Of a DNA stretch of 64,000 nucleotides, positions 1-64,000 are shown one piece after another. A model generated the notes under the pieces. The model saw only the letters and a program-made list of their open reading frames with translations. It was not told the origin of the DNA and made no database searches. How positions within the stretch are numbered: position 1 is the stretch's first letter; every line of letters starts with the position of its first letter. The DNA comes from Nocardioides sp. IC4_145 (GTDB taxonomy: Bacteria > Actinomycetota > Actinomycetes > Propionibacteriales > Nocardioidaceae), in the NCBI RefSeq assembly GCF_011250565.1, contig NZ_JAANMS010000006.1:62001-126000 (forward strand), read 5' to 3'. Position numbers and translations under genes: made by a program.

Positions 1-316
1 GGATGTCGAAGTTGTCGTCCTCCCACGCGGCCGGGCCCACCTCGGACATGAGGCGCTCGAACTCGCGGGTCCCGGCCTCGGTGACCTGGTAGACGATCCG
101 GGGCCGGCGGCTGGTGGTGACCGTGCTGCTGGTGGACTCCTCGATGAGGTTGCCGCGCAGCATCTTCTTCAGCGTCGGGTAGAGCGAGCCGTACGACAGG
201 ACCCGTCCCCACCCGAGCATGAGGTTCAGCCGCTTGCGCAGCTCGTAGCCGTGCATGGGTCCCTCGTGCAGCAGTCCGAGGACCGCCAGCTCGATGGTCT
301 CCCCACGTCGTGACAT
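1..316 (-). CDS. PadR-family transcriptional regulator (3' end outside window)
   Basis: The visible 105 N-terminal residues form a PadR winged helix: an ELAVLGLL segment, HGYELRKRL in the recognition region, then YGSLYPTLKKM and a beta wing rich in Ser/Thr ahead of RPRIVYQVTEAG. PadR proteins are usually dimeric repressors with a C-terminal helical dimerisation part, which lies beyond the window here. The ATG at 316 opens the frame and is preceded at 323-335 by an inverted repeat that could be its own operator. The gene is divergent from the penicillin-binding protein gene. A PadR gene (Rv0047c) lies near ponA1 in M. tuberculosis, so the location fits a conserved neighbourhood. The ligand and targets cannot be read from sequence. 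Confidence 0.88.
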   Translation of the reverse strand, partial: MSRRGETIELAVLGLLHEGPMHGYELRKRLNLMLGWGRVLSYGSLYPTLKKMLRGNLIEESTSSTVTTSRRPRIVYQVTEAGTREFERLMSEVGPAAWEDDNFDI

Positions 317-322
317 GCGACG

Positions 323-335
323 TATCGTAGCGATA
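323..335. promoter_or_regulatory. Inverted repeat, candidate PadR operator
   Basis: TATCG, a 3-nt spacer, then CGATA form a perfect inverted repeat 7 bp upstream of the PadR start; a second AT-rich palindrome GATATATC overlaps its right edge (332-339). AT-rich dyads of this TATCG/CGATA type are typical PadR targets. It lies in the intergenic region shared with the PBP gene, so it could control one or both. Role is inferred. Confidence 0.5.
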
Positions 336-498
336 TATCCGTGGGTTGCGAACACCCGACCTATCGGACCTGCGCAGGGGTCTCCCGATGGCCCGGATGC
401 GTACCCTGTCCTGCGGCGCGGCCCCGTCCGGCACGGTCCGCCCGGCCCGGTGCGAGGTCAGCGCCGAGCCGTCGTACGCCGACAGGAGAAGCACCAGC

Positions 499-2802
<2,304 letters not shown>

Positions 2803-2809
2803 CCGGCCG

Positions 2810-4255
2810 GTGAGCCCGCGCCAGGGGCACGTCCACCCGACGCACGAGGACCCCGTCGCCCGCGCGCTGAGCGAGGGCGTCGGCGGTCCGATGGGCCGCC
2901 GGGGCGCCGGCCACCGGTGGTGGACGCCGGTGCGGGTCGTGCTGCTGGTGACGGCGGTCTGCTTCGCGCTCGGGATGGTGCAGAAGCAGAGCTGCTTCGA
3001 GGACACGTGGGGCGACGGGCAGCAGCGCTACTCCCACATGTGCTACTCCGACCTGCCCTACCTCTACACCGGGCGCGGGATGGCCGAGCGGGCGTGGCCC
3101 TACACCGACGACGAGCAGGTCCGCGACCGCTACGAGGTCATGGAGTACCCCGTCGGCATCTCCTACTGGGCCTGGGGCACCGCCTGGGTCGCCCAGGTCG
3201 CCGACCACCTCGGCGTCCCCGACCTCGCCGAACGCGCCGCGGCGCCCGCGGACTCGCTCTTCGGCCGGCCCGAGGTGCAGTCGGAGGTCCGGTGGTACGT
3301 CGTCGTCAACGCGGTCGGCCTCGGTGCCGTCGCGCTGCTGACCGCGTGGTTCCTCAGCCGCACGCACCGGCGACGCCCCTGGGACGCGATGATGTACGCC
3401 GCGTCCCCGGCGCTCGCGCTGACCGCGCTGGTGAACTGGGACCTGCTCGCCGTGGTGCTCGTCGCCGCCGCGACCTGGGCGTGGTCGCGCGACAGGCCGG
3501 TCCTGACCGGCGTGCTCATCGGGCTCGGCACCGCGACGAAGCTCTACCCGTTGTTCCTGCTCGGGGGAGTGCTCGTCGTCTGCCTGCGGGACAAGCGGGT
3601 GCGCGACTTCGCGACCGCGACCGCGGCCGCGGCCGTCGCCTGGGTGGTGGCCGACCTGCCGGCGTACCTCTCGGGACCGGAGCAGTGGCGGGTCTTCTGG
3701 TCGTTCAACTCCGAGCGCGGCGCCGACCTCGGCTCGATCTGGCTGGTCGTCCAGCAGGCGAGCGACACCGCGATCAGCGCGCACACGATCAACGTGGTCT
3801 CGTGGCTGTTCTTCGGCGCGTGGTGCCTGGGCGTGCTGGTGCTGGGGCTGCGCGCGCCGGAGACGCCGCGGCTGGCACAGCTTGCGTTCCTCGTGGTCGC
3901 CGGCTTCCTGCTGGTCAACAAGGTCTACTCGCCGCAGTACGTCCTGTGGCTGCTCCCGCTCGCCGTCCTCGCCCGGCCCCGCTGGCGCGACCAGCTGGTC
4001 TGGCAGGCCGGCGAGGTCCTCTACTTCGCCGCCGTGTGGTGGTACCTCGGTGAGTACCTCGCGCCCGCCGGCGGCGGCGACGCCGGGTTCTACTGGGTGG
4101 CGATCCTGCTGCGGATGGCCTGCGAGCTCTACCTCGTCGGCGTCGTCGTCCGCGACGTCCTGCGCCCCGGCCACGACCCGGTCCGCGAGGGCGGGTACGT
4201 CGCCCCGCCGCCGCGCCTCGCGGCAGCCGGCCGGGCTCGACCAGCGGGCGGCTAG
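2810..4255 (+). CDS. Polytopic GT87-family (DUF2029-like) glycosyltransferase
   Basis: This 481-residue protein has about ten hydrophobic helices. An N-terminal membrane segment is followed by an extracytoplasmic loop rich in Trp/Tyr, then NWDLLAVVLVA, TKLYPLFLLGG and NKVYSPQYVLWLLPL, patterns typical of GT87/PIMT-like mannosyltransferases that use polyprenyl-phosphate sugars. It matches the position of Rv0051 right after ponA1 in M. tuberculosis. The GTG start is 7 nt after the PBP stop. Its stop codon overlaps the stop of the opposite-strand gene through the palindrome CTAG (4252-4255). Likely role is envelope glycan or lipoglycan assembly; the acceptor is unknown. Confidence 0.8.
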   Translation: MSPRQGHVHPTHEDPVARALSEGVGGPMGRRGAGHRWWTPVRVVLLVTAVCFALGMVQKQSCFEDTWGDGQQRYSHMCYSDLPYLYTGRGMAERAWPYTDDEQVRDRYEVMEYPVGISYWAWGTAWVAQVADHLGVPDLAERAAAPADSLFGRPEVQSEVRWYVVVNAVGLGAVALLTAWFLSRTHRRRPWDAMMYAASPALALTALVNWDLLAVVLVAAATWAWSRDRPVLTGVLIGLGTATKLYPLFLLGGVLVVCLRDKRVRDFATATAAAAVAWVVADLPAYLSGPEQWRVFWSFNSERGADLGSIWLVVQQASDTAISAHTINVVSWLFFGAWCLGVLVLGLRAPETPRLAQLAFLVVAGFLLVNKVYSPQYVLWLLPLAVLARPRWRDQLVWQAGEVLYFAAVWWYLGEYLAPAGGGDAGFYWVAILLRMACELYLVGVVVRDVLRPGHDPVREGGYVAPPPRLAAAGRARPAGG

Positions 4256-5307
4256 TCGACCAGGACCCGGTCGAAGGCGGTGGCGGTGAACCGCACCCGC
4301 ACGTCGACCTCGTCGCCGACCTCGGGCACCCGCGAGCCCGAGGGCAGGAACAGCATCGAGGCCTGCATGTGCGGCGGCTCGGCGAAGAGCCGCTGCTTGC
4401 CGTCGATGGAGAACGGCGAGCGGACGAAGCCGACCGCGTCGAGGCCGCCGCGGGCCAGGGTCGCGGCGCGTGCCTTCAGGCCGGAGTCGCCGGTGGGCGC
4501 CTCGAGGCCGATGCCGTGGGCGGTGCCGCCGCTGACGACGAGCAGGTGGCCGGACTTCGGCGCGGTGCGGCCGCGGTAGCCGAAGGAGTCGCCGCGCTCG
4601 ACCGCGTGCACGTCGAGGACGGTCGCGGTCACGCGCAGCGCGCCGCGGTCGCCGAGCCACAGGGCGGTGCCGGTGCGCGGGCGGATGTCGTAGTCGGCGT
4701 ACGACGCGCGGAGGGTCGCCAGCTCGGCGTCGGTGAGGTGGCTGACCCAGATCGTGCGGGTCTCCAGCTCGGCGGCGACGACGTCGTTGAGCAGCCGGTC
4801 GACCTCGCCGAGGTGGGAGCCCTGGGCGAGCGGCAGGTGCAGCGCGACGCCCTCGAGCCGGGCGCGCGGGTGCGCAGCGACGCTGCGGGCGGCCGCCCAC
4901 AGCTCGCGGGCGGTGTGGCCGTGGCGCTGCATGCTGGTCATCCGCTCGAGCACGAACCGCGCGTCCGGCTGACGGGAGAGCAGGTCGTCGACGTCCTGCG
5001 GGCGGCTGACCGTGTGGACGACGCGGTCGGCGATCGCCGGGTCCAGCTCGAGGGCCGCGCCGAAGGGTCGCCACGGGGTGAGCACGAGCAGGCTGCCGTC
5101 GAAGCGGCTCGCGACGTGCGGCAGCTCGTCGTACGTCCCGACGGCCAGGGTGTCGACGCCGAGCCACTGGCTCTTGCGGGCGAGCCGGCCGAGGGTGAAG
5201 CCGTAGCCGTTGCCCTTGCACACCGGGACCAGCCCGGGCTGGGCGTCGGCGACCGAGCGCAGGTGGGCGCGCCACCGCTCGCCGTCGACGTGGAGGACGA
5301 GGCTCAT
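4252..5307 (-). CDS. Alanine-racemase-like PLP protein paired with FemX
   Basis: A 351-residue fold-type III PLP protein. PVCKGNGYG near residue 30 matches the PLP-lysine segment of alanine racemase (VVKANAYGHG), followed by a barrel with LEGVALHLPL and DIRPRTGTALWLG, the latter like the RPG-alYG segment of Alr. DSFGYRGRTAPKSG and GTAHGIGLEAP take the place of the usual catalytic-Tyr and GYADG regions but are clearly divergent. It lies 13 nt after the femX-like gene, so both are probably one transcript. Such divergent Alr proteins next to FemAB genes recur in Actinobacteria; substrate could be an amino acid used in the peptidoglycan bridge, which is inference. Standard Alr activity should not be assumed. 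Confidence 0.75.
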   Translation of the reverse strand: MSLVLHVDGERWRAHLRSVADAQPGLVPVCKGNGYGFTLGRLARKSQWLGVDTLAVGTYDELPHVASRFDGSLLVLTPWRPFGAALELDPAIADRVVHTVSRPQDVDDLLSRQPDARFVLERMTSMQRHGHTARELWAAARSVAAHPRARLEGVALHLPLAQGSHLGEVDRLLNDVVAAELETRTIWVSHLTDAELATLRASYADYDIRPRTGTALWLGDRGALRVTATVLDVHAVERGDSFGYRGRTAPKSGHLLVVSGGTAHGIGLEAPTGDSGLKARAATLARGGLDAVGFVRSPFSIDGKQRLFAEPPHMQASMLFLPSGSRVPEVGDEVDVRVRFTATAFDRVLVD

Positions 5308-5320
5308 GCGCGGGTGCCCA

Positions 5321-6448
5321 TCAGCCGCGCCGCTTCATGTAGAGCTCGAAGGCCGTGTAGAGCGGCTTGCTGAGCGGGAGGTCCCACTCACCGACGTACT
5401 CGACGGCCTCGCCGCCGGTGCCGACCTTGAACTGGATGAGCCCGACGTGCGGGTCGTCGGGATCGAGGGTCTCGGTGATGCCGCGCAGGTCGTAGACGTC
5501 CGCGCCGGCGGCGAGCGCGGCGCGCATCATCGCCCACTGGACCGCGTTGGAGCCCCGCACGTCGCGCTTCTCGGTCGACGAGGCGCCGTAGGAGTACCAC
5601 GCGTGCGCGCCGACGCGGATCGCGACGGTCGCGGCGACCAGGTCGCCCTCGTGGCGGGCGAGGTGGAGCGTGATCCGGTCGGGCTCCTCGGCGGCCAGCG
5701 CCTCGACCATGGTGCGGAAGTACGACAGCGGGCGCGGCGTGAACCGGTCGCGCTCGGCGGTGTGGACGTACAGGTCGTGGAAGGCCTTGAGCTCGGCGAG
5801 GACCCCCTCGGCGGTGCTGGTCGAGGTCACCTCGACGCCGGCCTTGGCGGCCTTCTTGATGTTGCGCCGCCACTGCTGGTTCATGCCGGCTAGGACGTCG
5901 TCCTCCGACCGGCCGGCGAGCGGCACCTGGAAGACGTGCTGCGGCTGCCCGGCCGCGAACCCGCCGGCGACCGCCTGCGAGCGCCAGCCCAGCTCGCGCA
6001 GCTGGGTGACCACGCGGGCGCCGGTGCCGTCGCGCTCGGTCGGCGCGAGCTCGCCGAGGCGGCGTACGTCGTCGCTCGCGATGCCCTCCTTGATCGTCGC
6101 CGCGTCCCAGCGGCGGGTCACGACGGGCGGGCCGATCCGGACGCCGAAGGCCCCACGGGCCTTGACGTGCGCGGCCAGCGGACGGAGCCAGGCGCCGAGG
6201 TCCTCGTCGGCCCAGTCGATGACCGGTCCCTCGGGCAGGTAGGCGAGGTAGCGCCGGACCTTCGGCAGCTGGCGGTAGAGCACCAGGGCTGCGCCGACGA
6301 GCTGCCCGTCGCGCTCCCACCCGATCGACTGGCGGCGCCACTCGGACTTCACCCGGCCCCAGGCGGGGGTCTGGAGGAACGACGCGGAGCGCTGCGCCCG
6401 CACGAAGGCGAGGTGCTCGGTCTCGGAGATCTCGCGGACGGTCAGCAC
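5321..6448 (-). CDS. FemX/FemAB-type peptidoglycan bridge aminoacyltransferase
   Basis: A 375-residue FemAB-family protein with two GNAT-like folds. Visible family features are FLQTPAWGRVKSEWRRQSIGW near the N-terminus, YLPEGPVIDW, a helical MNQQWRRNIKKAAKAGVEV segment, WYSYGASSTEKRD and LIQFKVGTGGEAVEYVGEWDLPL near the C-terminus. These enzymes move an amino acid from aminoacyl-tRNA to the lipid II stem peptide at the cytoplasmic membrane face. The GTG at 6448 was preferred over 6469 because TAGCCT lies exactly 7 nt upstream, giving a leaderless start. It heads a two-gene unit with the alanine-racemase-like gene. The amino acid added is not visible. Confidence 0.88.
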   Translation of the reverse strand: MLTVREISETEHLAFVRAQRSASFLQTPAWGRVKSEWRRQSIGWERDGQLVGAALVLYRQLPKVRRYLAYLPEGPVIDWADEDLGAWLRPLAAHVKARGAFGVRIGPPVVTRRWDAATIKEGIASDDVRRLGELAPTERDGTGARVVTQLRELGWRSQAVAGGFAAGQPQHVFQVPLAGRSEDDVLAGMNQQWRRNIKKAAKAGVEVTSTSTAEGVLAELKAFHDLYVHTAERDRFTPRPLSYFRTMVEALAAEEPDRITLHLARHEGDLVAATVAIRVGAHAWYSYGASSTEKRDVRGSNAVQWAMMRAALAAGADVYDLRGITETLDPDDPHVGLIQFKVGTGGEAVEYVGEWDLPLSKPLYTAFELYMKRRG

Positions 6449-6480
6449 GGGGCCGAGGCTACTTCGCACGGGACCGGGGC

Positions 6481-7293
6481 TCAGACCCGGTCGCGGAGCC
6501 AGGCGAAGTCGGCGAGGTGCTGCTCGGCGTCGCCCGGCGTCTCGCAGACCACCGGCGCGCCGGCGTCGCGGACGACGCCGGCGAGCAGGTCGGGGTCGAT
6601 CTGGCCGGCGCCGAAGTTGGCGTGCCGGTCGGCGCCGGAGTCGAACGCGTCGCGGCTGTCGTTGCAGTGGACCAGGTCGATCCGGCCCGTGATGCGGCGT
6701 ACGTCGTCAACGACCGTCTCCAGCGCGTTGCCGCCGGCGTGGGCGTGGCAGGTGTCGAGGCAGAACCCGACCTGGTCGAAGCCCTCCGCGGTGGAGATCG
6801 CATCCCACACCCGGCCGATCCGGTCGAGGTAGCGGGCCATCGCGTTGTCCCCGCCGGCGGTGTTCTCGATCAGCAGCGGGACCTTGATGTCGGTCGCCTC
6901 GACCGCCTTGCGCCAGTTGTCGAAGCCCTTCTCGGGGTCGTCGGCCTTGTTGACGTGGCCGCCGTGCACGATCAGCCCCTTGGCGCCGACCTCGGCCGCG
7001 CCGTCCATGTGCTGCTGGAGCAGCTTGCGGCTGGGGATGCGGATGCGGTTGTTCGTGGTGGCGACGTTGATGACGTACGGCGCGTGGACGTAGAGGTCGA
7101 CGCCCGCGGCCTCGGCGGCCTCCTTCAGCGCGGCCGCGCCACCGGCGTACCGGACCTGGGGGCCCTTGTAGTCCTGCGGGTCCCCGAGGAAGAACTGCAC
7201 GAGCGGCGCCTGCCGGGCCTGCGCCTCCGCGACGGGGTCGGTCTGGTCGACGTGGGCGCCGATCGGGAGGGTCGCGGAGGTGTCCTGGGCCAT
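6481..7293 (-). CDS. nfo: Endonuclease IV (AP endonuclease)
   Basis: A 270-residue TIM-barrel endonuclease IV that cuts DNA 5' to abasic sites in base excision repair. The expected zinc ligands are all in place by motif: His in YVHAPY, His in IVHGGH, Glu in LIENTAGG, Asp and His in CLDTCHAH, His in DLVHCND, Asp/His in ADRHANFG, and Glu in VCETPGD. The ATG at 7293 is 7 nt after TAGGGT on the minus strand, indicating a leaderless start; a start at 7317 has no support. It precedes the femX-like gene by 32 nt on the same strand but that gene has its own promoter-like hexamer. Divergent from rpsF. Confidence 0.9.
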   Translation of the reverse strand: MAQDTSATLPIGAHVDQTDPVAEAQARQAPLVQFFLGDPQDYKGPQVRYAGGAAALKEAAEAAGVDLYVHAPYVINVATTNNRIRIPSRKLLQQHMDGAAEVGAKGLIVHGGHVNKADDPEKGFDNWRKAVEATDIKVPLLIENTAGGDNAMARYLDRIGRVWDAISTAEGFDQVGFCLDTCHAHAGGNALETVVDDVRRITGRIDLVHCNDSRDAFDSGADRHANFGAGQIDPDLLAGVVRDAGAPVVCETPGDAEQHLADFAWLRDRV

Positions 7294-7351
7294 GCCCACC
7301 ACCCTACGAGTGTCCACCGACAGCGATTTCGGGGCGGTCGGCGCGCGCTGC

Positions 7352-7357
7352 TACCTT
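7352..7357 (+). promoter_or_regulatory. Candidate -10 element of the rpsF operon
   Basis: TACCTT is the best -10 match between nfo and rpsF on the plus strand. It would give a 5' leader of about 130 nt before rpsF, long enough for the folded leader described at 7399-7480. No clear TTGACA-like -35 is visible, which is usual in such GC-rich DNA. Confidence 0.4.
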
Positions 7358-7398
7358 GTCCTGTCCACTCGTGACCGCCCACCGACGGGCCGGGAGCG

Positions 7399-7480
7399 GT
7401 GGACACCCGCCGAGCGGCTCCGGCTGCCGGCGGGACGCAAGCCCTCCTGCCACGGAGAGACCGTGGCCGCCGAAGTCCAC
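7399..7480 (+). promoter_or_regulatory. Structured 5' leader of the rpsF operon
   Basis: The leader can fold into a three-way junction: P1 GTGGAC (7399-7404) with GTCCAC (7475-7480); P2 CCCGCC (7406-7411) with GGCGGG (7429-7434); P3 CCACGG (7450-7455) with CCGTGG (7461-7466) closed by AGAGA. P1 ends directly against the AGGAGG ribosome binding site (7481-7486). Autoregulatory leaders bound by the S6:S18 complex are known upstream of rpsF in many bacteria; whether this is one is inference. Confidence 0.45.
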
Positions 7481-7497
7481 AGGAGGTGGAGAACGCT

Positions 7498-7788
7498 TTG
7501 CGTGCCTATGAAGTCATGGTCATCCTCGACCCCAGCCTCGACGAGCGCACCGTGCAGCCCTCGCTCGACCGCTACCTCAACGTCATCCGCAACGACGGCG
7601 GCTCGGTCGAGTCCGTCGACGTGTGGGGACGTCGTCGCCTCGCCTACGAGGTGAAGAAGAACGCCGAGGGCATCTACGCGGTGATCTCGATCAACGCCGA
7701 GCCGGCGACGGTCAAGGAGTTCGACCGTCAGCTCACGCTCAACGAGTCCATCCTGCGCACCAAGGTCATCCGCCCCGACGCTCGCTGA
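7498..7788 (+). CDS. rpsF: 30S ribosomal protein bS6
   Basis: A 96-residue bS6. It begins [16 protein letters not shown] and contains [12 protein letters not shown] and [19 protein letters not shown], all typical. The start is the TTG at 7498, because AGGAGG sits 11 nt upstream at 7481-7486 and the protein then begins at the canonical position of the family; an upstream in-frame GTG at 7399 would add 33 residues that look like leader sequence. First gene of the rpsF-ssb-rpsR-rplI ribosomal/replication operon. The TTG start on a ribosomal gene may tune its translation together with the folded leader. Confidence 0.95.
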
Positions 7789-7922
7789 GCCCTCCCGGAC
7801 CTGTTCCGGGGAGCCAGCCCGCGTCGTCCCTGTGGACGACCACTTCCCGCTGTCGGCGGCAGCCGCCACGATGAGCGGGACGCACACACGACTCTGACCA
7901 GCACGAAGCCAAGGAGACCCTC

Positions 7923-8540
7923 ATGGCAGGCGAGACCGTCATCACGGTGGTCGGCAACCTCGTCGACGACCCGGAGCTGCGCTTCACCCCCTCGGGTGCG
8001 GCCGTGGCCAACTTCCGGATCGCGTCGACGCCGCGCACCTTCGACCGGCAGACCAACGAGTGGAAGGACGGCGACGCGCTGTTCCTCTCCTGCTCGGTCT
8101 GGCGGCAGGCCGCGGAGAACGTCGCCGAGTCCCTGCAGCGCGGCATGCGTGTCGTCGTGCAGGGCCGCCTGAAGTCCCGCCAGTACGAGACCCGTGAGGG
8201 CGAGAAGCGGACCGTCTTCGAGATCGAGGTCGAAGAGGTCGGTCCCTCGCTCAAGTACGCCACGGCCAAGGTCACCCGCGCCCAGCGCTCCGGTGGCGGC
8301 GGCGGTGGCGGGTTCTCCGGCGGCGGTGGCGGCGGTGCCGCTCCCTCCGGCGGGGACGACCCATGGGCCACCCCGGCGCCCCAGCAGGGCGGCGGCGGCC
8401 AGGGCGGGTACGGCGGCGGCGCACCCTCGGGTGGCGGCCAGGGCGGCGGTTACGGAGGCGGCGCGCCCTCGGGTGGCGGCGCTCCCGCGAACGACCCCTG
8501 GGGCGCCCCGGGCGTGGGCTCCGACGAGCCCCCGTTCTGA
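7923..8540 (+). CDS. ssb: Single-stranded DNA-binding protein
   Basis: A 205-residue SSB. The OB fold occupies about residues 1-110 ([67 protein letters not shown]). It is followed by a Gly/Ser/Pro-rich linker of about 80 residues with repeated GGAPSGGG-like units, and ends in the acidic tip SDEPPF used to recruit repair and replication proteins. AAGGAG precedes the ATG. Sits between rpsF and rpsR as in mycobacteria and Streptomyces. Confidence 0.96.
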
Positions 8541-8674
8541 CGCACCCCCGGCTCCGGGTCTCCTCGGCCCACCGGCTGGTCCAGCACCACCATCCACGCA
8601 CATCCCTCAACCATTCCGCCCCTGCCCGCCCTCGTGGCGGCGCCGGGTCGGGCTTCTAGGAAGGAAGCACCACA

Positions 8675-8911
8675 ATGGCCAAGGCAGTGATGCGCAAGCC
8701 CAAGAAGAAGGTTTGCCAGTTCTGCAAGGAGAAGGCGACCGGTGTCGACTACAAGGACACCACGCTCCTCCGCAAGTTCATCTCGGACCGCGGCAAGATC
8801 CGCGCCCGTCGGGTGACCGGCAACTGCGTCCAGCACCAGCGCGACGTGGCCACGGCCGTCAAGAACGCCCGTGAGGTCGCCCTGCTGCCCTACACCTCGA
8901 CCGGTCGCTGA
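8675..8911 (+). CDS. rpsR: 30S ribosomal protein bS18 (cysteine-containing form)
   Basis: A 78-residue bS18. CQFC near residues 14-17 and the Cys in [10 protein letters not shown] mark the zinc-type (C+) form. In mycobacteria a second, cysteine-free bS18 is used under zinc limitation; only the C+ copy is in this window. AAGGAAG lies upstream of the ATG. The 134-nt gap from ssb contains no gene I can support. rplI follows after 14 nt. Confidence 0.96.
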
Positions 8912-8925
8912 GAGGAGCGGGAACG

Positions 8926-9372
8926 ATGAAGCTCATCCTGACCCAGGAGGTCACCGGTCTCGGTGGCCCCGGTGACGTCGTCGAGGTGAAGGACGGCTAC
9001 GGCCGCAACTACCTCGTCCCCCGCGGTGTCGCGATCCGTTGGACGCGCGGCGCCGAGAAGACCGTCGAGTCGATCAAGGCCGCCCGCGCCACCCGCGCGG
9101 TCCGCGACCTCGGCCACGCCGAGGAGATCAAGACCAAGCTCGAGGCGAACAGCGTGGCCGTCAAGGTCCGCGCCGGTGCCGGCGGCCGCCTCTTCGGCGC
9201 CGTCACCACCGCCGAGATCGCCGAGGCCCTCACGGCCACCTCCGGCGAGCAGGTCGACAAGCGCACGATCGCGATCAAGAACCCGATCCGCGCGCTCGGC
9301 AACCACGAGGTCTCGGTCCGGCTGCACGACGAGGTGTCCGCCACGGTGGCCCTCAACGTCATCCCGGCCTGA
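8926..9372 (+). CDS. rplI: 50S ribosomal protein bL9
   Basis: A 148-residue bL9 with N-terminal [34 protein letters not shown], the long connecting helix and a C-terminal domain containing [16 protein letters not shown] and [22 protein letters not shown]-like ribosome binding site ahead of the ATG. Last gene of the ribosomal operon, followed by a strong hairpin at 9412-9447. Confidence 0.96.
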
Positions 9373-9411
9373 TCCTCCTCGCTGCCGCTCGCGGCAGCAC
9401 CGCAGCACCGA

Positions 9412-9447
9412 ACAGGGCCGCCCCTCCTCCGGGAGGGGCGGCCCTGT
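9412..9447. terminator. Rho-independent-like hairpin after rplI
   Basis: A perfect 16-bp stem (9412-9427 with 9432-9447; arms ACAGGGCCGCCCCTCC and its complement) closed by a TCCG tetraloop, 39 nt after rplI. It lacks a T-run, which is common for actinobacterial terminators. It could also act on the opposite strand for the gene at 9601-10833. Confidence 0.85.
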
Positions 9448-9458
9448 CGTCGTCCTGG

Positions 9459-9576
9459 GTGCAGGCAACGCGCCGTTCGTGGAGCTACCGCGTCGTCGGT
9501 GCGACTACCGCGCCGTCCGTGCAGCTACCGCGCCGTTCGAACGGCGCGGTAGCCGGCTGGACAGCGCGTTGCATGC
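9459..9576. repeat. Four tandem 20-bp units ending in a 30-bp palindrome
   Basis: Units of exactly 20 bp at 9459, 9479, 9499 and 9519 share the core GCTACCGCGCCGTTC (first unit most divergent). The last unit is directly followed by its inverted copy, making a perfect palindrome at 9524-9553; 13 bp at 9564-9576 are an inverted copy (12 of 13) of the first unit (9461-9473). The array fills the gap between the converging rplI and 9601-10833 genes. The units touch without spacers. Confidence 0.85.
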
Positions 9577-9600
9577 GGATCGGCAGGCGTCACCCGGTGG

Positions 9601-10833
9601 TCAGTGCGCGAGGACGGCGTCGATGCGGACGGTCTCGCCGCGACCGATCTTCTTGGCGCGCACCTGGATGCGGCCGCTGACGAGCGGGTCGAACTGGTCG
9701 CGGACCTGGTAGACGTGGAACCGCTCGTAGCGAGGGCCCTTGAGGTCGACCGTGCGCCAGATGCTCTGGCCGATCTTGATCTCGACCTTGCCGAGCTTCG
9801 GCCCGCGCGGCGCGATGAGGCGCAGCTCGCGGACGTTCTTGCCCGGGGCGGTCACGACGGCGCCGACCGTGCTGGTCTGGAGGAAGTCGCCGGCGAAGTA
9901 GCCGCCCTGGCGGACGACCTTCCACGGGGACTTCTTCCCGGCCTTCCTGGTCGCCTTCAGGTTGCGCGGCACCGAGAACTTCAGGACCGCCGGCGTGGGG
10001 TCGACGTTGCCGGCGGCGTCGCGGGCGACCGCCTCGAACCGCTGGTCGCCCGGCGGCAGGTTCCGCAGGTCGGTGGTGCCGGTCGCGCACGGCACGGAGC
10101 GGCTGTTGAGGGTGCACGAGAAGTCGACCGGGCTGCGGTCCTGGCTGCCGCCCGCGCCGAGCACGACCTGCACGGTGCGGTCGGTGACCATCGGCCACTC
10201 GGGGTTCTCCTCGTCGACCAGCCCGTTGATCCGGGCCGAGCCCGCGGGGACGATCGTGTCGACCCGCGCCTGGACGGTGACCGGCGCGGAGACGTCCTCG
10301 ACGTCGGTGCTGGCCGGGATGCACAGGCAGAGTCGGCTCGTCGCGTCGATCGCCGCGTCGGCGGTGTCGACCGCGCGGACGCGGAAGGTGTACGGCACGG
10401 CGTCGGTCTCGTCGAGGTCGGTGTAGGTCTGCTTCCAGACCTTCGCCGCCTCGTCGTAGGTCCCGCAGGCCGTCCAGCTCGTCGGCGCGCTGGTGGTGGC
10501 GTAGAACTGGCACTCGAAGCCGAGCGGGTCGGTGTCACCGTCGGTGAACCGGCCGGTGAAGGCGAAGGTCAGCTGCTTGCTGCTGACCCAGTTCTGCGCG
10601 GTCCTGGGAGTCGGGGTCACCGTGACGTTGGGGTCCATCACCGGCGGCACCTCGTCGTCGCAGCGCGTGCCGACCGGGAGCGGCAGCGGCAGGGGCGACT
10701 GGAACGCCTCGGTCAGGCAGCCGGGGTCGGCGGCCGCGGGCGCGGCGGCAGGTCCGGTGATGGTCACGAGCGACGCGAGCAGCGCGGCCGCCGGCAGGGC
10801 GACGAGTCCTCGCAGACGTCGGGTTCTGGGCAT
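9601..10833 (-). CDS. Secreted protein with Ig-like repeats, unknown function
   Basis: A 410-residue protein with a classical signal peptide (RTRR, hydrophobic stretch, AAPAAADPG cleavage region). Two beta-rich segments of the kind found in bacterial Ig-like/HYR-type repeats are visible: FECQFYATTSAP...TYTFRVRAVDTA and FSCTLNSRSVPC...RFEAVARDAAGNVDPTPA. Each contains a Cys pair (for example SCTLNSRSVPC) that could form a disulfide. The last ~110 residues are a beta-rich module with GYFAGDFLQTSTVGA. GGGAG precedes the ATG at 10833. The actual role (surface adhesion, scaffold) cannot be told. Confidence 0.75.
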   Translation of the reverse strand: MPRTRRLRGLVALPAAALLASLVTITGPAAAPAAADPGCLTEAFQSPLPLPLPVGTRCDDEVPPVMDPNVTVTPTPRTAQNWVSSKQLTFAFTGRFTDGDTDPLGFECQFYATTSAPTSWTACGTYDEAAKVWKQTYTDLDETDAVPYTFRVRAVDTADAAIDATSRLCLCIPASTDVEDVSAPVTVQARVDTIVPAGSARINGLVDEENPEWPMVTDRTVQVVLGAGGSQDRSPVDFSCTLNSRSVPCATGTTDLRNLPPGDQRFEAVARDAAGNVDPTPAVLKFSVPRNLKATRKAGKKSPWKVVRQGGYFAGDFLQTSTVGAVVTAPGKNVRELRLIAPRGPKLGKVEIKIGQSIWRTVDLKGPRYERFHVYQVRDQFDPLVSGRIQVRAKKIGRGETVRIDAVLAH

Positions 10834-10883
10834 GGGGGCTCCCTCTCTCTGTCGTGCAGGACAACGCTCGGGGGGACCCGAGG

Positions 10884-11456
10884 CTATGGTCCAGACCGGT
10901 CCGGCGCAGGGCTTCGGCCGGATGAGGCGGCCGGCGGCGCCGACGCGGACCAGGGTCGTCCGGACAGCGTGAAGAGCTGCCAGACGACGAGCACGAGCGC
11001 GGCCACTGCAAGCACGGCCGCCGGCGTCGCGAGGACGTCCGCGCCGGCGCCCAGCACCAGCACCGGCAGCACGGCCACGACGACGACGAGGGTGACGGCG
11101 AACCGCAGCCGGCGAGCGGCCGGCAGGTCCTCCGCGGCGGTCGCGCGGGCAGCGAGCACGTGGCACAGCAGCCCGATGAACCCCAGCTGCGGCAGCGTGA
11201 GTGCCCAGGCCAGGGACGCGTCGACGTCCTCGAGCGCCTCGGCCGTCGCCGGCACCCACAGCGGCACCGCGACCGCGCCGGCCAGGGCGGCGAGCGCCAC
11301 CAGCACGGGTCGCCGCTCGGTGTCCGGGGGGAGCCGGAGGACCCCCACCAGCACGAGCACCCAGCCCAGCGGGTCCGGCAACGCGTCGTACTCCCCGAAG
11401 CCGGCGGTGAGGCCGATGACGACCAGCCCCATCGCGACGGACTGGAGCGGCTTCAC
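10884..11456 (-). CDS. Small membrane protein, unknown function
   Basis: A 190-residue protein with about five hydrophobic helices (MGLVVIGLTAGFGEYDALPDPLGWVLVLVGVL at the N-terminus). I do not recognise the family. Its GTG start overlaps the MATE stop codon by 4 nt (GTGA, 11453-11456), so it is translationally coupled to the exporter and may support it. The stop codon TAG lies within a TAGCCT hexamer (10881-10886) that could serve as -10 for the next gene. Confidence 0.7.
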   Translation of the reverse strand: MKPLQSVAMGLVVIGLTAGFGEYDALPDPLGWVLVLVGVLRLPPDTERRPVLVALAALAGAVAVPLWVPATAEALEDVDASLAWALTLPQLGFIGLLCHVLAARATAAEDLPAARRLRFAVTLVVVVAVLPVLVLGAGADVLATPAAVLAVAALVLVVWQLFTLSGRPWSASAPPAASSGRSPAPDRSGP

Positions 11457-12811
11457 GGGGTCAGGCTACGGACGCCGGTCACCAGCCAGGCGTCGCCCCG
11501 CGCGCGGCGGAGCAGGACCGCCAACCGGGCGCCCATGAAGACCGCGGCGAACACGGCCCAGACGACGACCAGGCCGCCACCGAGGTACGCCGCCGCGAGC
11601 ACGGCGGGGGCGTGCAGGACGAGCACGACGAGGCCGGCGCGGGCGAGGTACGGGCCGTCACCGGCGCCGATGAGCACGCCGTCGAGCACGAAGACGACAC
11701 CGGCGACCGGTTGGCCCAGCGCGGCGACGACGAGGACGGGGACGAGCAGGTCCTGCACGGCGGCGTCGCCGGTGAAGAGGTGGCCGAGCACCGGGCTGGC
11801 CGCAGCGAGGAGGAGGCCGGTGACCACGCCGCTGACGATGCCCCAGCGGATCATCCTGTCGGTGACGGCGCGGGTGCCGGCCACGTCGCCCGCGCCCAGG
11901 TAGCGCCCGGTGATCGCCTGCGCGGCGATGGCGATCGCGTCGAGCACGAAGGCGAGGAAGGTCCACAGCGTCATCGCGAGCTGGTGCGTGGCCAGGTCGA
12001 CCTCCTGGTCGCGGCCGGTCGCGCCGACGGTGACGGCGTACGTCGTCACCAGGAGCGCGGCGCGCAGGGTGAGGGTGCGCACGACGAGGGAGACGCCGGC
12101 CCGGCCGGCGGCACGGATGCCGCCCCAGTCCGGGCGCAGACCGGCACCGTTGGCCCGGGCGCCCCGGACGACGACGGCGAGCAGCGCGGCGGCGCTCGCG
12201 ACCTGTGCGAGCACCGACCCCACCGCGGACCCGGCGAACCCCAGGCCGTCCCAGGCGCCGACCCCGAAGACCAGCACGACGTTGAGGACGATGTTGAGCG
12301 CGTTGCCCGCGACGGCGACCACCAGCGGGGTCCGGGTGTCCTGCAGGCCACGCAGCACGCCGGTCGTGGCGAGCATGACCAGCAGCGGCGTGGTCCCGAG
12401 GAAGGCGATGCGCAGGTACGTCGTCGCGTGCTCGGTCACCGCCGGGCTGGGGTCGAAGACCGCGACGAGCGGCTCGGTCAGCAGCACGCCGAGGACCGTG
12501 ACGATCGCGCCGATGACCACGGCCAGCCAGACCCCGTCGATCCCCTGGGTCAGCGCGCCGCGGGTGTCGCCGGCGCCGACGTGGCGGGCGACCGCGGCGG
12601 TCGTGCCGTAGGCGAGGAAGACGCACAGCCCGACGGCGGTCTGCAGCACCACGCCGGCCACGCCGAGCCCGGCGAGCTCGGGGGTCCCGAGGTGGCCCAC
12701 GACGGCGGCGTCGGAGAGCAGGAACAGCGGCTCGGCGACGAGGGCGAGGAACGCGGGCAGCGCGAGGCGGAGGATCTCGCGGTCCTGGGCCACGTCCTCG
12801 GGTCGGCGCAC
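11453..12811 (-). CDS. MATE-family efflux transporter (DinF-like)
   Basis: A 452-residue protein with twelve hydrophobic helices in two similar halves. LRLALPAFLALVAEPLFLLSDAAVVGHLGTPELAGLGVA at the N-terminus and a second half beginning near VDLATHQLAMTLWTFLAFVLDAIAIAAQAITGRYLGAG are typical of DinF/NorM exporters, which expel organic cations using H+ or Na+. GTG start with TACTCT 6 nt upstream (leaderless pattern). Streptomyces also keeps a MATE gene between rplI and dnaB. Drug or metabolite specificity is unknown. Confidence 0.9.
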   Translation of the reverse strand: MRRPEDVAQDREILRLALPAFLALVAEPLFLLSDAAVVGHLGTPELAGLGVAGVVLQTAVGLCVFLAYGTTAAVARHVGAGDTRGALTQGIDGVWLAVVIGAIVTVLGVLLTEPLVAVFDPSPAVTEHATTYLRIAFLGTTPLLVMLATTGVLRGLQDTRTPLVVAVAGNALNIVLNVVLVFGVGAWDGLGFAGSAVGSVLAQVASAAALLAVVVRGARANGAGLRPDWGGIRAAGRAGVSLVVRTLTLRAALLVTTYAVTVGATGRDQEVDLATHQLAMTLWTFLAFVLDAIAIAAQAITGRYLGAGDVAGTRAVTDRMIRWGIVSGVVTGLLLAAASPVLGHLFTGDAAVQDLLVPVLVVAALGQPVAGVVFVLDGVLIGAGDGPYLARAGLVVLVLHAPAVLAAAYLGGGLVVVWAVFAAVFMGARLAVLLRRARGDAWLVTGVRSLTP

Positions 12812-12879
12812 CTGGAGAGAGTAGTCCGGGTAAGAGGCAGACCCGCTTCTGGCCCCTACGCGACTAGCCCGGGCCGGGC

Positions 12880-13150
12880 GGTGGATAACTACCCGTCGCC
12901 TGTGGATACCACGGACCGTCGGTGCTTTGTCGACAATCCAACCGGAATCGCCCGGATGACCACCGGGTGAACCGGATCCGTGCGGAAATGATTTCGCTCC
13001 ACATGCCGCCGGCCGCGTTTCTGCAGGTCAGCGGGGTTTCGCGCGCGTGAACGGGCCAGTCCTCCACAGGTCGCTCCCCATGCTGTGCACAGCGCGTCGC
13101 GTGTCGTCCACGGGTTGTCCCCGGTTATCCCCAGGCCCTGTGGACAGGGT
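12880..13150. promoter_or_regulatory. Cluster of DnaA-box-like 9-mers upstream of dnaB
   Basis: The 482-bp gap between the MATE gene and dnaB holds several close matches to DnaA boxes (TTATCCACA / TTGTCCACA): GGTGGATAA at 12880, TGTGGATAC at 12901, TTGTCGACA at 12927, and, near 13108-13150, TCGTCCACG, TTGTCCCCG, TTATCCCCA and TGTGGACAG. Most differ by one or two bases from a box. The stretch is also less GC-rich than neighbouring coding DNA. It could titrate DnaA or make dnaB DnaA-responsive. No dnaA or dnaN flank it, so it is not the standard oriC. Confidence 0.5.
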
Positions 13151-13293
13151 GCTGTCGCTGGGGTAGTCGCGGCACGTACCGTCCGGGAGTCGCGGACCGA
13201 TGTCGGTGGGCCTCCCTAGCGTTCGAGGAGCCGGCCGGCCCGACGGGGCGCCGGCACCGCAGGACCGGTCACGAGCGCACAGGAGGGGCACGA

Positions 13294-14712
13294 GTGAGCA
13301 TCGCCGAGTCGGACACGCGGGGCGTCCCGGAGCCGCCGTTCGAGGAGTGGGGCGACGGCCCGGCTCCGTACGCTCCCGGCGAGCGACCCTCGACGCCCGG
13401 CGACCGCACGCCGCCGCAGGACATGGCGGCCGAGCAGTCGGTGCTCGGCGCGATGCTCATCTCCAAGGACGCGATCGCCGACGTCTCCGAGGTCCTGCGC
13501 GGGGCCGACTTCTACCGGCCCTCGCACGAGACCATCCACGAGGCGATCATCGACCTCTTCGGTCGCGGCGAGCCGGTGGACATGGTCACGGTCGCGGCGG
13601 AGCTGCAGCGCCGCGGCGAGCTACAGCGCATCGGCGGGGCGCCGTACCTCCACACGCTCTCGGCGAACGTGCCGATCGCGGCCAACGCGGCGTACTACGC
13701 CGAGATCGTCCGGGAGAAGGCGATCCTGCGCCGGCTGGTCGACGCGGGGACCAAGATCGTGCAGATCGGCTACGCCGGCGAGGGGCACGTCGACGACGTG
13801 GTCGACCGGGCGCAGGCGGAGATCTACCAGATCACCGATCGCCGCTCGAGCGAGGACTACGCGCCGCTGTCGGACATCATGGACGGCGTCCTCGACGAGA
13901 TCGAGGCGATCGGCAACCGCGAGGCGGGCCTGTACGGCGTGCCGACCGGCTTCGCCGACCTCGACGACCTCACCAACGGTCTGCACTCCGGCCAGATGAT
14001 CATCGTCGCGGCGCGTCCTGCGATGGGCAAGTCGACCCTCGCACTCGACTTCTGCCGGGCGGCGTCGATCCACAACAACCTCACCAGCGTGTTCTTCAGC
14101 CTGGAGATGACGCGCTCCGAGATCACGATGCGCCTGCTGTCGGCCGAGGCGAAGGTGCCGCTCAACCACATCCGCAACGGGCAGATGAACGACGAGGACT
14201 GGTCCAAGCTCGCCCGCAAGATGGGCGAGGTCTCCTCGGCGCCGATCTTCATCGACGACAGCCCGAACATGACGATGATGGAGATCCGGGCGAAGGCGCG
14301 CCGGCTCAAGCAGCGCCACGACCTGAAGCTGATGGTCATCGACTACCTCCAGCTGATGACGTCGGGCCGCAAGGTCGAGTCGCGCCAGCTCGAGGTCTCG
14401 GAGTTCTCCCGCCAGATCAAGCTCCTCGCCAAGGAGCTGGAGATCCCGATCATCGCGCTCTCCCAGCTCAACCGTGGTCCCGAGCAACGCGGCGACAAGC
14501 GCCCGATGATGAGCGACCTGCGCGAGTCCGGCTCGATCGAGCAGGACGCCGACATGGTGGTGCTGCTCCACCGCGACGACGTCTACGAGAAGGAGTCGAC
14601 CCGCCCCGGCGAGGCCGACCTGATCGTCGCCAAGCACCGCAACGGCCCCACTCGCGACATCACCGTCGCGTTCCAGGGCCACTACTCGCGCTTCGTCGAC
14701 ATGGCGCACTGA
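13294..14712 (+). CDS. dnaB: Replicative DNA helicase DnaB
   Basis: A 472-residue hexameric helicase that unwinds DNA at the fork. After ~40 disordered residues comes the N-terminal domain (PPQDMAAEQSVLGAMLISKDAI), a linker, then the RecA-like motor with Walker A ARPAMGKST (240-248), VFFSLEMT, Walker B LMVIDYLQLM (Asp350), SQLNR and DLRESGSIEQDAD. Length is that of an intein-free protein, unlike the mycobacterial copies that carry inteins. AGGAGG precedes the GTG at 13294. Confidence 0.97.
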   Translation: MSIAESDTRGVPEPPFEEWGDGPAPYAPGERPSTPGDRTPPQDMAAEQSVLGAMLISKDAIADVSEVLRGADFYRPSHETIHEAIIDLFGRGEPVDMVTVAAELQRRGELQRIGGAPYLHTLSANVPIAANAAYYAEIVREKAILRRLVDAGTKIVQIGYAGEGHVDDVVDRAQAEIYQITDRRSSEDYAPLSDIMDGVLDEIEAIGNREAGLYGVPTGFADLDDLTNGLHSGQMIIVAARPAMGKSTLALDFCRAASIHNNLTSVFFSLEMTRSEITMRLLSAEAKVPLNHIRNGQMNDEDWSKLARKMGEVSSAPIFIDDSPNMTMMEIRAKARRLKQRHDLKLMVIDYLQLMTSGRKVESRQLEVSEFSRQIKLLAKELEIPIIALSQLNRGPEQRGDKRPMMSDLRESGSIEQDADMVVLLHRDDVYEKESTRPGEADLIVAKHRNGPTRDITVAFQGHYSRFVDMAH

Positions 14713-14741
14713 CCGGCCCGGGCCGACGACCAGACAGGGTC

Positions 14742-14981
14742 AGTGCGGTACGCGGATTCGGGCGCCCAGCGCTGCGCCCGTACGACGAGGCGCTGGCCGC
14801 CAGGCTCCTCGAGGACGCTCGGGCCGGCCTGGTCCGGGCCGACGTCGACGCGGAGGGCGTGGTCAGCCTGCTCCTCGGCGCCTGGCTCGGCGAGCTCGTG
14901 CGCCGCGGCCGCGTCGGCGACGACTGGCTCGACCGCAGCCTCGACCTGCTCTGGCCGCTGCTCGATCCCGATCGCGCGTAG
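14742..14981 (+). pseudogene. Remnant of a TetR-family regulator (C-terminal part only)
   Basis: About 80 codons read SAVRGFGRPALRPYDEALAARLLEDARAGLVRADVDAEGVVSLLLGAWLGELVRRG...DLLWPLL. The pattern LVRADVDAEGVVSLLLG is the usual C-terminal ligand/dimer segment of TetR proteins. No start codon, ribosome site or helix-turn-helix is present in this frame upstream; dnaB ends 29 nt before. It is best read as a decayed fragment. The family call rests on resemblance only. Confidence 0.5.
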
Positions 14982-15021
14982 CGCCCGGCGCCTGTGCATA
15001 GGGCGCACTACCCTGCGGGCC

Positions 15022-15477
15022 ATGCGCCGCGGACCCGCCACCTCCCTCCCCGCCCTGCTGCTCGCGCTCGCGCTGCCGCTGGCCGCGTGCTCGGACGCAG
15101 GTGACGATCCCGACGCGGCGGCCAGCCCGACCAGCGGCCCGTCCGAGGGCACGGCGAGCGGGAGCCCGGGCGACGACGCGGTCGCCCCGCCGACGCCGAC
15201 CACCACCAGCTTCGAGGACCTCGTCGCGAGCCTCCCGCAGTGCGCCGAGGTCTGGGTGGCCGACCAGGCGCTGCCCGCGGACTACGCCGGGTGCAAGCTG
15301 CCCGGCGGCGGCATCGACCCCGGCGTCGTGCTGCAGTGCGTCGACGGCGCCGGCCTGGCGGCGTACCGCGACCGCTTCTGGGCCCGTCTCGGCGACCCCG
15401 TCGAGGACTCCGGGGGCGGCGGCACCGGTCAGGACCCCGAGTACGCCACCGAGGTCGGCGCCTGCCAGGGCGAGTGA
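15022..15477 (+). CDS. Small secreted lipoprotein, unknown function
   Basis: A 151-residue protein with a lipoprotein signal peptide ending in the lipobox LAAC. A low-complexity Ser/Thr/Pro/Gly stretch follows, then a compact domain with four more cysteines (LPQCAEVW, YAGCKLPGG, LQCVDGAG, GACQGE) that could form two disulfides. TACCCT lies exactly 7 nt before the ATG, giving a leaderless start. I do not recognise the family. Confidence 0.8.
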   Translation: MRRGPATSLPALLLALALPLAACSDAGDDPDAAASPTSGPSEGTASGSPGDDAVAPPTPTTTSFEDLVASLPQCAEVWVADQALPADYAGCKLPGGGIDPGVVLQCVDGAGLAAYRDRFWARLGDPVEDSGGGGTGQDPEYATEVGACQGE

Positions 15478-15537
15478 CCCGGGGGACCGGCCCACCTGTC
15501 CCCAACGTCACATACCGACGGTCTGTCGCGTACCGAC

Positions 15538-15558
15538 CTGTTGAACTACGTTCAACAG
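15538..15558. promoter_or_regulatory. Inverted repeat over the -10 element of the hydrolase gene
   Basis: CTGTTGAA, 5 nt, TTCAACAG form a perfect 8-bp inverted repeat ending one base before the ATG at 15560. The hexamer TACGTT (15547-15552), 7 nt before the ATG, lies inside the repeat, so a repressor bound here would cover the promoter. The form is that of TetR/MarR operators. No intact regulator is adjacent; a TetR remnant lies ~600 bp upstream. Confidence 0.65.
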
Positions 15559-15559
15559 C

Positions 15560-16699
15560 ATGCGCCAGCGCCTCCGCACCACGTTCGCCGGGATCGCCGG
15601 ACTCACGCTCGTGGGCGCCATGATCGCCGGCCCCGCCGGCGCCGCTGAGCCCACCAGCCGGGCAGCCACGGCCCCGACGAAGACGGCCCCGGCGAAGGCT
15701 GCGACGGTCAAGGCCCCGCCGGTGAGGAAGGTCGTCCACCGTCCGATCGCGTTCGAGGTCAGCAACACCAACGAGACGTCCGCGCTGTGCCTGGCCGACA
15801 ACCGCCCGTACGTCCTGCGGGGGCGGCTGGTCGGCCCGCGCTCGACGATGAGCGGCTCCCCGGGCCGGCTGCGCGTCAACGTGCTGGTGCACGACGCCGG
15901 CACCGGCGCGTGGTTCTGGAACCTCCGGCAGGCGCCGGCCTTCGACTACGCCTCCCAGCTGGCGCGCCGCGGTGAGACGTCGTTGGTGCTCGACCGGCTC
16001 GGCTACGACCGCAGCCCGCTCGCCAACGGCCACGCCACCTGCCTCGGCGCCCAGGCCACGATGCTGCACCAGGTCGTGCAGCACCTCTACTCGGGCAACT
16101 ACCGCTTCATCGACCGGGCGAACGAGGACGACCAGCCGCCGCACGCGACCCACGTCGTCGTCCACGGCCACGGGACCGGCGCGACCGTCGCCCAGCTCGA
16201 GGCGGCGGAGTTCGCCGACGTCGCCGGCCTGGTGCTGATGTCGGCGCCGACGGCCACGCCGACCGGCCAGGCGCTCCGCGCCGTCACCGACCAGCTCGGC
16301 CGCTGCGTCGGCGGCGACGGCTACTCGGCGTACGGCGCGACGCCCGCGGAGTTCCGCTCGCTGCTCTTCGCCAGCGCGCCCGCGAAGGTACGCCGCCTGG
16401 CGACCGCCCGGCGCAACCCGACCCCGTGCGGCGACGTGTCGAGCCTGCTGACGGCCGTCGGGTCGGCCGTCCTGGGCGCCGGGAGCGTCGACGTGCCCGT
16501 CCTGGTGCTGTCCGGCGGGCGCGACGCCCGCGTCCGGCGGCTGGACCAGGCGGGCGCGGAGAAGATGTTCAGCAGCAGCGCCCGGGTCTGGGCCCGGACC
16601 TTCGCCAAGGCCGGGAGCGCGCTGCCGCTCGAGGCCGGCGCGGCGGGCGTGCGGGAGACGGTGCTGCGGTTCCTGGCGGGCGTGCGTCCCACCCTCTGA
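15560..16699 (+). CDS. Secreted alpha/beta-hydrolase-like protein lacking the usual serine
   Basis: A 379-residue exported protein (signal peptide to about residue 29, then a Lys/Ala/Pro/Thr linker). The fold is that of alpha/beta hydrolases: VNVLVHDAGTGAWFWN near the oxyanion region, SLVLDRLGYDRS, the elbow HVVVHGHGTGATVAQLEAAEF and the late VPVLVLSGGRDARV with an acidic residue. At the nucleophile elbow the expected G-x-S-x-G is GHGTG (203-207), so Gly205 replaces Ser. It may be inactive, a binding protein, or use another residue. Leaderless start (TACGTT, 7 nt, ATG) under the inverted repeat at 15538. Confidence 0.75.
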   Translation: MRQRLRTTFAGIAGLTLVGAMIAGPAGAAEPTSRAATAPTKTAPAKAATVKAPPVRKVVHRPIAFEVSNTNETSALCLADNRPYVLRGRLVGPRSTMSGSPGRLRVNVLVHDAGTGAWFWNLRQAPAFDYASQLARRGETSLVLDRLGYDRSPLANGHATCLGAQATMLHQVVQHLYSGNYRFIDRANEDDQPPHATHVVVHGHGTGATVAQLEAAEFADVAGLVLMSAPTATPTGQALRAVTDQLGRCVGGDGYSAYGATPAEFRSLLFASAPAKVRRLATARRNPTPCGDVSSLLTAVGSAVLGAGSVDVPVLVLSGGRDARVRRLDQAGAEKMFSSSARVWARTFAKAGSALPLEAGAAGVRETVLRFLAGVRPTL

Positions 16700-16739
16700 G
16701 CCGGTCGGGCCGGCCTCAGCCTGAGCCTCGGTCCCGGTC

Positions 16740-17138
16740 TCAGTCCTGCCGGCGACGCCTGAGCAGCCCGCCGCCGTACAGCGCCCACGCCACCAGCACC
16801 GGCTGGAAGAGCAGCCGGACGAACCGCTTGGTGTCGGTGTCGAGCCCGAAGGCGTCGGTGCCCTCGACGTACTGCGCGATGTTGCCCGGGAAGATGACGA
16901 CGTAGAACGCCGCGAGCAACGCGCCGACGAGCCGCTTGCGGCGCGGCAGGGCGACGAACGCGGCGCCGAGCCCGATCTCCACGACGCCGGAGCCGAGCAC
17001 GACCAGGTCGTCGTCGAGCGGGAACCAGCCCGGCACCTGCGCCTGGAACTCCTCGCGCTGCGTGGTCAGGTGCAGCACCCCCGCACCCACCATGATCGAG
17101 CCGAGGGCGACGCGGGCGGCGGTGCGGGCGAGCGGCAT
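16740..17138 (-). CDS. DoxX-family membrane protein
   Basis: A 132-residue protein with four hydrophobic helices (VALGSIMVGAGVLHLT, LVVLGSGVVEIGLGAAFVA, LVGALLAAFYVVIFPGNIAQYVEG, LLFQPVLVAWALYGG), the layout of DoxX-like proteins. Some DoxX members join oxidoreductase complexes; the function of this one is open. ATG start 6 nt after TAGGCT. Converges with the hydrolase gene; 40 nt separate the two stops. Confidence 0.8.
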   Translation of the reverse strand: MPLARTAARVALGSIMVGAGVLHLTTQREEFQAQVPGWFPLDDDLVVLGSGVVEIGLGAAFVALPRRKRLVGALLAAFYVVIFPGNIAQYVEGTDAFGLDTDTKRFVRLLFQPVLVAWALYGGGLLRRRRQD

Positions 17139-17157
17139 GCAGCGAGCCTACTGAGCA

Positions 17158-17212
17158 GCTACCGGGCCGCTACCGGGCCGCTGCTGGGCTGATGACGGGC
17201 CGCTACTGGCGC
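17158..17212. repeat. Degenerate 11-bp tandem repeat
   Basis: Two identical units GCTACCGGGCC (17158 and 17169) are followed by decayed ones (GCTGCTGGGCT, GATGACGGGCC, GCTACTGGCGC). The array runs into the last codons of the gene at 17203-19485. Its core resembles the GCTACCGCGCC core of the 20-bp array at 9459. Confidence 0.6.
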
Positions 17213-19485
17213 AGCAGCGGCGCGAAGACCGGGGCTGCCCAGCCGCCGCCGGAGTGCCGCGGGGGAGCCGGCAGCTCGCGACCGCCGTACGCCGCGCCGC
17301 CGCGCGCGCCGTCGTACCGCAACCAGGTGCGCGCCGGTCCCTGCCCGCGCCCGGGCTTCGTCCAGTCGCAGACGCCGTCGGGGAACGCGCGCTGCAGGCG
17401 GGCCCACTGGGTGCTGGTGAACGGCACGAGGAGGAAGTCGTCGTCGGCGCGGCGCAGCGGGCGCAGCCGACAGGCGAGGCTGTCGTTCGCGCTCGGGCCG
17501 CCGGCCTCCTGCCGCGGCGTGGAGAGCCGGGTCTGGAGGACGTCGAGCTCGCGGGTCGTGCAGATCGGGTCGAGGCCGGTGAGCAGGCAGCGGTCCGTGA
17601 CGTCGGCGGGCCGGCCCGCGACGACCTTGGCCGCCAGCCGGCGCGAGGACCGGTCGCGCTCGACGCGGGCCAGCCAGCGGTCCATGGCGAGCAGCGCCTC
17701 GGTCGCCCAGGTGAGGTCGCCGATGAGCGGCACGGCGCCGAACCACATCACCCGGTTGTCGGTGTGGCCCTGGTCGGCGAGCAGCCGTTCCTCGGTCCAC
17801 CAGGCGTGGCTGTAGTCGTGGGCGATGGCGGGGTCCGGGCCGCCGTGGTTGATCATCGCGACCTCGTCGAGGTGGTTGGCCTCGTTGACCAGGCCGGTGC
17901 GGTAGGCGCGGCGGATCGAGGCGGGGTCGCCGACCGTGCGGGCGTCGGTGCGGACCGAGTCGACGTCGAGCCCGCCGACGGCGGCGTTGAGGTCGACGAA
18001 CTGCGCGGGCGTGATCGCGCCGGCGCGGAGCGCCGCCAGCCCGTACTGCACGCCGGCGTTGGCGAACGGGATGCCGGCGAAGCCGCGGTCCACCGCCTTC
18101 TCCTGCGGCCCCCAGGCCGCGCGCGGCCGCCGGCCGAGGAGGTTGACCATCAGGTCGAGCACCGAGCAGCGCACCCCGCCGGGGTTGGTCTCGGAGTCGT
18201 AACGGGTGCGGGGGTCGCCGGCGACGGGCGTGCGCGTGCCGGGGCAGTCGTGCTCCGGGTCGAGCGCGGACGTGAACAGCCCCTCGTCGGCCACGATCGC
18301 GTTGAGGTGGGACAGGTGCCCCTCGACCTGGGCCACCTGCGTCGGCAGCCACAGGACGCCGGGCGCCCACCGGGTCGGGTCCTCGAAGTACTGCCGCATC
18401 AAGTGGTAGTCGGCGAACTGCGCCCCAGCGGTCAGCACGTCGGGGTAGGAGCAGGTGGTGACCAGGCCCTGGTAGATCCCGGGGTAGGCGTTGGCGACGG
18501 TGTGCTGGGAGATCGAGCCGCCCGAGCAGCCGGTGCCGATCGTGTAGCGGATCTCGCCGTACCGCTCGACGAGCCGCTCCTTGGCCATCATCAGCGACTC
18601 GGCGTTCATCGCGACGTTGCAGTTGTGCCCGGTGTTCGCCAGTGCCGTGGACATCACGGCGAAGCCGCGGCCGAGCGCCGTGATGTAGGACTGCTCGATG
18701 CCGGGCAGCGCCGGGATGGTGCCGGCGTAGTCCTCGAGCGGCGGGTCGGCGGGCGTGTACGACGCGCCGCACCCGCCGCCGCCGGTGACGAGCACCTTGC
18801 GGTTCCACTGGCGCTGCGGCGCCCACGCCTGCCACGGCCGGCCGGGCCGGAAGAGCGTGAGGATCGTGTAGCGGTCGCGGTCCTGGTAGCCGTCCTCGCG
18901 GCGCACGACGAACGGCACCTCCACGCCCTGGTCGGTGGTGGTGGTCGCGACGTCGGCCGGCGGGTCGGCCGGGTCGTAGGGCCGCAGGCCGGGCAGCAGC
19001 GGGTTGGCCGAGCGGTAGAGGTAGGTGTAGCGGATCGGCTCCTCGCAGCGGCGGTTCCGCGCGGTCTCCTGGCACTGGTAGTGCCGCTCCCGCGGACCGG
19101 TGAACACCGGCCCGCCCGCCGGGTGGTTGGTGACGACGGTCGAGCCGGCCCGCCCCGGGGCGGCGGCCCGGATGGTGGTGCGCCCGGTGCGCAGGCCGGT
19201 GACGAGGCCGACGTACCGCCCGTCGCGGCGCACGGCGAACCGGCGGGTCACGTCCCGGCTCCCGGCGCGGACGCGGACGTCGCGGGCGCGCACGCCCCTC
19301 GGCAGCCGGACCTCGACGAGCACGTCGCCGCCGGAGACCAGGTCGGCGCGGTTCGACAGCACCTCGACCACGAGCGGTCCGGCCGGCGCGGGCGGCGGGA
19401 CCGCGTCGGCGGCCGGCCGCGGGACGAGCGCGAGCAGCGGGAGCACCAGGGAGACCAGGGCGAGCACGAGCAGGCGGGACCGCAT
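17203..19485 (-). CDS. Secreted DUF6351/tannase-like hydrolase
   Basis: A 760-residue exported protein. Signal peptide to about residue 28, an Ig-like N-terminal region (VEVLSNRADLVSGGDVLVEVRLP), then a large alpha/beta-hydrolase-like region. YTIGTGCSGGSISQHTVANAYPGIYQGLVT contains the nucleophile elbow G-C-S-G-G and resembles tannase/feruloyl esterase and PHB-depolymerase-like folds. Many cysteines fit an extracellular enzyme. The overall layout and length match DUF6351 proteins as I know them. An esterase is the most likely activity; the substrate is unknown. Divergent from the oxidase gene at 19534, 48 bp apart. Confidence 0.7.
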   Translation of the reverse strand: MRSRLLVLALVSLVLPLLALVPRPAADAVPPPAPAGPLVVEVLSNRADLVSGGDVLVEVRLPRGVRARDVRVRAGSRDVTRRFAVRRDGRYVGLVTGLRTGRTTIRAAAPGRAGSTVVTNHPAGGPVFTGPRERHYQCQETARNRRCEEPIRYTYLYRSANPLLPGLRPYDPADPPADVATTTTDQGVEVPFVVRREDGYQDRDRYTILTLFRPGRPWQAWAPQRQWNRKVLVTGGGGCGASYTPADPPLEDYAGTIPALPGIEQSYITALGRGFAVMSTALANTGHNCNVAMNAESLMMAKERLVERYGEIRYTIGTGCSGGSISQHTVANAYPGIYQGLVTTCSYPDVLTAGAQFADYHLMRQYFEDPTRWAPGVLWLPTQVAQVEGHLSHLNAIVADEGLFTSALDPEHDCPGTRTPVAGDPRTRYDSETNPGGVRCSVLDLMVNLLGRRPRAAWGPQEKAVDRGFAGIPFANAGVQYGLAALRAGAITPAQFVDLNAAVGGLDVDSVRTDARTVGDPASIRRAYRTGLVNEANHLDEVAMINHGGPDPAIAHDYSHAWWTEERLLADQGHTDNRVMWFGAVPLIGDLTWATEALLAMDRWLARVERDRSSRRLAAKVVAGRPADVTDRCLLTGLDPICTTRELDVLQTRLSTPRQEAGGPSANDSLACRLRPLRRADDDFLLVPFTSTQWARLQRAFPDGVCDWTKPGRGQGPARTWLRYDGARGGAAYGGRELPAPPRHSGGGWAAPVFAPLLRQ

Positions 19486-19533
19486 GCGACGTCCAACGAG
19501 GTCCGGTGAGCGACGTCACGGCAGACTGGCCCC

Positions 19534-20868
19534 GTGAGCGACACGGGAACCGGGACGGTGCAGCAGGTGGGCCGGATGGCCGAGCGCGCGGTCGAGGCCG
19601 CGACGAGCGTCGGCCGCGAGGTGCAGGCGCGGATCTACCGGGAGGGCGTCTTCGGCCGGCGGCCCGTCGTCCCGGTCGAGCCGGCCGCGCTCGAGGCGGC
19701 CGCGCAGAAGCGGATGAGCCCGCAGGCGTGGTCGTACGTCGCCGGCGGAGCCGGCCAGCAGCGGACCGTGCGCGCCAACACCGAGGCGTTCGACCGCCAC
19801 CGGATCGTGCCGCGCATGCTGGTCGACGTCGAGGAGCGCAGCCAGTCCGTCGAGCTGTTCGGTCGGCGGCTGCCGTCGCCGTACCTCCTCGCCCCGATCG
19901 GCGTGCTCGAGATGGCCCACCGCGAGGCCGAGCACGCGGTCGCGCGGGCGGCCCGCGCGCTCGGCGTGCCGATGGTGCTGTCCACGCAGGCGTCGGTGCC
20001 GATGGAGGAGGTGGCGCGCGATCTCGGGGACTCGCCGCGGTGGTACCAGCTCTACTGGTCCAAGGACGACGGCGTCGTCGACTCGTTCGTCCGTCGCGCC
20101 GAGGAGATCGGCAGCGACGCGCTCGTCGTCACCCTCGACACCCATGTGCTCGGCTGGCGCACCCGCGACCTCGACCTCGCCTACCTGCCGTTCGCGCGGG
20201 CCGAGGGGATCGCGCAGTACGTCAGCGACCCGCACTTCCGCTCGCTCGCCGAGCACCGCGCCGCGAACCCGCCGGCCGTCGACGGACCGCAGCCCCGCCC
20301 CACCCCCGCCGCGGTCAGGGCGCTGCTCTCGATGACCCGGCACTACCCTGGCCGCTTCCTCGACAACCTGCGCTCGCCGGTGCCGCGGGCGGCGGTCGAG
20401 ACGTTCCTCGACGTCTTCTCGCGCTCCTCGCTGACCTGGGAGGAGCTGGCCTACCTGCGCGACCGCACCTCGCTGCCGATCGTGCTCAAGGGCATCCAGG
20501 ACCCCCGCGACGCCCAGCTCGCGCTCGAGCACGGCGTCGACGGGATCGTCGTGTCCAACCACGGCGGTCGGCAGGTCGACGGCGCGATCGCCTCGCTCGA
20601 CGCGCTGCCCGCGGTGGTCGACACCGTCGGCGGGCGTGTGCCGGTGCTCTTCGACAGCGGCGTGCGCAGCGGAGCCGACGCCTTCAAGGCGCTCGCCCTC
20701 GGCGCGCAGGCGGTGATGGTCGGCCGGCCGTGGGTCTACGGGCTCGCGCTCGGCGGCGAGGACGGCGTCCGCGCGGTCATGGAGCACCTGATGGCCGAGC
20801 TCGACCTGACCATGGCGCTCAGCGGGGTCACCGACCTCGCCGGCATCACCCGCGACCTGCTCGCCTGA
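19534..20868 (+). CDS. FMN-dependent alpha-hydroxy-acid oxidase/dehydrogenase (lactate monooxygenase-like)
   Basis: A 444-residue member of the FMN alpha-hydroxy-acid dehydrogenase family. Motifs in order: WSYVAGGAGQQRTVRANTEAF, LLAPIGVLEM, STQASVPMEEVA, WYQLYW, TLDTHVLGWRTRDLD, LPIVLKGI, the active-site SNHGGRQVDGA with catalytic His, and the FMN phosphate site DSGVRSGADAFKALALGA. The length and the insertion after TLDTHVLGWR are typical of lactate 2-monooxygenase-like members. Likely oxidises L-lactate or a similar hydroxy acid. GTG start 6 nt after CAGACT. The next gene starts 13 nt downstream. Confidence 0.85.
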   Translation: MSDTGTGTVQQVGRMAERAVEAATSVGREVQARIYREGVFGRRPVVPVEPAALEAAAQKRMSPQAWSYVAGGAGQQRTVRANTEAFDRHRIVPRMLVDVEERSQSVELFGRRLPSPYLLAPIGVLEMAHREAEHAVARAARALGVPMVLSTQASVPMEEVARDLGDSPRWYQLYWSKDDGVVDSFVRRAEEIGSDALVVTLDTHVLGWRTRDLDLAYLPFARAEGIAQYVSDPHFRSLAEHRAANPPAVDGPQPRPTPAAVRALLSMTRHYPGRFLDNLRSPVPRAAVETFLDVFSRSSLTWEELAYLRDRTSLPIVLKGIQDPRDAQLALEHGVDGIVVSNHGGRQVDGAIASLDALPAVVDTVGGRVPVLFDSGVRSGADAFKALALGAQAVMVGRPWVYGLALGGEDGVRAVMEHLMAELDLTMALSGVTDLAGITRDLLA

Positions 20869-20881
20869 GCGGGCACGGGAC

Positions 20882-22090
20882 GTGGGCGGACGACACGCGG
20901 CCGGGGCGGGACACGGGACCGGCCACGGGCACAGCCATGGGCACGGGCACGGCGACGCCGCCGGCGAGGTCGACGTACGCCGGGGCGCGCGGACGACGCT
21001 GCTCGGCGCGCTGGCGCTGGCGGGCATCGCGGCGCTCGTCGGCCTGGCCGTGCTGTGGCCGGACCGCTCGGCGGCGGAGGACCTGCGCGAGCAGGTGTCG
21101 TTCCAGGCGCCGGGCGTGCTCCTCGTCGACGGCACGATCCGCGAGCTCGACGGCGGACGGGTCTCGGTCACGATCGCCGAGGGGCCGGACACGGGCGCTC
21201 GGCGCACCCTCGACCTCCCGCCGGAGGTGGCGGCCTCCGGCCTCGAGCCCGGGGACACCCTCCGGCTCCAGTCGCCGCCACCGGTCGACGGTGCGGACCG
21301 CACCTACGTCTACTTCGGCACCGACCGCAGCGGCCCGCTGTGGCTGCTGGCGGGCGTCTTCGTGCTGGTCGTGCTGCTGGTGGCCCGGTGGCGGGGCCTG
21401 CTGGCGCTGCTCGGGCTGGGGTTCGCGGGCCTGGTGCTGCTCGGCTTCGTGCTGCCGGCGCTGCTCACCGGCGAGCCCGGCCTCGCGGTGGGACTGGTCG
21501 GCTCCACGCTGATCATGGTGGTGGTGCTCTACACGACCCACGGGTTCTCGGTGCGCACCAGCGCCGCGCTGGCCGGCACCCTCGCCGGGCTCGCGGTGAC
21601 CGCGCTCCTCGGGCTGGCCGCCACCCGGGCGGCGCGCCTCACGGGGTTCGGCGACGAGGCGGCCGGGTTGCTGACGACGTACGTCCCCACGCTGGACCTG
21701 CAGGACGTCTTCACCTGCGCGCTCGTCGTCGCGGGCCTCGGTGTCCTCAACGACGTCACGATCACCCAGTCCTCGGCGGTGTGGGAGCTGCGCGGTGCGG
21801 CGCCCGGGATGGGCCGCCGCCGGCTCTTCCTCAGCGGCATGCGGATCGGTCGCGACCACATCGCCTCGACGATCTACACGATCGTCTTCGCCTACGCCGG
21901 CACCGCGCTGGTGCTGCTCATGGTGCTCTCGCTCTACGGGCTGCCGCTCGGGGACCTGCTGGCCACCGAGGAGATCGGCCAGGAGGCGGTCCGCACGCTC
22001 GTGAGCAGCATCGGCCTGGTGCTGGCGGTGCCGATCACGACCGCGATCGCGGTGTGGACGGTGCCGGGTCCGGTCGAGCAGCCCTCGTAG
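20882..22090 (+). CDS. YibE/F-family membrane protein with His-rich N-terminus
   Basis: A 402-residue protein. The first ~25 residues alternate Gly and His (HGTGHGHSHGHGHGD), a likely metal-binding tail. One helix, an extracytoplasmic beta-rich part (VDGTIRELDGGRVSVTIAEGPDTG, then an OB-like segment) and six to seven more helices follow, with GLGVLNDVTITQSSAVWEL and GRDHIASTIYTIVFAYAG typical of YibE/F. Family function is poorly defined; transport or membrane assembly is suggested. Probably co-transcribed with the upstream oxidase gene. Confidence 0.82.
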   Translation: MGGRHAAGAGHGTGHGHSHGHGHGDAAGEVDVRRGARTTLLGALALAGIAALVGLAVLWPDRSAAEDLREQVSFQAPGVLLVDGTIRELDGGRVSVTIAEGPDTGARRTLDLPPEVAASGLEPGDTLRLQSPPPVDGADRTYVYFGTDRSGPLWLLAGVFVLVVLLVARWRGLLALLGLGFAGLVLLGFVLPALLTGEPGLAVGLVGSTLIMVVVLYTTHGFSVRTSAALAGTLAGLAVTALLGLAATRAARLTGFGDEAAGLLTTYVPTLDLQDVFTCALVVAGLGVLNDVTITQSSAVWELRGAAPGMGRRRLFLSGMRIGRDHIASTIYTIVFAYAGTALVLLMVLSLYGLPLGDLLATEEIGQEAVRTLVSSIGLVLAVPITTAIAVWTVPGPVEQPS

Positions 22091-22228
22091 CCCCCGTGCG
22101 GCCCGCCACGACGCGAACGCCTCGCGGGTGGTGCGGGAGGACGTCGCGGACCACGTCGGTCGGAGATCAAGGTGACCGGCCGGTAGTCGACCGGCACTCC
22201 GGTGGCGAGCGTGCGCCATGCTGGCCCG

Positions 22229-23938
22229 GTGCACCACATCGGCATCGACCTCGCCTGGGGCGAGCGCCAGCCCACCGGGCTCGCCGTGCTCGACGAGGAC
22301 GGGGCGCTGGTGCACGTCTCGGCGGTGCGGACCGACGACGAGATCGCCGAGCGGCTCGCGGCGTACGTCGAGGGGCCCTGCCTGGTCGCCGTCGACGCGC
22401 CGCTGGTCGTGCGCAACGAGACCGGATCGCGGCCGGCGGAGAAGGCGGTGACCAGGGACTTCCGCCGCTTCGAGGCCGGCTGCCACCCCTCGAACCTCGC
22501 CAAGCCGGAGTTCCGCGACGGGCCGCGCGGCGCGCGGGTCTGCAAACGGCTCGGGCTCGACATGGATCCCCGGTCCGGCCGGGCGCGGCGCGCGATCGAG
22601 GTCTACCCCCACCCGGCGACGGTCGTGCTCTTCGGGCTCGAGCGGACCCTGAAGTACAAGGACAAGCGCGGCCGCGAGGTCGAGCTGCTCCGCGGCGAGC
22701 TGCTGCGGCTGATGACCTACGTCGAGTCGGTCGTGGACACCGACACCGGTCGCGACGGCGGGGCCTGGGCCGCGCTGCGGCAGGCCGTCGAGACCGCGAC
22801 CCGCAAGAGCCAGCTGCGCGTGGTGGAGGACCAGGTCGACGCGGTCGTGTGCGCCTACGTCGGCCGCTTCGCCGACCTCCACCCCGACCGGACGACGGTC
22901 TACGGCGACCTGGCCGAGGGCTACATCGTCACGCCGTCGCTGCCCGACGAGAGCGCCGCGATCCGCTCCGCCATCCAGGCGTACGCCGCGCAGCACAGCG
23001 AGCTGTCGGTCGCCGGCGAGCAGGTGGTCGCGCTGGTGACCTCGATCCTGGACGAGGCCGGCATCAACTACCTGACCGTCACCGGCCGCACGAAGTCGGT
23101 CGCGTCGTTCGCCGAGAAGGCCGGGCGGGTGCGCGACGGGCAGCCGATGTACCCCGCCCCGCTCACCGACATCACCGACCAGCTCGGCGTCCGGGTCATC
23201 ACCTACGTGCAGGACGACGTCGAGGCGGTCGCCGGCCTGCTCGCCGACCAGGTCGTCGTCCACGACGACCGCGACATGGGGCAGCAGACCGCTCGCGAGG
23301 GGCGGTGGGGGTACGCCTCGCGGCACCTGCTGGTCGCCCTCGACGCCGCGCGCGAGTCCCAGGCGGCGTACGCCGGTCTGCGCGGGCGGGTCGCGCAGGT
23401 GCAGGTCCGCACGGTGCTGCAGCACGCGTGGGCGGAGTTCGAGCACGACATCCGCTACAAGGGGTCGGTGCCCGAGGAGCACGCGCCGGAGTTCGACCGC
23501 CGCTTCACCCTCGCCGCCGGGCTGCTCGAGCTGGCCGACCGGGAGTTCTCCACGATCCGCGAGCGGCTCCGCGCCGAGCCCGCCGCGCCCGCCACCCCGG
23601 TCGCCGACGACGACCCGCGCCTGGAGCCCCGGGAGCTCGCGGCGTTCCTCGCCGGGCAGTACGCCGACGCCGGCTGGTCGCGCACCGACCATTACGCCTG
23701 GATCTCCGGCCTCCTGCTCGAGCTCGGGATCACCTCCCTCGACGAGCTCGGCGACGTCCTGCGGCCCACCTCGTCCATGGCGATCAACGAGCGGATGGAC
23801 TACCGCTACCCGCCCGGCGCCGTCCGCCGCCTCGACGACGCCCTCCTCGCCGTCTTCGGCGAGCGGTACGTCGACCTCCACGGCAACGCCCACCGCGCGG
23901 GCCTGCTGCGCCAGCGGCTGGAGAAGCTGCGCGGCTGA
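22229..23938 (+). CDS. Fusion of DUF429 RNase H-like domain and RelA/SpoT synthetase domain
   Basis: A 569-residue two-domain protein. Residues 1-235 are DUF429, an RNase H-like predicted nuclease: HIGIDLAWG (Asp7), LVAVDAPL (Asp56), AIEVYPHPATV (Glu124) and EDQVDAVVCAYVGRFAD (Asp204). Residues ~262-412 are an alarmone-synthetase domain: TVTGRTKSVASFAEK, TDITDQLGVRVITYV, WGYASRHLLVAL and VQVRTVLQHAWAEFEHDIRYKG. The catalytic glutamate expected before VQVRT is Gln390. A ~100-residue C-terminal helical domain follows. The start at 22229 is 6 nt after CATGCT. M. smegmatis has an analogous RNase HII-RelA/SpoT fusion. Possible role: (p)ppGpp-like signalling coupled to RNA or DNA:RNA hybrid processing, or a toxin-like enzyme; both are inference. 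Confidence 0.85.
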   Translation: MHHIGIDLAWGERQPTGLAVLDEDGALVHVSAVRTDDEIAERLAAYVEGPCLVAVDAPLVVRNETGSRPAEKAVTRDFRRFEAGCHPSNLAKPEFRDGPRGARVCKRLGLDMDPRSGRARRAIEVYPHPATVVLFGLERTLKYKDKRGREVELLRGELLRLMTYVESVVDTDTGRDGGAWAALRQAVETATRKSQLRVVEDQVDAVVCAYVGRFADLHPDRTTVYGDLAEGYIVTPSLPDESAAIRSAIQAYAAQHSELSVAGEQVVALVTSILDEAGINYLTVTGRTKSVASFAEKAGRVRDGQPMYPAPLTDITDQLGVRVITYVQDDVEAVAGLLADQVVVHDDRDMGQQTAREGRWGYASRHLLVALDAARESQAAYAGLRGRVAQVQVRTVLQHAWAEFEHDIRYKGSVPEEHAPEFDRRFTLAAGLLELADREFSTIRERLRAEPAAPATPVADDDPRLEPRELAAFLAGQYADAGWSRTDHYAWISGLLLELGITSLDELGDVLRPTSSMAINERMDYRYPPGAVRRLDDALLAVFGERYVDLHGNAHRAGLLRQRLEKLRG

Positions 23939-23984
23939 GTCCGATCCCTCCCGGACGTCGGTCGTCGCGCCGGGTCGTGTCGGT

Positions 23985-24066
23985 TCATCAAGGTATGCAG
24001 GCGAACCGTCACTGGCCCGGGTGAGCTCACCGTGGGGAGTGGCGCTCCAGGGACATACCTTGATGA
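23985..24066. terminator. 13-bp inverted repeat between convergent genes
   Basis: TCATCAAGGTATG (23985-23997) and its exact complement (24054-24066) enclose 56 nt that contain GTGAGCTCAC (24021-24030) and other dyads; CGGTTC (23981-23986) and GAACCG (24003-24008) form a competing stem. The element is relatively AT-rich and fills the gap between the fusion gene and the LLM gene. A two-way terminator is the simplest reading; a small inverted-repeat element is possible. Confidence 0.55.
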
Positions 24067-24116
24067 CACAGCCGGCCCGGGGGCGGGCCGCCGAGGTCCG
24101 GCGGGGCCGGCCGGCC

Positions 24117-25112
24117 TCAGGAGGACGGAGCGGCGGCGCGGAGCTTGTCGAGGAGGGGGACGGCGGCGTCGGTGAGGAACTGCTCCTGGAGGGCGTCGCC
24201 GACCTGGACGAGGGCGATGTCGGTGAAGCCGGCCTCCCAGAAGGCCGAGACCGACTCGACGATCTTGTCGAGGTCGGGGCCGCACGGGATCGACTCGGCG
24301 ACGTCCTCGGGGCGGACGAACTGCGTGGCGCCGGAGAAGCCCGCGGGGGTGGGCAGGTCGGCGTTGACCTTCCAGCCGCCGGCGAACCAGCGGAACTGCT
24401 CGTGCGCGAGCTCCGTGGCCGCCTCCTCGTCCGGACCCCAGCAGATCGGGATCTGGCCGACGGCGCGGGCGCCCCCGGAGCCGATCTTCGGCGCGCCGTC
24501 GACGGCGTTCCAGCCCTCGATGAGGTCGGCGCGCGGCTCGACGGCGACGAGGTGGTCGGCGAGCGGGGCGAGCGCCTCCATGCCGCGCTCGCCGGCGACG
24601 GCGACGCCGATGTCGACGCCCTGCTCGGGCAGGTCCCAGATCCGGGCGGACTCCACGTCGAAGTGCGACCCGCGGTAGTCGACGAGCTCGCCGGTGTGCA
24701 GCGCGCGGATGATCTCGACCGCCTCGACGAGCATCTCCTGACGCTGCCCGATGGCGGGCCAGCCGGCGCCGACGACGTGCTCGTTGAGGTTCTCGCCGCT
24801 GCCGAGCCCGAGCGTGAACCGCCCCTCGGCGAGGATCTGCAGCGTCGCGGCCTTCTGCGCGACGACGGCGGGGTGGTAGCGCAGCGTCGGGCAGGTCACG
24901 TACGTCATCAGGCCGACCCGCTCGGTGGCGTGGGCGACGGCGCCGAGGGTGGTCCAGGCGTACGGCGCGTGGCCCTGCTCGGTGAGCCAGGGCGAGTAGT
25001 GGTCGCTGGAGACCTCGAAGTCGAAGCCGGCGGTCTCCGCCGCGACGGCGTACTTCACCAGCTCCCGCGGGCCGCTCTGCTCGGTCATGAGGGTGTAGCC
25101 GAAGCGCGTCAT
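24117..25112 (-). CDS. F420-dependent LLM-class oxidoreductase
   Basis: A 331-residue luciferase-like TIM-barrel protein. TRFGYTLMTEQSGPRELVKYAVAAETAGFDFEVSSDHYSPWL, TYVTCPTLRYHPAVVAQKAATLQIL and RFTLGLGSGENLNEHV match the F420-dependent group related to glucose-6-phosphate dehydrogenase (TIGR03557-type). Substrate unknown. The coiled-coil gene lies 27 nt upstream on the same strand and may share its transcript. Converges with the DUF429 fusion gene. Confidence 0.85.
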   Translation of the reverse strand: MTRFGYTLMTEQSGPRELVKYAVAAETAGFDFEVSSDHYSPWLTEQGHAPYAWTTLGAVAHATERVGLMTYVTCPTLRYHPAVVAQKAATLQILAEGRFTLGLGSGENLNEHVVGAGWPAIGQRQEMLVEAVEIIRALHTGELVDYRGSHFDVESARIWDLPEQGVDIGVAVAGERGMEALAPLADHLVAVEPRADLIEGWNAVDGAPKIGSGGARAVGQIPICWGPDEEAATELAHEQFRWFAGGWKVNADLPTPAGFSGATQFVRPEDVAESIPCGPDLDKIVESVSAFWEAGFTDIALVQVGDALQEQFLTDAAVPLLDKLRAAAPSS

Positions 25113-25139
25113 GGCTCAGCGGTACCCACGCCGGCGAGC

Positions 25140-25895
25140 TCAGTCGTCCTGCTGCTCGTCGACCTTCTTCTTGATCCGACCCATCCCCGGCAGGTTCATC
25201 ACCAGCTCGCTGAGCTCCCGGGTCACCTCGAGCATCTCGTGCATGTCGGGGGCGACGCTGCCGAGGCGCTGGAGGAGCGGCATGACGTCCTCGCGCAGCG
25301 CCGTCTCCAGCGCCGGCAGCTTGTCGACCATCGCGACGACGGCGTCGACCTCCTCGGGCGTCGTCGACTCGCCGAGCCGCACCAGCACCGGCTCCAAGGC
25401 CTGCAGCGTGGGCTCGAGCCGCTCGGCCAGGTCGAGCATCCGGCCGACCGCGCCCTCCTCGACGCGGCGCAGCAGCACGTCGGCGCGCTCGCGCACGTCG
25501 TCGAGGCCGCCCATCGCGCGTTCGCCCTTGTCGGCGATCCGCTGCGCCTGGTCGACCATGTCCGAGGCTCGCTCGCGCACGTCGTCGACGCCGCCGATCG
25601 CCTGGTCTGCTTTCGCGCGGACGTCCTGCACGCCGGCGATCGTGTCGTCGGCCCGCTCGCGGACGCCGTCCACCCCGTCGATCACCTCGTCGGCTCGGAC
25701 CCGGACGCCCTCGACCTCCTCCAGCAGCCCCTCGACGCGCACCAGCAGCGCCTGCACCTGCCCGATGATCCCGCCGGCCGAGGCGAGCAGCGCCTCGGCA
25801 CCGGTGAGCAGGTTGGCGGCGCGGGGCGCGACGGCGACCGCCTGCTCGACCAGCTGCCGGAGGTCGCTGGGGCCGGGGACGGACGGGAACCTCAT
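25140..25895 (-). CDS. Coiled-coil protein with six 14-residue repeats
   Basis: A 251-residue, highly helical protein without signal peptide or membrane segment. Residues 61-144 are six consecutive 14-residue units (two heptads each), for example VDGVRERADDTIAG, VQDVRAKADQAIGG, LDDVRERADVLLRR, giving an unbroken amphipathic coil. A C-terminal region (EVDAVVAMVDKLPALETALREDVMPLLQRLGSV) resembles DUF1641-like or apolipoprotein-like helices. It ends in a charged tail KKKVDEQQDD. A scaffolding or membrane-surface role is possible; function unknown. Divergent from the DinB gene, 41 bp apart. Confidence 0.75.
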   Translation of the reverse strand: MRFPSVPGPSDLRQLVEQAVAVAPRAANLLTGAEALLASAGGIIGQVQALLVRVEGLLEEVEGVRVRADEVIDGVDGVRERADDTIAGVQDVRAKADQAIGGVDDVRERASDMVDQAQRIADKGERAMGGLDDVRERADVLLRRVEEGAVGRMLDLAERLEPTLQALEPVLVRLGESTTPEEVDAVVAMVDKLPALETALREDVMPLLQRLGSVAPDMHEMLEVTRELSELVMNLPGMGRIKKKVDEQQDD

Positions 25896-25936
25896 GGGAC
25901 GCCGGTACCCCCGGATCCGACGTACCGTCGGTAGGC

Positions 25937-26440
25937 ATGACTCCCGCAGAGCTGCTGAAGGACGCGTTCGGGCGCATCGTCGAGAGCGGTACGGCGGTCG
26001 TGGACGGCCTGTCCGAGGACCAGCTGGCCTCCCGGCCGGCGCCGGGGACCAACTCGATCGCGTGGCTGGTCTGGCACCTCGCCCGGGTGCAGGACGACCA
26101 CGTCGCCGAGGTGGCCGGCCTCGAGCAGGTGTGGACGGCGCAGGGGTTCGTCGACCGGTTCGGGTTGCCGTTCGAGCGCGATGCGACCGGCTACGGACAG
26201 TCCGCCGACGAGGTCGGCCAGGTGCGTGCGTCGGCGGACCTGCTGGCGGCGTACCTCCGCGCGGTGCACGAGCAGACCGTCGCCTACCTCGACACGGTCA
26301 GCGCCGACGACCTCGACCGGGTCGTCGACGAGCAGTGGGACCCGCCCGTGACCCTCGGCGTCCGGCTGGTCAGCGTGGTGGACGACGACACCCAGCACGT
26401 CGGCCAGGCGGCGTACGTCAGAGGGTTGCTGCCCTCGTGA
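25937..26440 (+). CDS. DinB-superfamily (DUF664) protein, probable mycothiol-dependent enzyme
   Basis: A 167-residue four-helix-bundle protein. SIAWLVWHLARVQDDHV and DDDTQHVGQAAYVRGLL supply the three conserved His of the DinB/YfiT metal site. In Actinobacteria such proteins often act with mycothiol as S-transferases. TACCGT lies 8 nt before the ATG. Its last 23 bp overlap the end of the converging MFS gene. Confidence 0.82.
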   Translation: MTPAELLKDAFGRIVESGTAVVDGLSEDQLASRPAPGTNSIAWLVWHLARVQDDHVAEVAGLEQVWTAQGFVDRFGLPFERDATGYGQSADEVGQVRASADLLAAYLRAVHEQTVAYLDTVSADDLDRVVDEQWDPPVTLGVRLVSVVDDDTQHVGQAAYVRGLLPS

Positions 26441-27713
26441 CGCGGTAGCGCACGAACGACGGCACGGCGAGCGCGGCGACGACCGTGCCGACCACGACGA
26501 GCACGCCACCGCCGGCGGCCGCGGCAGCGGTGCCGACCGCGGCTGCCGCGGCACCGTGCGCCACGTCGGCGACGCGCGGACCGCCGGCGACGACCACGAC
26601 GAACACGCCCTGGAGCCGGCCGCGGACGGAGTCGTTGGCGGCCGCCTGGAGCATCGAGGTGCGGAACGCCGCCGACGCCATGTCCGCCGCGCCGCCGACG
26701 ACCAGCATCACCAGCGCGACCACGAGCATCGGCCCGCGCCACTGGTCGGCCAGGCCAACCGCGAGGCCGAACCCGGTCATCGCGGCTCCCCACACGACGA
26801 TGCACCAGATCACCGCCAGCCCCTGCCGCTCGATCCGCGAGACCCAGCCGCTGAGCACGCCGCCCAGCACCGCGCCGGCCGGGATCGCCGCGAAGAGCGC
26901 CGCGAACACCAGCCCGCCCTCGTCCGGCCCGCCGAAGTCGAGGTGCGCTATCTCCGGGAAGAGCGCCCGCGGCATGCCGAAGACCATCGCGATGATGTCG
27001 ACGACGAACGACATGAGCAGCACGGGGTGCCCACGGAGGTACGCCAGTCCCTCGACCACCGACCGCAGCCCGGGGGCGCCGGTCATCGCGCCGAGCACCG
27101 GCAACGGGGGCAGCCGGACCACCGCGCTGAGCGTCGCGAGCAGCGTGAACGTGTCGATCAGGTAGAGCCACTCGAAGCCGAGCACGGGGATGAGCGCGCC
27201 GGCCACCAGTGGGCCGGCGATCGCACCGGCCTGGAAGACGGTCATGTTCAGCGAGTTGGCCGCCGGCAGCAGCTCGGGCTCGAGCAGGCGCGGCAGCAGC
27301 GCGCTGCGCGTGGGCTGGTTGACCGCGAAGAACGCCTGCTGCACCGCGAACAGGCACAGCAGTGGCCACACGCCGATCCCGCCGACGGCGGCCTGCGCCC
27401 AGAACAGCCCGCTGGTCACGATCAACCCGACCGTGCTGCAGATGAGGATCGTGCGGCGGTCGAAGACGTCGGCCAGCGCGCCGCCGTACAGCCCGAAGAC
27501 GACGAGCGGCACGAGCCCGAAGAGGCCGGTGAGCCCGACGTACGCCGACGAGCCGGTCTCCGCGTAGATCTGCGCCGGCACCGCCACGACCGTCAGCTGG
27601 GCGCCGATGACCGTGATGATGTTGGCGACCCACAGGCGCCGGAAGTGGTCGTTGCGCAGCGGCCGGGTGTCCGCCAGCAGCCCCCGAAGTCGTCCTGGTG
27701 CTGCTCCTGCCAC
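26418..27713 (-). CDS. MFS transporter (EntS/MFS_3-like exporter)
   Basis: A 431-residue protein with twelve membrane helices. LRNDHFRRLWVANIITVIGAQLTVVAVPAQIY and GLYGGALADVFDRRTILI (the loop 2-3 motif) mark the MFS_3 group that includes enterobactin and macrolide exporters; NQPTRSALLPRLLEPELLPAANSLN is typical. GTG start; the region is followed upstream by a divergent-looking spacer with no other gene. Substrate unknown. Confidence 0.87.
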   Translation of the reverse strand: MAGAAPGRLRGLLADTRPLRNDHFRRLWVANIITVIGAQLTVVAVPAQIYAETGSSAYVGLTGLFGLVPLVVFGLYGGALADVFDRRTILICSTVGLIVTSGLFWAQAAVGGIGVWPLLCLFAVQQAFFAVNQPTRSALLPRLLEPELLPAANSLNMTVFQAGAIAGPLVAGALIPVLGFEWLYLIDTFTLLATLSAVVRLPPLPVLGAMTGAPGLRSVVEGLAYLRGHPVLLMSFVVDIIAMVFGMPRALFPEIAHLDFGGPDEGGLVFAALFAAIPAGAVLGGVLSGWVSRIERQGLAVIWCIVVWGAAMTGFGLAVGLADQWRGPMLVVALVMLVVGGAADMASAAFRTSMLQAAANDSVRGRLQGVFVVVVAGGPRVADVAHGAAAAAVGTAAAAAGGGVLVVVGTVVAALAVPSFVRYRVTRAATL

Positions 27714-27771
27714 GGGGCGGCAACCTACGCCCGTCCGCGGTCGGGACCCCTGCCGGGGTCACCACCCCGGC

Positions 27772-28824
27772 TCAGCAGCCGGAGCGCTCCGGCAGGCCGA
27801 GCAGCCGGTCGGCGAGCAGGTCGCACCACACCCCGGAGCCCGGCCCGCCGTTGACCGGCCCGTCGGACTCGCCCGGGTGCTTGACCCACAGCGTGCCGTC
27901 GAGCGGGCCGTCGAAGACCAGCCGCGGCGCCTTGCCGACCCGCGCCCAGGTGGGGTTGATGACGTCGCCGGCGACGGGGTTCCGCGCGCCGTTGCGGGAG
28001 GTGTCGACGACCTGCTTGACGCCGGTGACGCCGATCTTCTTCAGCTCGCGCCGCAGCAGCGCGCCGTAGGCCTTCTCGTCGGCCAGGCTGCGGAAGTTCG
28101 ACACGTTCGTCGCGATGCCCCGGCCGAAGCCGACGCCGGCCCGCTTCAGCAGCGCCGCGCGTCCGTCGTGCGGCCGCCAGTCGCTGTGGCCCGCGTCGAG
28201 GTAGGCCCACGCGCCGGCCCCAGCGAGCCGCTTGACCGCGAACCGCAGCAGCGCCACCCGGTCGCTGACGCCCTCGCAGCCGGGGTCGCCGATGAACGGG
28301 ATCGCGTCCGGCTCGACGACCACCAGCGGCTTGCTCGAGCCGATGCCGGCGGCGACCTGCTTGACCCAGGCCTTGTACGCCGCACCGTCGGCCGCGCCGC
28401 CGGCCGAGTGCTGGTCGCAGTCGCGGTCCGGGATGGAGTAGACGACGAGCACCGGGGTCTTGCGCGCGGCGGCCGCGAGGCCGACGTACTCGCGGACGAC
28501 GTCGCGGACGCGGTCGGTCGCGTAGTACTCGATGCCCAGCCACAGCGCCTGCGCCTTCGTGGCGATCGGGGCGTGGCGGGCCTCGCCCGCGGTGAACACC
28601 GGCATCCGCTTGTCGACGAACAGGCCGCGGGTCCTGCGCGGGTCCTTCGCCTTGGCCTTGGCCTCGACCTCGGTCCTGGCAGCGCCGGCGGTCGCGCTGC
28701 TCAGCGAAGGCGGCGCGGGCGTCTCGGCGACGGCGCCGGTCGCGCCGGCGGCGAGCCCGCCGCCGGCGAGGACGGCCGCGGCGAGGTACGACGCGACGCG
28801 GGCGCGCGGGGACCGAGGAAGCAC
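27772..28824 (-). CDS. Secreted glycoside hydrolase family 6 protein
   Basis: A 350-residue exported GH6 enzyme (cellulase/cellobiohydrolase family). Signal peptide ends near AVAETPAPP. Motifs: VLVVYSIPDRDCDQHSAGGA (catalytic acid Asp region), PLVVVEPDAIP, AWAYLDAGHSDW, GIATNVSNF, and LWVKHPGESDGP near the C-terminus. No cellulose-binding module is attached. GTG start 6 nt after TAGCCT. Divergent from the M3 peptidase gene. Acts on beta-1,4-glucans if active. Confidence 0.9.
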   Translation of the reverse strand: MLPRSPRARVASYLAAAVLAGGGLAAGATGAVAETPAPPSLSSATAGAARTEVEAKAKAKDPRRTRGLFVDKRMPVFTAGEARHAPIATKAQALWLGIEYYATDRVRDVVREYVGLAAAARKTPVLVVYSIPDRDCDQHSAGGAADGAAYKAWVKQVAAGIGSSKPLVVVEPDAIPFIGDPGCEGVSDRVALLRFAVKRLAGAGAWAYLDAGHSDWRPHDGRAALLKRAGVGFGRGIATNVSNFRSLADEKAYGALLRRELKKIGVTGVKQVVDTSRNGARNPVAGDVINPTWARVGKAPRLVFDGPLDGTLWVKHPGESDGPVNGGPGSGVWCDLLADRLLGLPERSGC

Positions 28825-28903
28825 CCGCTCAGGCTACGGGCGCACACGCGGCTGCGGGCCGGAACGGACGGGACCGTCCGACCTCACACCTACGATCGTG
28901 CGC

Positions 28904-30847
28904 GTGACCTCACCCCGCCCCGAGCCGCTGACGCCGCTGGCCCTGCCGGACCCCGACGCGACCGGGGCCTGGCTGCGCGCCCGCACCGACGACGGACTGG
29001 CCGAGGCCCGCGCGATCGTCGAGCGGCTCCGCGCCGAGCCGCCGGCCGACGCGCTCGCCGCGCTCGAGCAGTGGGACGCCGTCACCCGCGCGTTGTCGAA
29101 CGTCGCCGCGGCCGGCTCGCTCCTCGGCAACGTGCACCCCGACGAGGCGGTGCGCGACGAGGGCGACCGCGCCGAGCAGGAGGTCGACAAGCTCGCCACC
29201 GAGCTCTCCCAGGACCGCGCGCTCCACGACACGTTCGCCGCGCTCGACCCGTCGGGGCTCGACGGCGAGGCGGCCCGCCTGCTCGAGCGGACCCTGCGCG
29301 ACTTCCGCCGCGCCGGCGTCGACCGCGACGACGCCACCCGGGCGCGGATCGCCGAGCTCAACGACCGGCTCACGGAGCTCGACCAGACCTTCTCCCGCAC
29401 CATCCGCGACGACGTCCGCTCGATCCGGGTCGCGCCCGATCGGCTCGGGGGCATGCCGCAGGACTGGCTCGACGCCCGCCCCGCCGGCGACGACGGGCTG
29501 GTCACGATCACGACCGACTACCCCGACGTGGTCCCCGTGCGGACGTTCTGCCACGACGCCGAGGTCCGCCACGACATCACCGTGCAGTTCCTCGAGCGCG
29601 GCTGGCCACAGAACGACGCGGTGCTGCGCGAGCTGTTCGCGCTCCGCCACGAGCGCGCCGAGCGCGTCGGCCACGCCGACTGGCCGTCGTACGACGCCGA
29701 GGTCAAGATGATCGGCTCCGGCCCGGCGATCCCCGCCTTCATCGACCGGATCGCCGACGCCGCTCGCGAGCCCGCCGAGCGCGACGTCGCCACCGTGCTC
29801 GCCCGGCTCCAGCAGGACCGGCCCGACGCCGACGCGCTCACCAGCGCCGACGTCGCCTACTACGAGGAGCTGGTCCGCAAGGAGCAGCTCGACGTCGACG
29901 CGCAGCTGGTGCGGACCTACTTCGAGTTCCCGAAGGTCCGCCAGGGCCTGCTCGAGGTGACCGGCCGGCTCTTCGGGCTGCACTACGAGCCCGTCCCGGA
30001 CGCACCCGTCTGGGCGCCCGACGTCACGGCGTACGACGTCACCTCGACCGTCGACGGCTCCCCGGTCGGCCGGATCTACCTCGACCTCCACCCGCGCGAG
30101 GGCAAGTACGGCCACGCCGCGCAGTTCACCCTCGTCGACGGCGTCGCCGGGCAGCAGCTGCCCGAGGGCGTGCTGGTCTGCAACTTCTCGCGCGGGCTGA
30201 TGGAGCACGACCACGTCGTCACGCTGTTCCACGAGTTCGGCCACCTCGTGCACCACGTCCTGGGTGGGCACGGCCGGTGGGCGCGGTTCGCCGGGGTCGC
30301 CACCGAGTGGGACTTCGTCGAGGCGCCCAGCCAGATGCTCGAGGAGTGGGCCTGGGACGCCGAGATCCTGCGCTCCTTCGCGACGAACGCCGCGGGCGAG
30401 CCGATCCCCGCCGACCTCGTCGCGCGGATGCGCGCGGCCGACGACTTCGGCAAGGGGACGGCCGCGCGGGTGCAGATGTTCTACGCCGCGATGTCCTACT
30501 ACTTCCACGCCGAGCGGCCGGACGACCTCACCGCGCGGATGGTCGAGCTGCAGGGGAAGTACTCGCCCCTGCGCTGGATCGACGGCACCCACATGTTCGC
30601 CAGCTTCGGCCACCTCGGCGGCTACTCCTCCGCGTACTACACCTACATGTGGTCGCTGGTCATCGCGAAGGACCTGTTCAGCGCCTTCGACCCCACCGAC
30701 CTGTTCGACCCCGAGGTCGCCGGGCGCTACCGCGACCGCATCCTCGCCCCCGGCGGCGCCAAGGACGCCGCCGACCTGGTCGAGGACTTCCTCGGCCGCC
30801 CCTACACCTTCGACGCGTACGCCGCCTGGCTGGCCTCGGCTGGTTGA
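28904..30847 (+). CDS. M3-family zinc oligopeptidase
   Basis: A 647-residue thimet/Dcp-like metallopeptidase. The zinc site is HEFGH (His443, Glu444, His447) with the downstream Glu in PSQMLEEWAW; the C-terminal TKYSPLR-like region and FGHLGGYSSAYYTYMWS are family hallmarks. Cytoplasmic (no signal peptide), so it probably finishes degradation of short peptides. GTG start 7 nt after TACGAT. The stop codon TGA lies inside a dispersed repeat (30841). Confidence 0.93.
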   Translation: MTSPRPEPLTPLALPDPDATGAWLRARTDDGLAEARAIVERLRAEPPADALAALEQWDAVTRALSNVAAAGSLLGNVHPDEAVRDEGDRAEQEVDKLATELSQDRALHDTFAALDPSGLDGEAARLLERTLRDFRRAGVDRDDATRARIAELNDRLTELDQTFSRTIRDDVRSIRVAPDRLGGMPQDWLDARPAGDDGLVTITTDYPDVVPVRTFCHDAEVRHDITVQFLERGWPQNDAVLRELFALRHERAERVGHADWPSYDAEVKMIGSGPAIPAFIDRIADAAREPAERDVATVLARLQQDRPDADALTSADVAYYEELVRKEQLDVDAQLVRTYFEFPKVRQGLLEVTGRLFGLHYEPVPDAPVWAPDVTAYDVTSTVDGSPVGRIYLDLHPREGKYGHAAQFTLVDGVAGQQLPEGVLVCNFSRGLMEHDHVVTLFHEFGHLVHHVLGGHGRWARFAGVATEWDFVEAPSQMLEEWAWDAEILRSFATNAAGEPIPADLVARMRAADDFGKGTAARVQMFYAAMSYYFHAERPDDLTARMVELQGKYSPLRWIDGTHMFASFGHLGGYSSAYYTYMWSLVIAKDLFSAFDPTDLFDPEVAGRYRDRILAPGGAKDAADLVEDFLGRPYTFDAYAAWLASAG

Positions 30848-30911
30848 GCAGCGAAGGCCGCCGCCCGCTGGTTGAGCAGCGAAGCCGCCAAGGCCTGAGC
30901 GTGTCGAAACC
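30841..30911. repeat. Dispersed TGGTTGAG-type repeat element
   Basis: TGGTTGAGCAGCGAAG occurs twice (30841-30856 and 30869-30884); the element ends in GTGTCGAAACC (30901-30911). TGGTTGAG...TCGAAACC is the layout of a short intergenic repeat I recognise from Nocardioides-type genomes. The first copy supplies the stop codon of the M3 peptidase gene. A diverged relative is at 48998. Confidence 0.65.
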
Positions 30912-31057
30912 TCGCGAGCCGACCGCGGCCTCGGGGACGTCTTGTCCGTCTGCGGCGGTCCGCGGCCGTCCTCCGGCGCGGCGGCGGCCGGGAGGACTCG
31001 GGTCGCGGACGACCGGGTCGCGAGCAACTCGCTCGGCCGGCGCCGCGTCCCACCGGC

Positions 31058-31657
31058 ATGCGCACACTCCTGGCCGGTCTCGCCCTGGTCCTCGCGCTCG
31101 CCGGCTGCGGCCGGGAGGATCCGCCCGCGAAGGCGGCGACGCCCGCGCCACCCTCGGCCGCGTCCTCGTCGGAACCGCCGGCAGGATCGTCGCTCGAACC
31201 GCCGCCCGAGCCGGGGCTCGACCTGCCTCCGGCGCCCGCGGAGCTCGAGCGGGTCGCGCGGGCGTTCCTCCGGTTCGCCCGTGGCCGGGTGGGTCCGCCG
31301 GTGGACACGCCGGTGGGGCTCTACCTCGGCGGCCGGTTCGTCCGCACGCTGCCGAACGCGGAGGCGGGTGACCGCGCGGCGTGGGCGGTGTGCCCGGAGG
31401 GTGGTTCGTACGCCGGCCGGACCTGCCCGTTCTCCGCGGTCGACCGGCTCGCGGGCGCTCCGCGGGTGGCGGTCTCCTCCGAGGAGCCGCAGCACCCGTG
31501 CGCCCACCCCGTCCCGCTGCCGGGGGCCGGCCCCGGGCGATCGGTGACCCTGCAGCCGGACGCGTCGCTGACGTGCGTGGGCTGGTTCGCGGTCCAGCTG
31601 GTCGTCAACGACGTCGGTCAGGTGACCACCGTGAACCTGGTCCACGCCGAGCCCTGA
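31058..31657 (+). CDS. Lipoprotein, unknown function
   Basis: A 199-residue protein with a lipobox LAGC, then a Pro/Ser/Ala linker and a domain of ~140 residues containing ELERVARAFLRFARG, WAVCPEGGSYAGRTCPFS, QHPCAHPVPL and SLTCVGWFAVQLVVNDVGQVTTVNL. Four cysteines may pair outside the membrane. I do not recognise the domain. The 210 bp upstream hold the dispersed repeat and no other gene. Confidence 0.75.
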   Translation: MRTLLAGLALVLALAGCGREDPPAKAATPAPPSAASSSEPPAGSSLEPPPEPGLDLPPAPAELERVARAFLRFARGRVGPPVDTPVGLYLGGRFVRTLPNAEAGDRAAWAVCPEGGSYAGRTCPFSAVDRLAGAPRVAVSSEEPQHPCAHPVPLPGAGPGRSVTLQPDASLTCVGWFAVQLVVNDVGQVTTVNLVHAEP

Positions 31658-31679
31658 GCCTGGGCCGTGGCCGGGTCGC

Positions 31680-31715
31680 GTGCCCGAGGACGCGCCGAGC
31701 CGCGTCCGGAGGCAC
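31680..31715. terminator. Hairpin between convergent lipoprotein and regulator genes
   Basis: GTGCC (31680-31684) with GGCAC (31711-31715) and GGACGCG (31688-31694) with CGCGTCC (31701-31707) form a two-part stem with a small internal loop, 22 nt after the lipoprotein stop. Likely two-way terminator. Confidence 0.6.
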
Positions 31716-31786
31716 ACGACTCCCGCATCGGCCCCCGCACGGCACCCGCATCGGCACCAGCATCCACCCGCAAGCGCGAGGAGCCG

Positions 31787-32422
31787 TCAGATCCAGCCCA
31801 TCCGGCGGGCGACGGCGCAGGCGTCGTGGCGGTTGGCCGCGCCGAGCTTGGTGACGGCGCTGGAGAGGTAGTTGCGGACGGTGCCGGGGGAGAGGGAGGC
31901 GCGGGCAGCGATCTCGTCGACGGGTGCGCCGTCGGCGGCGAGCTCCAGGACGTCGGCCTCCCGCGGCGTGAGCGGGCTGTCGCCGGCGGCGATCGCCTCG
32001 GTGGCGAGGTCGGGGTCGACGTACCGACCGCCCCCGTGGACGGTCCGGACCACCCGGGCGAGGGTCGCGGCGGAGGTGGTCTTCGGGAGGAAGCCGCGGA
32101 CGCCGGCCGCGAGCGCGCGCTTGAGGTGGCCGGGCCGGCCGTGGCTGGTCACGATGACCGTGCCGCAGGCGGGGAGGTCGCGGGCGAGCCGCTCGGCGAC
32201 CGCGATGCCGTCGAGGTCGGGCATCTGCAGGTCGAGGACCGCGACGTCGACGCCGGCGTGGACCGCGGCGGCCACCGCCTCGGGCCCGTCGGCCGCCTGG
32301 GCGACCACCTCGAGGTCGTCCTCGAGGGCGAGCATCTGGGCGAGGGCCTCGCGGATGAGGTTCTCGTCGTCGGCGAGCAGCACGCGGATGGGGGTCGAGG
32401 TCGAGGTCGGGGACGCAGTCAC
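31787..32422 (-). CDS. NarL/DesR-type response regulator
   Basis: A 211-residue response regulator. Receiver: RVLLADDENLIREAL, phospho-acceptor AVLDLQMPD (Asp64), VIVTSHG, and FLPKTT with the conserved Lys. C-terminal LuxR helix-turn-helix: LTPREADVLELAADGAPVDEIAARASLSPGTVRNYLSSAVTKLG. The GTG start overlaps the kinase stop by 4 nt (GTGA), so kinase and regulator are coupled. With the neighbouring ABC exporter this resembles DesKR/LiaRS-type systems; it probably controls that exporter. Confidence 0.92.
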   Translation of the reverse strand: MTASPTSTSTPIRVLLADDENLIREALAQMLALEDDLEVVAQAADGPEAVAAAVHAGVDVAVLDLQMPDLDGIAVAERLARDLPACGTVIVTSHGRPGHLKRALAAGVRGFLPKTTSAATLARVVRTVHGGGRYVDPDLATEAIAAGDSPLTPREADVLELAADGAPVDEIAARASLSPGTVRNYLSSAVTKLGAANRHDACAVARRMGWI

Positions 32423-33567
32423 GGCAGCACCATCCGGACGGTGAACAGGTGGCCGTCGCGGGTGGCCTCGAGGCCGGCGCCGAGCGCGGCGAGCCGGGCT
32501 CGTACGCCGGCGAGGCCGGTGCCGCCCCCGGACTCGGGCCCACCGGACCCACCGGCCGGCAGGGCGCCGTCGTTGCGCACGGCCAGCACGCGGTCGGCGT
32601 ACGACACCTCCACGCACGTCGCACGGGAGTGCCGCAGCACATTGGTGACCGCCTCGCGCACGACCCAGGCCGCTGGCTCGTGCCAGTCCTCGGGCAGCCC
32701 GTCGACGGCGACGGTCGCGTCGATCCCCGCCGAGCGGAGCAGCGACACGGCGCCGTCGAGCTCCTGGGCGAGGTCGACCGCGCGGTAGCCGCGGGCCAGC
32801 TCGCGCGCCTCCTTCAGACCGTCGTGGGCCAGCGAGCGCACCTCGAGCATCCGGTCGGCGGCCCGGTCGTCCCCGCGTCCGGCGAGCGTGGCGGCGAGCT
32901 CGGCCTGGACGGCGATCGTGGCGAGCCGCCGGCCCAGCACGTCGTGCACGTCGCGGGAGAACCGCAGCCGCTCCTCGGCCACCGCCAGCGCGGCCTCGGC
33001 GTCCCGGCCGCGGTCGAGCTCGACGACGATGTCGAGCAGCCACAGCGACAGGCGGACGGTGAGCATGAAGAAGCCGCCGGCGAGCAGCCCGTACGTCGCG
33101 GTCGGGAGGTCGTCGCCCGGCAGCCAGGCGGCGAGCCCGACGGCCACGATCGTCGCCCAGGCGACCCGCTGGTCGCGGTAGCCGCCCAGCCCCCAGGCGA
33201 GGGAGAAGGCGACGACGAGACCGGCCGCCTGGGGCAGGTCGGTCGGCAGGGCGCTCGCGGCTGCCACCGCGACGACGGCCAGCCCGACGAGGACCGCGGT
33301 GCTGCGGACCGGGACCGGTCCGACCTGCGGGTAGAGCCGGATCGCGTCGCGCATCGCCCACCCGCCGGCCACGCTCAGCACGACGGCGCCGGCGACGAAC
33401 GCGGCGTACGCCGTCGGGTGGCCGTCGATCGCCGGCAGCGCGCCGAGCACCAGCACGCCGTTCATCAGCGCCGCGATGACGTAGAGCGACTGGCGCGTGT
33501 AGAGGTCCACCCGCTCCACCTGGCCGCGCTCGGCCCAGGAGCCGCGCCACCACCGTCCCGCCGCCAC
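32419..33567 (-). CDS. DesK-like sensor histidine kinase
   Basis: A 382-residue kinase with five to six membrane helices and no large extracellular loop, then HisKA_3 (LRFSRDVHDVLGRRLATIAVQAELA, phospho-His in DVHD) and a short HATPase (WVVREAVTNVLRHSRAT, GGGTGLAGVRARLAALG). The input is probably sensed in the membrane. GTG at 33567 chosen because TAGGGT is exactly 7 nt upstream. The ABC operon lies just upstream, on the same strand. Confidence 0.92.
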   Translation of the reverse strand: MAAGRWWRGSWAERGQVERVDLYTRQSLYVIAALMNGVLVLGALPAIDGHPTAYAAFVAGAVVLSVAGGWAMRDAIRLYPQVGPVPVRSTAVLVGLAVVAVAAASALPTDLPQAAGLVVAFSLAWGLGGYRDQRVAWATIVAVGLAAWLPGDDLPTATYGLLAGGFFMLTVRLSLWLLDIVVELDRGRDAEAALAVAEERLRFSRDVHDVLGRRLATIAVQAELAATLAGRGDDRAADRMLEVRSLAHDGLKEARELARGYRAVDLAQELDGAVSLLRSAGIDATVAVDGLPEDWHEPAAWVVREAVTNVLRHSRATCVEVSYADRVLAVRNDGALPAGGSGGPESGGGTGLAGVRARLAALGAGLEATRDGHLFTVRMVLP

Positions 33568-33621
33568 GGGACCGACCCTAGCGACCGGCGGCGCCGCCAC
33601 CTCCGCGCTCGCCACGGCCGG

Positions 33622-34398
33622 TCACGACCGGGGCTCCCAGCGCATCGAGCGCCGGGCCAGGTAGATCGCGACGGCCGCCCAGGCGACCAGGACGAGCAGC
33701 GGCTGGCCGGCGGCGGACCAGGTGCCGGCGAAGTCGAGGGTCCGCTCGACGTCGTCGGTGCCGAAGCCGAACCAGCTCACCCGCACCAGGTCGGTCATCG
33801 CCGCGCCCGGGGTCAGGTCGGTGAACCGGCGCACCTCGTCGGGGAAGCCGATCGCGACCTGGCCCAGCACCGCCAGCAGGATCACCGGCATGCTGGTGAT
33901 CTGCGCGGCCTCGGCGTTCTTCGTCCAGGCCGCCGTCCACAGCGCGAACGCCGCGAAGAGCAGCAGCGTGACGACGACGGTGAGGGCGTAGAGCAGCGGG
34001 TTCAACGGCGCGGGCTGCCCGAGCAGCATCGCGAACGGCACCGCGACGAGCGCCGTCGCCAGCGCGATCACCAGGCCGGGCAGCGCGAGGGAGGCGATGA
34101 TCTCCGCGTCGGTGCTCTCGCCGGTGCGCAGCCGCTTGAGGACCAGCTCGTCGCGGCGCGTGACCAGCTGGGAGAGCAGGTTGTAGAAGACGGGGAACAG
34201 CGCGGCCATCATCAGCGCGGTCACGATCGCGGCCGCGCCGGCGCCGTTGGAGCCGTCCCCGGAGTCGCCGAGCAGGAGCAGCAGGAGCGGCGCCAGCGGG
34301 ATCACGACGGCGTACGTCAGCGTGAGCTTGTTGCGCACCACCAGCGTCGCGTTGGCGCGGGCCAGGCCGGCGGTGCGGGAGAGCGAGAGCGTGGTCAT
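33622..34398 (-). CDS. ABC-2 type exporter, permease subunit
   Basis: A 258-residue protein with six helices: LTLTYAVVIPLAPLLLLLLG, AAAIVTALMMAALFPVFYNLLSQLVTRRDELVLKRLRTGE, and FPDEVRRFTDLTPGAAMTDLVRVSWFG before the final helix, as in ABC-2 permeases. GGAG precedes the ATG; the start overlaps the ATPase stop by 4 nt (ATGA). Works with the ATPase at 34395-35363. Substrate may be a lipid, antibiotic or peptide. Confidence 0.88.
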   Translation of the reverse strand: MTTLSLSRTAGLARANATLVVRNKLTLTYAVVIPLAPLLLLLLGDSGDGSNGAGAAAIVTALMMAALFPVFYNLLSQLVTRRDELVLKRLRTGESTDAEIIASLALPGLVIALATALVAVPFAMLLGQPAPLNPLLYALTVVVTLLLFAAFALWTAAWTKNAEAAQITSMPVILLAVLGQVAIGFPDEVRRFTDLTPGAAMTDLVRVSWFGFGTDDVERTLDFAGTWSAAGQPLLVLVAWAAVAIYLARRSMRWEPRS

Positions 34399-35363
34399 CG
34401 GTCGGCTCCTTCCAGAGCGCGGTCGTCGGTGTGGGCACCCGAGGCGATGGCGAGGAAGACCGACTCGAGGGTGGCGCTGCGGGCCTCCAGGCCGGCCAGG
34501 CGTACGCCGCCGTCGGCCGCGGCCGCGAGCAGCGCGGTGAGCGTCGCCTGCAGGTCGTCGGACTCGATCGTGGTCCGGCCGTGGTCGGCGGCGACCCGCC
34601 GGACGGCGGTCAGGCCGGCGAGGTCGGGCAGGCCGGCCGGGGCGGCTCCCTCGAACCGGATCGTCGAGGGGTGGTCGGCGCCGAGCTGGGCCGGCGTGCC
34701 CTCGCGGACGATCCGGCCGGCGTGCATGATCGCCACCCGGTCGGCCAGCGTCTCGGCCTCCTCGAGGTGGTGGGTGGTCAGCAGGACCGAGCAGCCGCGG
34801 TCGCGCAGGCGGGCGACCAGGTCCCACACGCGTCGCCGGCTCTCCGGGTCGAGGCCTGTGGTCGGCTCGTCGAGGAGCACGACCTCGGGCTCGCCGAGCA
34901 GCGTGCAGGCCAGGTCGAGCCGGCGCAGCTCGCCGCCCGACAGGCTGCGGACGCTCACGTCCACGCGGTCGGTCAGGTCGAGCTCGGCCAGCGCGTCCTC
35001 GACCGGTCGCGGCGCGGTCATCGTCGCGGACCACATCCGCAGGGTCTCACCGACGGTCAGGTCCGCGGGGAACCCGCTGGTCTGCAGCAGCACGCCGGTG
35101 CGGCGGCGTACCTCCGCCCGGTCCGCGACCGGGTCCAGCCCCAGCACCCGGACCTCGCCTGCGGTCGGCGGCGCCAGCCCCTCGACCACCTCGAGCGCGG
35201 AGGTCTTGCCGGCGCCGTTGGTGCCCAGCAGGGCGACGACCGTGCCCGGCTCGACGACGAGGTCGACGCCGCGCACCGCCTCGAAGGCGGTCGTGCCGGT
35301 GCCGTAGCTGCGGCGCAGGCCGCGGACCTCGATGTGCAGGTCGGGGGGTGCGGAGGTGGTCAT
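34395..35363 (-). CDS. ABC exporter, ATP-binding subunit
   Basis: A 322-residue ATPase: Walker A LLGTNGAGKTS, Q-loop LLQTSGF, signature RSLSGGELRR, Walker B VVLLDEPTTGLD, and H-loop TTHHLEEAE. The C-terminal ~85 residues carry a DrrA/CcmA-like extension (TLESVFLAIASG). GGGAGG ribosome site. First gene of a two-gene exporter operon placed immediately upstream of the DesKR-like pair, which fits drug or membrane-stress export. Confidence 0.92.
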   Translation of the reverse strand: MTTSAPPDLHIEVRGLRRSYGTGTTAFEAVRGVDLVVEPGTVVALLGTNGAGKTSALEVVEGLAPPTAGEVRVLGLDPVADRAEVRRRTGVLLQTSGFPADLTVGETLRMWSATMTAPRPVEDALAELDLTDRVDVSVRSLSGGELRRLDLACTLLGEPEVVLLDEPTTGLDPESRRRVWDLVARLRDRGCSVLLTTHHLEEAETLADRVAIMHAGRIVREGTPAQLGADHPSTIRFEGAAPAGLPDLAGLTAVRRVAADHGRTTIESDDLQATLTALLAAAADGGVRLAGLEARSATLESVFLAIASGAHTDDRALEGADR

Positions 35364-35482
35364 GGCTCCACCCTCCCGGCGGACCGGACGAGGAGCCAGT
35401 GCGCCCGCTCACCGGTTCCGCATGACGTTTGTCAGGTGGCGACCCGCAGACACCAGCGGCGGCCGTGGTTACCCTCCGGTAC

Positions 35483-36697
35483 GTGACGACGCCCTCGTTC
35501 GACCTCGGTCCTGACCACCTCGAGCTCCGGAGCTGGGTCCACTCCTTCGCTGCCGACGTCATCCGCCCGGCCGCGGCCGAGTGGGACGAGCGCGAGGAGT
35601 TCCCCTGGCCGGTGCTGGAGGAGGCCGCGAAGATCGGCCTCTACTCCCTCGACTTCTTCGCCACCCAGAGCTTCGACGAGACCGGGCTCGGCATCCCGGT
35701 GACGATGGAGGAGCTGTTCTGGGGCGACGCCGGCATCGGCCTCGCGATCGTCGGCACGGCCCTGGCCGCGGCCGGCGTCAGCGCGAACGGCACGCCCGAG
35801 CAGGTCGGCGAGTGGGTGCCGCAGATGTTCGGCGAGCCCGGCGACCTGCGACTCGGCGCGTTCTGCTCCTCCGAGCCCGACGCCGGCAGCGACGTGGGCG
35901 CCATGCGCACCCGCGCGACGTACGACGAGGCCACCGACGAGTGGGTCATCAACGGCACCAAGACCTGGGCGACCAACGGCGGGCTCGCCGACGTGCACGT
36001 CGTGACCGCCGTCGTCGACCCCGACCTGCGCGCCCGCGGGCAGGCGTCGTTCGTCGTGCCGCCGGGGACCAAGGGGCTCAGCCAGGGCCAGAAGTTCCAC
36101 AAGCACGGCATCCGCGCCTCGCACACCGCCGAGGTCGTCCTCGACCGGGTGCGCGTGCCCGGCCGGTGCCTGCTCGGCGGCAAGGAGAAGCTCGACGCCC
36201 GCCTCGCCCGCGCCCGCGAGGGCACCCGCGCCGGCGGCAACGCCAGCATGGCGACGTTCGAGCGCACCCGTCCTGCCGTCGGCGCGCAGGCCGTCGGCAT
36301 CGCGCGGGCGGCGTACGAGGTCGCGCTGGACTACGCGAGGACCCGCGAGCAGTTCGGCCGCCCGATCATCGAGAACCAGGCGATCGCCTTCGCGCTGGCC
36401 GACATGAAGACCGCGATCGACGCGGCCCGGCTGCTGGTGTGGCGCGCCGCCTGGATGGCCAGCCAGGGCAAGACGTTCGAGGCGGCCGAGGGGTCGATGT
36501 CCAAGCTCGTCGCCGGCGAGACCGCGGTGAAGGTGACCGGCCAGGCCATGCAGATCCTCGGCGGCAACGGCTTCACCCGGGAGTACCCCGTCGAGCGGAT
36601 GGCCCGCGACGCCAAGATCTACACGATCTTCGAGGGCACCTCGGAGATCCAGCGGCTCGTCATCGCGCGCGCGATCTCGGGCGCGCAGATCCGTTGA
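35483..36697 (+). CDS. Acyl-CoA dehydrogenase
   Basis: A 404-residue flavoprotein catalysing alpha-beta oxidation of acyl-CoA. Family signatures: FCSSEPDAGSDVGAM, WVINGTKTWATNGGLADVHVV, DYARTREQFGRPIIENQAIAFALADM, AMQILGGNGFTREYPVERMARDAKIYTIFEGTSEIQRLVIAR. The C-terminal IFEGTSEIQ supports FAD binding. GTG at 35483 lies 7 nt after TACCCT. Chain length preference cannot be read. Converges tightly with the next gene (7 nt between stops). Confidence 0.92.
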   Translation: MTTPSFDLGPDHLELRSWVHSFAADVIRPAAAEWDEREEFPWPVLEEAAKIGLYSLDFFATQSFDETGLGIPVTMEELFWGDAGIGLAIVGTALAAAGVSANGTPEQVGEWVPQMFGEPGDLRLGAFCSSEPDAGSDVGAMRTRATYDEATDEWVINGTKTWATNGGLADVHVVTAVVDPDLRARGQASFVVPPGTKGLSQGQKFHKHGIRASHTAEVVLDRVRVPGRCLLGGKEKLDARLARAREGTRAGGNASMATFERTRPAVGAQAVGIARAAYEVALDYARTREQFGRPIIENQAIAFALADMKTAIDAARLLVWRAAWMASQGKTFEAAEGSMSKLVAGETAVKVTGQAMQILGGNGFTREYPVERMARDAKIYTIFEGTSEIQRLVIARAISGAQIR

Positions 36698-36704
36698 TCG
36701 GCGG

Positions 36705-37442
36705 TCACCGCACGCCGAACACCCGGGTCCGCCGGGGGCCGTCGGCAGGGACGATCAACACGGAGTAGCGGGTCGTCCTGCGGCCGTTGTGGTCGGTGAT
36801 CCGAAACCACCGGTGGTTCCCCTCCGCGACCCTCGCGGTCCGGATGCGCTGCCGGCCCGTGCCGTCGTGCCGGGAGAGCCGGACGCGGACGGCACCGCCC
36901 GCGCTGACGTTGTCGACGCGGATCCGGTCGTCCCCGTTGCGGGCGTTCTCCGACCGGATGTCGATCGGCTCCGGCAGCGAGCAGCGCCGGACGGCGGCCG
37001 CGGCGCGCTCGGGGTGGCCACCCCCGCAGCTGTCGAGCCAGTAGCCCTGGGCGACGACCGGTCCGGCGGTGCCGACGAGCGCGCCGGTCGGGTCCATCAC
37101 CGTCGCGACCACCGAGAACTCGCCCCGGTCCATCACGAGGACCTCGAACGTCGCCACGCCGGCCTCGTCGGTCACGGCGGTCGTCGTCGCCGGCTCGGTC
37201 ACGCCCGGGCCGGTGCGGGTGACCTCGGCGACGAGGTCGGGGACGGGCTCGCCGTCGCGGGTCGCGGTGAGGGTCGCCGGAGTCGGCTGCCCGACCGCCG
37301 CGTGCGGCACGAGCAGCGTGACCAGGACGTCGGACGGCGTCGGCGGCGTGGGAGCGGGGGCGTCGGCGGCGGCCGGCACGACCGGCGCCGTGAGCGCGAC
37401 GGCGAGCAGCGAGCTGCCCACCAGCAGGAGCAGCCGGCGCAT
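36705..37442 (-). CDS. Secreted Ig-like domain protein
   Basis: A 245-residue exported protein with signal peptide (LLLLVGSSLLAVALTAPVVPAAADAP). Residues ~38-125 look like an invasin/Big-type Ig domain (TPATLTATRDGEPVPDLVAEVTRTG...TDEAGVATFEV). The rest has a Cys pair (DSCGGGHPERAAAAVRRCSL) and a beta-rich tail with HRWFRITDHNGRRTTRYSV. Its ATG shares one base with the stop of the upstream lipoprotein gene (TGATG). Function unknown. Confidence 0.75.
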   Translation of the reverse strand: MRRLLLLVGSSLLAVALTAPVVPAAADAPAPTPPTPSDVLVTLLVPHAAVGQPTPATLTATRDGEPVPDLVAEVTRTGPGVTEPATTTAVTDEAGVATFEVLVMDRGEFSVVATVMDPTGALVGTAGPVVAQGYWLDSCGGGHPERAAAAVRRCSLPEPIDIRSENARNGDDRIRVDNVSAGGAVRVRLSRHDGTGRQRIRTARVAEGNHRWFRITDHNGRRTTRYSVLIVPADGPRRTRVFGVR

Positions 37443-38224
37443 CAGGCGGCGCTGCCGGAGCCGTCGACGACCACGGTCTCGTCGTCGGGCGTCTCGCCGC
37501 CGAGCACGGCGAGCAACCGGCCGACGGCGGCCTCGGTGTAGGGCTCGAGCGCACCGTCGGCGCCGAGGTCGAAGCGGCTGAGGAAGACGACGTGGTTGTC
37601 GACCCGCGCCGCGGACAGGCGGATCGCCACCGGGAGCTCGACGCCCTGGGTCGAGGCGGTCCCGGTCGCGGTGATGTTGAGCTGCTCCTCGACTTCGTCG
37701 GACGACGTCTCCTCGTCGCTGTCCACCGAGAGCGAGAAGGACACCTCGTCCTCGGACACCTCGATGTCGGTGCAGTCGGCCAGCGCCGTCCGGAGCCGCT
37801 CGAACCGCTCCGTCACGTCGTCGACGGAGCCGTACGACGACACCCCGCTGTCCACGGTCGGCGACTCGAGGTCGTTGACGGCGGCGTACGACACCTCCGC
37901 CTTGGCCTCCGCCTCCTCCAGGTCCTCGTCGACCGCGTCGAGGCAGCCGAGGTCGGTCTCCGGCTCGTCCGCGTCGTCGCTGTCGTCCTCGCTGTCGTCG
38001 TCCTCGTCGACGACGAAGCCGGGGCCGAGGTTCTCGATCGACAGGACGGCCTGGTCGACCTGCTCCTGGTCCAGCACGACGACGCCGTCACCGGAGCCCT
38101 CGGACCCGGCGTCGGAGCCGCAGCCGGCGAGACCCGCGGTGAGCACGACGCCCGCGGCCAGCGCGGCCAGGCGCGGACGGCGCGGGCGGGCCAGGGCGGA
38201 GGAGCGGCTGGAGAAGGGGGACAT
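37442..38224 (-). CDS. Acidic lipoprotein, unknown function
   Basis: A 260-residue lipoprotein (lipobox LAGC near residue 35). A strongly acidic stretch (DEDDDSEDDSDDADEPETD) follows, then a domain with two Cys (LGCLDAVDED and ADCTDIEV) and VAIRLSAARVDNHVVFLSRFDLG. The later part resembles PknH-like sensor domains of mycobacterial lipoproteins, a weak call. Probably co-transcribed with the secreted Ig-like protein. The acidic run could bind Ca2+ or cationic wall polymers. Confidence 0.72.
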   Translation of the reverse strand: MSPFSSRSSALARPRRPRLAALAAGVVLTAGLAGCGSDAGSEGSGDGVVVLDQEQVDQAVLSIENLGPGFVVDEDDDSEDDSDDADEPETDLGCLDAVDEDLEEAEAKAEVSYAAVNDLESPTVDSGVSSYGSVDDVTERFERLRTALADCTDIEVSEDEVSFSLSVDSDEETSSDEVEEQLNITATGTASTQGVELPVAIRLSAARVDNHVVFLSRFDLGADGALEPYTEAAVGRLLAVLGGETPDDETVVVDGSGSAA

Positions 38225-38296
38225 GGCGACCTCGGGGAAGCGGGACGGCGGGGAGTGGACCGTACCCCGGCGCCCGGACCGGGCCCCGGCAGAGGA

Positions 38297-38536
38297 TCAG
38301 CCGGCGGCGTCGAACCGCAGGCCGAGGGCGTCGCGGACGTCGTCGCAGGTGAGACCTGCGGCGTCGAGGAAGCGCCGCAGGTCGGCCGGGTCGACGTCGC
38401 CGCCGGGGCCGGACGAGCGCTGGAGCAGGTCGCCGCCGACGGCGAGCATCGCCTCGGCCTCGGAGCAGCCGATCCGGCGGTACGACTCCAGCAGGCGGCG
38501 GTCGGCCTCGGGCAACCAGGCGAAGGGGTCGGTCAT
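38297..38536 (-). CDS. Small cytosolic protein, unknown function
   Basis: A 79-residue predicted helical protein: TDPFAWLPEADRRLLESYRRIGCSEAEAMLAVGGDLL then VDPADLRRFLDAAGLTCDDVRDALGLRFDAAG. No membrane segment. GAGGAG lies a proper distance before the ATG at 38536, which supports it as a real gene rather than the longer frame. No family recognised. Confidence 0.6.
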   Translation of the reverse strand: MTDPFAWLPEADRRLLESYRRIGCSEAEAMLAVGGDLLQRSSGPGGDVDPADLRRFLDAAGLTCDDVRDALGLRFDAAG

Positions 38537-38785
38537 GCGGGCGTCTCCTCGTGCGGGCACTGGCGGTGCGGCGGTCGCGACGGGGTGCGGACCCCCGAGC
38601 ATCCCCCCGGCTCGGGAGGTCCGCCGGTCAAGTGTCAGTCGCTCCGGCGCCGGGACGAGCCGTTCGGGCTGCTGGGCGCCGACTCCGGACGTTCCCGAAC
38701 ACGTCCCGCACACGGCGTACGGCTCCTAGGCTGGTCACCGCAGGCACGCAGCAGGCAGCGACGCACTCATCCGGGAGGGGCGCAC

Positions 38786-39817
38786 GTGCACGTCGACGAC
38801 ACCCGTCGCGAACCCCCTCGCCCACCGGCGGCGCACCCCGGGGCCGGCAGCCGGTGGGACCGGTTCGCCGAGGAGCTGCAGGTGCTGCGGCGGGCGGCGG
38901 GCGAGCCGTCCTTCGCCGAGATCGCCCGCCGCGTCGCGGAGCAGCGGGTCGCCGACGGCCTCGACGAGCACGCGGCGCGGGTCGCGCGGACCACGGTGTA
39001 CGACGCGTTCCGCACCGGCCGCGCCCGGGTGAACGTGCCGCTGGTGCGCGAGATCGTCCGCGCCCTCGACGGTGACCCGGCGCTGGTGGACGCGTGGTTG
39101 CGCGACCCCCGGCCTGCCCCGACCTCCGCTACCGACCTCGACCCGGCTCCGGCCCCGGCCGAGCCGCCACGTGCGGAGGCCGAACCGGTTGCCGAGCGGC
39201 CCCGGCGTCGCCAGGTGCTCCTGCTGCTCCTCGCGTGCGTGGCGGTGAACCTCGTCGGGCGCGAGGTGGTCGTGCTGCTCGCGCTGCCGGCCCACCTCGA
39301 CATGGTCGGGACGGCGCTGGCGGCGTTCGCCCTCGGGCCCTGGTACGGGGCGGGCGTCGGCCTGACCACCAACATCGCGGGCTCCATGTCGAGCGGCGCG
39401 ATCTCCTTGCCGTTCGCCGTGGTCAACATCCTCGGCGCGCTGCTGTGGGGCTGGGGCGTCCGCCGGTGGGGGATGGGCCGCACGCTGCCGCGGTTCCTCG
39501 GTCTCAACGTGCTGGTGGCCGTCGCGTGCAGCCTGGTCGCGGTGCCGATCCTGCTGCTCGTCCTCGACGGCTCCGTCGGCCACGGCCAGGAGTCGATCCG
39601 GCAGACGGTGGAGGCGTACGGCGCCGAGCTGGTCGTCGCGGTAGGCGCGTCGAACCTGCTGGTCTCGCTCGGCGACAAGCTGATCAGCGGCTTCGTCGCC
39701 CTCGTCGCGCTGTCCGGCCTGCCCGCCTCGCTGCGGCGGGATGCAGCGCTGCCGCTCGTCGTCGCGCCGTCCGCGCCGGACGCGCCGGCCGCGCCGAACC
39801 GGCCGGACACCGGGTGA
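38786..39817 (+). CDS. Fusion of a helix-turn-helix domain and an ECF S-component-like membrane domain
   Basis: A 343-residue protein. Residues ~24-105 are helical and DNA-binding-like (PSFAEIARRVAEQ..., ARTTVYDAFRTGRARVNVPLVREIVRALDGDPA), an XRE-type layout. A Pro/Ala/Glu linker (106-140) leads to six membrane helices (145-312) with HLDMVGTALAAFALGPWYGAGVGLTTNIAG and DKLISGFVALVAL, typical of ECF-transporter S components (vitamin-binding subunits). GGGAGG lies ahead of the GTG. The next gene overlaps by 4 nt. Such a protein could be a membrane-bound, ligand-sensing regulator; this is inference. Confidence 0.75.
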   Translation: MHVDDTRREPPRPPAAHPGAGSRWDRFAEELQVLRRAAGEPSFAEIARRVAEQRVADGLDEHAARVARTTVYDAFRTGRARVNVPLVREIVRALDGDPALVDAWLRDPRPAPTSATDLDPAPAPAEPPRAEAEPVAERPRRRQVLLLLLACVAVNLVGREVVVLLALPAHLDMVGTALAAFALGPWYGAGVGLTTNIAGSMSSGAISLPFAVVNILGALLWGWGVRRWGMGRTLPRFLGLNVLVAVACSLVAVPILLLVLDGSVGHGQESIRQTVEAYGAELVVAVGASNLLVSLGDKLISGFVALVALSGLPASLRRDAALPLVVAPSAPDAPAAPNRPDTG

Positions 39818-40410
39818 GGCAGCGCTTCCGCGGTCGGATCGCGGGGATCGGCACGACGAGCGGCGTGCGGGTGGTGGTCGGGCACTGGCACGACACGCCG
39901 CTCGGGGCGTTCGCCGACGCGATGGTCGAGACCCCGGCGGGCCACCGGGTGCTGCTCGCGCCGCACGAGGACGCCGCGGAGTTCATCGCCGCGACCTACA
40001 CCTTCGACGAGGTGCGGATCGAGCCGTTCGCCGTCACCGACGCGGCCGGGCGCTGGGCGGTCCGGTCGGACTCGCTGACGCTCGACCTGGCCGTTGGCCA
40101 CCGGACCGCGCTCGGGCGGCTGCTGCGCCTGGTGCCGGACGGGCTGGCCACCTCGCCGGCGTTCTGCACGCTCACCGACCCGGTCGCCCGGGTTGTCCTG
40201 GACGGCGTGCGCACGCGCGGCTCGGCGGCGGGGTCGCGGCGGGAGTGGTACGGCGCGACCGACCACCACGCCGTCGCCGCCGCCGGCGGCACGTTCGACG
40301 GCGTACCCCTCGGCGACCTCACCCGCGTCGAGCCGCCCCCGCGCTTCGGGTTCTCCTCGACCCCGGCCCGCCCCTCGGTCACCGCCGTCGTCACGACCGT
40401 CCAGCTCTGA
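39814..40410 (+). CDS. Conserved-looking hypothetical protein coupled to the HTH-ECF fusion
   Basis: A 198-residue soluble protein starting at the GTG that overlaps the preceding stop (GTGA, 39814-39817). Features: IAGIGTTSGVRVVVGHWHDTPLGAFADAMVETPAGHRVLLAP, ADFIAATYTFDEVRIEPF-like segment, and a C-terminal VEPPPRFGFSSTPARPSVTAVVTTVQL. No signal peptide or membrane helix. I do not recognise the family. Tight coupling means it probably works with the membrane-regulator fusion. Confidence 0.7.
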   Translation: MRQRFRGRIAGIGTTSGVRVVVGHWHDTPLGAFADAMVETPAGHRVLLAPHEDAAEFIAATYTFDEVRIEPFAVTDAAGRWAVRSDSLTLDLAVGHRTALGRLLRLVPDGLATSPAFCTLTDPVARVVLDGVRTRGSAAGSRREWYGATDHHAVAAAGGTFDGVPLGDLTRVEPPPRFGFSSTPARPSVTAVVTTVQL

Positions 40411-40438
40411 CCCGGGCCGAGCACTACTTCTGGGCCTC

Positions 40439-40498
40439 CGCACCCCCTTCTGGGCCGATGCATTGACCCGGAAGGGGGTGCGTACCACCTATAGGTGG
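40439..40498. terminator. Two consecutive dyads between convergent genes
   Basis: CGCACCCCCTTC (40439-40450) pairs with GAAGGGGGTGCG (40471-40482), followed at once by the perfect palindrome CCACCTATAGGTGG (40485-40498). The direct repeat CTTCTGGGCC (40427 and 40447, 20 bp apart) precedes them. Likely a two-way terminator for 39814-40410 and 40515-41459. Confidence 0.7.
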
Positions 40499-40514
40499 GA
40501 CGCGACCACCGGCC

Positions 40515-41459
40515 CTAGGCCCGCACCGCCGGCATGACGGTCTCGGTGACGAGCCGCAGCGACGCCCAGGAGGGGTCGGCGGGGAGGCCGCCGCAGGCGG
40601 GGTGGTTGGTGACGAGGCGGACCTCGCGGGACCGGATCCGCTCGACCAGGTCGTCGGGGGTGCAGACGAGGTAGACGCCGGTCCGCACCATCTCCTCGAC
40701 AGTGGTGGAGGGGTCGAGGACGTGGGAGGCGGCGTCGCCGTGCCAGGCCTGGTACGCCGTGGCGTCGGCGAGCAGGTGGTGGCCCCAGCGCTCCCAGAAC
40801 TCCTCGGGCCGCTCGGCGCAGAACACGTTCGCCGGGCCGGCCGGGGCGGTCAGCACGATCCCGGGCTCGCGGCCGAGCTCGCGGCACGCGGCGACGTACT
40901 CCTCCTTCAGCGCGGGGTCGGAGTGCTGCGGCTGGAAGGACAGCCCGAGCCGGGCGGCGCGCCGGGCGGCGGCAGGCGTGCCGCCGCCGTAGAGGAGGAA
41001 GGGGTGCGGGTCGCTGAACGGACGCGGCGTGACCCGGCCGGTCGCCCACGCGTCCAGCATCGTGGTGATCGCGGCCTCGAGGTCGCGGCCGCGGGTGCGC
41101 CACGGCTTGCCGAACAGCGCGTACTCCACCTCGCGGTAGCCCAGCCCGAGCGTGAAGCCGACCCGCCCGCCGCTGAGGTGGTCGAGCACGGCGATGTCCT
41201 CGGCCAGCCGCAGCGGGTCGTGCAGGTTCGGCAGGAGCGCGGCGACGGTGATCGGGACCCGCTGGGTGACCGCGGCCATCGCGGAGGCGACGAGCAGCGG
41301 GGAGGGGAGGTAGCCGTCCTCGGCCGCGTGGTGCTCGGACAGCATGATCGCGTCGTGGCCGTGCGCGTCGACGTACGCCGCCTGCTCCAGCGACCGGGCG
41401 TAGACCTCCTGCCGGGTGGCGGCGTCGCCGCCGGGGACGCGGAAGTCGTAGCGGGTCAC
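40515..41459 (-). CDS. LLM-class flavin-dependent oxidoreductase
   Basis: A 314-residue luciferase-like protein: RYDFRVPGG, IMLSEHHAAEDGYLPSPLLVASAMAAVTQRV, DIAVLDHLSGGRVGFTLGLGYREVEYALFG, LLYGGGTPAAARRAARLGLSFQPQ. It uses FMNH2 or F420H2; the substrate is unknown. GTG at 41459 was chosen as the N-terminus then starts like family members; an upstream ATG at 41480 would add 7 residues. The double-GNAT gene ends 24 nt upstream on the same strand. Confidence 0.83.
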   Translation of the reverse strand: MTRYDFRVPGGDAATRQEVYARSLEQAAYVDAHGHDAIMLSEHHAAEDGYLPSPLLVASAMAAVTQRVPITVAALLPNLHDPLRLAEDIAVLDHLSGGRVGFTLGLGYREVEYALFGKPWRTRGRDLEAAITTMLDAWATGRVTPRPFSDPHPFLLYGGGTPAAARRAARLGLSFQPQHSDPALKEEYVAACRELGREPGIVLTAPAGPANVFCAERPEEFWERWGHHLLADATAYQAWHGDAASHVLDPSTTVEEMVRTGVYLVCTPDDLVERIRSREVRLVTNHPACGGLPADPSWASLRLVTETVMPAVRA

Positions 41460-41483
41460 GAACGAGGCTCTACCGGGCATGGG

Positions 41484-42410
41484 CTACAGGGTGACGCTCC
41501 GGTTGACCCACGTCGAGGACACGACCATCCCGACCTTCTCGTAGAGGCCGCGCGCACCGGCGCGGGTGTCGGTCGAGAGGTAGCAGCGGGCCGCGCCGTG
41601 CTCGCGCGCCCGCCCGAACGCGTCGACGAGCATCGCCGGCGCCAGCCCGCGGCCGCGGTGGTCGGGGCGGACCGCGATCCGGGCGACGTACGCCGCGTCC
41701 CCGGCGAGGTGGACGTGGGTCGCGCCGACGAGGTCCTCGCCGTGCAGCAGCAGCCGCAGGTTCCACGGCTCGAAGCCGGGGCGGTCCCACACCCGGGCGC
41801 CGAAGTCGGCCAACGACATCCGGTCACGGTCCGACCACTCGAGGAAGGCGTCCTCGACGAGCGTCCACGCCGCCTCGTGGTCGGCCGCGGTCGCGTCCCG
41901 CAGCGCGTACCCCTCCGGCAGCGGCCGCGCCTCGACCTCCGCGCCCTCGGGCAGCTCGAGGTCCCAGGCGGTCCAGCGCACCTCGTAGCCGAGGTCGGCC
42001 ATCAGCCGGTCGGCCGCGCTCCCCTCCGGCACCTGCGTCCCGACGCGGGTGGACCCGGCCGCGCGGGCCTTGTCCTGGACCCACCGCGCGAGCGCCGTGC
42101 CGATGCCGCGGCCGTGGTGGTCGGGGTGCACGGCGGTGTAGGCGACGTCGGGCGCGGAGAGGTCGGCGTACGCCACGAGCCGGTCGCCGTCGAGGACACC
42201 GACGGTGCTCGACGAGATGTCGTACGACGGCCGCTGCCAGTCCGCGACCACGTCCTCCAGCGTCAGCTCGGCCTCGCCGAGCTCGGCGACCTCCTCGGCG
42301 GCGACGACCGCGTGCACGGCCTCGGCGTCGGCCATCGTCAGCGGTCGGCTGGTGAGGCCGGCGGGCAGGCCGGGCAGGCCGGGCAGCCCGGTCGGGGCGG
42401 GGTCGGTCAT
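41484..42410 (-). CDS. Tandem GNAT acetyltransferase
   Basis: A 308-residue protein with two GNAT domains. First: VAYTAVHPDHHGRGIGTALARWVQDKARAAGSTRV; second: AYVARIAVRPDHRGRGLAPAMLVDAFGRAREHGAARCYLSTDTRA, each with the R/Q-x-x-G-x-G/A acetyl-CoA loop. The N-terminus has a GLPGLPGLPAGL repeat from a short DNA duplication. Such double-GNAT proteins include mycothiol synthase (MshD), but similarity here is not close enough for that call. Substrate unknown. Confidence 0.83.
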   Translation of the reverse strand: MTDPAPTGLPGLPGLPAGLTSRPLTMADAEAVHAVVAAEEVAELGEAELTLEDVVADWQRPSYDISSSTVGVLDGDRLVAYADLSAPDVAYTAVHPDHHGRGIGTALARWVQDKARAAGSTRVGTQVPEGSAADRLMADLGYEVRWTAWDLELPEGAEVEARPLPEGYALRDATAADHEAAWTLVEDAFLEWSDRDRMSLADFGARVWDRPGFEPWNLRLLLHGEDLVGATHVHLAGDAAYVARIAVRPDHRGRGLAPAMLVDAFGRAREHGAARCYLSTDTRAGARGLYEKVGMVVSSTWVNRSVTL

Positions 42411-42436
42411 GCGGGAGATGAGACCACGGGAACGGC

Positions 42437-42473
42437 GGACGGGGCCGCCCCTTTTTCCAGGGCGGCCCCGTCC
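42437..42473. terminator. Terminator hairpin downstream of the YceI gene
   Basis: GGACGGGGCCGCCC (42437-42450) and its exact complement (42460-42473) form a 14-bp stem with the loop CTTTTTCCA. It lies 51 nt after the YceI stop on the minus strand and before the GNAT gene. Confidence 0.85.
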
Positions 42474-42523
42474 GGGGTGCTGCGGGTCGCGTCCGTGGGG
42501 ACGCTGTGCGTCGGGGCGGTGCG

Positions 42524-43132
42524 TCAGGCGTTCTTGATCGCCGAGACGTCGAACTCGAGCTTGATCTTCTCCGAGACGAGGACGCCGCCGGTCTCCAGCG
42601 CGGCGTTCCAGGTCAGGCCCCAGTCCTTGCGGTTGATGGCGGTGCTGCCCTCGAAGCCGACGCGGAGGTTGCCGAAGGGGTCCTGCGCGGAGCCGGTCTC
42701 GTCGAAGGCGACGGTGACGGGCTTGGTGGTGCCCGCGATGGTGAGGTCGCCGGTGATCGCCCAGGTGTCGGCGTCGACCTTCTCGACCTGGGTCGAGCGG
42801 AAGGTGATCTCGGGGTTCTTCTCGGCGTCGAAGAAGTCGGCCGAGACCAGGTGGCCGTCGCGGTCCGCGGAGCCGGTGTCGATGCTCGCGGTCTTGATGG
42901 TCAGCGAGACCGAGGAGGCGGCGGGGTTCGCGGCGTCGATGTGGGCGGTGCCCTCGAACTCCTTGAACGCGCCGCGGACGGTGGTGACCATCGCGTGGCG
43001 GGCGCTGAAGCCGATCCGGCTGTGCGAGGCGTCGATGGTGTAGTCGCCGGTGATGTCCTCGACGGCGGTGGTGGCGGCGTCGAAGACCGGCTCGGCGGTG
43101 GCGGTGTCGGACTTGCGGCTGAAGATGCTCAT
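42524..43132 (-). CDS. YceI-family lipid-binding protein
   Basis: A 202-residue YceI lipocalin-like barrel: GDYTIDASHSRIGFSARHAMVTTVRGAFKEFEGTAHID, DRDGHLVSADFFDAEKNPEITFRST and NRKDWGLTWNAALETGGVLVSEKIKLEFDVSAIK are canonical. YceI proteins bind isoprenoid-like or polyprenyl molecules. No clear signal peptide, so it may be cytoplasmic. AGGAGC is placed properly before the ATG. A GTTC/GAAC dyad upstream (43181-43205) is a likely operator. Confidence 0.93.
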   Translation of the reverse strand: MSIFSRKSDTATAEPVFDAATTAVEDITGDYTIDASHSRIGFSARHAMVTTVRGAFKEFEGTAHIDAANPAASSVSLTIKTASIDTGSADRDGHLVSADFFDAEKNPEITFRSTQVEKVDADTWAITGDLTIAGTTKPVTVAFDETGSAQDPFGNLRVGFEGSTAINRKDWGLTWNAALETGGVLVSEKIKLEFDVSAIKNA

Positions 43133-43180
43133 GCGGGGCTCCTGAGGTTGCGGTCGTTGCCTCGGGTGCGGTCCGAGGCT

Positions 43181-43205
43181 CGTTCAAAGTTCAACTAGTC
43201 GAACG
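43181..43205. promoter_or_regulatory. GTTC/GAAC dyad upstream of the YceI gene
   Basis: CGTTC (43181-43185) and GAACG (43201-43205) flank AAAGTTCAACTAGTC; on the minus strand TTGAAC appears next to TTTGAAC. TTGAAC/GTTCAA dyads are typical MarR/TetR-like operators, and a similar one occurs at 15538. Candidate operator for the YceI gene about 50-70 nt upstream of its start. Confidence 0.45.
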
Positions 43206-43288
43206 GACCGCGGTCCGGTTTGATTCCCGAACCGCACGTGTGGTCTGGACCACGGCCGCGCACGGTCGCGCACGGCGTGAGCAACGCA

Positions 43289-43323
43289 GCAGCCGCGCAC
43301 CCCGAGGTGGGGTGCGCGGCTGC
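43289..43323. terminator. Terminator hairpin after the 51-residue protein gene
   Basis: GCAGCCGCGCACCCC (43289-43303) pairs perfectly with 43309-43323 around a 5-nt loop, 24 nt after the stop of the small gene at 43348-43503 (minus strand). Confidence 0.8.
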
Positions 43324-43347
43324 GGTGCGGTGGTCGGTCCGGCCGCC

Positions 43348-43503
43348 TCAGGCGGCGGAGCGGACGGCCGCCGTCCGGGCGGACAAGCCGCTGGGCTCGA
43401 GCCAGCGCGCCTCCATCCGGGTGCGACCGCGACTGTCGACGACGGGCACCCAGTGCATGGTGGGGCGCGCGTGCGGCCTCGTGGTCACCGTGGATTCCTG
43501 CAT
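43348..43503 (-). CDS. 51-residue conserved-looking small protein
   Basis: Starts at ATG 43503 with a strong AGGAGGTG ribosome site 6-7 nt upstream. The peptide is basic, with a core PTMHWVPVVDSRGRTRMEARWLEP and a Ser/Ala-rich tail. It has its own promoter-like TACTCT (about 43535-43540), a leader with GGTGAACAG repeated twice at an 11-nt spacing, and a strong terminator. These signs make it a real, separately transcribed gene. Function unknown; a regulator-binding or RNA-binding peptide is possible. Confidence 0.72.
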   Translation of the reverse strand: MQESTVTTRPHARPTMHWVPVVDSRGRTRMEARWLEPSGLSARTAAVRSAA

Positions 43504-43753
43504 GGGACACCTCCTGTTCACCTTCTGTTCACCAAGAGTAGCTCGTCCCCACCCAAAGGGCCAGGGGATCGCTGAAGGCGGCACGACGCCCCACCTCGAC
43601 GGTGAGGCGGGCCGCTGGGTGCTTCGTGCGCTCCCGGGCACGCTCGGGCTGCGGTCCCGGCCCCGTCGCGTCGCCGGGGCGGTCGTGTCGGTGACCCAGC
43701 GCACCGCGACGCGGAAGAGCGGCCCGACACGCCGAACCTCTACGGTGGGGAGG

Positions 43754-45478
43754 GTGAGCACCACCGACGACGCCTCTGCCCCCACGACCACCTTCGCGGA
43801 CCTGGGCCTCGACGACGCCGTGCTGCGCGCGCTGAAGGACGTCGGCTACGAGACGCCCTCGCCCATCCAGGCCGCCACCATCCCGCCGCTCCTCGAGGGC
43901 CGCGACGTGGTCGGCCTGGCGCAGACCGGCACCGGCAAGACCGCCGCGTTCGCGCTGCCGATCCTCAGCAAGCTCGACCTCAAGCAGAAGACGCCGCAGG
44001 CGCTCGTGCTCGCCCCGACCCGTGAGCTCGCGCTCCAGGTGTGCGAGGCGTTCGAGCGCTACGCCGCGCACCGCAAGGGCGTCCACGTCCTGCCGGTCTA
44101 CGGCGGCCAGGCGTACGGCGTGCAGCTCTCCGCTCTGCGTCGCGGTGTCCACGTCGTCGTCGGCACGCCGGGCCGGATCATGGACCACCTCGACAAGGGC
44201 ACGCTCGACCTCTCCGAGCTGCGGTTCCTCGTGCTCGACGAGGCCGACGAGATGCTCAACATGGGCTTCGCCGAGGACGTCGAGACGATCCTCGCGAGCA
44301 CGCCCGAGGACAAGAACGTCGCGCTGTTCTCCGCGACGATGCCCGCGCAGATCCGCCGGCTGTCGAAGTCCTACCTGCGCGACCCGCAGGAGATCACTGT
44401 CAAGGCGAGCACCACGACGGCCGCGAACATCACCCAGCGCTACCTGCTCGTCAGCTACCCGCAGAAGGTCGACGCGCTCACGCGCATCCTCGAGGTCGAG
44501 AACTTCGAGGGGATGATCGTCTTCGTCCGCACCAAGCACGAGACCGAGACGCTCGCCGAGAAGCTGCGCGCCCGCGGGTTCTCCGCCGCCGCGATCAACG
44601 GCGACGTCGCCCAGGCCGTGCGCGAGCGCACGGTCAACCAGCTGAAGTCGGGCAAGCTCGACATCCTCGTCGCCACCGACGTCGCCGCCCGCGGCCTCGA
44701 CGTCGAGCGGATCAGCCACGTCGTCAACTACGACATCCCGACCGACACCGAGTCCTACGTCCACCGCATCGGCCGCACCGGCCGCGCGGGCCGGACCGGC
44801 GACGCGATCTCGTTCGTCACCCCGCGCGAGCGCTACCTGCTCAAGCACATCGAGAAGGCGACCAAGCAGCCGCTCACCCAGATGCCGCTGCCGAACGTCG
44901 ACGACGTCAACGCCACGCGGCTCTCCCGCTTCGACGACGCGATCACCGCGGCGCTCGGGCAGGCCGACCGGATCGAGAAGTTCCGCGACATCATCGGGCA
45001 CTACGTCAAGGAGTACGACGTGCCCGAGGTCGACGTGGCCGCCGCGCTCGCGGTCGTGGCCCAGGGTGACACCCCGCTGCTGCTCGACCCGGCCGCCGAG
45101 GCGCGCCCGCAACGCCTCGACGACCGCCCGGACCGCAAGGACCGCGGCGACCGGCCCGAGCGCGGCGAGCGTCGCCCGCGCGGCCGCACCGACGTGCCGA
45201 TGGCGACGTACCGCATCAACGTCGGCAAGCGGCACAAGGTCGAGCCCCGCCAGATCGTCGGCGCCATCGCCAACGAGGGCGGCCTCCAGCGGGCCGACTT
45301 CGGGCACATCCAGATCCGTCCGGACTTCTCGCTCGTGGAGCTGCCGGCCGACCTGTCCCCGACCGTGCTGAAGAAGCTCGAGGACACCCGGATCTCCGGC
45401 AAGCTCATCGAGCTGCAGCCCGACCGCGGCCCCGGCCGCACCGACCGCCCCGACCGCAAGCCGCGCCACAAGGGCTGA
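43754..45478 (+). CDS. DEAD-box RNA helicase (DeaD/CsdA-like)
   Basis: A 574-residue RNA helicase. Motifs: Q-motif TPSPIQ, I AQTGTGKT, Ia PTRELA, GTPGR, II VLDEADEM, III SAT, V ATDVAARGLD, VI HRIGRTGRAG. A basic Arg/Asp linker leads to a C-terminal DbpA-type RNA-binding domain (TYRINVGKRHKVEPRQIVGAIANEGGL...ISGKLIEL). Unwinds structured RNA, often needed in cold and ribosome assembly. The GTG at 43754 is 7 nt after TACGGT and next to GGGGAGG. Confidence 0.94.
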   Translation: MSTTDDASAPTTTFADLGLDDAVLRALKDVGYETPSPIQAATIPPLLEGRDVVGLAQTGTGKTAAFALPILSKLDLKQKTPQALVLAPTRELALQVCEAFERYAAHRKGVHVLPVYGGQAYGVQLSALRRGVHVVVGTPGRIMDHLDKGTLDLSELRFLVLDEADEMLNMGFAEDVETILASTPEDKNVALFSATMPAQIRRLSKSYLRDPQEITVKASTTTAANITQRYLLVSYPQKVDALTRILEVENFEGMIVFVRTKHETETLAEKLRARGFSAAAINGDVAQAVRERTVNQLKSGKLDILVATDVAARGLDVERISHVVNYDIPTDTESYVHRIGRTGRAGRTGDAISFVTPRERYLLKHIEKATKQPLTQMPLPNVDDVNATRLSRFDDAITAALGQADRIEKFRDIIGHYVKEYDVPEVDVAAALAVVAQGDTPLLLDPAAEARPQRLDDRPDRKDRGDRPERGERRPRGRTDVPMATYRINVGKRHKVEPRQIVGAIANEGGLQRADFGHIQIRPDFSLVELPADLSPTVLKKLEDTRISGKLIELQPDRGPGRTDRPDRKPRHKG

Positions 45479-45546
45479 CGAGGACGCGCCCTCCCCGTCC
45501 GGTCCCTGCGGGACTGGTTGTCCACAGGTCCGCGCGGGGTGGCGGG

Positions 45547-45607
45547 GTAGTCCGTGACGTTCCGCAGGTGGGTCCGGCCCGATCCCCTGCCGAACGTCAC
45601 GGACTAC
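45547..45607. terminator. 16-bp inverted repeat between convergent helicase and reductase genes
   Basis: GTAGTCCGTGACGTTC (45547-45562) pairs exactly with 45592-45607; one mismatch further in, GCAGG pairs with CCTGC. The dyad lies midway between the two stops (45478 and 45651). A TTGTCCACA-type DnaA-box match (45518-45526) precedes it. Likely two-way terminator. Confidence 0.7.
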
Positions 45608-45650
45608 AGCGACGGCGGCCGGCGGGGATCGACCAGCCGGCGCGACCGGC

Positions 45651-46559
45651 TCAGAGCAGCGCCGCCACCATCGCGGAGGCGGCGACCTGGCCGGAGGCGG
45701 CGGCGATGAGCACCGACGCCATCGGCATGGGCAGCGCGGCGGTGTGCGCCATGTCGCCGGCGGCGTGGACGAACGGGCGGCTGGTGCGGCCCATGACGTC
45801 GACCTCGACGCAGCCCGACGGGAGCGTCGCGAGGCCGAGCTGCTTGGCGAACGGCGCGGCCTGGGTGCTCGTCGGCACGACGAAGACGCCGGCGTGCTCC
45901 TCGGTCGAGCCGTCCGCGAAGGTCACGGTCGCCCCGCCGGCGCTGCGGCAGAACCCGACGACCGGTTCGGGCCGCACCTCGACGCTCGCAGGCAGGTCTG
46001 CCTCGACGGGCGCGCCGTCGGCGAGGACGGTCAGCCGCGAGGCGACGGGGGCCATGATCCGGGTCAGGTGACCCGCCGCCGGCCCGCCGCCGAGCACGGC
46101 GACCGGGCGGCCGGCGTACTCGTGACCGTGGCAGAACGGGCAGTGCGCCGCCTCCCGCCCCCACAGGTCGGCCAGCCCCGGCTTGTCGGGCAGCGCGTCG
46201 CGCAGCCCGGTGGCGAGCACCAGCCCGCGGCTCCGGACCGCGCTGCCGTCGGCGAGGTGCACTGCGTGACCCGCTCCGTCGGGGCCGTCGGCGTGGATGC
46301 GCTCGACGGCGACGTCGCGCACGGTGACGGTGTCGTACGCCGCGAGCTCGGCGTGGACGGCCGCCCGCAGGTCGGCGGGCGGGGTGCCGTCGTGGCTGAG
46401 GAAGTTGTGCATGGCGTCGACCGTCGCGTTGCGGTAGCTGCCGCTGTCGAGCAGCAGCACCGACCGGTGCACGCGGCCGAGGGTGAGGGCGGCCTGGAGG
46501 CCGGCGGGTCCGCCGCCGACGACGACCGCGTCGTAGAGGTGCTCGAGTGACTTGTCCAT
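45651..46559 (-). CDS. Thioredoxin-reductase-like FAD/NAD(P)H oxidoreductase
   Basis: A 302-residue two-dinucleotide-domain flavoprotein. FAD site YDAVVVGGGPAGLQAALTLGR; redox pair C140PFC143 in AHCPFCHGHEYAG; NAD(P)H site AVLGGGPAAGHLTRI; C-terminal FVHAAGDMAHTAALPMPMA. Likely reduces a thioredoxin-like protein or other disulfide. Transcription starts at the ATG from a MerR-type promoter (19-bp spacer) overlapping the operator shared with the divergent merR-family gene. Confidence 0.88.
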   Translation of the reverse strand: MDKSLEHLYDAVVVGGGPAGLQAALTLGRVHRSVLLLDSGSYRNATVDAMHNFLSHDGTPPADLRAAVHAELAAYDTVTVRDVAVERIHADGPDGAGHAVHLADGSAVRSRGLVLATGLRDALPDKPGLADLWGREAAHCPFCHGHEYAGRPVAVLGGGPAAGHLTRIMAPVASRLTVLADGAPVEADLPASVEVRPEPVVGFCRSAGGATVTFADGSTEEHAGVFVVPTSTQAAPFAKQLGLATLPSGCVEVDVMGRTSRPFVHAAGDMAHTAALPMPMASVLIAAASGQVAASAMVAALL

Positions 46560-46566
46560 GGCCAGG

Positions 46567-46597
46567 AGTCTGTGAGTTCATGTCGACATGAAGTCAA
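46567..46597 (-). promoter_or_regulatory. MerR-type promoter with 16-bp palindromic operator
   Basis: On the minus strand TTGACT (46597-46592) and CAGACT (46572-46567) are separated by 19 bp, the long spacer that MerR activators need to untwist. TTCATGTCGACATGAA (46577-46592) is a perfect palindrome within that spacer. CAGACT is followed by 7 nt and the reductase ATG, so the transcript would be leaderless. The palindrome also contains the merR-like ATG (46588). Confidence 0.8.
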
Positions 46598-47040
46598 GTG
46601 ATCGCGTGCAGCCCTTCTCCGTCGGCGACCTGGCGGGCCGGTTCGGGCTGGCGACCCACGTGCTGCGGCACTGGGAGGACGTGGGGCTGCTGACCCCGGC
46701 CCGGGACTCCGCGGGGCGCCGTCGGTACGGCCAGGACGAGGTCGTGCGGGTGGCGGTGATCCTCCGCAGCAAGGCCGCCGGCATGAGCCTCGAGCAGATC
46801 GCGGTGATGCTCGACGCCGAGGCGGCCGACCGCCACGAGGTGCTGCAGGCACACCTCGACGACCTCGACCGGCGGATGCGCGAGATGGAGCGGTCGCGGG
46901 AGATGACTGAGCACGCGCTGCGGTGCGGGGCGCACGACATCGCGACCTGCCCGCGGTTCAAGGCGGCCGTGACCGACCTGCTCGAGGGCCGGCTCGAGGC
47001 GTTCCCCACCGGCCAGCAGATCCACGCGATGCTCGGCTGA
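46588..47040 (+). CDS. MerR-family transcriptional regulator
   Basis: A 150-residue MerR protein: FSVGDLAGRFGLATHVLRHWEDVGLLTPARDSAGRRRYGQDEVVRVAVI is the winged helix, followed by a coiled dimerisation helix (EVLQAHLDDLDRRMREMERSREMTEHAL) and a C-terminal RCGAHDIATCPRF with two Cys that could sense thiol stress or metal. Its start lies inside its own operator palindrome, indicating autoregulation. It most likely activates the divergent reductase gene. Confidence 0.9.
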   Translation: MKSSDRVQPFSVGDLAGRFGLATHVLRHWEDVGLLTPARDSAGRRRYGQDEVVRVAVILRSKAAGMSLEQIAVMLDAEAADRHEVLQAHLDDLDRRMREMERSREMTEHALRCGAHDIATCPRFKAAVTDLLEGRLEAFPTGQQIHAMLG

Positions 47041-47076
47041 GGGCGGCTGTCGCCACCGCCTGGTAGAAGGGTCCGC

Positions 47077-48984
47077 ATGCGACCTCTCGGGCACCTCGCC
47101 GTCGCGGCCGTCCTCCTCGTCGGAGCGGCGGCGGCCGGCTGCAGCGCGGACGGCGACGACGGTCCGGAGCCCGACGAGGCCGCGGCGACGCTCGCCGGCG
47201 CGCTGGCGACCGGCGACCTGGCGGACGTGGCGTTCGCCGACGGCGCGCCGGAGGAGCCGCAGGCGGCGTACGACGAGGTCGTCGCGGGCCTCGGCGTCGG
47301 CGATGACCTCCGACCCACCGTCGAGGTCGGCGACGTGCGCGAGGGCGAGGACGGGTCGGCGACCGCGATGCTCACCTGGACCTGGCCGCTCCTCGACGGC
47401 GCAGAGGCATGGACCTACGAGTCCGAGGCCGCCCTGGTGGAGGCGGAGGAGGACTGGCGGGTCGCCTGGGAACGCTCGCTGGTCGAGCCGAGCCTGGCCG
47501 AGGACGAGGTGCTGGACCGCACGACGATCGCGGCGGCCCGCGGCGACATCACCGGCACCGGCGGCACCCCGCTGGTCACCGCCCGCCCGGTCGTGGCCAT
47601 GGGCGTGGACCGGGCGCGGGCGAGCCGGCGCGAGGCCGTGGCCGACGCGCGCGGGCTGGCGCGGCTGGCCGGCCTCGACGTGGAGGGGTACGCCGCGCGG
47701 GTGCGGCAGGCGGGCGACAAGGCGTTCGTCGAGGCGATCACCTACCGCCGTGGCGAGATCCCACCGGCCGTGGCGCAGGGCATCGGCGCGCTCGACAGCG
47801 TCATCAGCATCCCGGGCGAGCGGCCGCTCGCGCCGACGCGCGAGTTCGCGGCGCCGATCCTGGGCACGGTCGGCGAGGTGACCGCGGAGATGGTCGCCGA
47901 GGACCCGTCCCTGCGACCGGGCGACCGGGCGGGTCTCTCCGGGCTGCAGGCCCGCTACGAGGACCAGCTCCGCGGCACGCCGGGTGTCGTGGTGGACGCG
48001 CTGGGCCCGGGCGGGGAGGAGCGCGAGCTGTTCCGCCTCGACGCGACCGCCGGCGACGAGCTCGCGCTCACCCTCGACGCCGACCTGCAGCAGGCCGCCG
48101 AACGCGTGCTGGCCGACGTCGGCCCGGGAAGTGCCCTGGTCGCGGTGCGGCCCAGCGACGGCGCCCTGCTTGCCGCGGCGAACGGACCGGGCACCGACGG
48201 CTACAACATCGCGACCTACGGCCAGCTCGCGCCGGGCTCGACGTTCAAGACCGTCACCAGCCTGGCGCTGCTGCGCGCCGGCCTCGACCCCACGAGCGCC
48301 GTGCCGTGCACGCCGACGCTGACCGTCGACGGCCGGTCGTTCACCAACTACTCCGACTACCCCGCCGCCGCGCTCGGCCGGATCCCGCTGCGGACCGCGG
48401 TGGCGAACAGCTGCAACACCGCCTTCATCTCCCAGCGCGACCGGCTCGAGCGCACCGGCGCCGACGACCTGGCTGCGGCGGCCGCGTCCCTCGGCCTCGG
48501 GGTCGACCACGACCTCGGGTTCCCGGCGTACTTCGGCAGCGTCGAGCCGCCCTCCTCCGAGACCCAGGCTGCCGCGGACCTCATCGGGCAGGGCGCCGTG
48601 CTGGCCTCGCCGATGGCGGTGGCGACGGTCATGGCCAGCGTGCAGGCCGGGGAGACGGTCGTGCCGCGGCTGCTCGAGCAGGTCGAGGTGGCGGTGCCCG
48701 AGGGCGTCGAGCCGGTGCGCAGGCGGGAGGTGGCCGCCCTGCGGACGATGCTGCGCGCGGTGGTGACCGAGGGCAGCGGGTCGGCCCTCGCCGACGTGCC
48801 GGGCCCGCCGGTGATCGCGAAGACCGGGACCGCGGAGTTCGAGGACGACGGCCGGATCGACACCCACGCCTGGATGGCCGCGGCCCAGGGCGACCTCGCG
48901 GTGGCGGTCTTCGTCGAGCGCGGCGCGTCGGGCTCGCGGACGGCCGGACCGCTGCTCGAGGCGTTCCTGCGAGCGGCCCGGTGA
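47077..48984 (+). CDS. Lipoprotein-type class B penicillin-binding protein (transpeptidase)
   Basis: A 635-residue PBP with lipobox AAGC instead of a membrane anchor. N-terminal NTF2/MecA-like domain, PBP dimer region (ARASRREAVADARGLARL), then transpeptidase domain with STFK (Ser388, Lys391), SCN, and KTGT (Lys582). It resembles the mycobacterial lipoprotein PBP (Rv2864c, PBP-lipo). Cross-links peptidoglycan at the outer membrane face and may tolerate some beta-lactams. Followed by a 17-bp hairpin. Confidence 0.88.
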   Translation: MRPLGHLAVAAVLLVGAAAAGCSADGDDGPEPDEAAATLAGALATGDLADVAFADGAPEEPQAAYDEVVAGLGVGDDLRPTVEVGDVREGEDGSATAMLTWTWPLLDGAEAWTYESEAALVEAEEDWRVAWERSLVEPSLAEDEVLDRTTIAAARGDITGTGGTPLVTARPVVAMGVDRARASRREAVADARGLARLAGLDVEGYAARVRQAGDKAFVEAITYRRGEIPPAVAQGIGALDSVISIPGERPLAPTREFAAPILGTVGEVTAEMVAEDPSLRPGDRAGLSGLQARYEDQLRGTPGVVVDALGPGGEERELFRLDATAGDELALTLDADLQQAAERVLADVGPGSALVAVRPSDGALLAAANGPGTDGYNIATYGQLAPGSTFKTVTSLALLRAGLDPTSAVPCTPTLTVDGRSFTNYSDYPAAALGRIPLRTAVANSCNTAFISQRDRLERTGADDLAAAAASLGLGVDHDLGFPAYFGSVEPPSSETQAAADLIGQGAVLASPMAVATVMASVQAGETVVPRLLEQVEVAVPEGVEPVRRREVAALRTMLRAVVTEGSGSALADVPGPPVIAKTGTAEFEDDGRIDTHAWMAAAQGDLAVAVFVERGASGSRTAGPLLEAFLRAAR

Positions 48985-48997
48985 GGGAGTCGCAGCG

Positions 48998-49034
48998 GGT
49001 CTCGAGACGGTTCCGGGCGGAACCTCCTCAACCA
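48998..49034. repeat. Short dispersed repeat (GGTCTCGAGAC...CTCAACCA)
   Basis: GGTCTCGAGAC, the hairpin GGTTCC-GGGC-GGAACC (49009-49024), and CTCAACCA. Read on the other strand it has the TGGTTGAG...GTCTCGAGACC layout of the element at 30841. It lies directly after the PBP gene. Confidence 0.5.
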
Positions 49035-49048
49035 GCCGGGACGTGAGA

Positions 49049-49092
49049 ACGGCCCGCCGGCCCGGGGGTTGAGGACCGGGTCGGCGGGCCGT
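49049..49092. terminator. Hairpin terminator after the lipoprotein PBP gene
   Basis: A 17-bp stem (49049-49065 with 49076-49092, one non-Watson-Crick pair) begins ACGGCCCGCCG and encloses a 10-nt loop, 64 nt after the PBP stop. Confidence 0.8.
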
Positions 49093-49136
49093 GCGGCCCG
49101 GCCGCGACGTGGGGGACAGCGCGGTCGGACAAGGGA

Positions 49137-49216
49137 GAACCCCTCGCCGCATGGGGTCGGCAAGGGGTTCAGTGCCGCCTTCTAGGTGCTCCCTCCGAAG
49201 TCGACATGCACAGCAT
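49137..49216 (-). ncRNA. Candidate small RNA or leader peptide unit
   Basis: On the minus strand CTGACA, 17 bp, AATGCT form a promoter-like pair ahead of a tiny frame (ATG at 49216 or 49207; 15 or 12 residues, ending GAPRRRH) that stops exactly at a strong hairpin: GAACCCCT/AGGGGTTC plus GCCG/CGGC at 49137-49170. The stretch between the PBP terminator and the aldehyde dehydrogenase holds no other gene I can support. Confidence 0.3.
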
Positions 49217-49279
49217 TCCACGCAGGTCCTGGGGTGTCAGCGATTTCGTCGAGAACGCCGAGGTGACAGGCTTCACGCC

Positions 49280-50746
49280 ATGACCGGACCAGACCGCCTG
49301 CCCCTGCTCGACGACGCCCAGCGCGACCTGTTCGTGGGGGGCCGGTGGCGACCGGCGGAGGCCGGCGCCCGGTTCGAGGTGCTCGACCCGGCCGACGGCT
49401 CGGTGCTCACCGACGTGGCCGACGGCTCGGTCGCCGACGCCCGGTCGGCCCTCGACGCGGCCGTCGCCGCGCAGGCCGACTGGGCCCGGACGGCGCCCCG
49501 GGAGCGCGGCGAGATCCTGCGGCGCGCCTTCGAGCTGGTCGCGCAGCGCGCCGACGACTTCGCGCTGCTGATGAGCCTGGAGATGGGCAAGCCGGTGTCG
49601 GAGGCGAAGGGGGAGGTGACGTACGGCAACGAGTTCTTCCGCTGGTTCTCCGAGGAGGCGGTGCGCATCCACGGCCGCTACATGCCGAACCCCGCCGGTG
49701 GGAGCCGGCTGCTGACCCTGAAGAAGCCGGTCGGGCCGTGCCTGTTCGTGACCCCGTGGAACTTCCCGCTCGCCATGGGCACCCGCAAGATCGGCCCGGC
49801 CATCGCCGCCGGCTGCACGATGGTGGTCAAGCCGGCCGCGCAGACCCCGCTGACGATGCTGGCCCTGGCGGCGGTGCTCGCCGAGGCCGGGTTGCCCGAC
49901 GGCGTGCTCAACGTCGTGCCGTCCACGCACGCCGCCGAGATCAGCGAGGCGCTCCAGGCCGACGACCGGCTGCGGAAGGTGTCGTTCACCGGCTCGACCG
50001 CCGTCGGCCGGGTGATGGTCCGCCAGTCCGCCGAGCGGCTCCAGCGGGTCAGCATGGAGCTCGGCGGCAACGCGCCGTTCCTCGTCTTCGCCGACGCCGA
50101 CCTCGACGCCGCGGTCGACGGCGCGATGGTCGCCAAGATGCGCAACATGGGCGAGGCCTGCACCGCCGCGAACCGGTTCCTCGTGCACGCCGACGTCGCC
50201 GAGGAGTTCGGCCGCCGGCTCGGCGAGCGGATGGGCGCGCTGCGCCTGGGTCGCGGCCAGGACGAGGGCACCGACGTCGGCCCGCTCATCGACGAGAAGG
50301 CCGTGGCGTCGGTGACCGAGCTGGTCGGCGGCGCCGTCCAGGACGGCGCGCGCGTGGTCGTCGGCGGCGAGCCCCACGAGGGGCCGGGCTACTTCTACCC
50401 GCCGACCGTGCTGCTCGACGTGCCCCAGGGATCCGCCATCAACGCCGAGGAGATCTTCGGCCCGGTCGCGCCGATCACGACGTTCGAGACCGAGGAGGAG
50501 GCGGTGGCGAAGGCCAACGACACCGAGTACGGCCTGGCCTCCTACGTCTACACCCGCGACCTGGCCCGCACCATCCGGCTGGCGGAGTCGCTGGAGTTCG
50601 GCATGGTCGGCGTCAACACCGGCCTGATCTCCAACCCCGCCGCGCCGTTCGGCGGCGTCAAGGCCAGCGGCTTCGGCCGCGAGGGCGGCTTCGAGGGCAT
50701 CGAGGAGTACCTCGAGACGACCTACGTCGCCCTCCCCGCCGGCTGA
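49280..50746 (+). CDS. NAD(P)-dependent aldehyde dehydrogenase (succinate-semialdehyde-type)
   Basis: A 488-residue ALDH. VTPWNFPLAMGTRKIGPAIAAGCTMVVKPA, FTGSTAVGR, the general base in MELGGNAPF and the nucleophile Cys294 in MGEACTAANRF; EEIFGPVAPI and PFGGVKASGFGREGG at the C-terminus. The motif GEACTAANR is typical of succinate semialdehyde dehydrogenases (GabD). It likely produces succinate, though other semialdehydes are possible. ATG at 49280 chosen because family members begin there. Confidence 0.9.
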   Translation: MTGPDRLPLLDDAQRDLFVGGRWRPAEAGARFEVLDPADGSVLTDVADGSVADARSALDAAVAAQADWARTAPRERGEILRRAFELVAQRADDFALLMSLEMGKPVSEAKGEVTYGNEFFRWFSEEAVRIHGRYMPNPAGGSRLLTLKKPVGPCLFVTPWNFPLAMGTRKIGPAIAAGCTMVVKPAAQTPLTMLALAAVLAEAGLPDGVLNVVPSTHAAEISEALQADDRLRKVSFTGSTAVGRVMVRQSAERLQRVSMELGGNAPFLVFADADLDAAVDGAMVAKMRNMGEACTAANRFLVHADVAEEFGRRLGERMGALRLGRGQDEGTDVGPLIDEKAVASVTELVGGAVQDGARVVVGGEPHEGPGYFYPPTVLLDVPQGSAINAEEIFGPVAPITTFETEEEAVAKANDTEYGLASYVYTRDLARTIRLAESLEFGMVGVNTGLISNPAAPFGGVKASGFGREGGFEGIEEYLETTYVALPAG

Positions 50747-50761
50747 GGCGGCCCGGGACCT

Positions 50762-51700
50762 TCAGGGCAGCGCGGCGAGCCAGCGGTCCCAGCCGCGGGC
50801 GAGGGGGTCGCGGCCCTGGACCGGCGGGTGGTCGTTGGTCCACCAGGCGAAGACGTCGGCGACCGGCCCCGCCTGGCGCAGCCGGACCGTCACCGACAGG
50901 TCCAGCGCGGGCGCGACGGCGGCGCGGGCCGCGAGCGCCAGCGGCCGGAGCAGCGGGGCGTACCGGTCGGGCACCAGGTCGCTCGGCAGGACCGGGCCGC
51001 CCGGCAGGTCGACGGTGACGTCGAGCAGCACGTCGTCGTGGACGGCCAGCTCCCAGCGCGCAGCCGGCACGCGGAGCGACGGCGAGACGAGCGAGCGCTG
51101 CACGCGGCGCAGCAGCTCCAGGTCCAGCGGCCCCACCTTGCGGTCGAACGTCGCAGCGTGCGGGACCGCGCTGAACCGCCACGTCGTGGCGCGGTCGCCG
51201 TACGTCGTCCGGCCGGCCTCCTGCGCGTCGTGCAGCAGCCCGCCGCCGGCGTCGACGGCCACCGTCGTCCGGGACGTCTCGACCCGCCACGTGACGGCGC
51301 CGAGCACGGCGTCGGCGACGCGGCGGTGGTCGGCCAGGACGCGCCGTACGCCGGAGCGGAGCGTCTCGTCGGCGAGGAGCACGTCGGCGCGGTCGCGGGC
51401 GTCGCGCAGCTCGAGCCGGTAGGACGACCACCCCTGCGCCGCCGCCGCGCGGGCCACGCCGCGGACGACCGTCACGGCGCGGGCCGCGCTGGTGCCGGGC
51501 TCGAGGACCACCGCCACGACGGCGCCCCGGTCGCGGGAGGGGCCGCTCACCTCGACCTCGGTGACCGGGTCGAGCCGGCCGACCTGGGCCCGGACGTCTT
51601 GCGCCTCGTCCACGGCCGGCTCCGCGCACGCGCCGAGGACGGCGACGCCCATCGCCAGCAGGGCAGCGCACGCCGCCGGCCGTCCCCCCCAGGTCGCCAT
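50762..51700 (-). CDS. Lipoprotein, unknown function
   Basis: A 312-residue lipoprotein (lipobox LGAC). After VSGPSRDRGAVVAVVLEPGTSAARAVTVV, a regular series of alpha/beta segments is visible with LDLSVTVRLRQ and a C-terminal VADVFAWWTNDHPPVQGRDPLARGWDRWLAAL. It converges closely with the aldehyde dehydrogenase gene (15 nt). I do not recognise the family. Confidence 0.72.
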   Translation of the reverse strand: MATWGGRPAACAALLAMGVAVLGACAEPAVDEAQDVRAQVGRLDPVTEVEVSGPSRDRGAVVAVVLEPGTSAARAVTVVRGVARAAAAQGWSSYRLELRDARDRADVLLADETLRSGVRRVLADHRRVADAVLGAVTWRVETSRTTVAVDAGGGLLHDAQEAGRTTYGDRATTWRFSAVPHAATFDRKVGPLDLELLRRVQRSLVSPSLRVPAARWELAVHDDVLLDVTVDLPGGPVLPSDLVPDRYAPLLRPLALAARAAVAPALDLSVTVRLRQAGPVADVFAWWTNDHPPVQGRDPLARGWDRWLAALP

Positions 51701-51814
51701 CCCGCCATCGTGAGGCGTGGCGGGGCGGGCGTCCCGCCTTCGTCGAGATGCAGGGGTGTTCCTTGAGGTTCGCCGGGCGGGCGGGCGAGGGCCGTGCGGT
51801 GCCAGGATGCGGGG

Positions 51815-52837
51815 ATGGAGCCGTACGCCGAGCCGCGCGCGCAGTACCTCCGCTTCGCGCGCGAGGCCGACGACTCGCCGTGCTTCCGCGACTGGTCGCT
51901 CGCGATCGCCGAGGACCCCGAGGTGCTGGCCTGGCTGGCCGCCCTGCCTGCGGGCAAGGCGCAGCCCAACCTGGTGCTGGCCGCGGCCCGGTGGCACGGC
52001 GTACCCGCTCCCGGTCCGTACGCCGCGCTCCGCGAGGCGCTGCTCGGCCCGGCGTCGGCGGCGATCCGGGCGACGGTGCTGGAGCGGCGCACCCAGACCA
52101 ACGAGGTACGCCGCCTGGCGACCCTCGTCCCGGCGTTCGCCGCGCTGGCTGCCGACGGAGGCGCGCCCGACGAGCCGGTGGCGCTGGTCGAGGTCGGCGC
52201 GAGCGCGGGGCTGTGCCTCTACCCGGACCGCTGGGGCTACCGGTGGACCGACCCCGCGGGCCGCACGCTGGCCGAGGCGCCGCGCGCCGGCGCCGGCGAG
52301 CTGAGCTGCACCGTCGACCTGCACCCGGGCGCGGCCGGCCCGCCGGCGTACCCCTCCGCGCCGCCGGCCGTCGCCTGGCGCGCGGGCCTCGACCTGCACC
52401 CGCTCGACGTGACCGACCCCGACACGACCGGCTGGCTGGAGACGCTCGTGTGGCCCGAGCACGACGACCGTCGCGAGCTGCTCCGGCGCGCGGTCGAGGT
52501 GGCGCGGGCCGACCCGCCGGACCTGCGCGAGGGCGACCTGCTGACCGGCCTCCCCGCGCTGGTGGAGGAGGCGGCCGCGCACGGCCCGGTGGTGGTCTTC
52601 CACAGCGCGGTGGTGGCCTACCTGGTCGAGGAGGACCGGGCTCGGTTCCACGACCTGATGACCGACCTCGTCGCGGCCGGCGCCTGCCGGTGGGTCAGCA
52701 ACGAGGGCCCGAACGTGCTGCCGCGGGTCACCGCGACCGGTCCGGAGCCGCCCGCGACGCCGACGTTCGTGCTCGGGGTCAACGGGCGGGCGGCCGCCTG
52801 GACCCACGGTCACGGCCGGTCGATGACCTGGCTGTGA
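51815..52837 (+). CDS. DUF2332 family protein
   Basis: A 340-residue soluble protein matching DUF2332 in layout: YLRFAREADDSPCFRDWSLAIAEDPEVLAWLAALP, QPNLVLAAARWHG, QTNEVRRLATLVPAF, VALVEVGASAGLCLYPDRWGYRW, VVVFHSAVVAYL and WVSNEGPNVLPRV. GASAGLCL resembles an SAM-binding loop, so a methyltransferase-like fold has been suggested for the family; function is open. ATG start 6 nt after CAGGAT. Confidence 0.83.
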   Translation: MEPYAEPRAQYLRFAREADDSPCFRDWSLAIAEDPEVLAWLAALPAGKAQPNLVLAAARWHGVPAPGPYAALREALLGPASAAIRATVLERRTQTNEVRRLATLVPAFAALAADGGAPDEPVALVEVGASAGLCLYPDRWGYRWTDPAGRTLAEAPRAGAGELSCTVDLHPGAAGPPAYPSAPPAVAWRAGLDLHPLDVTDPDTTGWLETLVWPEHDDRRELLRRAVEVARADPPDLREGDLLTGLPALVEEAAAHGPVVVFHSAVVAYLVEEDRARFHDLMTDLVAAGACRWVSNEGPNVLPRVTATGPEPPATPTFVLGVNGRAAAWTHGHGRSMTWL

Positions 52838-52916
52838 GGCGGCTGGGAGACTGGGTACCCGCACCCCGCGACCGCGCCGTTCCGCCACCCTCTCCATCAC
52901 CCTCTCGGAGGACCGC

Positions 52917-53306
52917 ATGACCCAGACCCGAGGCCGCATGCGCTCGACGAGCGTCGCGATCGGCGTGACCGCGGTGGTCGCCGCGGGCCTCACCGGCTGC
53001 GCCTCCTCCTCGGCCGACTACGCGGCCGTGTGCGTCGACCCCGAGACCGAGCAGCGCGTCGACGACGACCAGTGCGACGACGACCGCGACTACACCGGTG
53101 TCGGCACCGGCTTCTTCTGGTACTACCTCGGCGCCAGCTCGCGCGTCCCCGCCCTCGGCGCGCCCGTCTCCGGCGGCACCTGGAACGGCTCGGCGCTCTC
53201 CGGGCGGGTCCAGCGCGGCGGGCTCCCGTCCACCGGCGGCTCGACGGTCAAGTCGACCACCAAGACCGGTGGCTTCGGCGGCAGCAACCGCGGCTTCTCC
53301 GGCTGA
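52917..53306 (+). CDS. Small Gly/Ser-rich lipoprotein of a DUF350/ATP-grasp operon
   Basis: A 129-residue protein: signal peptide with lipobox LTGC, an acidic Cys pair (AAVCVDPETEQRVDDDQCDDD), GTGFFWYYLG, and a Gly/Ser/Thr-rich tail ending GGSNRGFSG. In layout it resembles DUF1190-like partners of DUF350 proteins (YjfM of E. coli). GGAGG before the ATG. It is the first of three genes; the Gly-rich tail could be the substrate of the ATP-grasp ligase two genes on, which is inference. Confidence 0.7.
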   Translation: MTQTRGRMRSTSVAIGVTAVVAAGLTGCASSSADYAAVCVDPETEQRVDDDQCDDDRDYTGVGTGFFWYYLGASSRVPALGAPVSGGTWNGSALSGRVQRGGLPSTGGSTVKSTTKTGGFGGSNRGFSG

Positions 53307-53397
53307 CTCGCCGCCCGACCCACGCCCGCCCTCGGCGTCCTCCTCCCGCACCGCACGACCACCCCGCACCAGCCCGCGCCACCAGACAAGGAACCCC

Positions 53398-53856
53398 ATG
53401 TCGGACCTGCTCAGCTCCCTCGGCCACGCCGTCGTCTACGCCGTCCTCGCGGGCGCGCTGCTCGTGGCGGCCTACTACGTGCTCGACCTGGTCACGCCCG
53501 GCCACCTCGGCAGCCACCTGCGGGGCGTCGACGAGCGCGGCGACGAGTCGGTGCACGCGGCGAGCAAGTCCGCAGCGGTCGTCACCTCCGCCTGGCTGGT
53601 CTCGAACGCAGCGGTGCTCTTCACCGCGATCTGGACGAACGGTGCGCGCGACCTCGGCGAGGCGCTCGGTTGGACGCTGGCCTTCGGCGCGCTCGGCATC
53701 GTGCTCAACGCGGTGATGTTCTTCGTGATCGAGGCGATCACCCCCGGCGACCTCCGCAAGATCGTCACCTCGCCCGGCCCGGTGCGCCCGCTGGCGTACG
53801 TCGCCGCGTCCAGCGCCCTGAGCGTCGGCCTCATCGTCTGCGCGAGCATCGCCTGA
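53398..53856 (+). CDS. DUF350 membrane protein (YjfL-like)
   Basis: A 152-residue protein with four membrane helices. Two short repeats of about 65 residues each (VVYAVLAGALLVAAYYVLDLVTPGHLG... and LGWTLAFGALGIVLNAVMFFVIEAITPGDLRKIV) are the duplicated DUF350 unit with the conserved D/E-x-x-TP motif. It overlaps the ATP-grasp gene by one base (TGATG), so the two are translated together. In other bacteria DUF350 accompanies glutathionylspermidine-synthase-like ATP-grasp enzymes. Confidence 0.88.
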   Translation: MSDLLSSLGHAVVYAVLAGALLVAAYYVLDLVTPGHLGSHLRGVDERGDESVHAASKSAAVVTSAWLVSNAAVLFTAIWTNGARDLGEALGWTLAFGALGIVLNAVMFFVIEAITPGDLRKIVTSPGPVRPLAYVAASSALSVGLIVCASIA

Positions 53857-55124
53857 TGTGGCGTCACCGGGCGCGCCCGCGCCCCGACTGGGAGCGCATC
53901 GTCACCGAGCAGGGACTGGTCTACCCGACGACCGCGAAGCCGGACGGCACGACGGTGCCGTACTGGAACGAGTCCGCGTGGTACGAGCTCACGATGGACG
54001 AGGTCGAGATGCTCGAGGCCGCGACCGAGGAGCTGTGGGCGATGTGCGTCGACGCGGCCGGGCACATGGCCGCGACGATGACCGACGAGCGGCTCGGCCT
54101 GCCGCCCGGCACGCTCGGCCTGGTGCGTGAGTCGATCGCGCGCAACGACCCGGCGATCTACGCGCGCTTCGACCTCGCGTACGGCGCGGACGGGTCGGTG
54201 AAGATGCTCGAGGTCAACGGCGACACCGCCACCGGGCTCGTCGAGACCGGCGTCGCGCAGTGGCGGTGGGTCGAGGACGTCATGTCCGACGTCGACCAGT
54301 GGAACAGCGTCCACGACCGGTTGGTCAACGCCTGGCGCCGGTTGCTGAACTTCGGCGCCCTCGGCGACGGCAAGGTGCACTTCCTCTTCGACCTCGGCGA
54401 GGAGGGCTCCTACGACGGCGGCGAGATGGAGATGACCGTCGCCTACCTCGTGGACTGCGCGGTGCAGGCCGGCGTCAACGCCTACGCGCAGCCGATCGCC
54501 GAGGTCGGGTGGAACCCCGACGCGCGCGAGTTCCGCGACGCCCACGACCAGCCGATCCGCACGGCGTTCAAGCTCTATCCCTGGGAGCAGATGCTCGGCG
54601 AGGAGTTCGGCCGGCTCATCGTCGACGGCGCCGAGCGGCAGCCGGTGCGCTGGTTCGAGCCGCCGTGGAAGGTGCTGCTCTCCACCAAGGCGATCCTGCC
54701 GGTGCTCTGGGAGCGCAACCCCGGCCACCGGCTGCTGCTGCCGGCGTGGTTCGACGAGCCACGCGACCTCGACGAGTGGGTCGCCAAGCCGCTGCACGGT
54801 CGCGAGGGCGACAACATCCGCATCCACCTCGCCGACGGTTACGAGACCCGGATGCCCGGCGTGTACGGCGACGAGGGCTGGGTCTACCAGGGCTACACCC
54901 AGCTGCCGGTCTTCGAGGGCAACCACGTGGTGCTCGGCTCGTGGATCGTCGACGGCCAGGCCGCCGGCGTGATCGTCCGCGAGTCCGACGGCCCGGTCAC
55001 CGACTACTTCAGCCGGGTCGTCCCCCACGCCATCAGCGACGCGCTCTCCCCCGACGACGCCCAGGTCCAGGCCTGGATCCTCGACCGGGTCGCCGCCGAC
55101 GCGCCGCGCCTGCCGCCGCGCTGA
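53856..55124 (+). CDS. Glutathionylspermidine-synthase-like ATP-grasp ligase
   Basis: A 422-residue member of the GSP synthetase family. Family parts: RPRPDWERIVTEQGLVYPT, YWNESAWYELTMDEVEMLE, LEVNGDTATGLVE, FDLGEEGSYDGGEME, PWEQMLGEEFG, STKAILPVLWERNPGHRLLLPAWF, KPLHGREGDNIRI and GSWIVDGQAAGVIVRESDGPVTDYFSRVVPH. ATP-grasp enzymes make carboxylate-amine bonds; substrate here is unlikely to be glutathione since Actinobacteria use mycothiol. With its lipoprotein and DUF350 partners it may modify a peptide, polyamine or cell-wall component. Confidence 0.87.
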   Translation: MWRHRARPRPDWERIVTEQGLVYPTTAKPDGTTVPYWNESAWYELTMDEVEMLEAATEELWAMCVDAAGHMAATMTDERLGLPPGTLGLVRESIARNDPAIYARFDLAYGADGSVKMLEVNGDTATGLVETGVAQWRWVEDVMSDVDQWNSVHDRLVNAWRRLLNFGALGDGKVHFLFDLGEEGSYDGGEMEMTVAYLVDCAVQAGVNAYAQPIAEVGWNPDAREFRDAHDQPIRTAFKLYPWEQMLGEEFGRLIVDGAERQPVRWFEPPWKVLLSTKAILPVLWERNPGHRLLLPAWFDEPRDLDEWVAKPLHGREGDNIRIHLADGYETRMPGVYGDEGWVYQGYTQLPVFEGNHVVLGSWIVDGQAAGVIVRESDGPVTDYFSRVVPHAISDALSPDDAQVQAWILDRVAADAPRLPPR

Positions 55125-55144
55125 GGGGGTTCCGGGGCGTCGGG

Positions 55145-55226
55145 GTCACCGGTGAACCGGGGACCCCCTTGCTTACCACGGCAGATCTGCCCCGATATGC
55201 GAGGGAGTCACCGGTGAACCGGGGAC
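55145..55226. terminator. Twin hairpins with compensating stem changes
   Basis: The 20-mer GTCACCGGTGAACCGGGGAC occurs at 55145-55164 and 55207-55226. Each copy forms a stem-loop: GGGGTC/GACCCC closing CCGG-TGAA-CCGG in the first, GGAGTC/GACTCC in the second. The outer pairs differ in a way that keeps base pairing. They lie between the convergent ATP-grasp and LuxR genes and probably end transcription from both sides. Confidence 0.75.
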
Positions 55227-55236
55227 TCCTGCACCC

Positions 55237-56268
55237 TCAGGCCGGCGGGCCCAAGGTGCTGGCGAGCCGGGTCCGGGACGTGATGCCGAGCTTGCGGTAG
55301 ACGTGGGAGAGGTGCCACTCGACCGCCTTGACGGTGACGACGAGCTGCTCGGCGATCTGGCGGTTGGTGAGGCCGTCGGCCGCCAGGCCGGCCACCCGCC
55401 GCTCGGAGGCGGTGAGGGCGGCGAGCGCCTCGGACTGCACCCGGCGCGGCCGCTCGCCGAACCGCTCGAGCAGGCGGCGCACCCGCCCCTGCAGCGGCCA
55501 CAGCTCCTGCCGCCCGGCGTACTCCTCCGCGCTGCGCAGCAACGCCAGCGCCTCGGCCGGACCGCCGGCGCTGCCGACGCCGGAGCCGGGGACGAGCAGG
55601 AGCTGGCCGGCGAGGTCGGTGTCGAGCTGGGCGGCCAGCCGCTCGGCACGCACGCCGTCCGCTGCGGCCTCGGCGAGGGTGGCGCGGGCGCGGCGGAGCA
55701 GCTCGGTGCGGCGGGCGCCGGAGTCGGCGGTGGCGAGGGTGCGCAGCGCGCCGGCCACGGCGTACGGCGAGCCGGAGGCCTCCGCGACCGCGAGGTGCTC
55801 GTGGGCGAGCTCGGCGCCCTCGCGGAACCGGCCCGTGCGGACCAGCGCCAGCGCCGCACCCGCCCGCCACGGCACCTCGAGGACGTGCTCGAGGGACGTC
55901 TCCGGCGACGGGTGGGTCCCGGTCAGCACCGTCCCTGCCGCGAGGAATCCCTCCAGTGCCGGCTCCGCGTCGCCGAGCGCGGCGGAGACCTCGGCGCGCG
56001 CGTGCAGTGCGAAGGCGGCGACGTCGCCCGGGCTCGCGGTGTGCGCCGCCAGCCGGTCGCTCAGCCCGACGGCGTCGGCCAGGTCGCCCCGCGCGAGCCG
56101 GCAGTCGACCGCGGCCGCGGCCACCCGCACCCCGTCGCGGTCGGGGAGCGGCCGGTCACGCAGCCGGGTCAGCGCCGAGAGGGCCTCCACGACCCGCCCC
56201 GCGCGGACCAGCGCGGTCACCTCGTCGACCGGGCCGTCCACGGCGGTGGTCAGGGCGTCTGCGGGCAC
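55237..56268 (-). CDS. LuxR-type transcriptional regulator with helical-repeat N-terminus
   Basis: A 343-residue protein. The N-terminal ~260 residues are helical (VEALSALTRLRDRP, ALGDAEPALEGFLAAG, TGRFREGAELAHEHLAVAEA), TPR-like, as in LAL-type regulators without the ATPase. The C-terminus is a LuxR helix-turn-helix: LTASERRVAGLAADGLTNRQIAEQLVVTVKAVEWHLSHVYRKLGI. GTG at 56268 is 7 nt after TAGGGT. Target genes unknown. Confidence 0.87.
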   Translation of the reverse strand: MPADALTTAVDGPVDEVTALVRAGRVVEALSALTRLRDRPLPDRDGVRVAAAAVDCRLARGDLADAVGLSDRLAAHTASPGDVAAFALHARAEVSAALGDAEPALEGFLAAGTVLTGTHPSPETSLEHVLEVPWRAGAALALVRTGRFREGAELAHEHLAVAEASGSPYAVAGALRTLATADSGARRTELLRRARATLAEAAADGVRAERLAAQLDTDLAGQLLLVPGSGVGSAGGPAEALALLRSAEEYAGRQELWPLQGRVRRLLERFGERPRRVQSEALAALTASERRVAGLAADGLTNRQIAEQLVVTVKAVEWHLSHVYRKLGITSRTRLASTLGPPA

Positions 56269-56278
56269 GGCCGCCACC

Positions 56279-56914
56279 CTAGGAAGCGAGCCCTCCCCGC
56301 GTGTCCGGTTCGCGCGACATCGCCGCGGGTGGTCCAGCCAGGTGCAGGTCGGCGTCGCGGCCGAGGAACGCCAGCAGCTGCCCCGCGTACGTCGCGTCGT
56401 CGGCGACGGGACGCACCGGCCCGAAGCGCACCCCCCGGTCGGCGGGGTCGACGACCACCCCGGCCACCGCGAGCAGCCCGCGCGCCAGGTCGTCGGGCAC
56501 GGAGCGGCCGCGGCCGGTCGCGCGGCCGACGTCCCACGCATGGACGGTGATCTCGAGCGCGGCCGCTGCGACGAGCACCGGCCCGGCGAGCCCGGCGTCG
56601 CCGACGGCGACCGAGCCGTTCCGGCTGGTGGCGGCGGCGCGGGTCCAGGCGGCGAGCAGCGCACAGGCCTTCTCGCGCAGCGCGTCGACTCGGGTCCGCG
56701 TGGGCGGCGGCGGGTCCACCCGGACGACGCCGCTCGCCGCCTCGGTGAACGCGTCGAGCGCGTCCTCCATGTGCGCCAGCAGGGCCCGCAGGGTCCATGC
56801 GGTGCACGGCGTCCGCCGGTCGAGGTCGGCTTCGGCGACGTCGGCGAGGACGCCCCGGGCGTAGGCCAGGGACCGGTCGAGCAGCTCGACGGCGCCGTCG
56901 AGCGCCCGCGTCAT
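56279..56914 (-). CDS. TIGR03086-type metal-binding (mycothiol DinB-like) protein
   Basis: A 211-residue protein of the mycothiol-dependent maleylpyruvate isomerase N-terminal group: CTAWTLRALLAHMEDAL and LEITVHAWDVGRATG give the metal-binding His. Overlaps the sigma-factor stop codon by 4 nt (ATGA), so the two are coupled and it may act in the response switched on by that sigma factor. Confidence 0.8.
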   Translation of the reverse strand: MTRALDGAVELLDRSLAYARGVLADVAEADLDRRTPCTAWTLRALLAHMEDALDAFTEAASGVVRVDPPPPTRTRVDALREKACALLAAWTRAAATSRNGSVAVGDAGLAGPVLVAAAALEITVHAWDVGRATGRGRSVPDDLARGLLAVAGVVVDPADRGVRFGPVRPVADDATYAGQLLAFLGRDADLHLAGPPAAMSREPDTRGGLAS

Positions 56915-57969
56915 GGCACGGGCAGGTCGTCAGGCTGCTGCGTGGCGTCGGGCCGGTGGTCGGCGGGCAGCCGGTCGGGCAGGCCGAACGTCGCGAACAG
57001 CCGGGCGTCGAAGAACGCCGTCACGTGCCGCACCTTGTCGTCCTCCAGCTCGATGACCTGCAGCTGGAAGGGGGTGAAGTCGCCCTCGGGCGTGCGCATG
57101 TAGAGGCCGTACGCCGGCTGCCCGTTGGCCCAGGTGGCGAGCATCGGCATGTCGTGCTGGCCGCCGGGGCACTCGTTGCCGATCAGCCAGCCGATGTTGG
57201 CCGCGCCCTTGAACCAGCTGGTGAACGGCGGCATGTCCCAGGTCGCCTCGGCGGTCAGCATCGAGACGATCGCGCCGACGTCCTTGCGCCAGAAGGCGTC
57301 GACGTACCGCTCCAGCAGCTGCTGCTGCGCCTCGCTCAGGTCCGGCTCGACGGTGTCCTCGGTCAGGCCGCGGTCCTTCATCTGCGCGTGCGCGCGCTGG
57401 AGCGCTGAGTTGACCGCCGCGACGGTCGTGTCGAGCGCCTCGGCGACCTCGGCGGCCGACCAGCGCAGCACGTCGCGGAGGATCAGCACCGCCCGCTGCT
57501 TGGCCGGCAGGTGCTGGAGCGCGGCGACGAAGGCGAGCCGGATCGAGTCGCGCTCGGCGACCACCACGGCGGCGTCCGGCACCGGCTCGAGCCAGGCGAT
57601 CTCGTGGTCGGTCTCGAGCGCCTCGCCAGCCATCTGGTCGGAGGTGCCGAGCCCCGCGGGCAGGGGTCGCCGGGGCCGGCCCTCGAGGTTGGTCAGGCAC
57701 ACGTTCGTGGCGATCCGGTAGAGCCAGGTGCGCACCGAGCTGCGGCCCTGGAAGTCCGCCGAGGCCTTCCACGCGCGCAGGAACGTCTCCTGGACGAGGT
57801 CCTCGGCCTCGTGCACGGAGCCGCTCATCCGGTAGCAGTGCGCCAGCAGCTCGCGCTGGTAGCGCTCGGTGAGCGTCGGGAAGTCGCTCAGCTCGGGGTT
57901 GCTCGTCGTTCCTGCCGTCACCGTCGTCACCGTCGTCACCGTCGTCACCGTCATGCGCTGTGCCTCCAC
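56911..57969 (-). CDS. Extracytoplasmic-function sigma factor with SnoaL-like tail (SigG/TIGR02960-type)
   Basis: A 352-residue sigma factor. Region 2: FPTLTERYQRELLAHCYRMSGSVHEAEDLVQETFLRAWKA; region 4: LPAKQRAVLILRDVLRWSAAEVAEALDTTVAAVNSALQRAHAQM. The C-terminal ~130 residues form a SnoaL/NTF2-like domain (YVDAFWRKDVGAIVSMLTAEATWDMPPFTSWFKG), which in such sigma factors controls activity instead of an anti-sigma factor. GTG at 57969 is 7 nt after CAGACT. A 9-bp tandem repeat near the 5' end encodes VTTVTTVTTVT. Confidence 0.88.
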   Translation of the reverse strand: MEAQRMTVTTVTTVTTVTAGTTSNPELSDFPTLTERYQRELLAHCYRMSGSVHEAEDLVQETFLRAWKASADFQGRSSVRTWLYRIATNVCLTNLEGRPRRPLPAGLGTSDQMAGEALETDHEIAWLEPVPDAAVVVAERDSIRLAFVAALQHLPAKQRAVLILRDVLRWSAAEVAEALDTTVAAVNSALQRAHAQMKDRGLTEDTVEPDLSEAQQQLLERYVDAFWRKDVGAIVSMLTAEATWDMPPFTSWFKGAANIGWLIGNECPGGQHDMPMLATWANGQPAYGLYMRTPEGDFTPFQLQVIELEDDKVRHVTAFFDARLFATFGLPDRLPADHRPDATQQPDDLPVP

Positions 57970-58014
57970 CTCGGTCAGTCTGCTCCGCTCACTGACCGGC
58001 GTCGAGGGCAGAAC

Positions 58015-59616
58015 TCATCGGTGTGCGCGCAGGTGCTCCTCGACCAGCTCGAGCGCGCGCCGGGCGGCGGGCTCGGCGAGGGCCCGGTCGGCGGGGACCA
58101 GGCCGACGCGGGTGCGCCGGTCCAGCAGGTCGTCGACGTCCGCCGCGCCCTCGTGGGTCACCCCGAAGACCAGCTCGGCCAGCGTGACCGGCACGCCCTC
58201 GGCGACCGGCGCGAGCAGCTCGGCCTCGTCCAGGCCGGTGACCTCGACGGCGTTGCCGAGGACCAGCGCGGCGTCGGTGCCGAAGCGGCGCACGAGCCGC
58301 TCGGGCTGCTCGAGCGCCGCCAGCGTGGGGCGGGGGGCGGCCCCGAGCAGCGGGACGGAGCGGGTGCGGCAGGGCCCGGCGGCCAGGCCGGCGGTCGCGG
58401 GGAGGGCGAGCGCGGCGTCGACGGCGTCCTGCGCCATCCGGCGGTACGTCGTCAGCTTGCCGCCGACCACCGTCACCAGGCCGTCGCGCCCGACGAGCAC
58501 GGCGTGCTTGCGGGACAGGTCGGCGGTCGAGCCCCCGCCGTCCGTCCCGGCCCCGGACTCCAGCAGCGGGCGGAGCCCGGCGAACGCGCCGACCACGTCG
58601 CCGCGGTGCAGCTGGCGGGCGAAGCACGCGGACACCACGTCGAGGAGGAAGCCGATCTCCGGCTCGGTCGGCTCCGGCACGTCCGGGACCGGGCCGGTGA
58701 CCGGCTCGTCGGTGAGGCCGACGTACACCGTCCCGTCGGGCTGCGGCAGCACCAGCACGAACCGGTTGGTCTCGCCCGGCACCGGCGCGAACACCGAGAC
58801 CTGCTGGCCGGGCAGCGCCTCGGCGCGCAGCACCAGGTGGGTGCCGCGACTGGGACGCAGCGTGACGTCGTCGGCGAGCTCGCCGGCCCACACCCCGGCG
58901 GCGTTGACGACCGCGCGGGCGCGGACGGTCGTCGTGGCGCCGGTCAGCTCGTCGCGGAGCAGCACCTCGGTCCGAGCATCGGTGCCTCCGGTCGCCGGGG
59001 AGGTCGACAGGACGCGGGCGCGGGTCCGCACGGAGGCGCCGTACGCCGCCGCGGTGCGCGCCACGGTCGTCACCAGGCGGGCGTCGTCCTCGAGCCGGCC
59101 GTCCCAGCTCAGCATCCCGCCGCGCAGGCCGGCCGGCCGCAGGGCGGGCGCGAGCGCGAGGGTCTCGGTGGCCGACAGGCGGCGCGGCCGCGGGAGGGTC
59201 TCGGCGTGGGTGCGGGCCCCACGGCGCAGCGCGTCGCCGGCACGCAGGCCGACGGCGGTGAGCGCGGCCTGGGCGCGGGTGACGCTGCTGGTGAGCGGCA
59301 CGACGACCGGCATCGGGCGGGTCAGGTGGGGTGCGGTGACCTCCATCAGCACGCCGCGCTCGACCGCGGACTCGTGGGCGACGCCGACCTGTCCCTTGGC
59401 GAGGTAGCGCAGGCCGCCGTGGACCAGCTTCGAGCTCCACCGCGACGTGCCGAAGGCGAGGTCGTGGGCGTCGACGGCCAGCACGGACAGGCCGCGGGTG
59501 ACCGCGTCGAGCGCCACGCCGGCGCCGGTGATGCCGAGCCCCACCACGAGGAGGTCGACCTCGGTCGGAGCAGCGGCGAGGCCGGGGGTGATCCGCTCCC
59601 TGGTCGGCTCCGTCAT
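58015..59616 (-). CDS. glpD: Glycerol-3-phosphate dehydrogenase (FAD-linked)
   Basis: A 533-residue FAD enzyme converting glycerol-3-phosphate to dihydroxyacetone phosphate at the membrane. LLVVGLGITGAGVALDAVTRGLSVLAVDAHDLAFGTSRWSSKLVHGGLRYL is the dinucleotide fold; also PSRGTHLVLRAEALPG, GLTDEPVTGPVPDVPEPTEPEIGFLL, AGLRPLL and GKLTTYRRMAQDAVD. A helical C-terminal domain completes it. TetR gene is 14 nt upstream on the same strand, so glpD is probably under the same control. Confidence 0.92.
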   Translation of the reverse strand: MTEPTRERITPGLAAAPTEVDLLVVGLGITGAGVALDAVTRGLSVLAVDAHDLAFGTSRWSSKLVHGGLRYLAKGQVGVAHESAVERGVLMEVTAPHLTRPMPVVVPLTSSVTRAQAALTAVGLRAGDALRRGARTHAETLPRPRRLSATETLALAPALRPAGLRGGMLSWDGRLEDDARLVTTVARTAAAYGASVRTRARVLSTSPATGGTDARTEVLLRDELTGATTTVRARAVVNAAGVWAGELADDVTLRPSRGTHLVLRAEALPGQQVSVFAPVPGETNRFVLVLPQPDGTVYVGLTDEPVTGPVPDVPEPTEPEIGFLLDVVSACFARQLHRGDVVGAFAGLRPLLESGAGTDGGGSTADLSRKHAVLVGRDGLVTVVGGKLTTYRRMAQDAVDAALALPATAGLAAGPCRTRSVPLLGAAPRPTLAALEQPERLVRRFGTDAALVLGNAVEVTGLDEAELLAPVAEGVPVTLAELVFGVTHEGAADVDDLLDRRTRVGLVPADRALAEPAARRALELVEEHLRAHR

Positions 59617-59630
59617 TCGCTGCGGCCCGG

Positions 59631-60239
59631 TCACGGCTGCAGCGTCCGGGTGAGCACGACGCGCATCTCGGCCTCGAGCGCCTCCTCGGAGACGTCGTCG
59701 TCGACCATGGTGTGCGCGGAGAGCACGAAGCCGTGGGCGGAGAGCACGAGGCCCCGCGCCATCGCGGCGGGGTCGCCGGCGCGCACGTCGCCGGAGGCCT
59801 GGGCGTCCCGGAGCGCCTGCTCGACCAGCTCGAGGATGAGCTGCTGGGAGCGGCCGCGCCGGTCCAGGAGGTAGGGGAGGATCAGCTCGGGGTCGAGCTC
59901 GACGATCCGCACGAACAGCTCGTTGCCGCGCAGCACCTTGACCGTGCGGACCAGCTTGTCGACGAGCCGCTCGACGACCGTGCGGCCGGGGGAGTCCTCG
60001 TCGTCGGCCTCGGCAGCAACCACCACCTCGGTCCACTCGCGGGTCATCAGGTCGGCGAGGAGCTGCCGCATGTCCGACCAGGTCCGGTAGATCGTCATCC
60101 GCGAGACCCCCGCCCGGCGCGCGACCTCGGTCAGCGTCGTGCGCCGCCAGCCGAGGTCGAGGATGCAGGCCCGGGCCGCGTCGAGGTACGCGTCGCGCGG
60201 GCCACCGGTCTCGGCACCGTTGTGACGAAGTGACGTCAT
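59631..60239 (-). CDS. TetR-family regulator of the glycerol-phosphate/ether-lipid genes
   Basis: A 202-residue TetR protein: DAYLDAARACILDLGWRRTTLTEVARRAGVSRMTIYRTWSDMRQLLADL is the helix-turn-helix, followed by a helical ligand domain. It lies 17 bp from the divergent AGPS-like gene with an operator between, and 14 nt upstream of glpD. It most likely represses both flanks and itself. Confidence 0.9.
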   Translation of the reverse strand: MTSLRHNGAETGGPRDAYLDAARACILDLGWRRTTLTEVARRAGVSRMTIYRTWSDMRQLLADLMTREWTEVVVAAEADDEDSPGRTVVERLVDKLVRTVKVLRGNELFVRIVELDPELILPYLLDRRGRSQQLILELVEQALRDAQASGDVRAGDPAAMARGLVLSAHGFVLSAHTMVDDDVSEEALEAEMRVVLTRTLQP

Positions 60240-60261
60240 GTGTCACAGTGTAACGCATGAC
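60235..60261. promoter_or_regulatory. TetR operator between tetR and the AGPS-like gene
   Basis: GTCATG (60235-60240) and CATGAC (60256-60261) frame an inner near-palindrome GTCACAGTGTAAC (60242-60254, two mismatches). The site covers both start codons (60239 and 60257), so one bound dimer would block both genes. Confidence 0.7.
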
Positions 60262-61855
60262 GCACGACACCTCTGCGATCGCGACGCCCGCGGCCGAGAT
60301 GCACCCCAGCCGCTGGGGCGACCCTGCCCGCGCCGCCGCACTGCCCGAGTCCGCCCGCGGCCTGGTCGAGGCGGTCTTCGGCATCGACGAGCAGCCCGCT
60401 GTCGCCGACGTGGTCGTGCCGCCGTCCGTGCTTAGGCCGACGGTCCTCGACGCACTGCGGGACGTCGTCGGCGCCGACCAGGTGCTGGTCGACGACGACA
60501 CGCGGCGACTCCGCACGCGCGGCAAGTCGACGCCCGACCTGCTGCGCCAGCGGGCCGGCGACCTCTCCGACGCGCCCGACGCCGTCGTCCGTCCCGCCGA
60601 CCACGACCAGGTGGCCGCCGTCCTCGCCCTCGCGGTCGAGCACCACCTGGCGGTCGTGCCGTTCGGCGGCGGGACGTCGGTGACCGGCGGGCTGGCGGCG
60701 CGGCGCGAGGGGTACGCCGGCCTGGTCTCGCTCGACCTGGTCCGGATGAAGCGGTTGGTCGCCGTCGACCACACCTCGATGACCGCCACCCTCGAGCCCG
60801 GTCTGCGCGGTCCGGAGGCCGAGGCGCTGCTGGCCGCGGAGGGGCTGGTGCTGGGCCACTACCCGCAGTCGTTCGAGCACGCGACGATCGGCGGCTTCGC
60901 GGCGACGCGGTCGAGCGGGCAGTCGAGCGCCGGCTACGGGCGCTTCGACGCGCTCGTCGTCGGGCTGCGCGTCGCCACGCCCCGCGGCGAGCTGCGGCTC
61001 GGGTCGGCGCCGGCCAGTGCGGCCGGGCCCGACCTGCGGCAGCTGCTGCTGGGGTCCGAGGGCGCCTTCGGCGTGATCACCGAGGTGACCGTGCGGGTGC
61101 GGCGGCTGCCCGCCGAGAAGGTCTACGAGGGCTGGGGCTGGCCGTCGTTTCCCGACGGCGCGGCCGCGATGCGGACGCTGGCGCAGGCGGGCCTGCTGCC
61201 GACCGTGCTGCGGCTCTCCGACGAGCACGAGACCGCCATCAACCTCGCCCGGCCCGACGCGATCGGGGCGGAGGGTGCGAGCGGCTGCCTGATGGTCGTC
61301 GGCCACGAGGGCGAGCCCGACCTGGTCGCGGCGCGGCGGACCGCGGTCGCCTCGGTGCTGACCGGCCTCGGCGGCACGCCGCTGGGGGAGGAGCCGGGCC
61401 GGGCCTGGGCGCACGGGCGGTTCGACGCGCCGTACCTCCGCGACTCGATGCTCGACGTCGGCGTGCTCGTCGAGACGCTGGAGACGGCGACGTTCTGGTC
61501 GCGCGTGCCGCAGCTGTACGACGCCGTCCGCACCGCGCTGGTCGACGCCCTGGGCGAGCCGTGCCTGGTGCTGTGCCACATCAGCCACGTCTACGAGACC
61601 GGCTGCTCGCTCTACTTCACCGTCGCCGCGGCCGGTGGCTCGCGATCGCTGGAGCGGTGGCAGGTCGCGAAGGCCGCCGCGAGCGACGCGATCGCCGCAG
61701 CGGGCGCGACCATCACCCACCACCACGCGGTCGGCACCGACCACACGCCGTGGCTGCCCGCCGAGGTCGGCGACCTCGGCGTCGGCGTGCTCCGGGCGGT
61801 CAAGGCCGAACTCGACCCGACCGGGGTCCTCAACCCGGGGGTGCTGGTCCCGTGA
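60257..61855 (+). CDS. FAD-binding oxidase, alkyldihydroxyacetonephosphate-synthase-like
   Basis: A 532-residue FAD-linked oxidase. PCMH-type FAD domain with VVPFGGGTSVTGGL, PGLRGPEAEALLAAEGL, HATIGGFAATRSSGQSSAGYGRFDALV; C-terminal CHISHVYETGCSLYFTV and ITHHHAVGTDHTPWLPAE, all as in AGPS, which makes the ether bond of alkyl-DHAP. A generic glycolate/D-lactate oxidase is less likely. It overlaps the kinase gene by 4 nt (GTGA). Together with GlpD and the lipid kinase it suggests ether or other phospholipid metabolism. Confidence 0.85.
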   Translation: MTHDTSAIATPAAEMHPSRWGDPARAAALPESARGLVEAVFGIDEQPAVADVVVPPSVLRPTVLDALRDVVGADQVLVDDDTRRLRTRGKSTPDLLRQRAGDLSDAPDAVVRPADHDQVAAVLALAVEHHLAVVPFGGGTSVTGGLAARREGYAGLVSLDLVRMKRLVAVDHTSMTATLEPGLRGPEAEALLAAEGLVLGHYPQSFEHATIGGFAATRSSGQSSAGYGRFDALVVGLRVATPRGELRLGSAPASAAGPDLRQLLLGSEGAFGVITEVTVRVRRLPAEKVYEGWGWPSFPDGAAAMRTLAQAGLLPTVLRLSDEHETAINLARPDAIGAEGASGCLMVVGHEGEPDLVAARRTAVASVLTGLGGTPLGEEPGRAWAHGRFDAPYLRDSMLDVGVLVETLETATFWSRVPQLYDAVRTALVDALGEPCLVLCHISHVYETGCSLYFTVAAAGGSRSLERWQVAKAAASDAIAAAGATITHHHAVGTDHTPWLPAEVGDLGVGVLRAVKAELDPTGVLNPGVLVP

Positions 61856-62778
61856 GTGTCCAGCGCTCGTTCACGTTCCTGGTCAACCCGGCCTCCGGTG
61901 GTGGCGCGGCGCCCGAGGCGGTCGTGCCGGTGGCGCGGCTGCTGCGCGAGGCCGGCGCGACCGTCGACGTGACGTACTCACCCGGACCGCGGGCCATGCC
62001 CGGCCTGGTCGCCGCGGCCGTCGAGCGCGGCGACGTCGTGGTGTCGGTCGGCGGCGACGGGATGCTCTCGTCGCTGGCCGGCGAGGTGTCGGCGGCCGGT
62101 GGCACGCTGGCGGTGCTGCCGGCCGGGCGCGGCAACGACTTCGCGCGGATGCTCGGCCTGCCCGACACGCCCGAGGACCTCGCCGCGCTGCTGCTGTCCG
62201 GCTCCACGTGCCGGGTCGACCTGCTGTGCGCGTCCTTCCCGGGCGCCGCGCCGCGCGAGGTCGCGGGCTCGGTCTACTGCGGCGTCGACGCCCGTGCCGC
62301 CGAGCTCGTCGACGGCGCGCACCGGCTGCCGCGGCGGCTGCAGTACCCCTACGCCGCCGTCCGCGCCCTCCTCACCTACGCCCCCGCCCGCTACCGGCTC
62401 TCCGTCGACGGCGAGGAGCGCGAGCTCGAGGCCGCCACGGTCGTCGTCGCCAACTCCGCCTACTACGGCAAGGGCATGCGGATCGCCCCGCCCGCCTCGG
62501 TCACCGACGGCGTCCTCGACGTCGTCGTCATCGAGGCCGCGTCCAAGGCCGCGCTCGTCCGCTCGCTGCCGAAGGTGTACGACGGCGGGCACGTCGACCT
62601 CCCCGAGGTCACCGTGCTCCGCGGTCGGCGGGTCGAGCTGCGCGCCGACCCGTCCCGTGCCGCCGGCCCGGGTGTGCCCGTCGGTGGTGACGGCGAGCCG
62701 CTCGGCACGCTGCCGCCGCTCTCCGGCGACCCGCTCGTCGTCGAGGTCCGTCCCGCCGCCGTCGCCGTCGTCTGCTGA
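61852..62778 (+). CDS. Diacylglycerol kinase-family lipid kinase
   Basis: A 308-residue DAGK/sphingosine-kinase-like protein: FTFLVNPASGGGAAPEAV, VVSVGGDGMLSSLAGEV (nucleotide GGDG), LPAGRGNDFARMLGLP and VVVANSAYYGKGMRIAPPASVTDGVLDVVVIE. It phosphorylates a lipid alcohol. Coupled to the AGPS-like gene by the GTGA overlap, so its substrate may be an ether lipid or diacylglycerol formed there. Confidence 0.9.
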   Translation: MSVQRSFTFLVNPASGGGAAPEAVVPVARLLREAGATVDVTYSPGPRAMPGLVAAAVERGDVVVSVGGDGMLSSLAGEVSAAGGTLAVLPAGRGNDFARMLGLPDTPEDLAALLLSGSTCRVDLLCASFPGAAPREVAGSVYCGVDARAAELVDGAHRLPRRLQYPYAAVRALLTYAPARYRLSVDGEERELEAATVVVANSAYYGKGMRIAPPASVTDGVLDVVVIEAASKAALVRSLPKVYDGGHVDLPEVTVLRGRRVELRADPSRAAGPGVPVGGDGEPLGTLPPLSGDPLVVEVRPAAVAVVC

Positions 62779-62790
62779 GCCGTCCCGAGC

Positions 62791-62872
62791 GTCAACGATC
62801 GTCAATTGCACGAAAATGTCGGGGTCCAGGGCCGTCGAGGCGCTAGAACGGCGCAATTGAACGATTGTCGAC
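62791..62872. terminator. Imperfect ~19-bp inverted repeat between convergent kinase and pirin genes
   Basis: GTCAACGATCGTCAATTGC (62791-62809) pairs imperfectly with GCAATTGAACGATTGTCGAC (62853-62872); both ends hold CAATTG. The element is AT-rich compared with its surroundings. Likely two-way terminator. Confidence 0.55.
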
Positions 62873-62899
62873 CGGCCCCGAACCCCGGCCGTCCGCCGG

Positions 62900-63589
62900 C
62901 TACCCCGCGAACGTCCAGACGAGCAGCTCGGTGGGGACGGCGGCGGTGACCTGGTGCGCGGGCTCGTCGGTGAAGAGGAAGGCGTCGCCGGCGGCCAGGG
63001 GCTCGGCGAGCGAGCTGCGGGTGAGGGCGCCGGTGACGACGTAGGCGTGGACGAGCGGGGCGGCGGGGAGGGCCAGCGTCTTGAGGGCGTCGAGCCGCGC
63101 GACCGAGAGCACCGCGCCGGGCTGGGGGGAGACCAGCTCGACCAGCCCCCCGCCGGGAGCGGCGGAGGCGGGCACCGGCGTGACGGCGTACGTCGGGTCG
63201 TCGGCGGCGCGGTCGGGGTCGGCGGCCAGCCAGACCTGCACGAAGCGGGCCCGGCCCTCGGGCGTGGCGTGCTCGGCGTGCTCGACGCCGGAGCCGGCGG
63301 CGAGCACGGCCACCTCGCCGGGGGAGACGACGGCCTCGTGCCCGGAGGAGTCGCGGTGCGAGAGCCGGCCGGTGACCACCCAGGTGACGATGTCGAGCCC
63401 GGAGTGCCGGTGGGTGTCGAAGCCCTTGTCGGACGCGAGGTGGTGGTCGTCGTGGCAGACCATCGGACCGAAGCGGAGCCGCTCGGGGTCGTAGTGCTCG
63501 CCGAACGAGAACGCGTGGGAGGTCACCATCCCGCGCGAGCGGCTGACGAAACGGGCGGAACCCCGGCGGATCTCTGTCGTCACGTCCAT
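62900..63589 (-). CDS. Pirin-family protein
   Basis: A 229-residue bicupin: [63 protein letters not shown] holds the conserved pirin metal-binding His cluster and [16 protein letters not shown]. Some bacterial pirins are quercetin dioxygenases, others act on regulators; function unresolved. Its ATG overlaps another ATG on the opposite strand (CATG, 63587-63590). Confidence 0.92.
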
Positions 63590-63599
63590 GATTGTGCCC

Positions 63600-64000
63600 G
63601 TGGCCCCCGCCTCCCCCGACCTCCCCCAGCTGCCGCCGGGCTTCCGCTTCGGCACCAGCACCGCGGCGTACCAGGTCGAGGGCGCAGCGCGTGAGGACGG
63701 CCGCGGCCCGTCGATCTGGGACACCTTCACCCACACGCCCGGCCGGATCAACGACGGCTCGACCGGTGACGTGGCGTGCGACCACTACCACCGGTTCCAC
63801 GAGGACGTCGCGCTGATGAAGGACCTCGGCGTCGGCGGCTACCGGCTGTCGCTGTCGTGGTCGCGGATCCAGCCCACCGGGTCCGGCGCGGTCAACGCGC
63901 AGGGTGTCGACTTCTACGACCGGCTGCTCGACACGCTGCTCGCGGCCGACGTGCAGCCGATGGTCACGCTCTACCACTGGGACCTGCCGCAGGCGCTCGA
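63600..64000 (+). CDS. Beta-glucosidase, GH1 (5' part, cut by window end)
   Basis: The first 133 residues of a GH1 enzyme: [79 protein letters not shown] and [13 protein letters not shown], the classical N-terminal sugar-binding segments. The catalytic TNEP and ITENG motifs lie beyond the window. The GTG at 63600 is 7 nt after CATGAT (leaderless pattern); an in-frame ATG at 63588 overlaps the divergent pirin start. May work with the GH6 protein in glucan use. Confidence 0.92.

Follow-up and report, generated by a model that had tools for sequence, protein, structure and literature searches.

Upstream of the replicative helicase gene dnaB of Nocardioides sp. IC4_145 lies a cluster of DnaA-like boxes, which is enriched over shuffled sequences and conserved in relatives and is very unlikely to be a product of chance. 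As the cluster is real and conserved, and as its distance to a predicted dnaB promoter is fixed, DnaA probably helps to set how much helicase is made. Based on sequence comparisons, we consider it likely that the region at 12880-13150 is a DnaA-responsive control region of dnaB, in which a DnaA-bound array, anchored on an inverted pair of boxes, would activate a predicted promoter, P1, and a second predicted promoter, P2, would add damage induction. Positions refer to the window, that is, the whole stretch of 64,000 nucleotides that was analysed (62001-126000 of the 134-kb contig C77 in the 4.27-Mb assembly), unless the contig is named.

A cluster of DnaA-like boxes upstream of dnaB

The cluster occupies the interval between a divergent gene coding for a MATE transporter (11453-12811, minus strand) and dnaB (13294-14712, plus strand; Pfam matches DnaB and DnaB_C), in agreement with the preliminary description, which had placed it in non-coding DNA before dnaB. 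Boxes were scored against TTRTCCACA, a consensus rather than a matrix derived from the oriC of the species, and the palindromes TTGTCGACA and CTGTGCACA were each counted as one site. With this scoring, 12880-13150 contains five distinct DnaA-like sites with at most one mismatch, nine with at most two and no perfect box. The preliminary description had counted at least seven box-like 9-mers within 270 bp; this number holds when two mismatches are allowed, and only then. Across 2000 dinucleotide shuffles of the 271 bp, means of 0.10 (at most one mismatch) and 1.06 sites (at most two mismatches) were obtained and the observed counts were never reached, which bears out the earlier view that random occurrence at this density is unlikely. 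The cluster is also the densest 271-bp window on the contig (five sites), the maximum in 30 shuffles of the contig being two sites per window.

Two minus-strand boxes with one mismatch each, TTATCCACC (12880-12888) and GTATCCACA (12901-12909), are found at the end distal to dnaB; the former is part of a block that is partly conserved among 39 aligned Nocardioides stretches, and the TGTGGA of the latter is conserved among 71. They are followed by the palindromic TTGTCGACA(A) (12927-12936, one mismatch), which was scored as a box and might be bound by another protein, and in which TGTCGACAA is conserved. The next box, TCCTCCACA (13060-13068, plus strand, two mismatches), contains the conserved TCCACAGG and starts 65 bp before position 13125, a spacing that is recurrent across genera. 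The palindromic CTGTGCACA(G) (13083-13092, two mismatches) contains a conserved GTGCACA, and the plus-strand box TCGTCCACG (13104-13112, two mismatches), 21 bp before 13125, is located inside the conserved block GTGTCGTCCACG; a weak plus-strand box, TTGTCCCCG (13115-13123, two mismatches), shows little conservation. The cluster ends with the inverted pair TTATCCCCA-N5-TGTGGACAG (13125-13147), made up of the plus-strand box TTATCCCCA (13125-13133) and the minus-strand box CTGTCCACA (13139-13147), each with one mismatch, the latter 5 bp before the predicted -35 element of P1. The pair is rare, as it is the sole match in its own genome even when up to three mismatches are allowed.

The DnaA protein encoded by this genome carries the sequence NRDHTTV near its C-terminus, which we take to be a DNA-binding signature, and dnaA is located on the same contig as the cluster, approximately 36 kb apart. 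The intergenic region on the dnaN side (dnaN assigned by eye) has a single site with at most one mismatch, at C77:36605. An OsmC-like gene (Pfam) and a MarR-like frame (by eye) are found at C77:36220-37630, between dnaA and this intergenic region, in which good DnaA boxes are few. A second cluster, with three DnaA-like boxes with at most one mismatch, is present outside the window at C77:42858-42922 in the interval between rsmG (gidB) and parA (genes assigned by eye). A structured RNA or riboswitch upstream of dnaB was rejected, with no Rfam match at E<=1 across 12700-13400.

Conservation of the boxes and their spacing

The preliminary description had pointed to conservation in relatives as a check on the cluster, and both the sites and their spacing upstream of dnaB proved to be conserved. 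The Nocardioides set comprised 63 upstream stretches, from the 57 of 59 genomes with a dnaB match and from six genomes of a class search, and all 63 contain at least two boxes (at most one mismatch) within 750 bp upstream of dnaB. In an alignment of 71 Nocardioides stretches (these 63 and eight named loci), the best-kept blocks are GTGTCGTCCACG, GTTATCC.CAGG.CCTGTGGA.AA, GTGCACA, TCCACAGG and CAGGTCAG, the last of which is not a box; the conservation of TGTCGACAA is looser. When at most two mismatches in total and a distance of 14 or 15 bp from one box start to the other were allowed, the inverted pair was found in 55 of the 63 stretches and was missing from eight. At a distance of exactly 14 bp and with at most two mismatches, the 59 Nocardioides genomes yielded 55 matches, 44 at dnaB and 11 elsewhere, versus none for the reversed control. 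The pair is present in 60 of the 71 Nocardioides stretches and in all 35 from Streptomyces and near relatives, but in only 11 of 91 other stretches. Among the 197 stretches, three pairs of sequences are identical over the last 400 bp, and all of them were retained.

Two further observations were made in the Nocardioides genomes. Four of them (G001, G011, G015 and G039) have a second inverted pair, CAATCCACA-N5-TGTGGATAA, distant from dnaB. In several, G032, G041, G006 and G014 among others, the dnaB match is split around residues 245-253, and in some also around residues 412-421, within one long open frame, as would be expected for inteins.

The class search covered 148 genomes (10 Nocardioides and 138 others), with a dnaB match in 136 of the 138 others. 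From these 136, 54 were used, mainly one per genus and with 16 of the 69 matching genera outside the sample, and 53 of the 54 have at least one box upstream of dnaB. Taking one stretch per genus (53 genera from 29 families), at least two boxes per 500 bp are present in 43, one box in nine and none in one. The boxes of the 53 genera are biased in orientation towards dnaB (132 plus versus 30 minus), and distances of 65, 12, 53, 21 and 44 bp recur between plus-strand boxes. Observed and expected numbers of plus-plus pairs are 19 versus 2.1 at 64-66 bp and 7 versus 0.7 at 53 bp, and those of plus-minus pairs at 14-15 bp are 7 versus 0.5; in individual tests of these three distances, none of 5000 redraws of the positions reached the observed counts. 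As this null model takes no account of shared ancestry when positions are redrawn, and as the distances were chosen post hoc, these numbers are evidence of constraint rather than of independent origin.

A comparison within loci gave a similar picture. The 80 named loci used, chosen as the 80 best of 589 candidates and hence biased to near relatives, the nearest being those of Nocardioides, contain on average 4.34 boxes in the 500 bp before dnaB, versus 0.077 in 1247 control windows taken from these loci. In 73 of the 80 loci, no other window is as dense as the one upstream of dnaB, and the 500 bp are without a box in three, namely those of Modestobacter Leaf380 and two Nesterenkonia.

Between the boxes lies a conserved element that is not a DnaA box, GCAGGTCAG (13023-13031, plus strand), which corresponds to the recurrent CAGGTCAG. 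Upstream of dnaB, CAGGTCAG is found in 57 of 63 Nocardioides, 29 of 33 Streptomyces and 21 of 93 other stretches, and its reverse complement in none, none and two, respectively. The longer form GTTTNNNCAGGTCAG occurs exactly 13 times in the genome and 29 times with at most one mismatch, versus two for the control; its sites include 13017-13031 in the window, upstream of dnaB, and C77:39317-39331, between dnaA and rpmH (by eye). That GCAGGTCAG is a motif specific for dnaB or replication was rejected, as many GTTTNNNCAGGTCAG sites adjoin genes without a link to replication (by eye).

Predicted promoters downstream of the array

Promoter P1 (13153-13182, plus strand) is predicted from the register of its -10 element and from sequence logos, and consists of a weak -35 element, TGTCGC (13153-13158), and the -10 element TACCGT (13177-13182), separated by a spacer of 18 bp. 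To describe the register, the -10 element was scored as TANNNT and its distance was counted from the start of the minus-strand box. TANNNT is found 37 or 38 bp from this box in 45 of the 60 pair-bearing Nocardioides stretches; in another 12 it is shifted by one helical turn, to 48 bp, and in three it is at none of these positions. It is present at 37 or 38 bp in all 35 stretches from Streptomyces and near relatives and in seven of the 11 other pair-bearing stretches, two Arthrobacter and four genera of one family among them, and is absent from these positions in the remaining four. The mean number of sequences with TANNNT per offset is 0.94, 0.53 and 0.11 for Nocardioides, Streptomyces with near relatives, and the others, respectively. 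The logo of 33 Streptomyces sequences reads TTGGCT-N17-TACCGT, and the -35 element is weaker in Nocardioides. In 45 genera that lack the pair, TANNNT is most frequent 62, 40 and 52 bp from plus-strand boxes, a weak signal with counts of four to five. Where the pair is present, the boxes are mostly at a constrained position relative to a promoter-like -10 element.

Downstream of P1, we predict a second promoter, P2, TGTCGGTG-N8-TAGCGT (13201-13222, plus strand), based on motif matches and conservation. Its form TGTCGGTG-N8-TANNNT (TGTCRGTG-N8-TANNNT) is what we take to be the RecA-NDp consensus. The motif is rare: the 4.27 Mb contain nine perfect matches, and the reversed control gave zero. These precede dnaX, recA, clpP, dnaB and the genes coding for an enoyl-CoA hydratase, an HD phosphohydrolase (presumably dGTPase-like), a DUF4365 protein, an AP endonuclease and a HEPN_SAV_6107 protein; three of the nine genes have no known repair role. 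The RecA-NDp-like promoter of the AP endonuclease gene is also part of the window (7301-7322, minus strand) and is located directly before the gene. At least one match to the motif was found in each of the 59 Nocardioides genomes, with few control matches. The perfect form is present upstream of dnaB in 36 of 63 Nocardioides stretches, and 52 have a relaxed form no more than 200 bp from dnaB, leaving 11 without it; neither the reversed pattern nor the minus strand gave a match in any of the 63. A constant distance between the pair and P2 was rejected, as P2 is located 43-149 bp from the minus-strand box.

The RecA-NDp promoter corresponds to the motif of PafBC (PMC6789036, PMC8223512), and two neighbouring WYL-domain matches on contig C16 are, at the level of the domain, candidates for PafB and PafC. 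In M. tuberculosis, the induction of dnaB by mitomycin depends partly on PafBC, and dnaB is still induced when RecA and PafBC are both down, for which an SOS box has been proposed (PMC8151990). An initial search in S. venezuelae gave no conserved PafBC motif (PMC9380542). P2 resembles known RecA-NDp/PafBC promoters in that TGTCGGTG-N8-TANNNT precedes recA and repair genes in this genome. It differs from the known set in the membership of dnaB, for which the backing found in print is limited to the partial PafBC dependence in M. tuberculosis (PMC8151990).

DnaA and the probable control of dnaB

Binding of DnaA upstream of dnaB is known from M. tuberculosis, where it was measured in vitro, and from M. 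smegmatis, where it was measured in vivo, and an M. tuberculosis DnaA mutant with reduced binding in this region under-expresses dnaB (PMC7738170). The region described here resembles the Mycobacterium region (the Rv0057 region and its M. smegmatis homologue) in gene and place; it comes from another genus, and we found no account there of its box geometry, of the register of its promoter or of a second promoter of the RecA-NDp-like kind (PMC7738170). DnaA of Caulobacter crescentus is also cited as binding upstream of dnaB (Hottes et al., 2005, via PMC7738170), a likeness in the site of binding that concerns a distant phylum. Escherichia coli DnaA prefers closely spaced double boxes 2-3 bp apart, whereas 5 bp separate the boxes of the Nocardioides pair, and the words 'inverted' and 'palindrom' are absent from the main text on these double boxes (PMC11317965). 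Nothing on the control of dnaB was found in PMC13270200 and PMC5835720. In a limited search of open-licence PMC papers, which is not proof of absence, neither the inverted pair nor the spacing ruler, the P1 register or the stacked second promoter was encountered.

We propose that DnaA binds an ordered array of boxes anchored on the inverted pair 5 bp upstream of the P1 -35 element, and that the boxes 21, 42 and 65 bp upstream of the first box of the pair join this array. A protein bound just upstream of a -35 element activates more often than it blocks. As the pair is located upstream of the -35 element and not across the start site, bound DnaA would most likely activate P1, a promoter of the vegetative type, so that helicase supply would follow the amount of the initiator. 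P2, of the RecA-NDp/PafBC type, would add induction of dnaB by DNA damage.

The preliminary description had suggested either titration of DnaA or control of dnaB by DnaA. DnaA binding in mycobacteria (PMC7738170) and the conserved sites and spacing lend support to this suggestion, and the fixed distance between the pair and the -10 element speaks for transcriptional control of dnaB rather than for titration alone. A site that titrates or inactivates DnaA, like the Streptomyces clusters or E. coli datA, would limit initiation, its place before dnaB being secondary; this is a reasonable possibility, if not the one we favour, and it may coexist with control of dnaB. The many boxes and a position outside oriC, yet close to dnaA on the contig, would fit such a site, as they do the clusters of Streptomyces coelicolor, which reportedly bear the names D78, H24 and H69. 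These clusters (Smulczyk-Krawczyszyn et al., 2006, via PMC4585315) also lie near the origin of an actinomycete and outside oriC, and are cited for repressing untimely initiation, unlike the control of dnaB proposed here. In both B. subtilis and S. coelicolor, clusters close to the origin can repress initiation at the wrong time (PMC4585315), and box density in E. coli is high near the origin (PMC12371093). Titration, however, needs no fixed promoter register, yet the -10 element is found at 37-38 bp in Nocardioides, Streptomyces, two Arthrobacter and one further family, and the boxes preferentially point towards dnaB.

If DnaA does act at P1, it might also repress the promoter in a negative feedback, or repress and activate it depending on its nucleotide state, which we regard as rather unlikely. 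An array made up of weak boxes lends itself to the sensing of DnaA-ATP, and autoregulation of DnaA in E. coli is a repression. DnaA is autoregulated at its own promoter (PMC7738170), which would also be in line with repression. Against this, the pair is located upstream of the -35 element rather than over it, and in M. tuberculosis less DnaA binding goes with less dnaB (PMC7738170). That the region is a second or a relic replication origin is very improbable: the boxes are dense and the GC content, 74% for the contig, dips locally to 0.59 at 12900-12999 (the 100-bp minimum), but this dip is modest, no AT-rich unwinding element was seen by eye beside the boxes, and both position and promoter register point to dnaB. 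We give least credence to chance, or to shared GC-rich words without function, for which the lack of a perfect box and the presence of several CCACA words could be quoted, as the shuffles, the conservation and the 80-locus control all speak against it.

Activation of P1 by DnaA is the reading that we favour for Nocardioides. More tentatively, we speculate that a DnaA-activated dnaB promoter exists throughout the class on a fixed ruler (12, 21, 44, 53 and 65 bp, with the last box or the pair locked to the -35 element), through which the initiator would set its own supply of helicase; downstream of it, Nocardioides would have a damage promoter of the PafBC type, and a GCAGGTCAG-binding factor might be part of the same complex. 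The fixed spacings provide direct predictions that can be addressed by mutation, and Streptomyces is a tractable system for asking whether the role of such clusters is titration of DnaA, switching of dnaB or a combination of the two. If our proposal is correct, a conserved promoter would couple the supply of helicase in actinomycetes to the initiator, by which the helicase is loaded, and in Nocardioides also to DNA damage.
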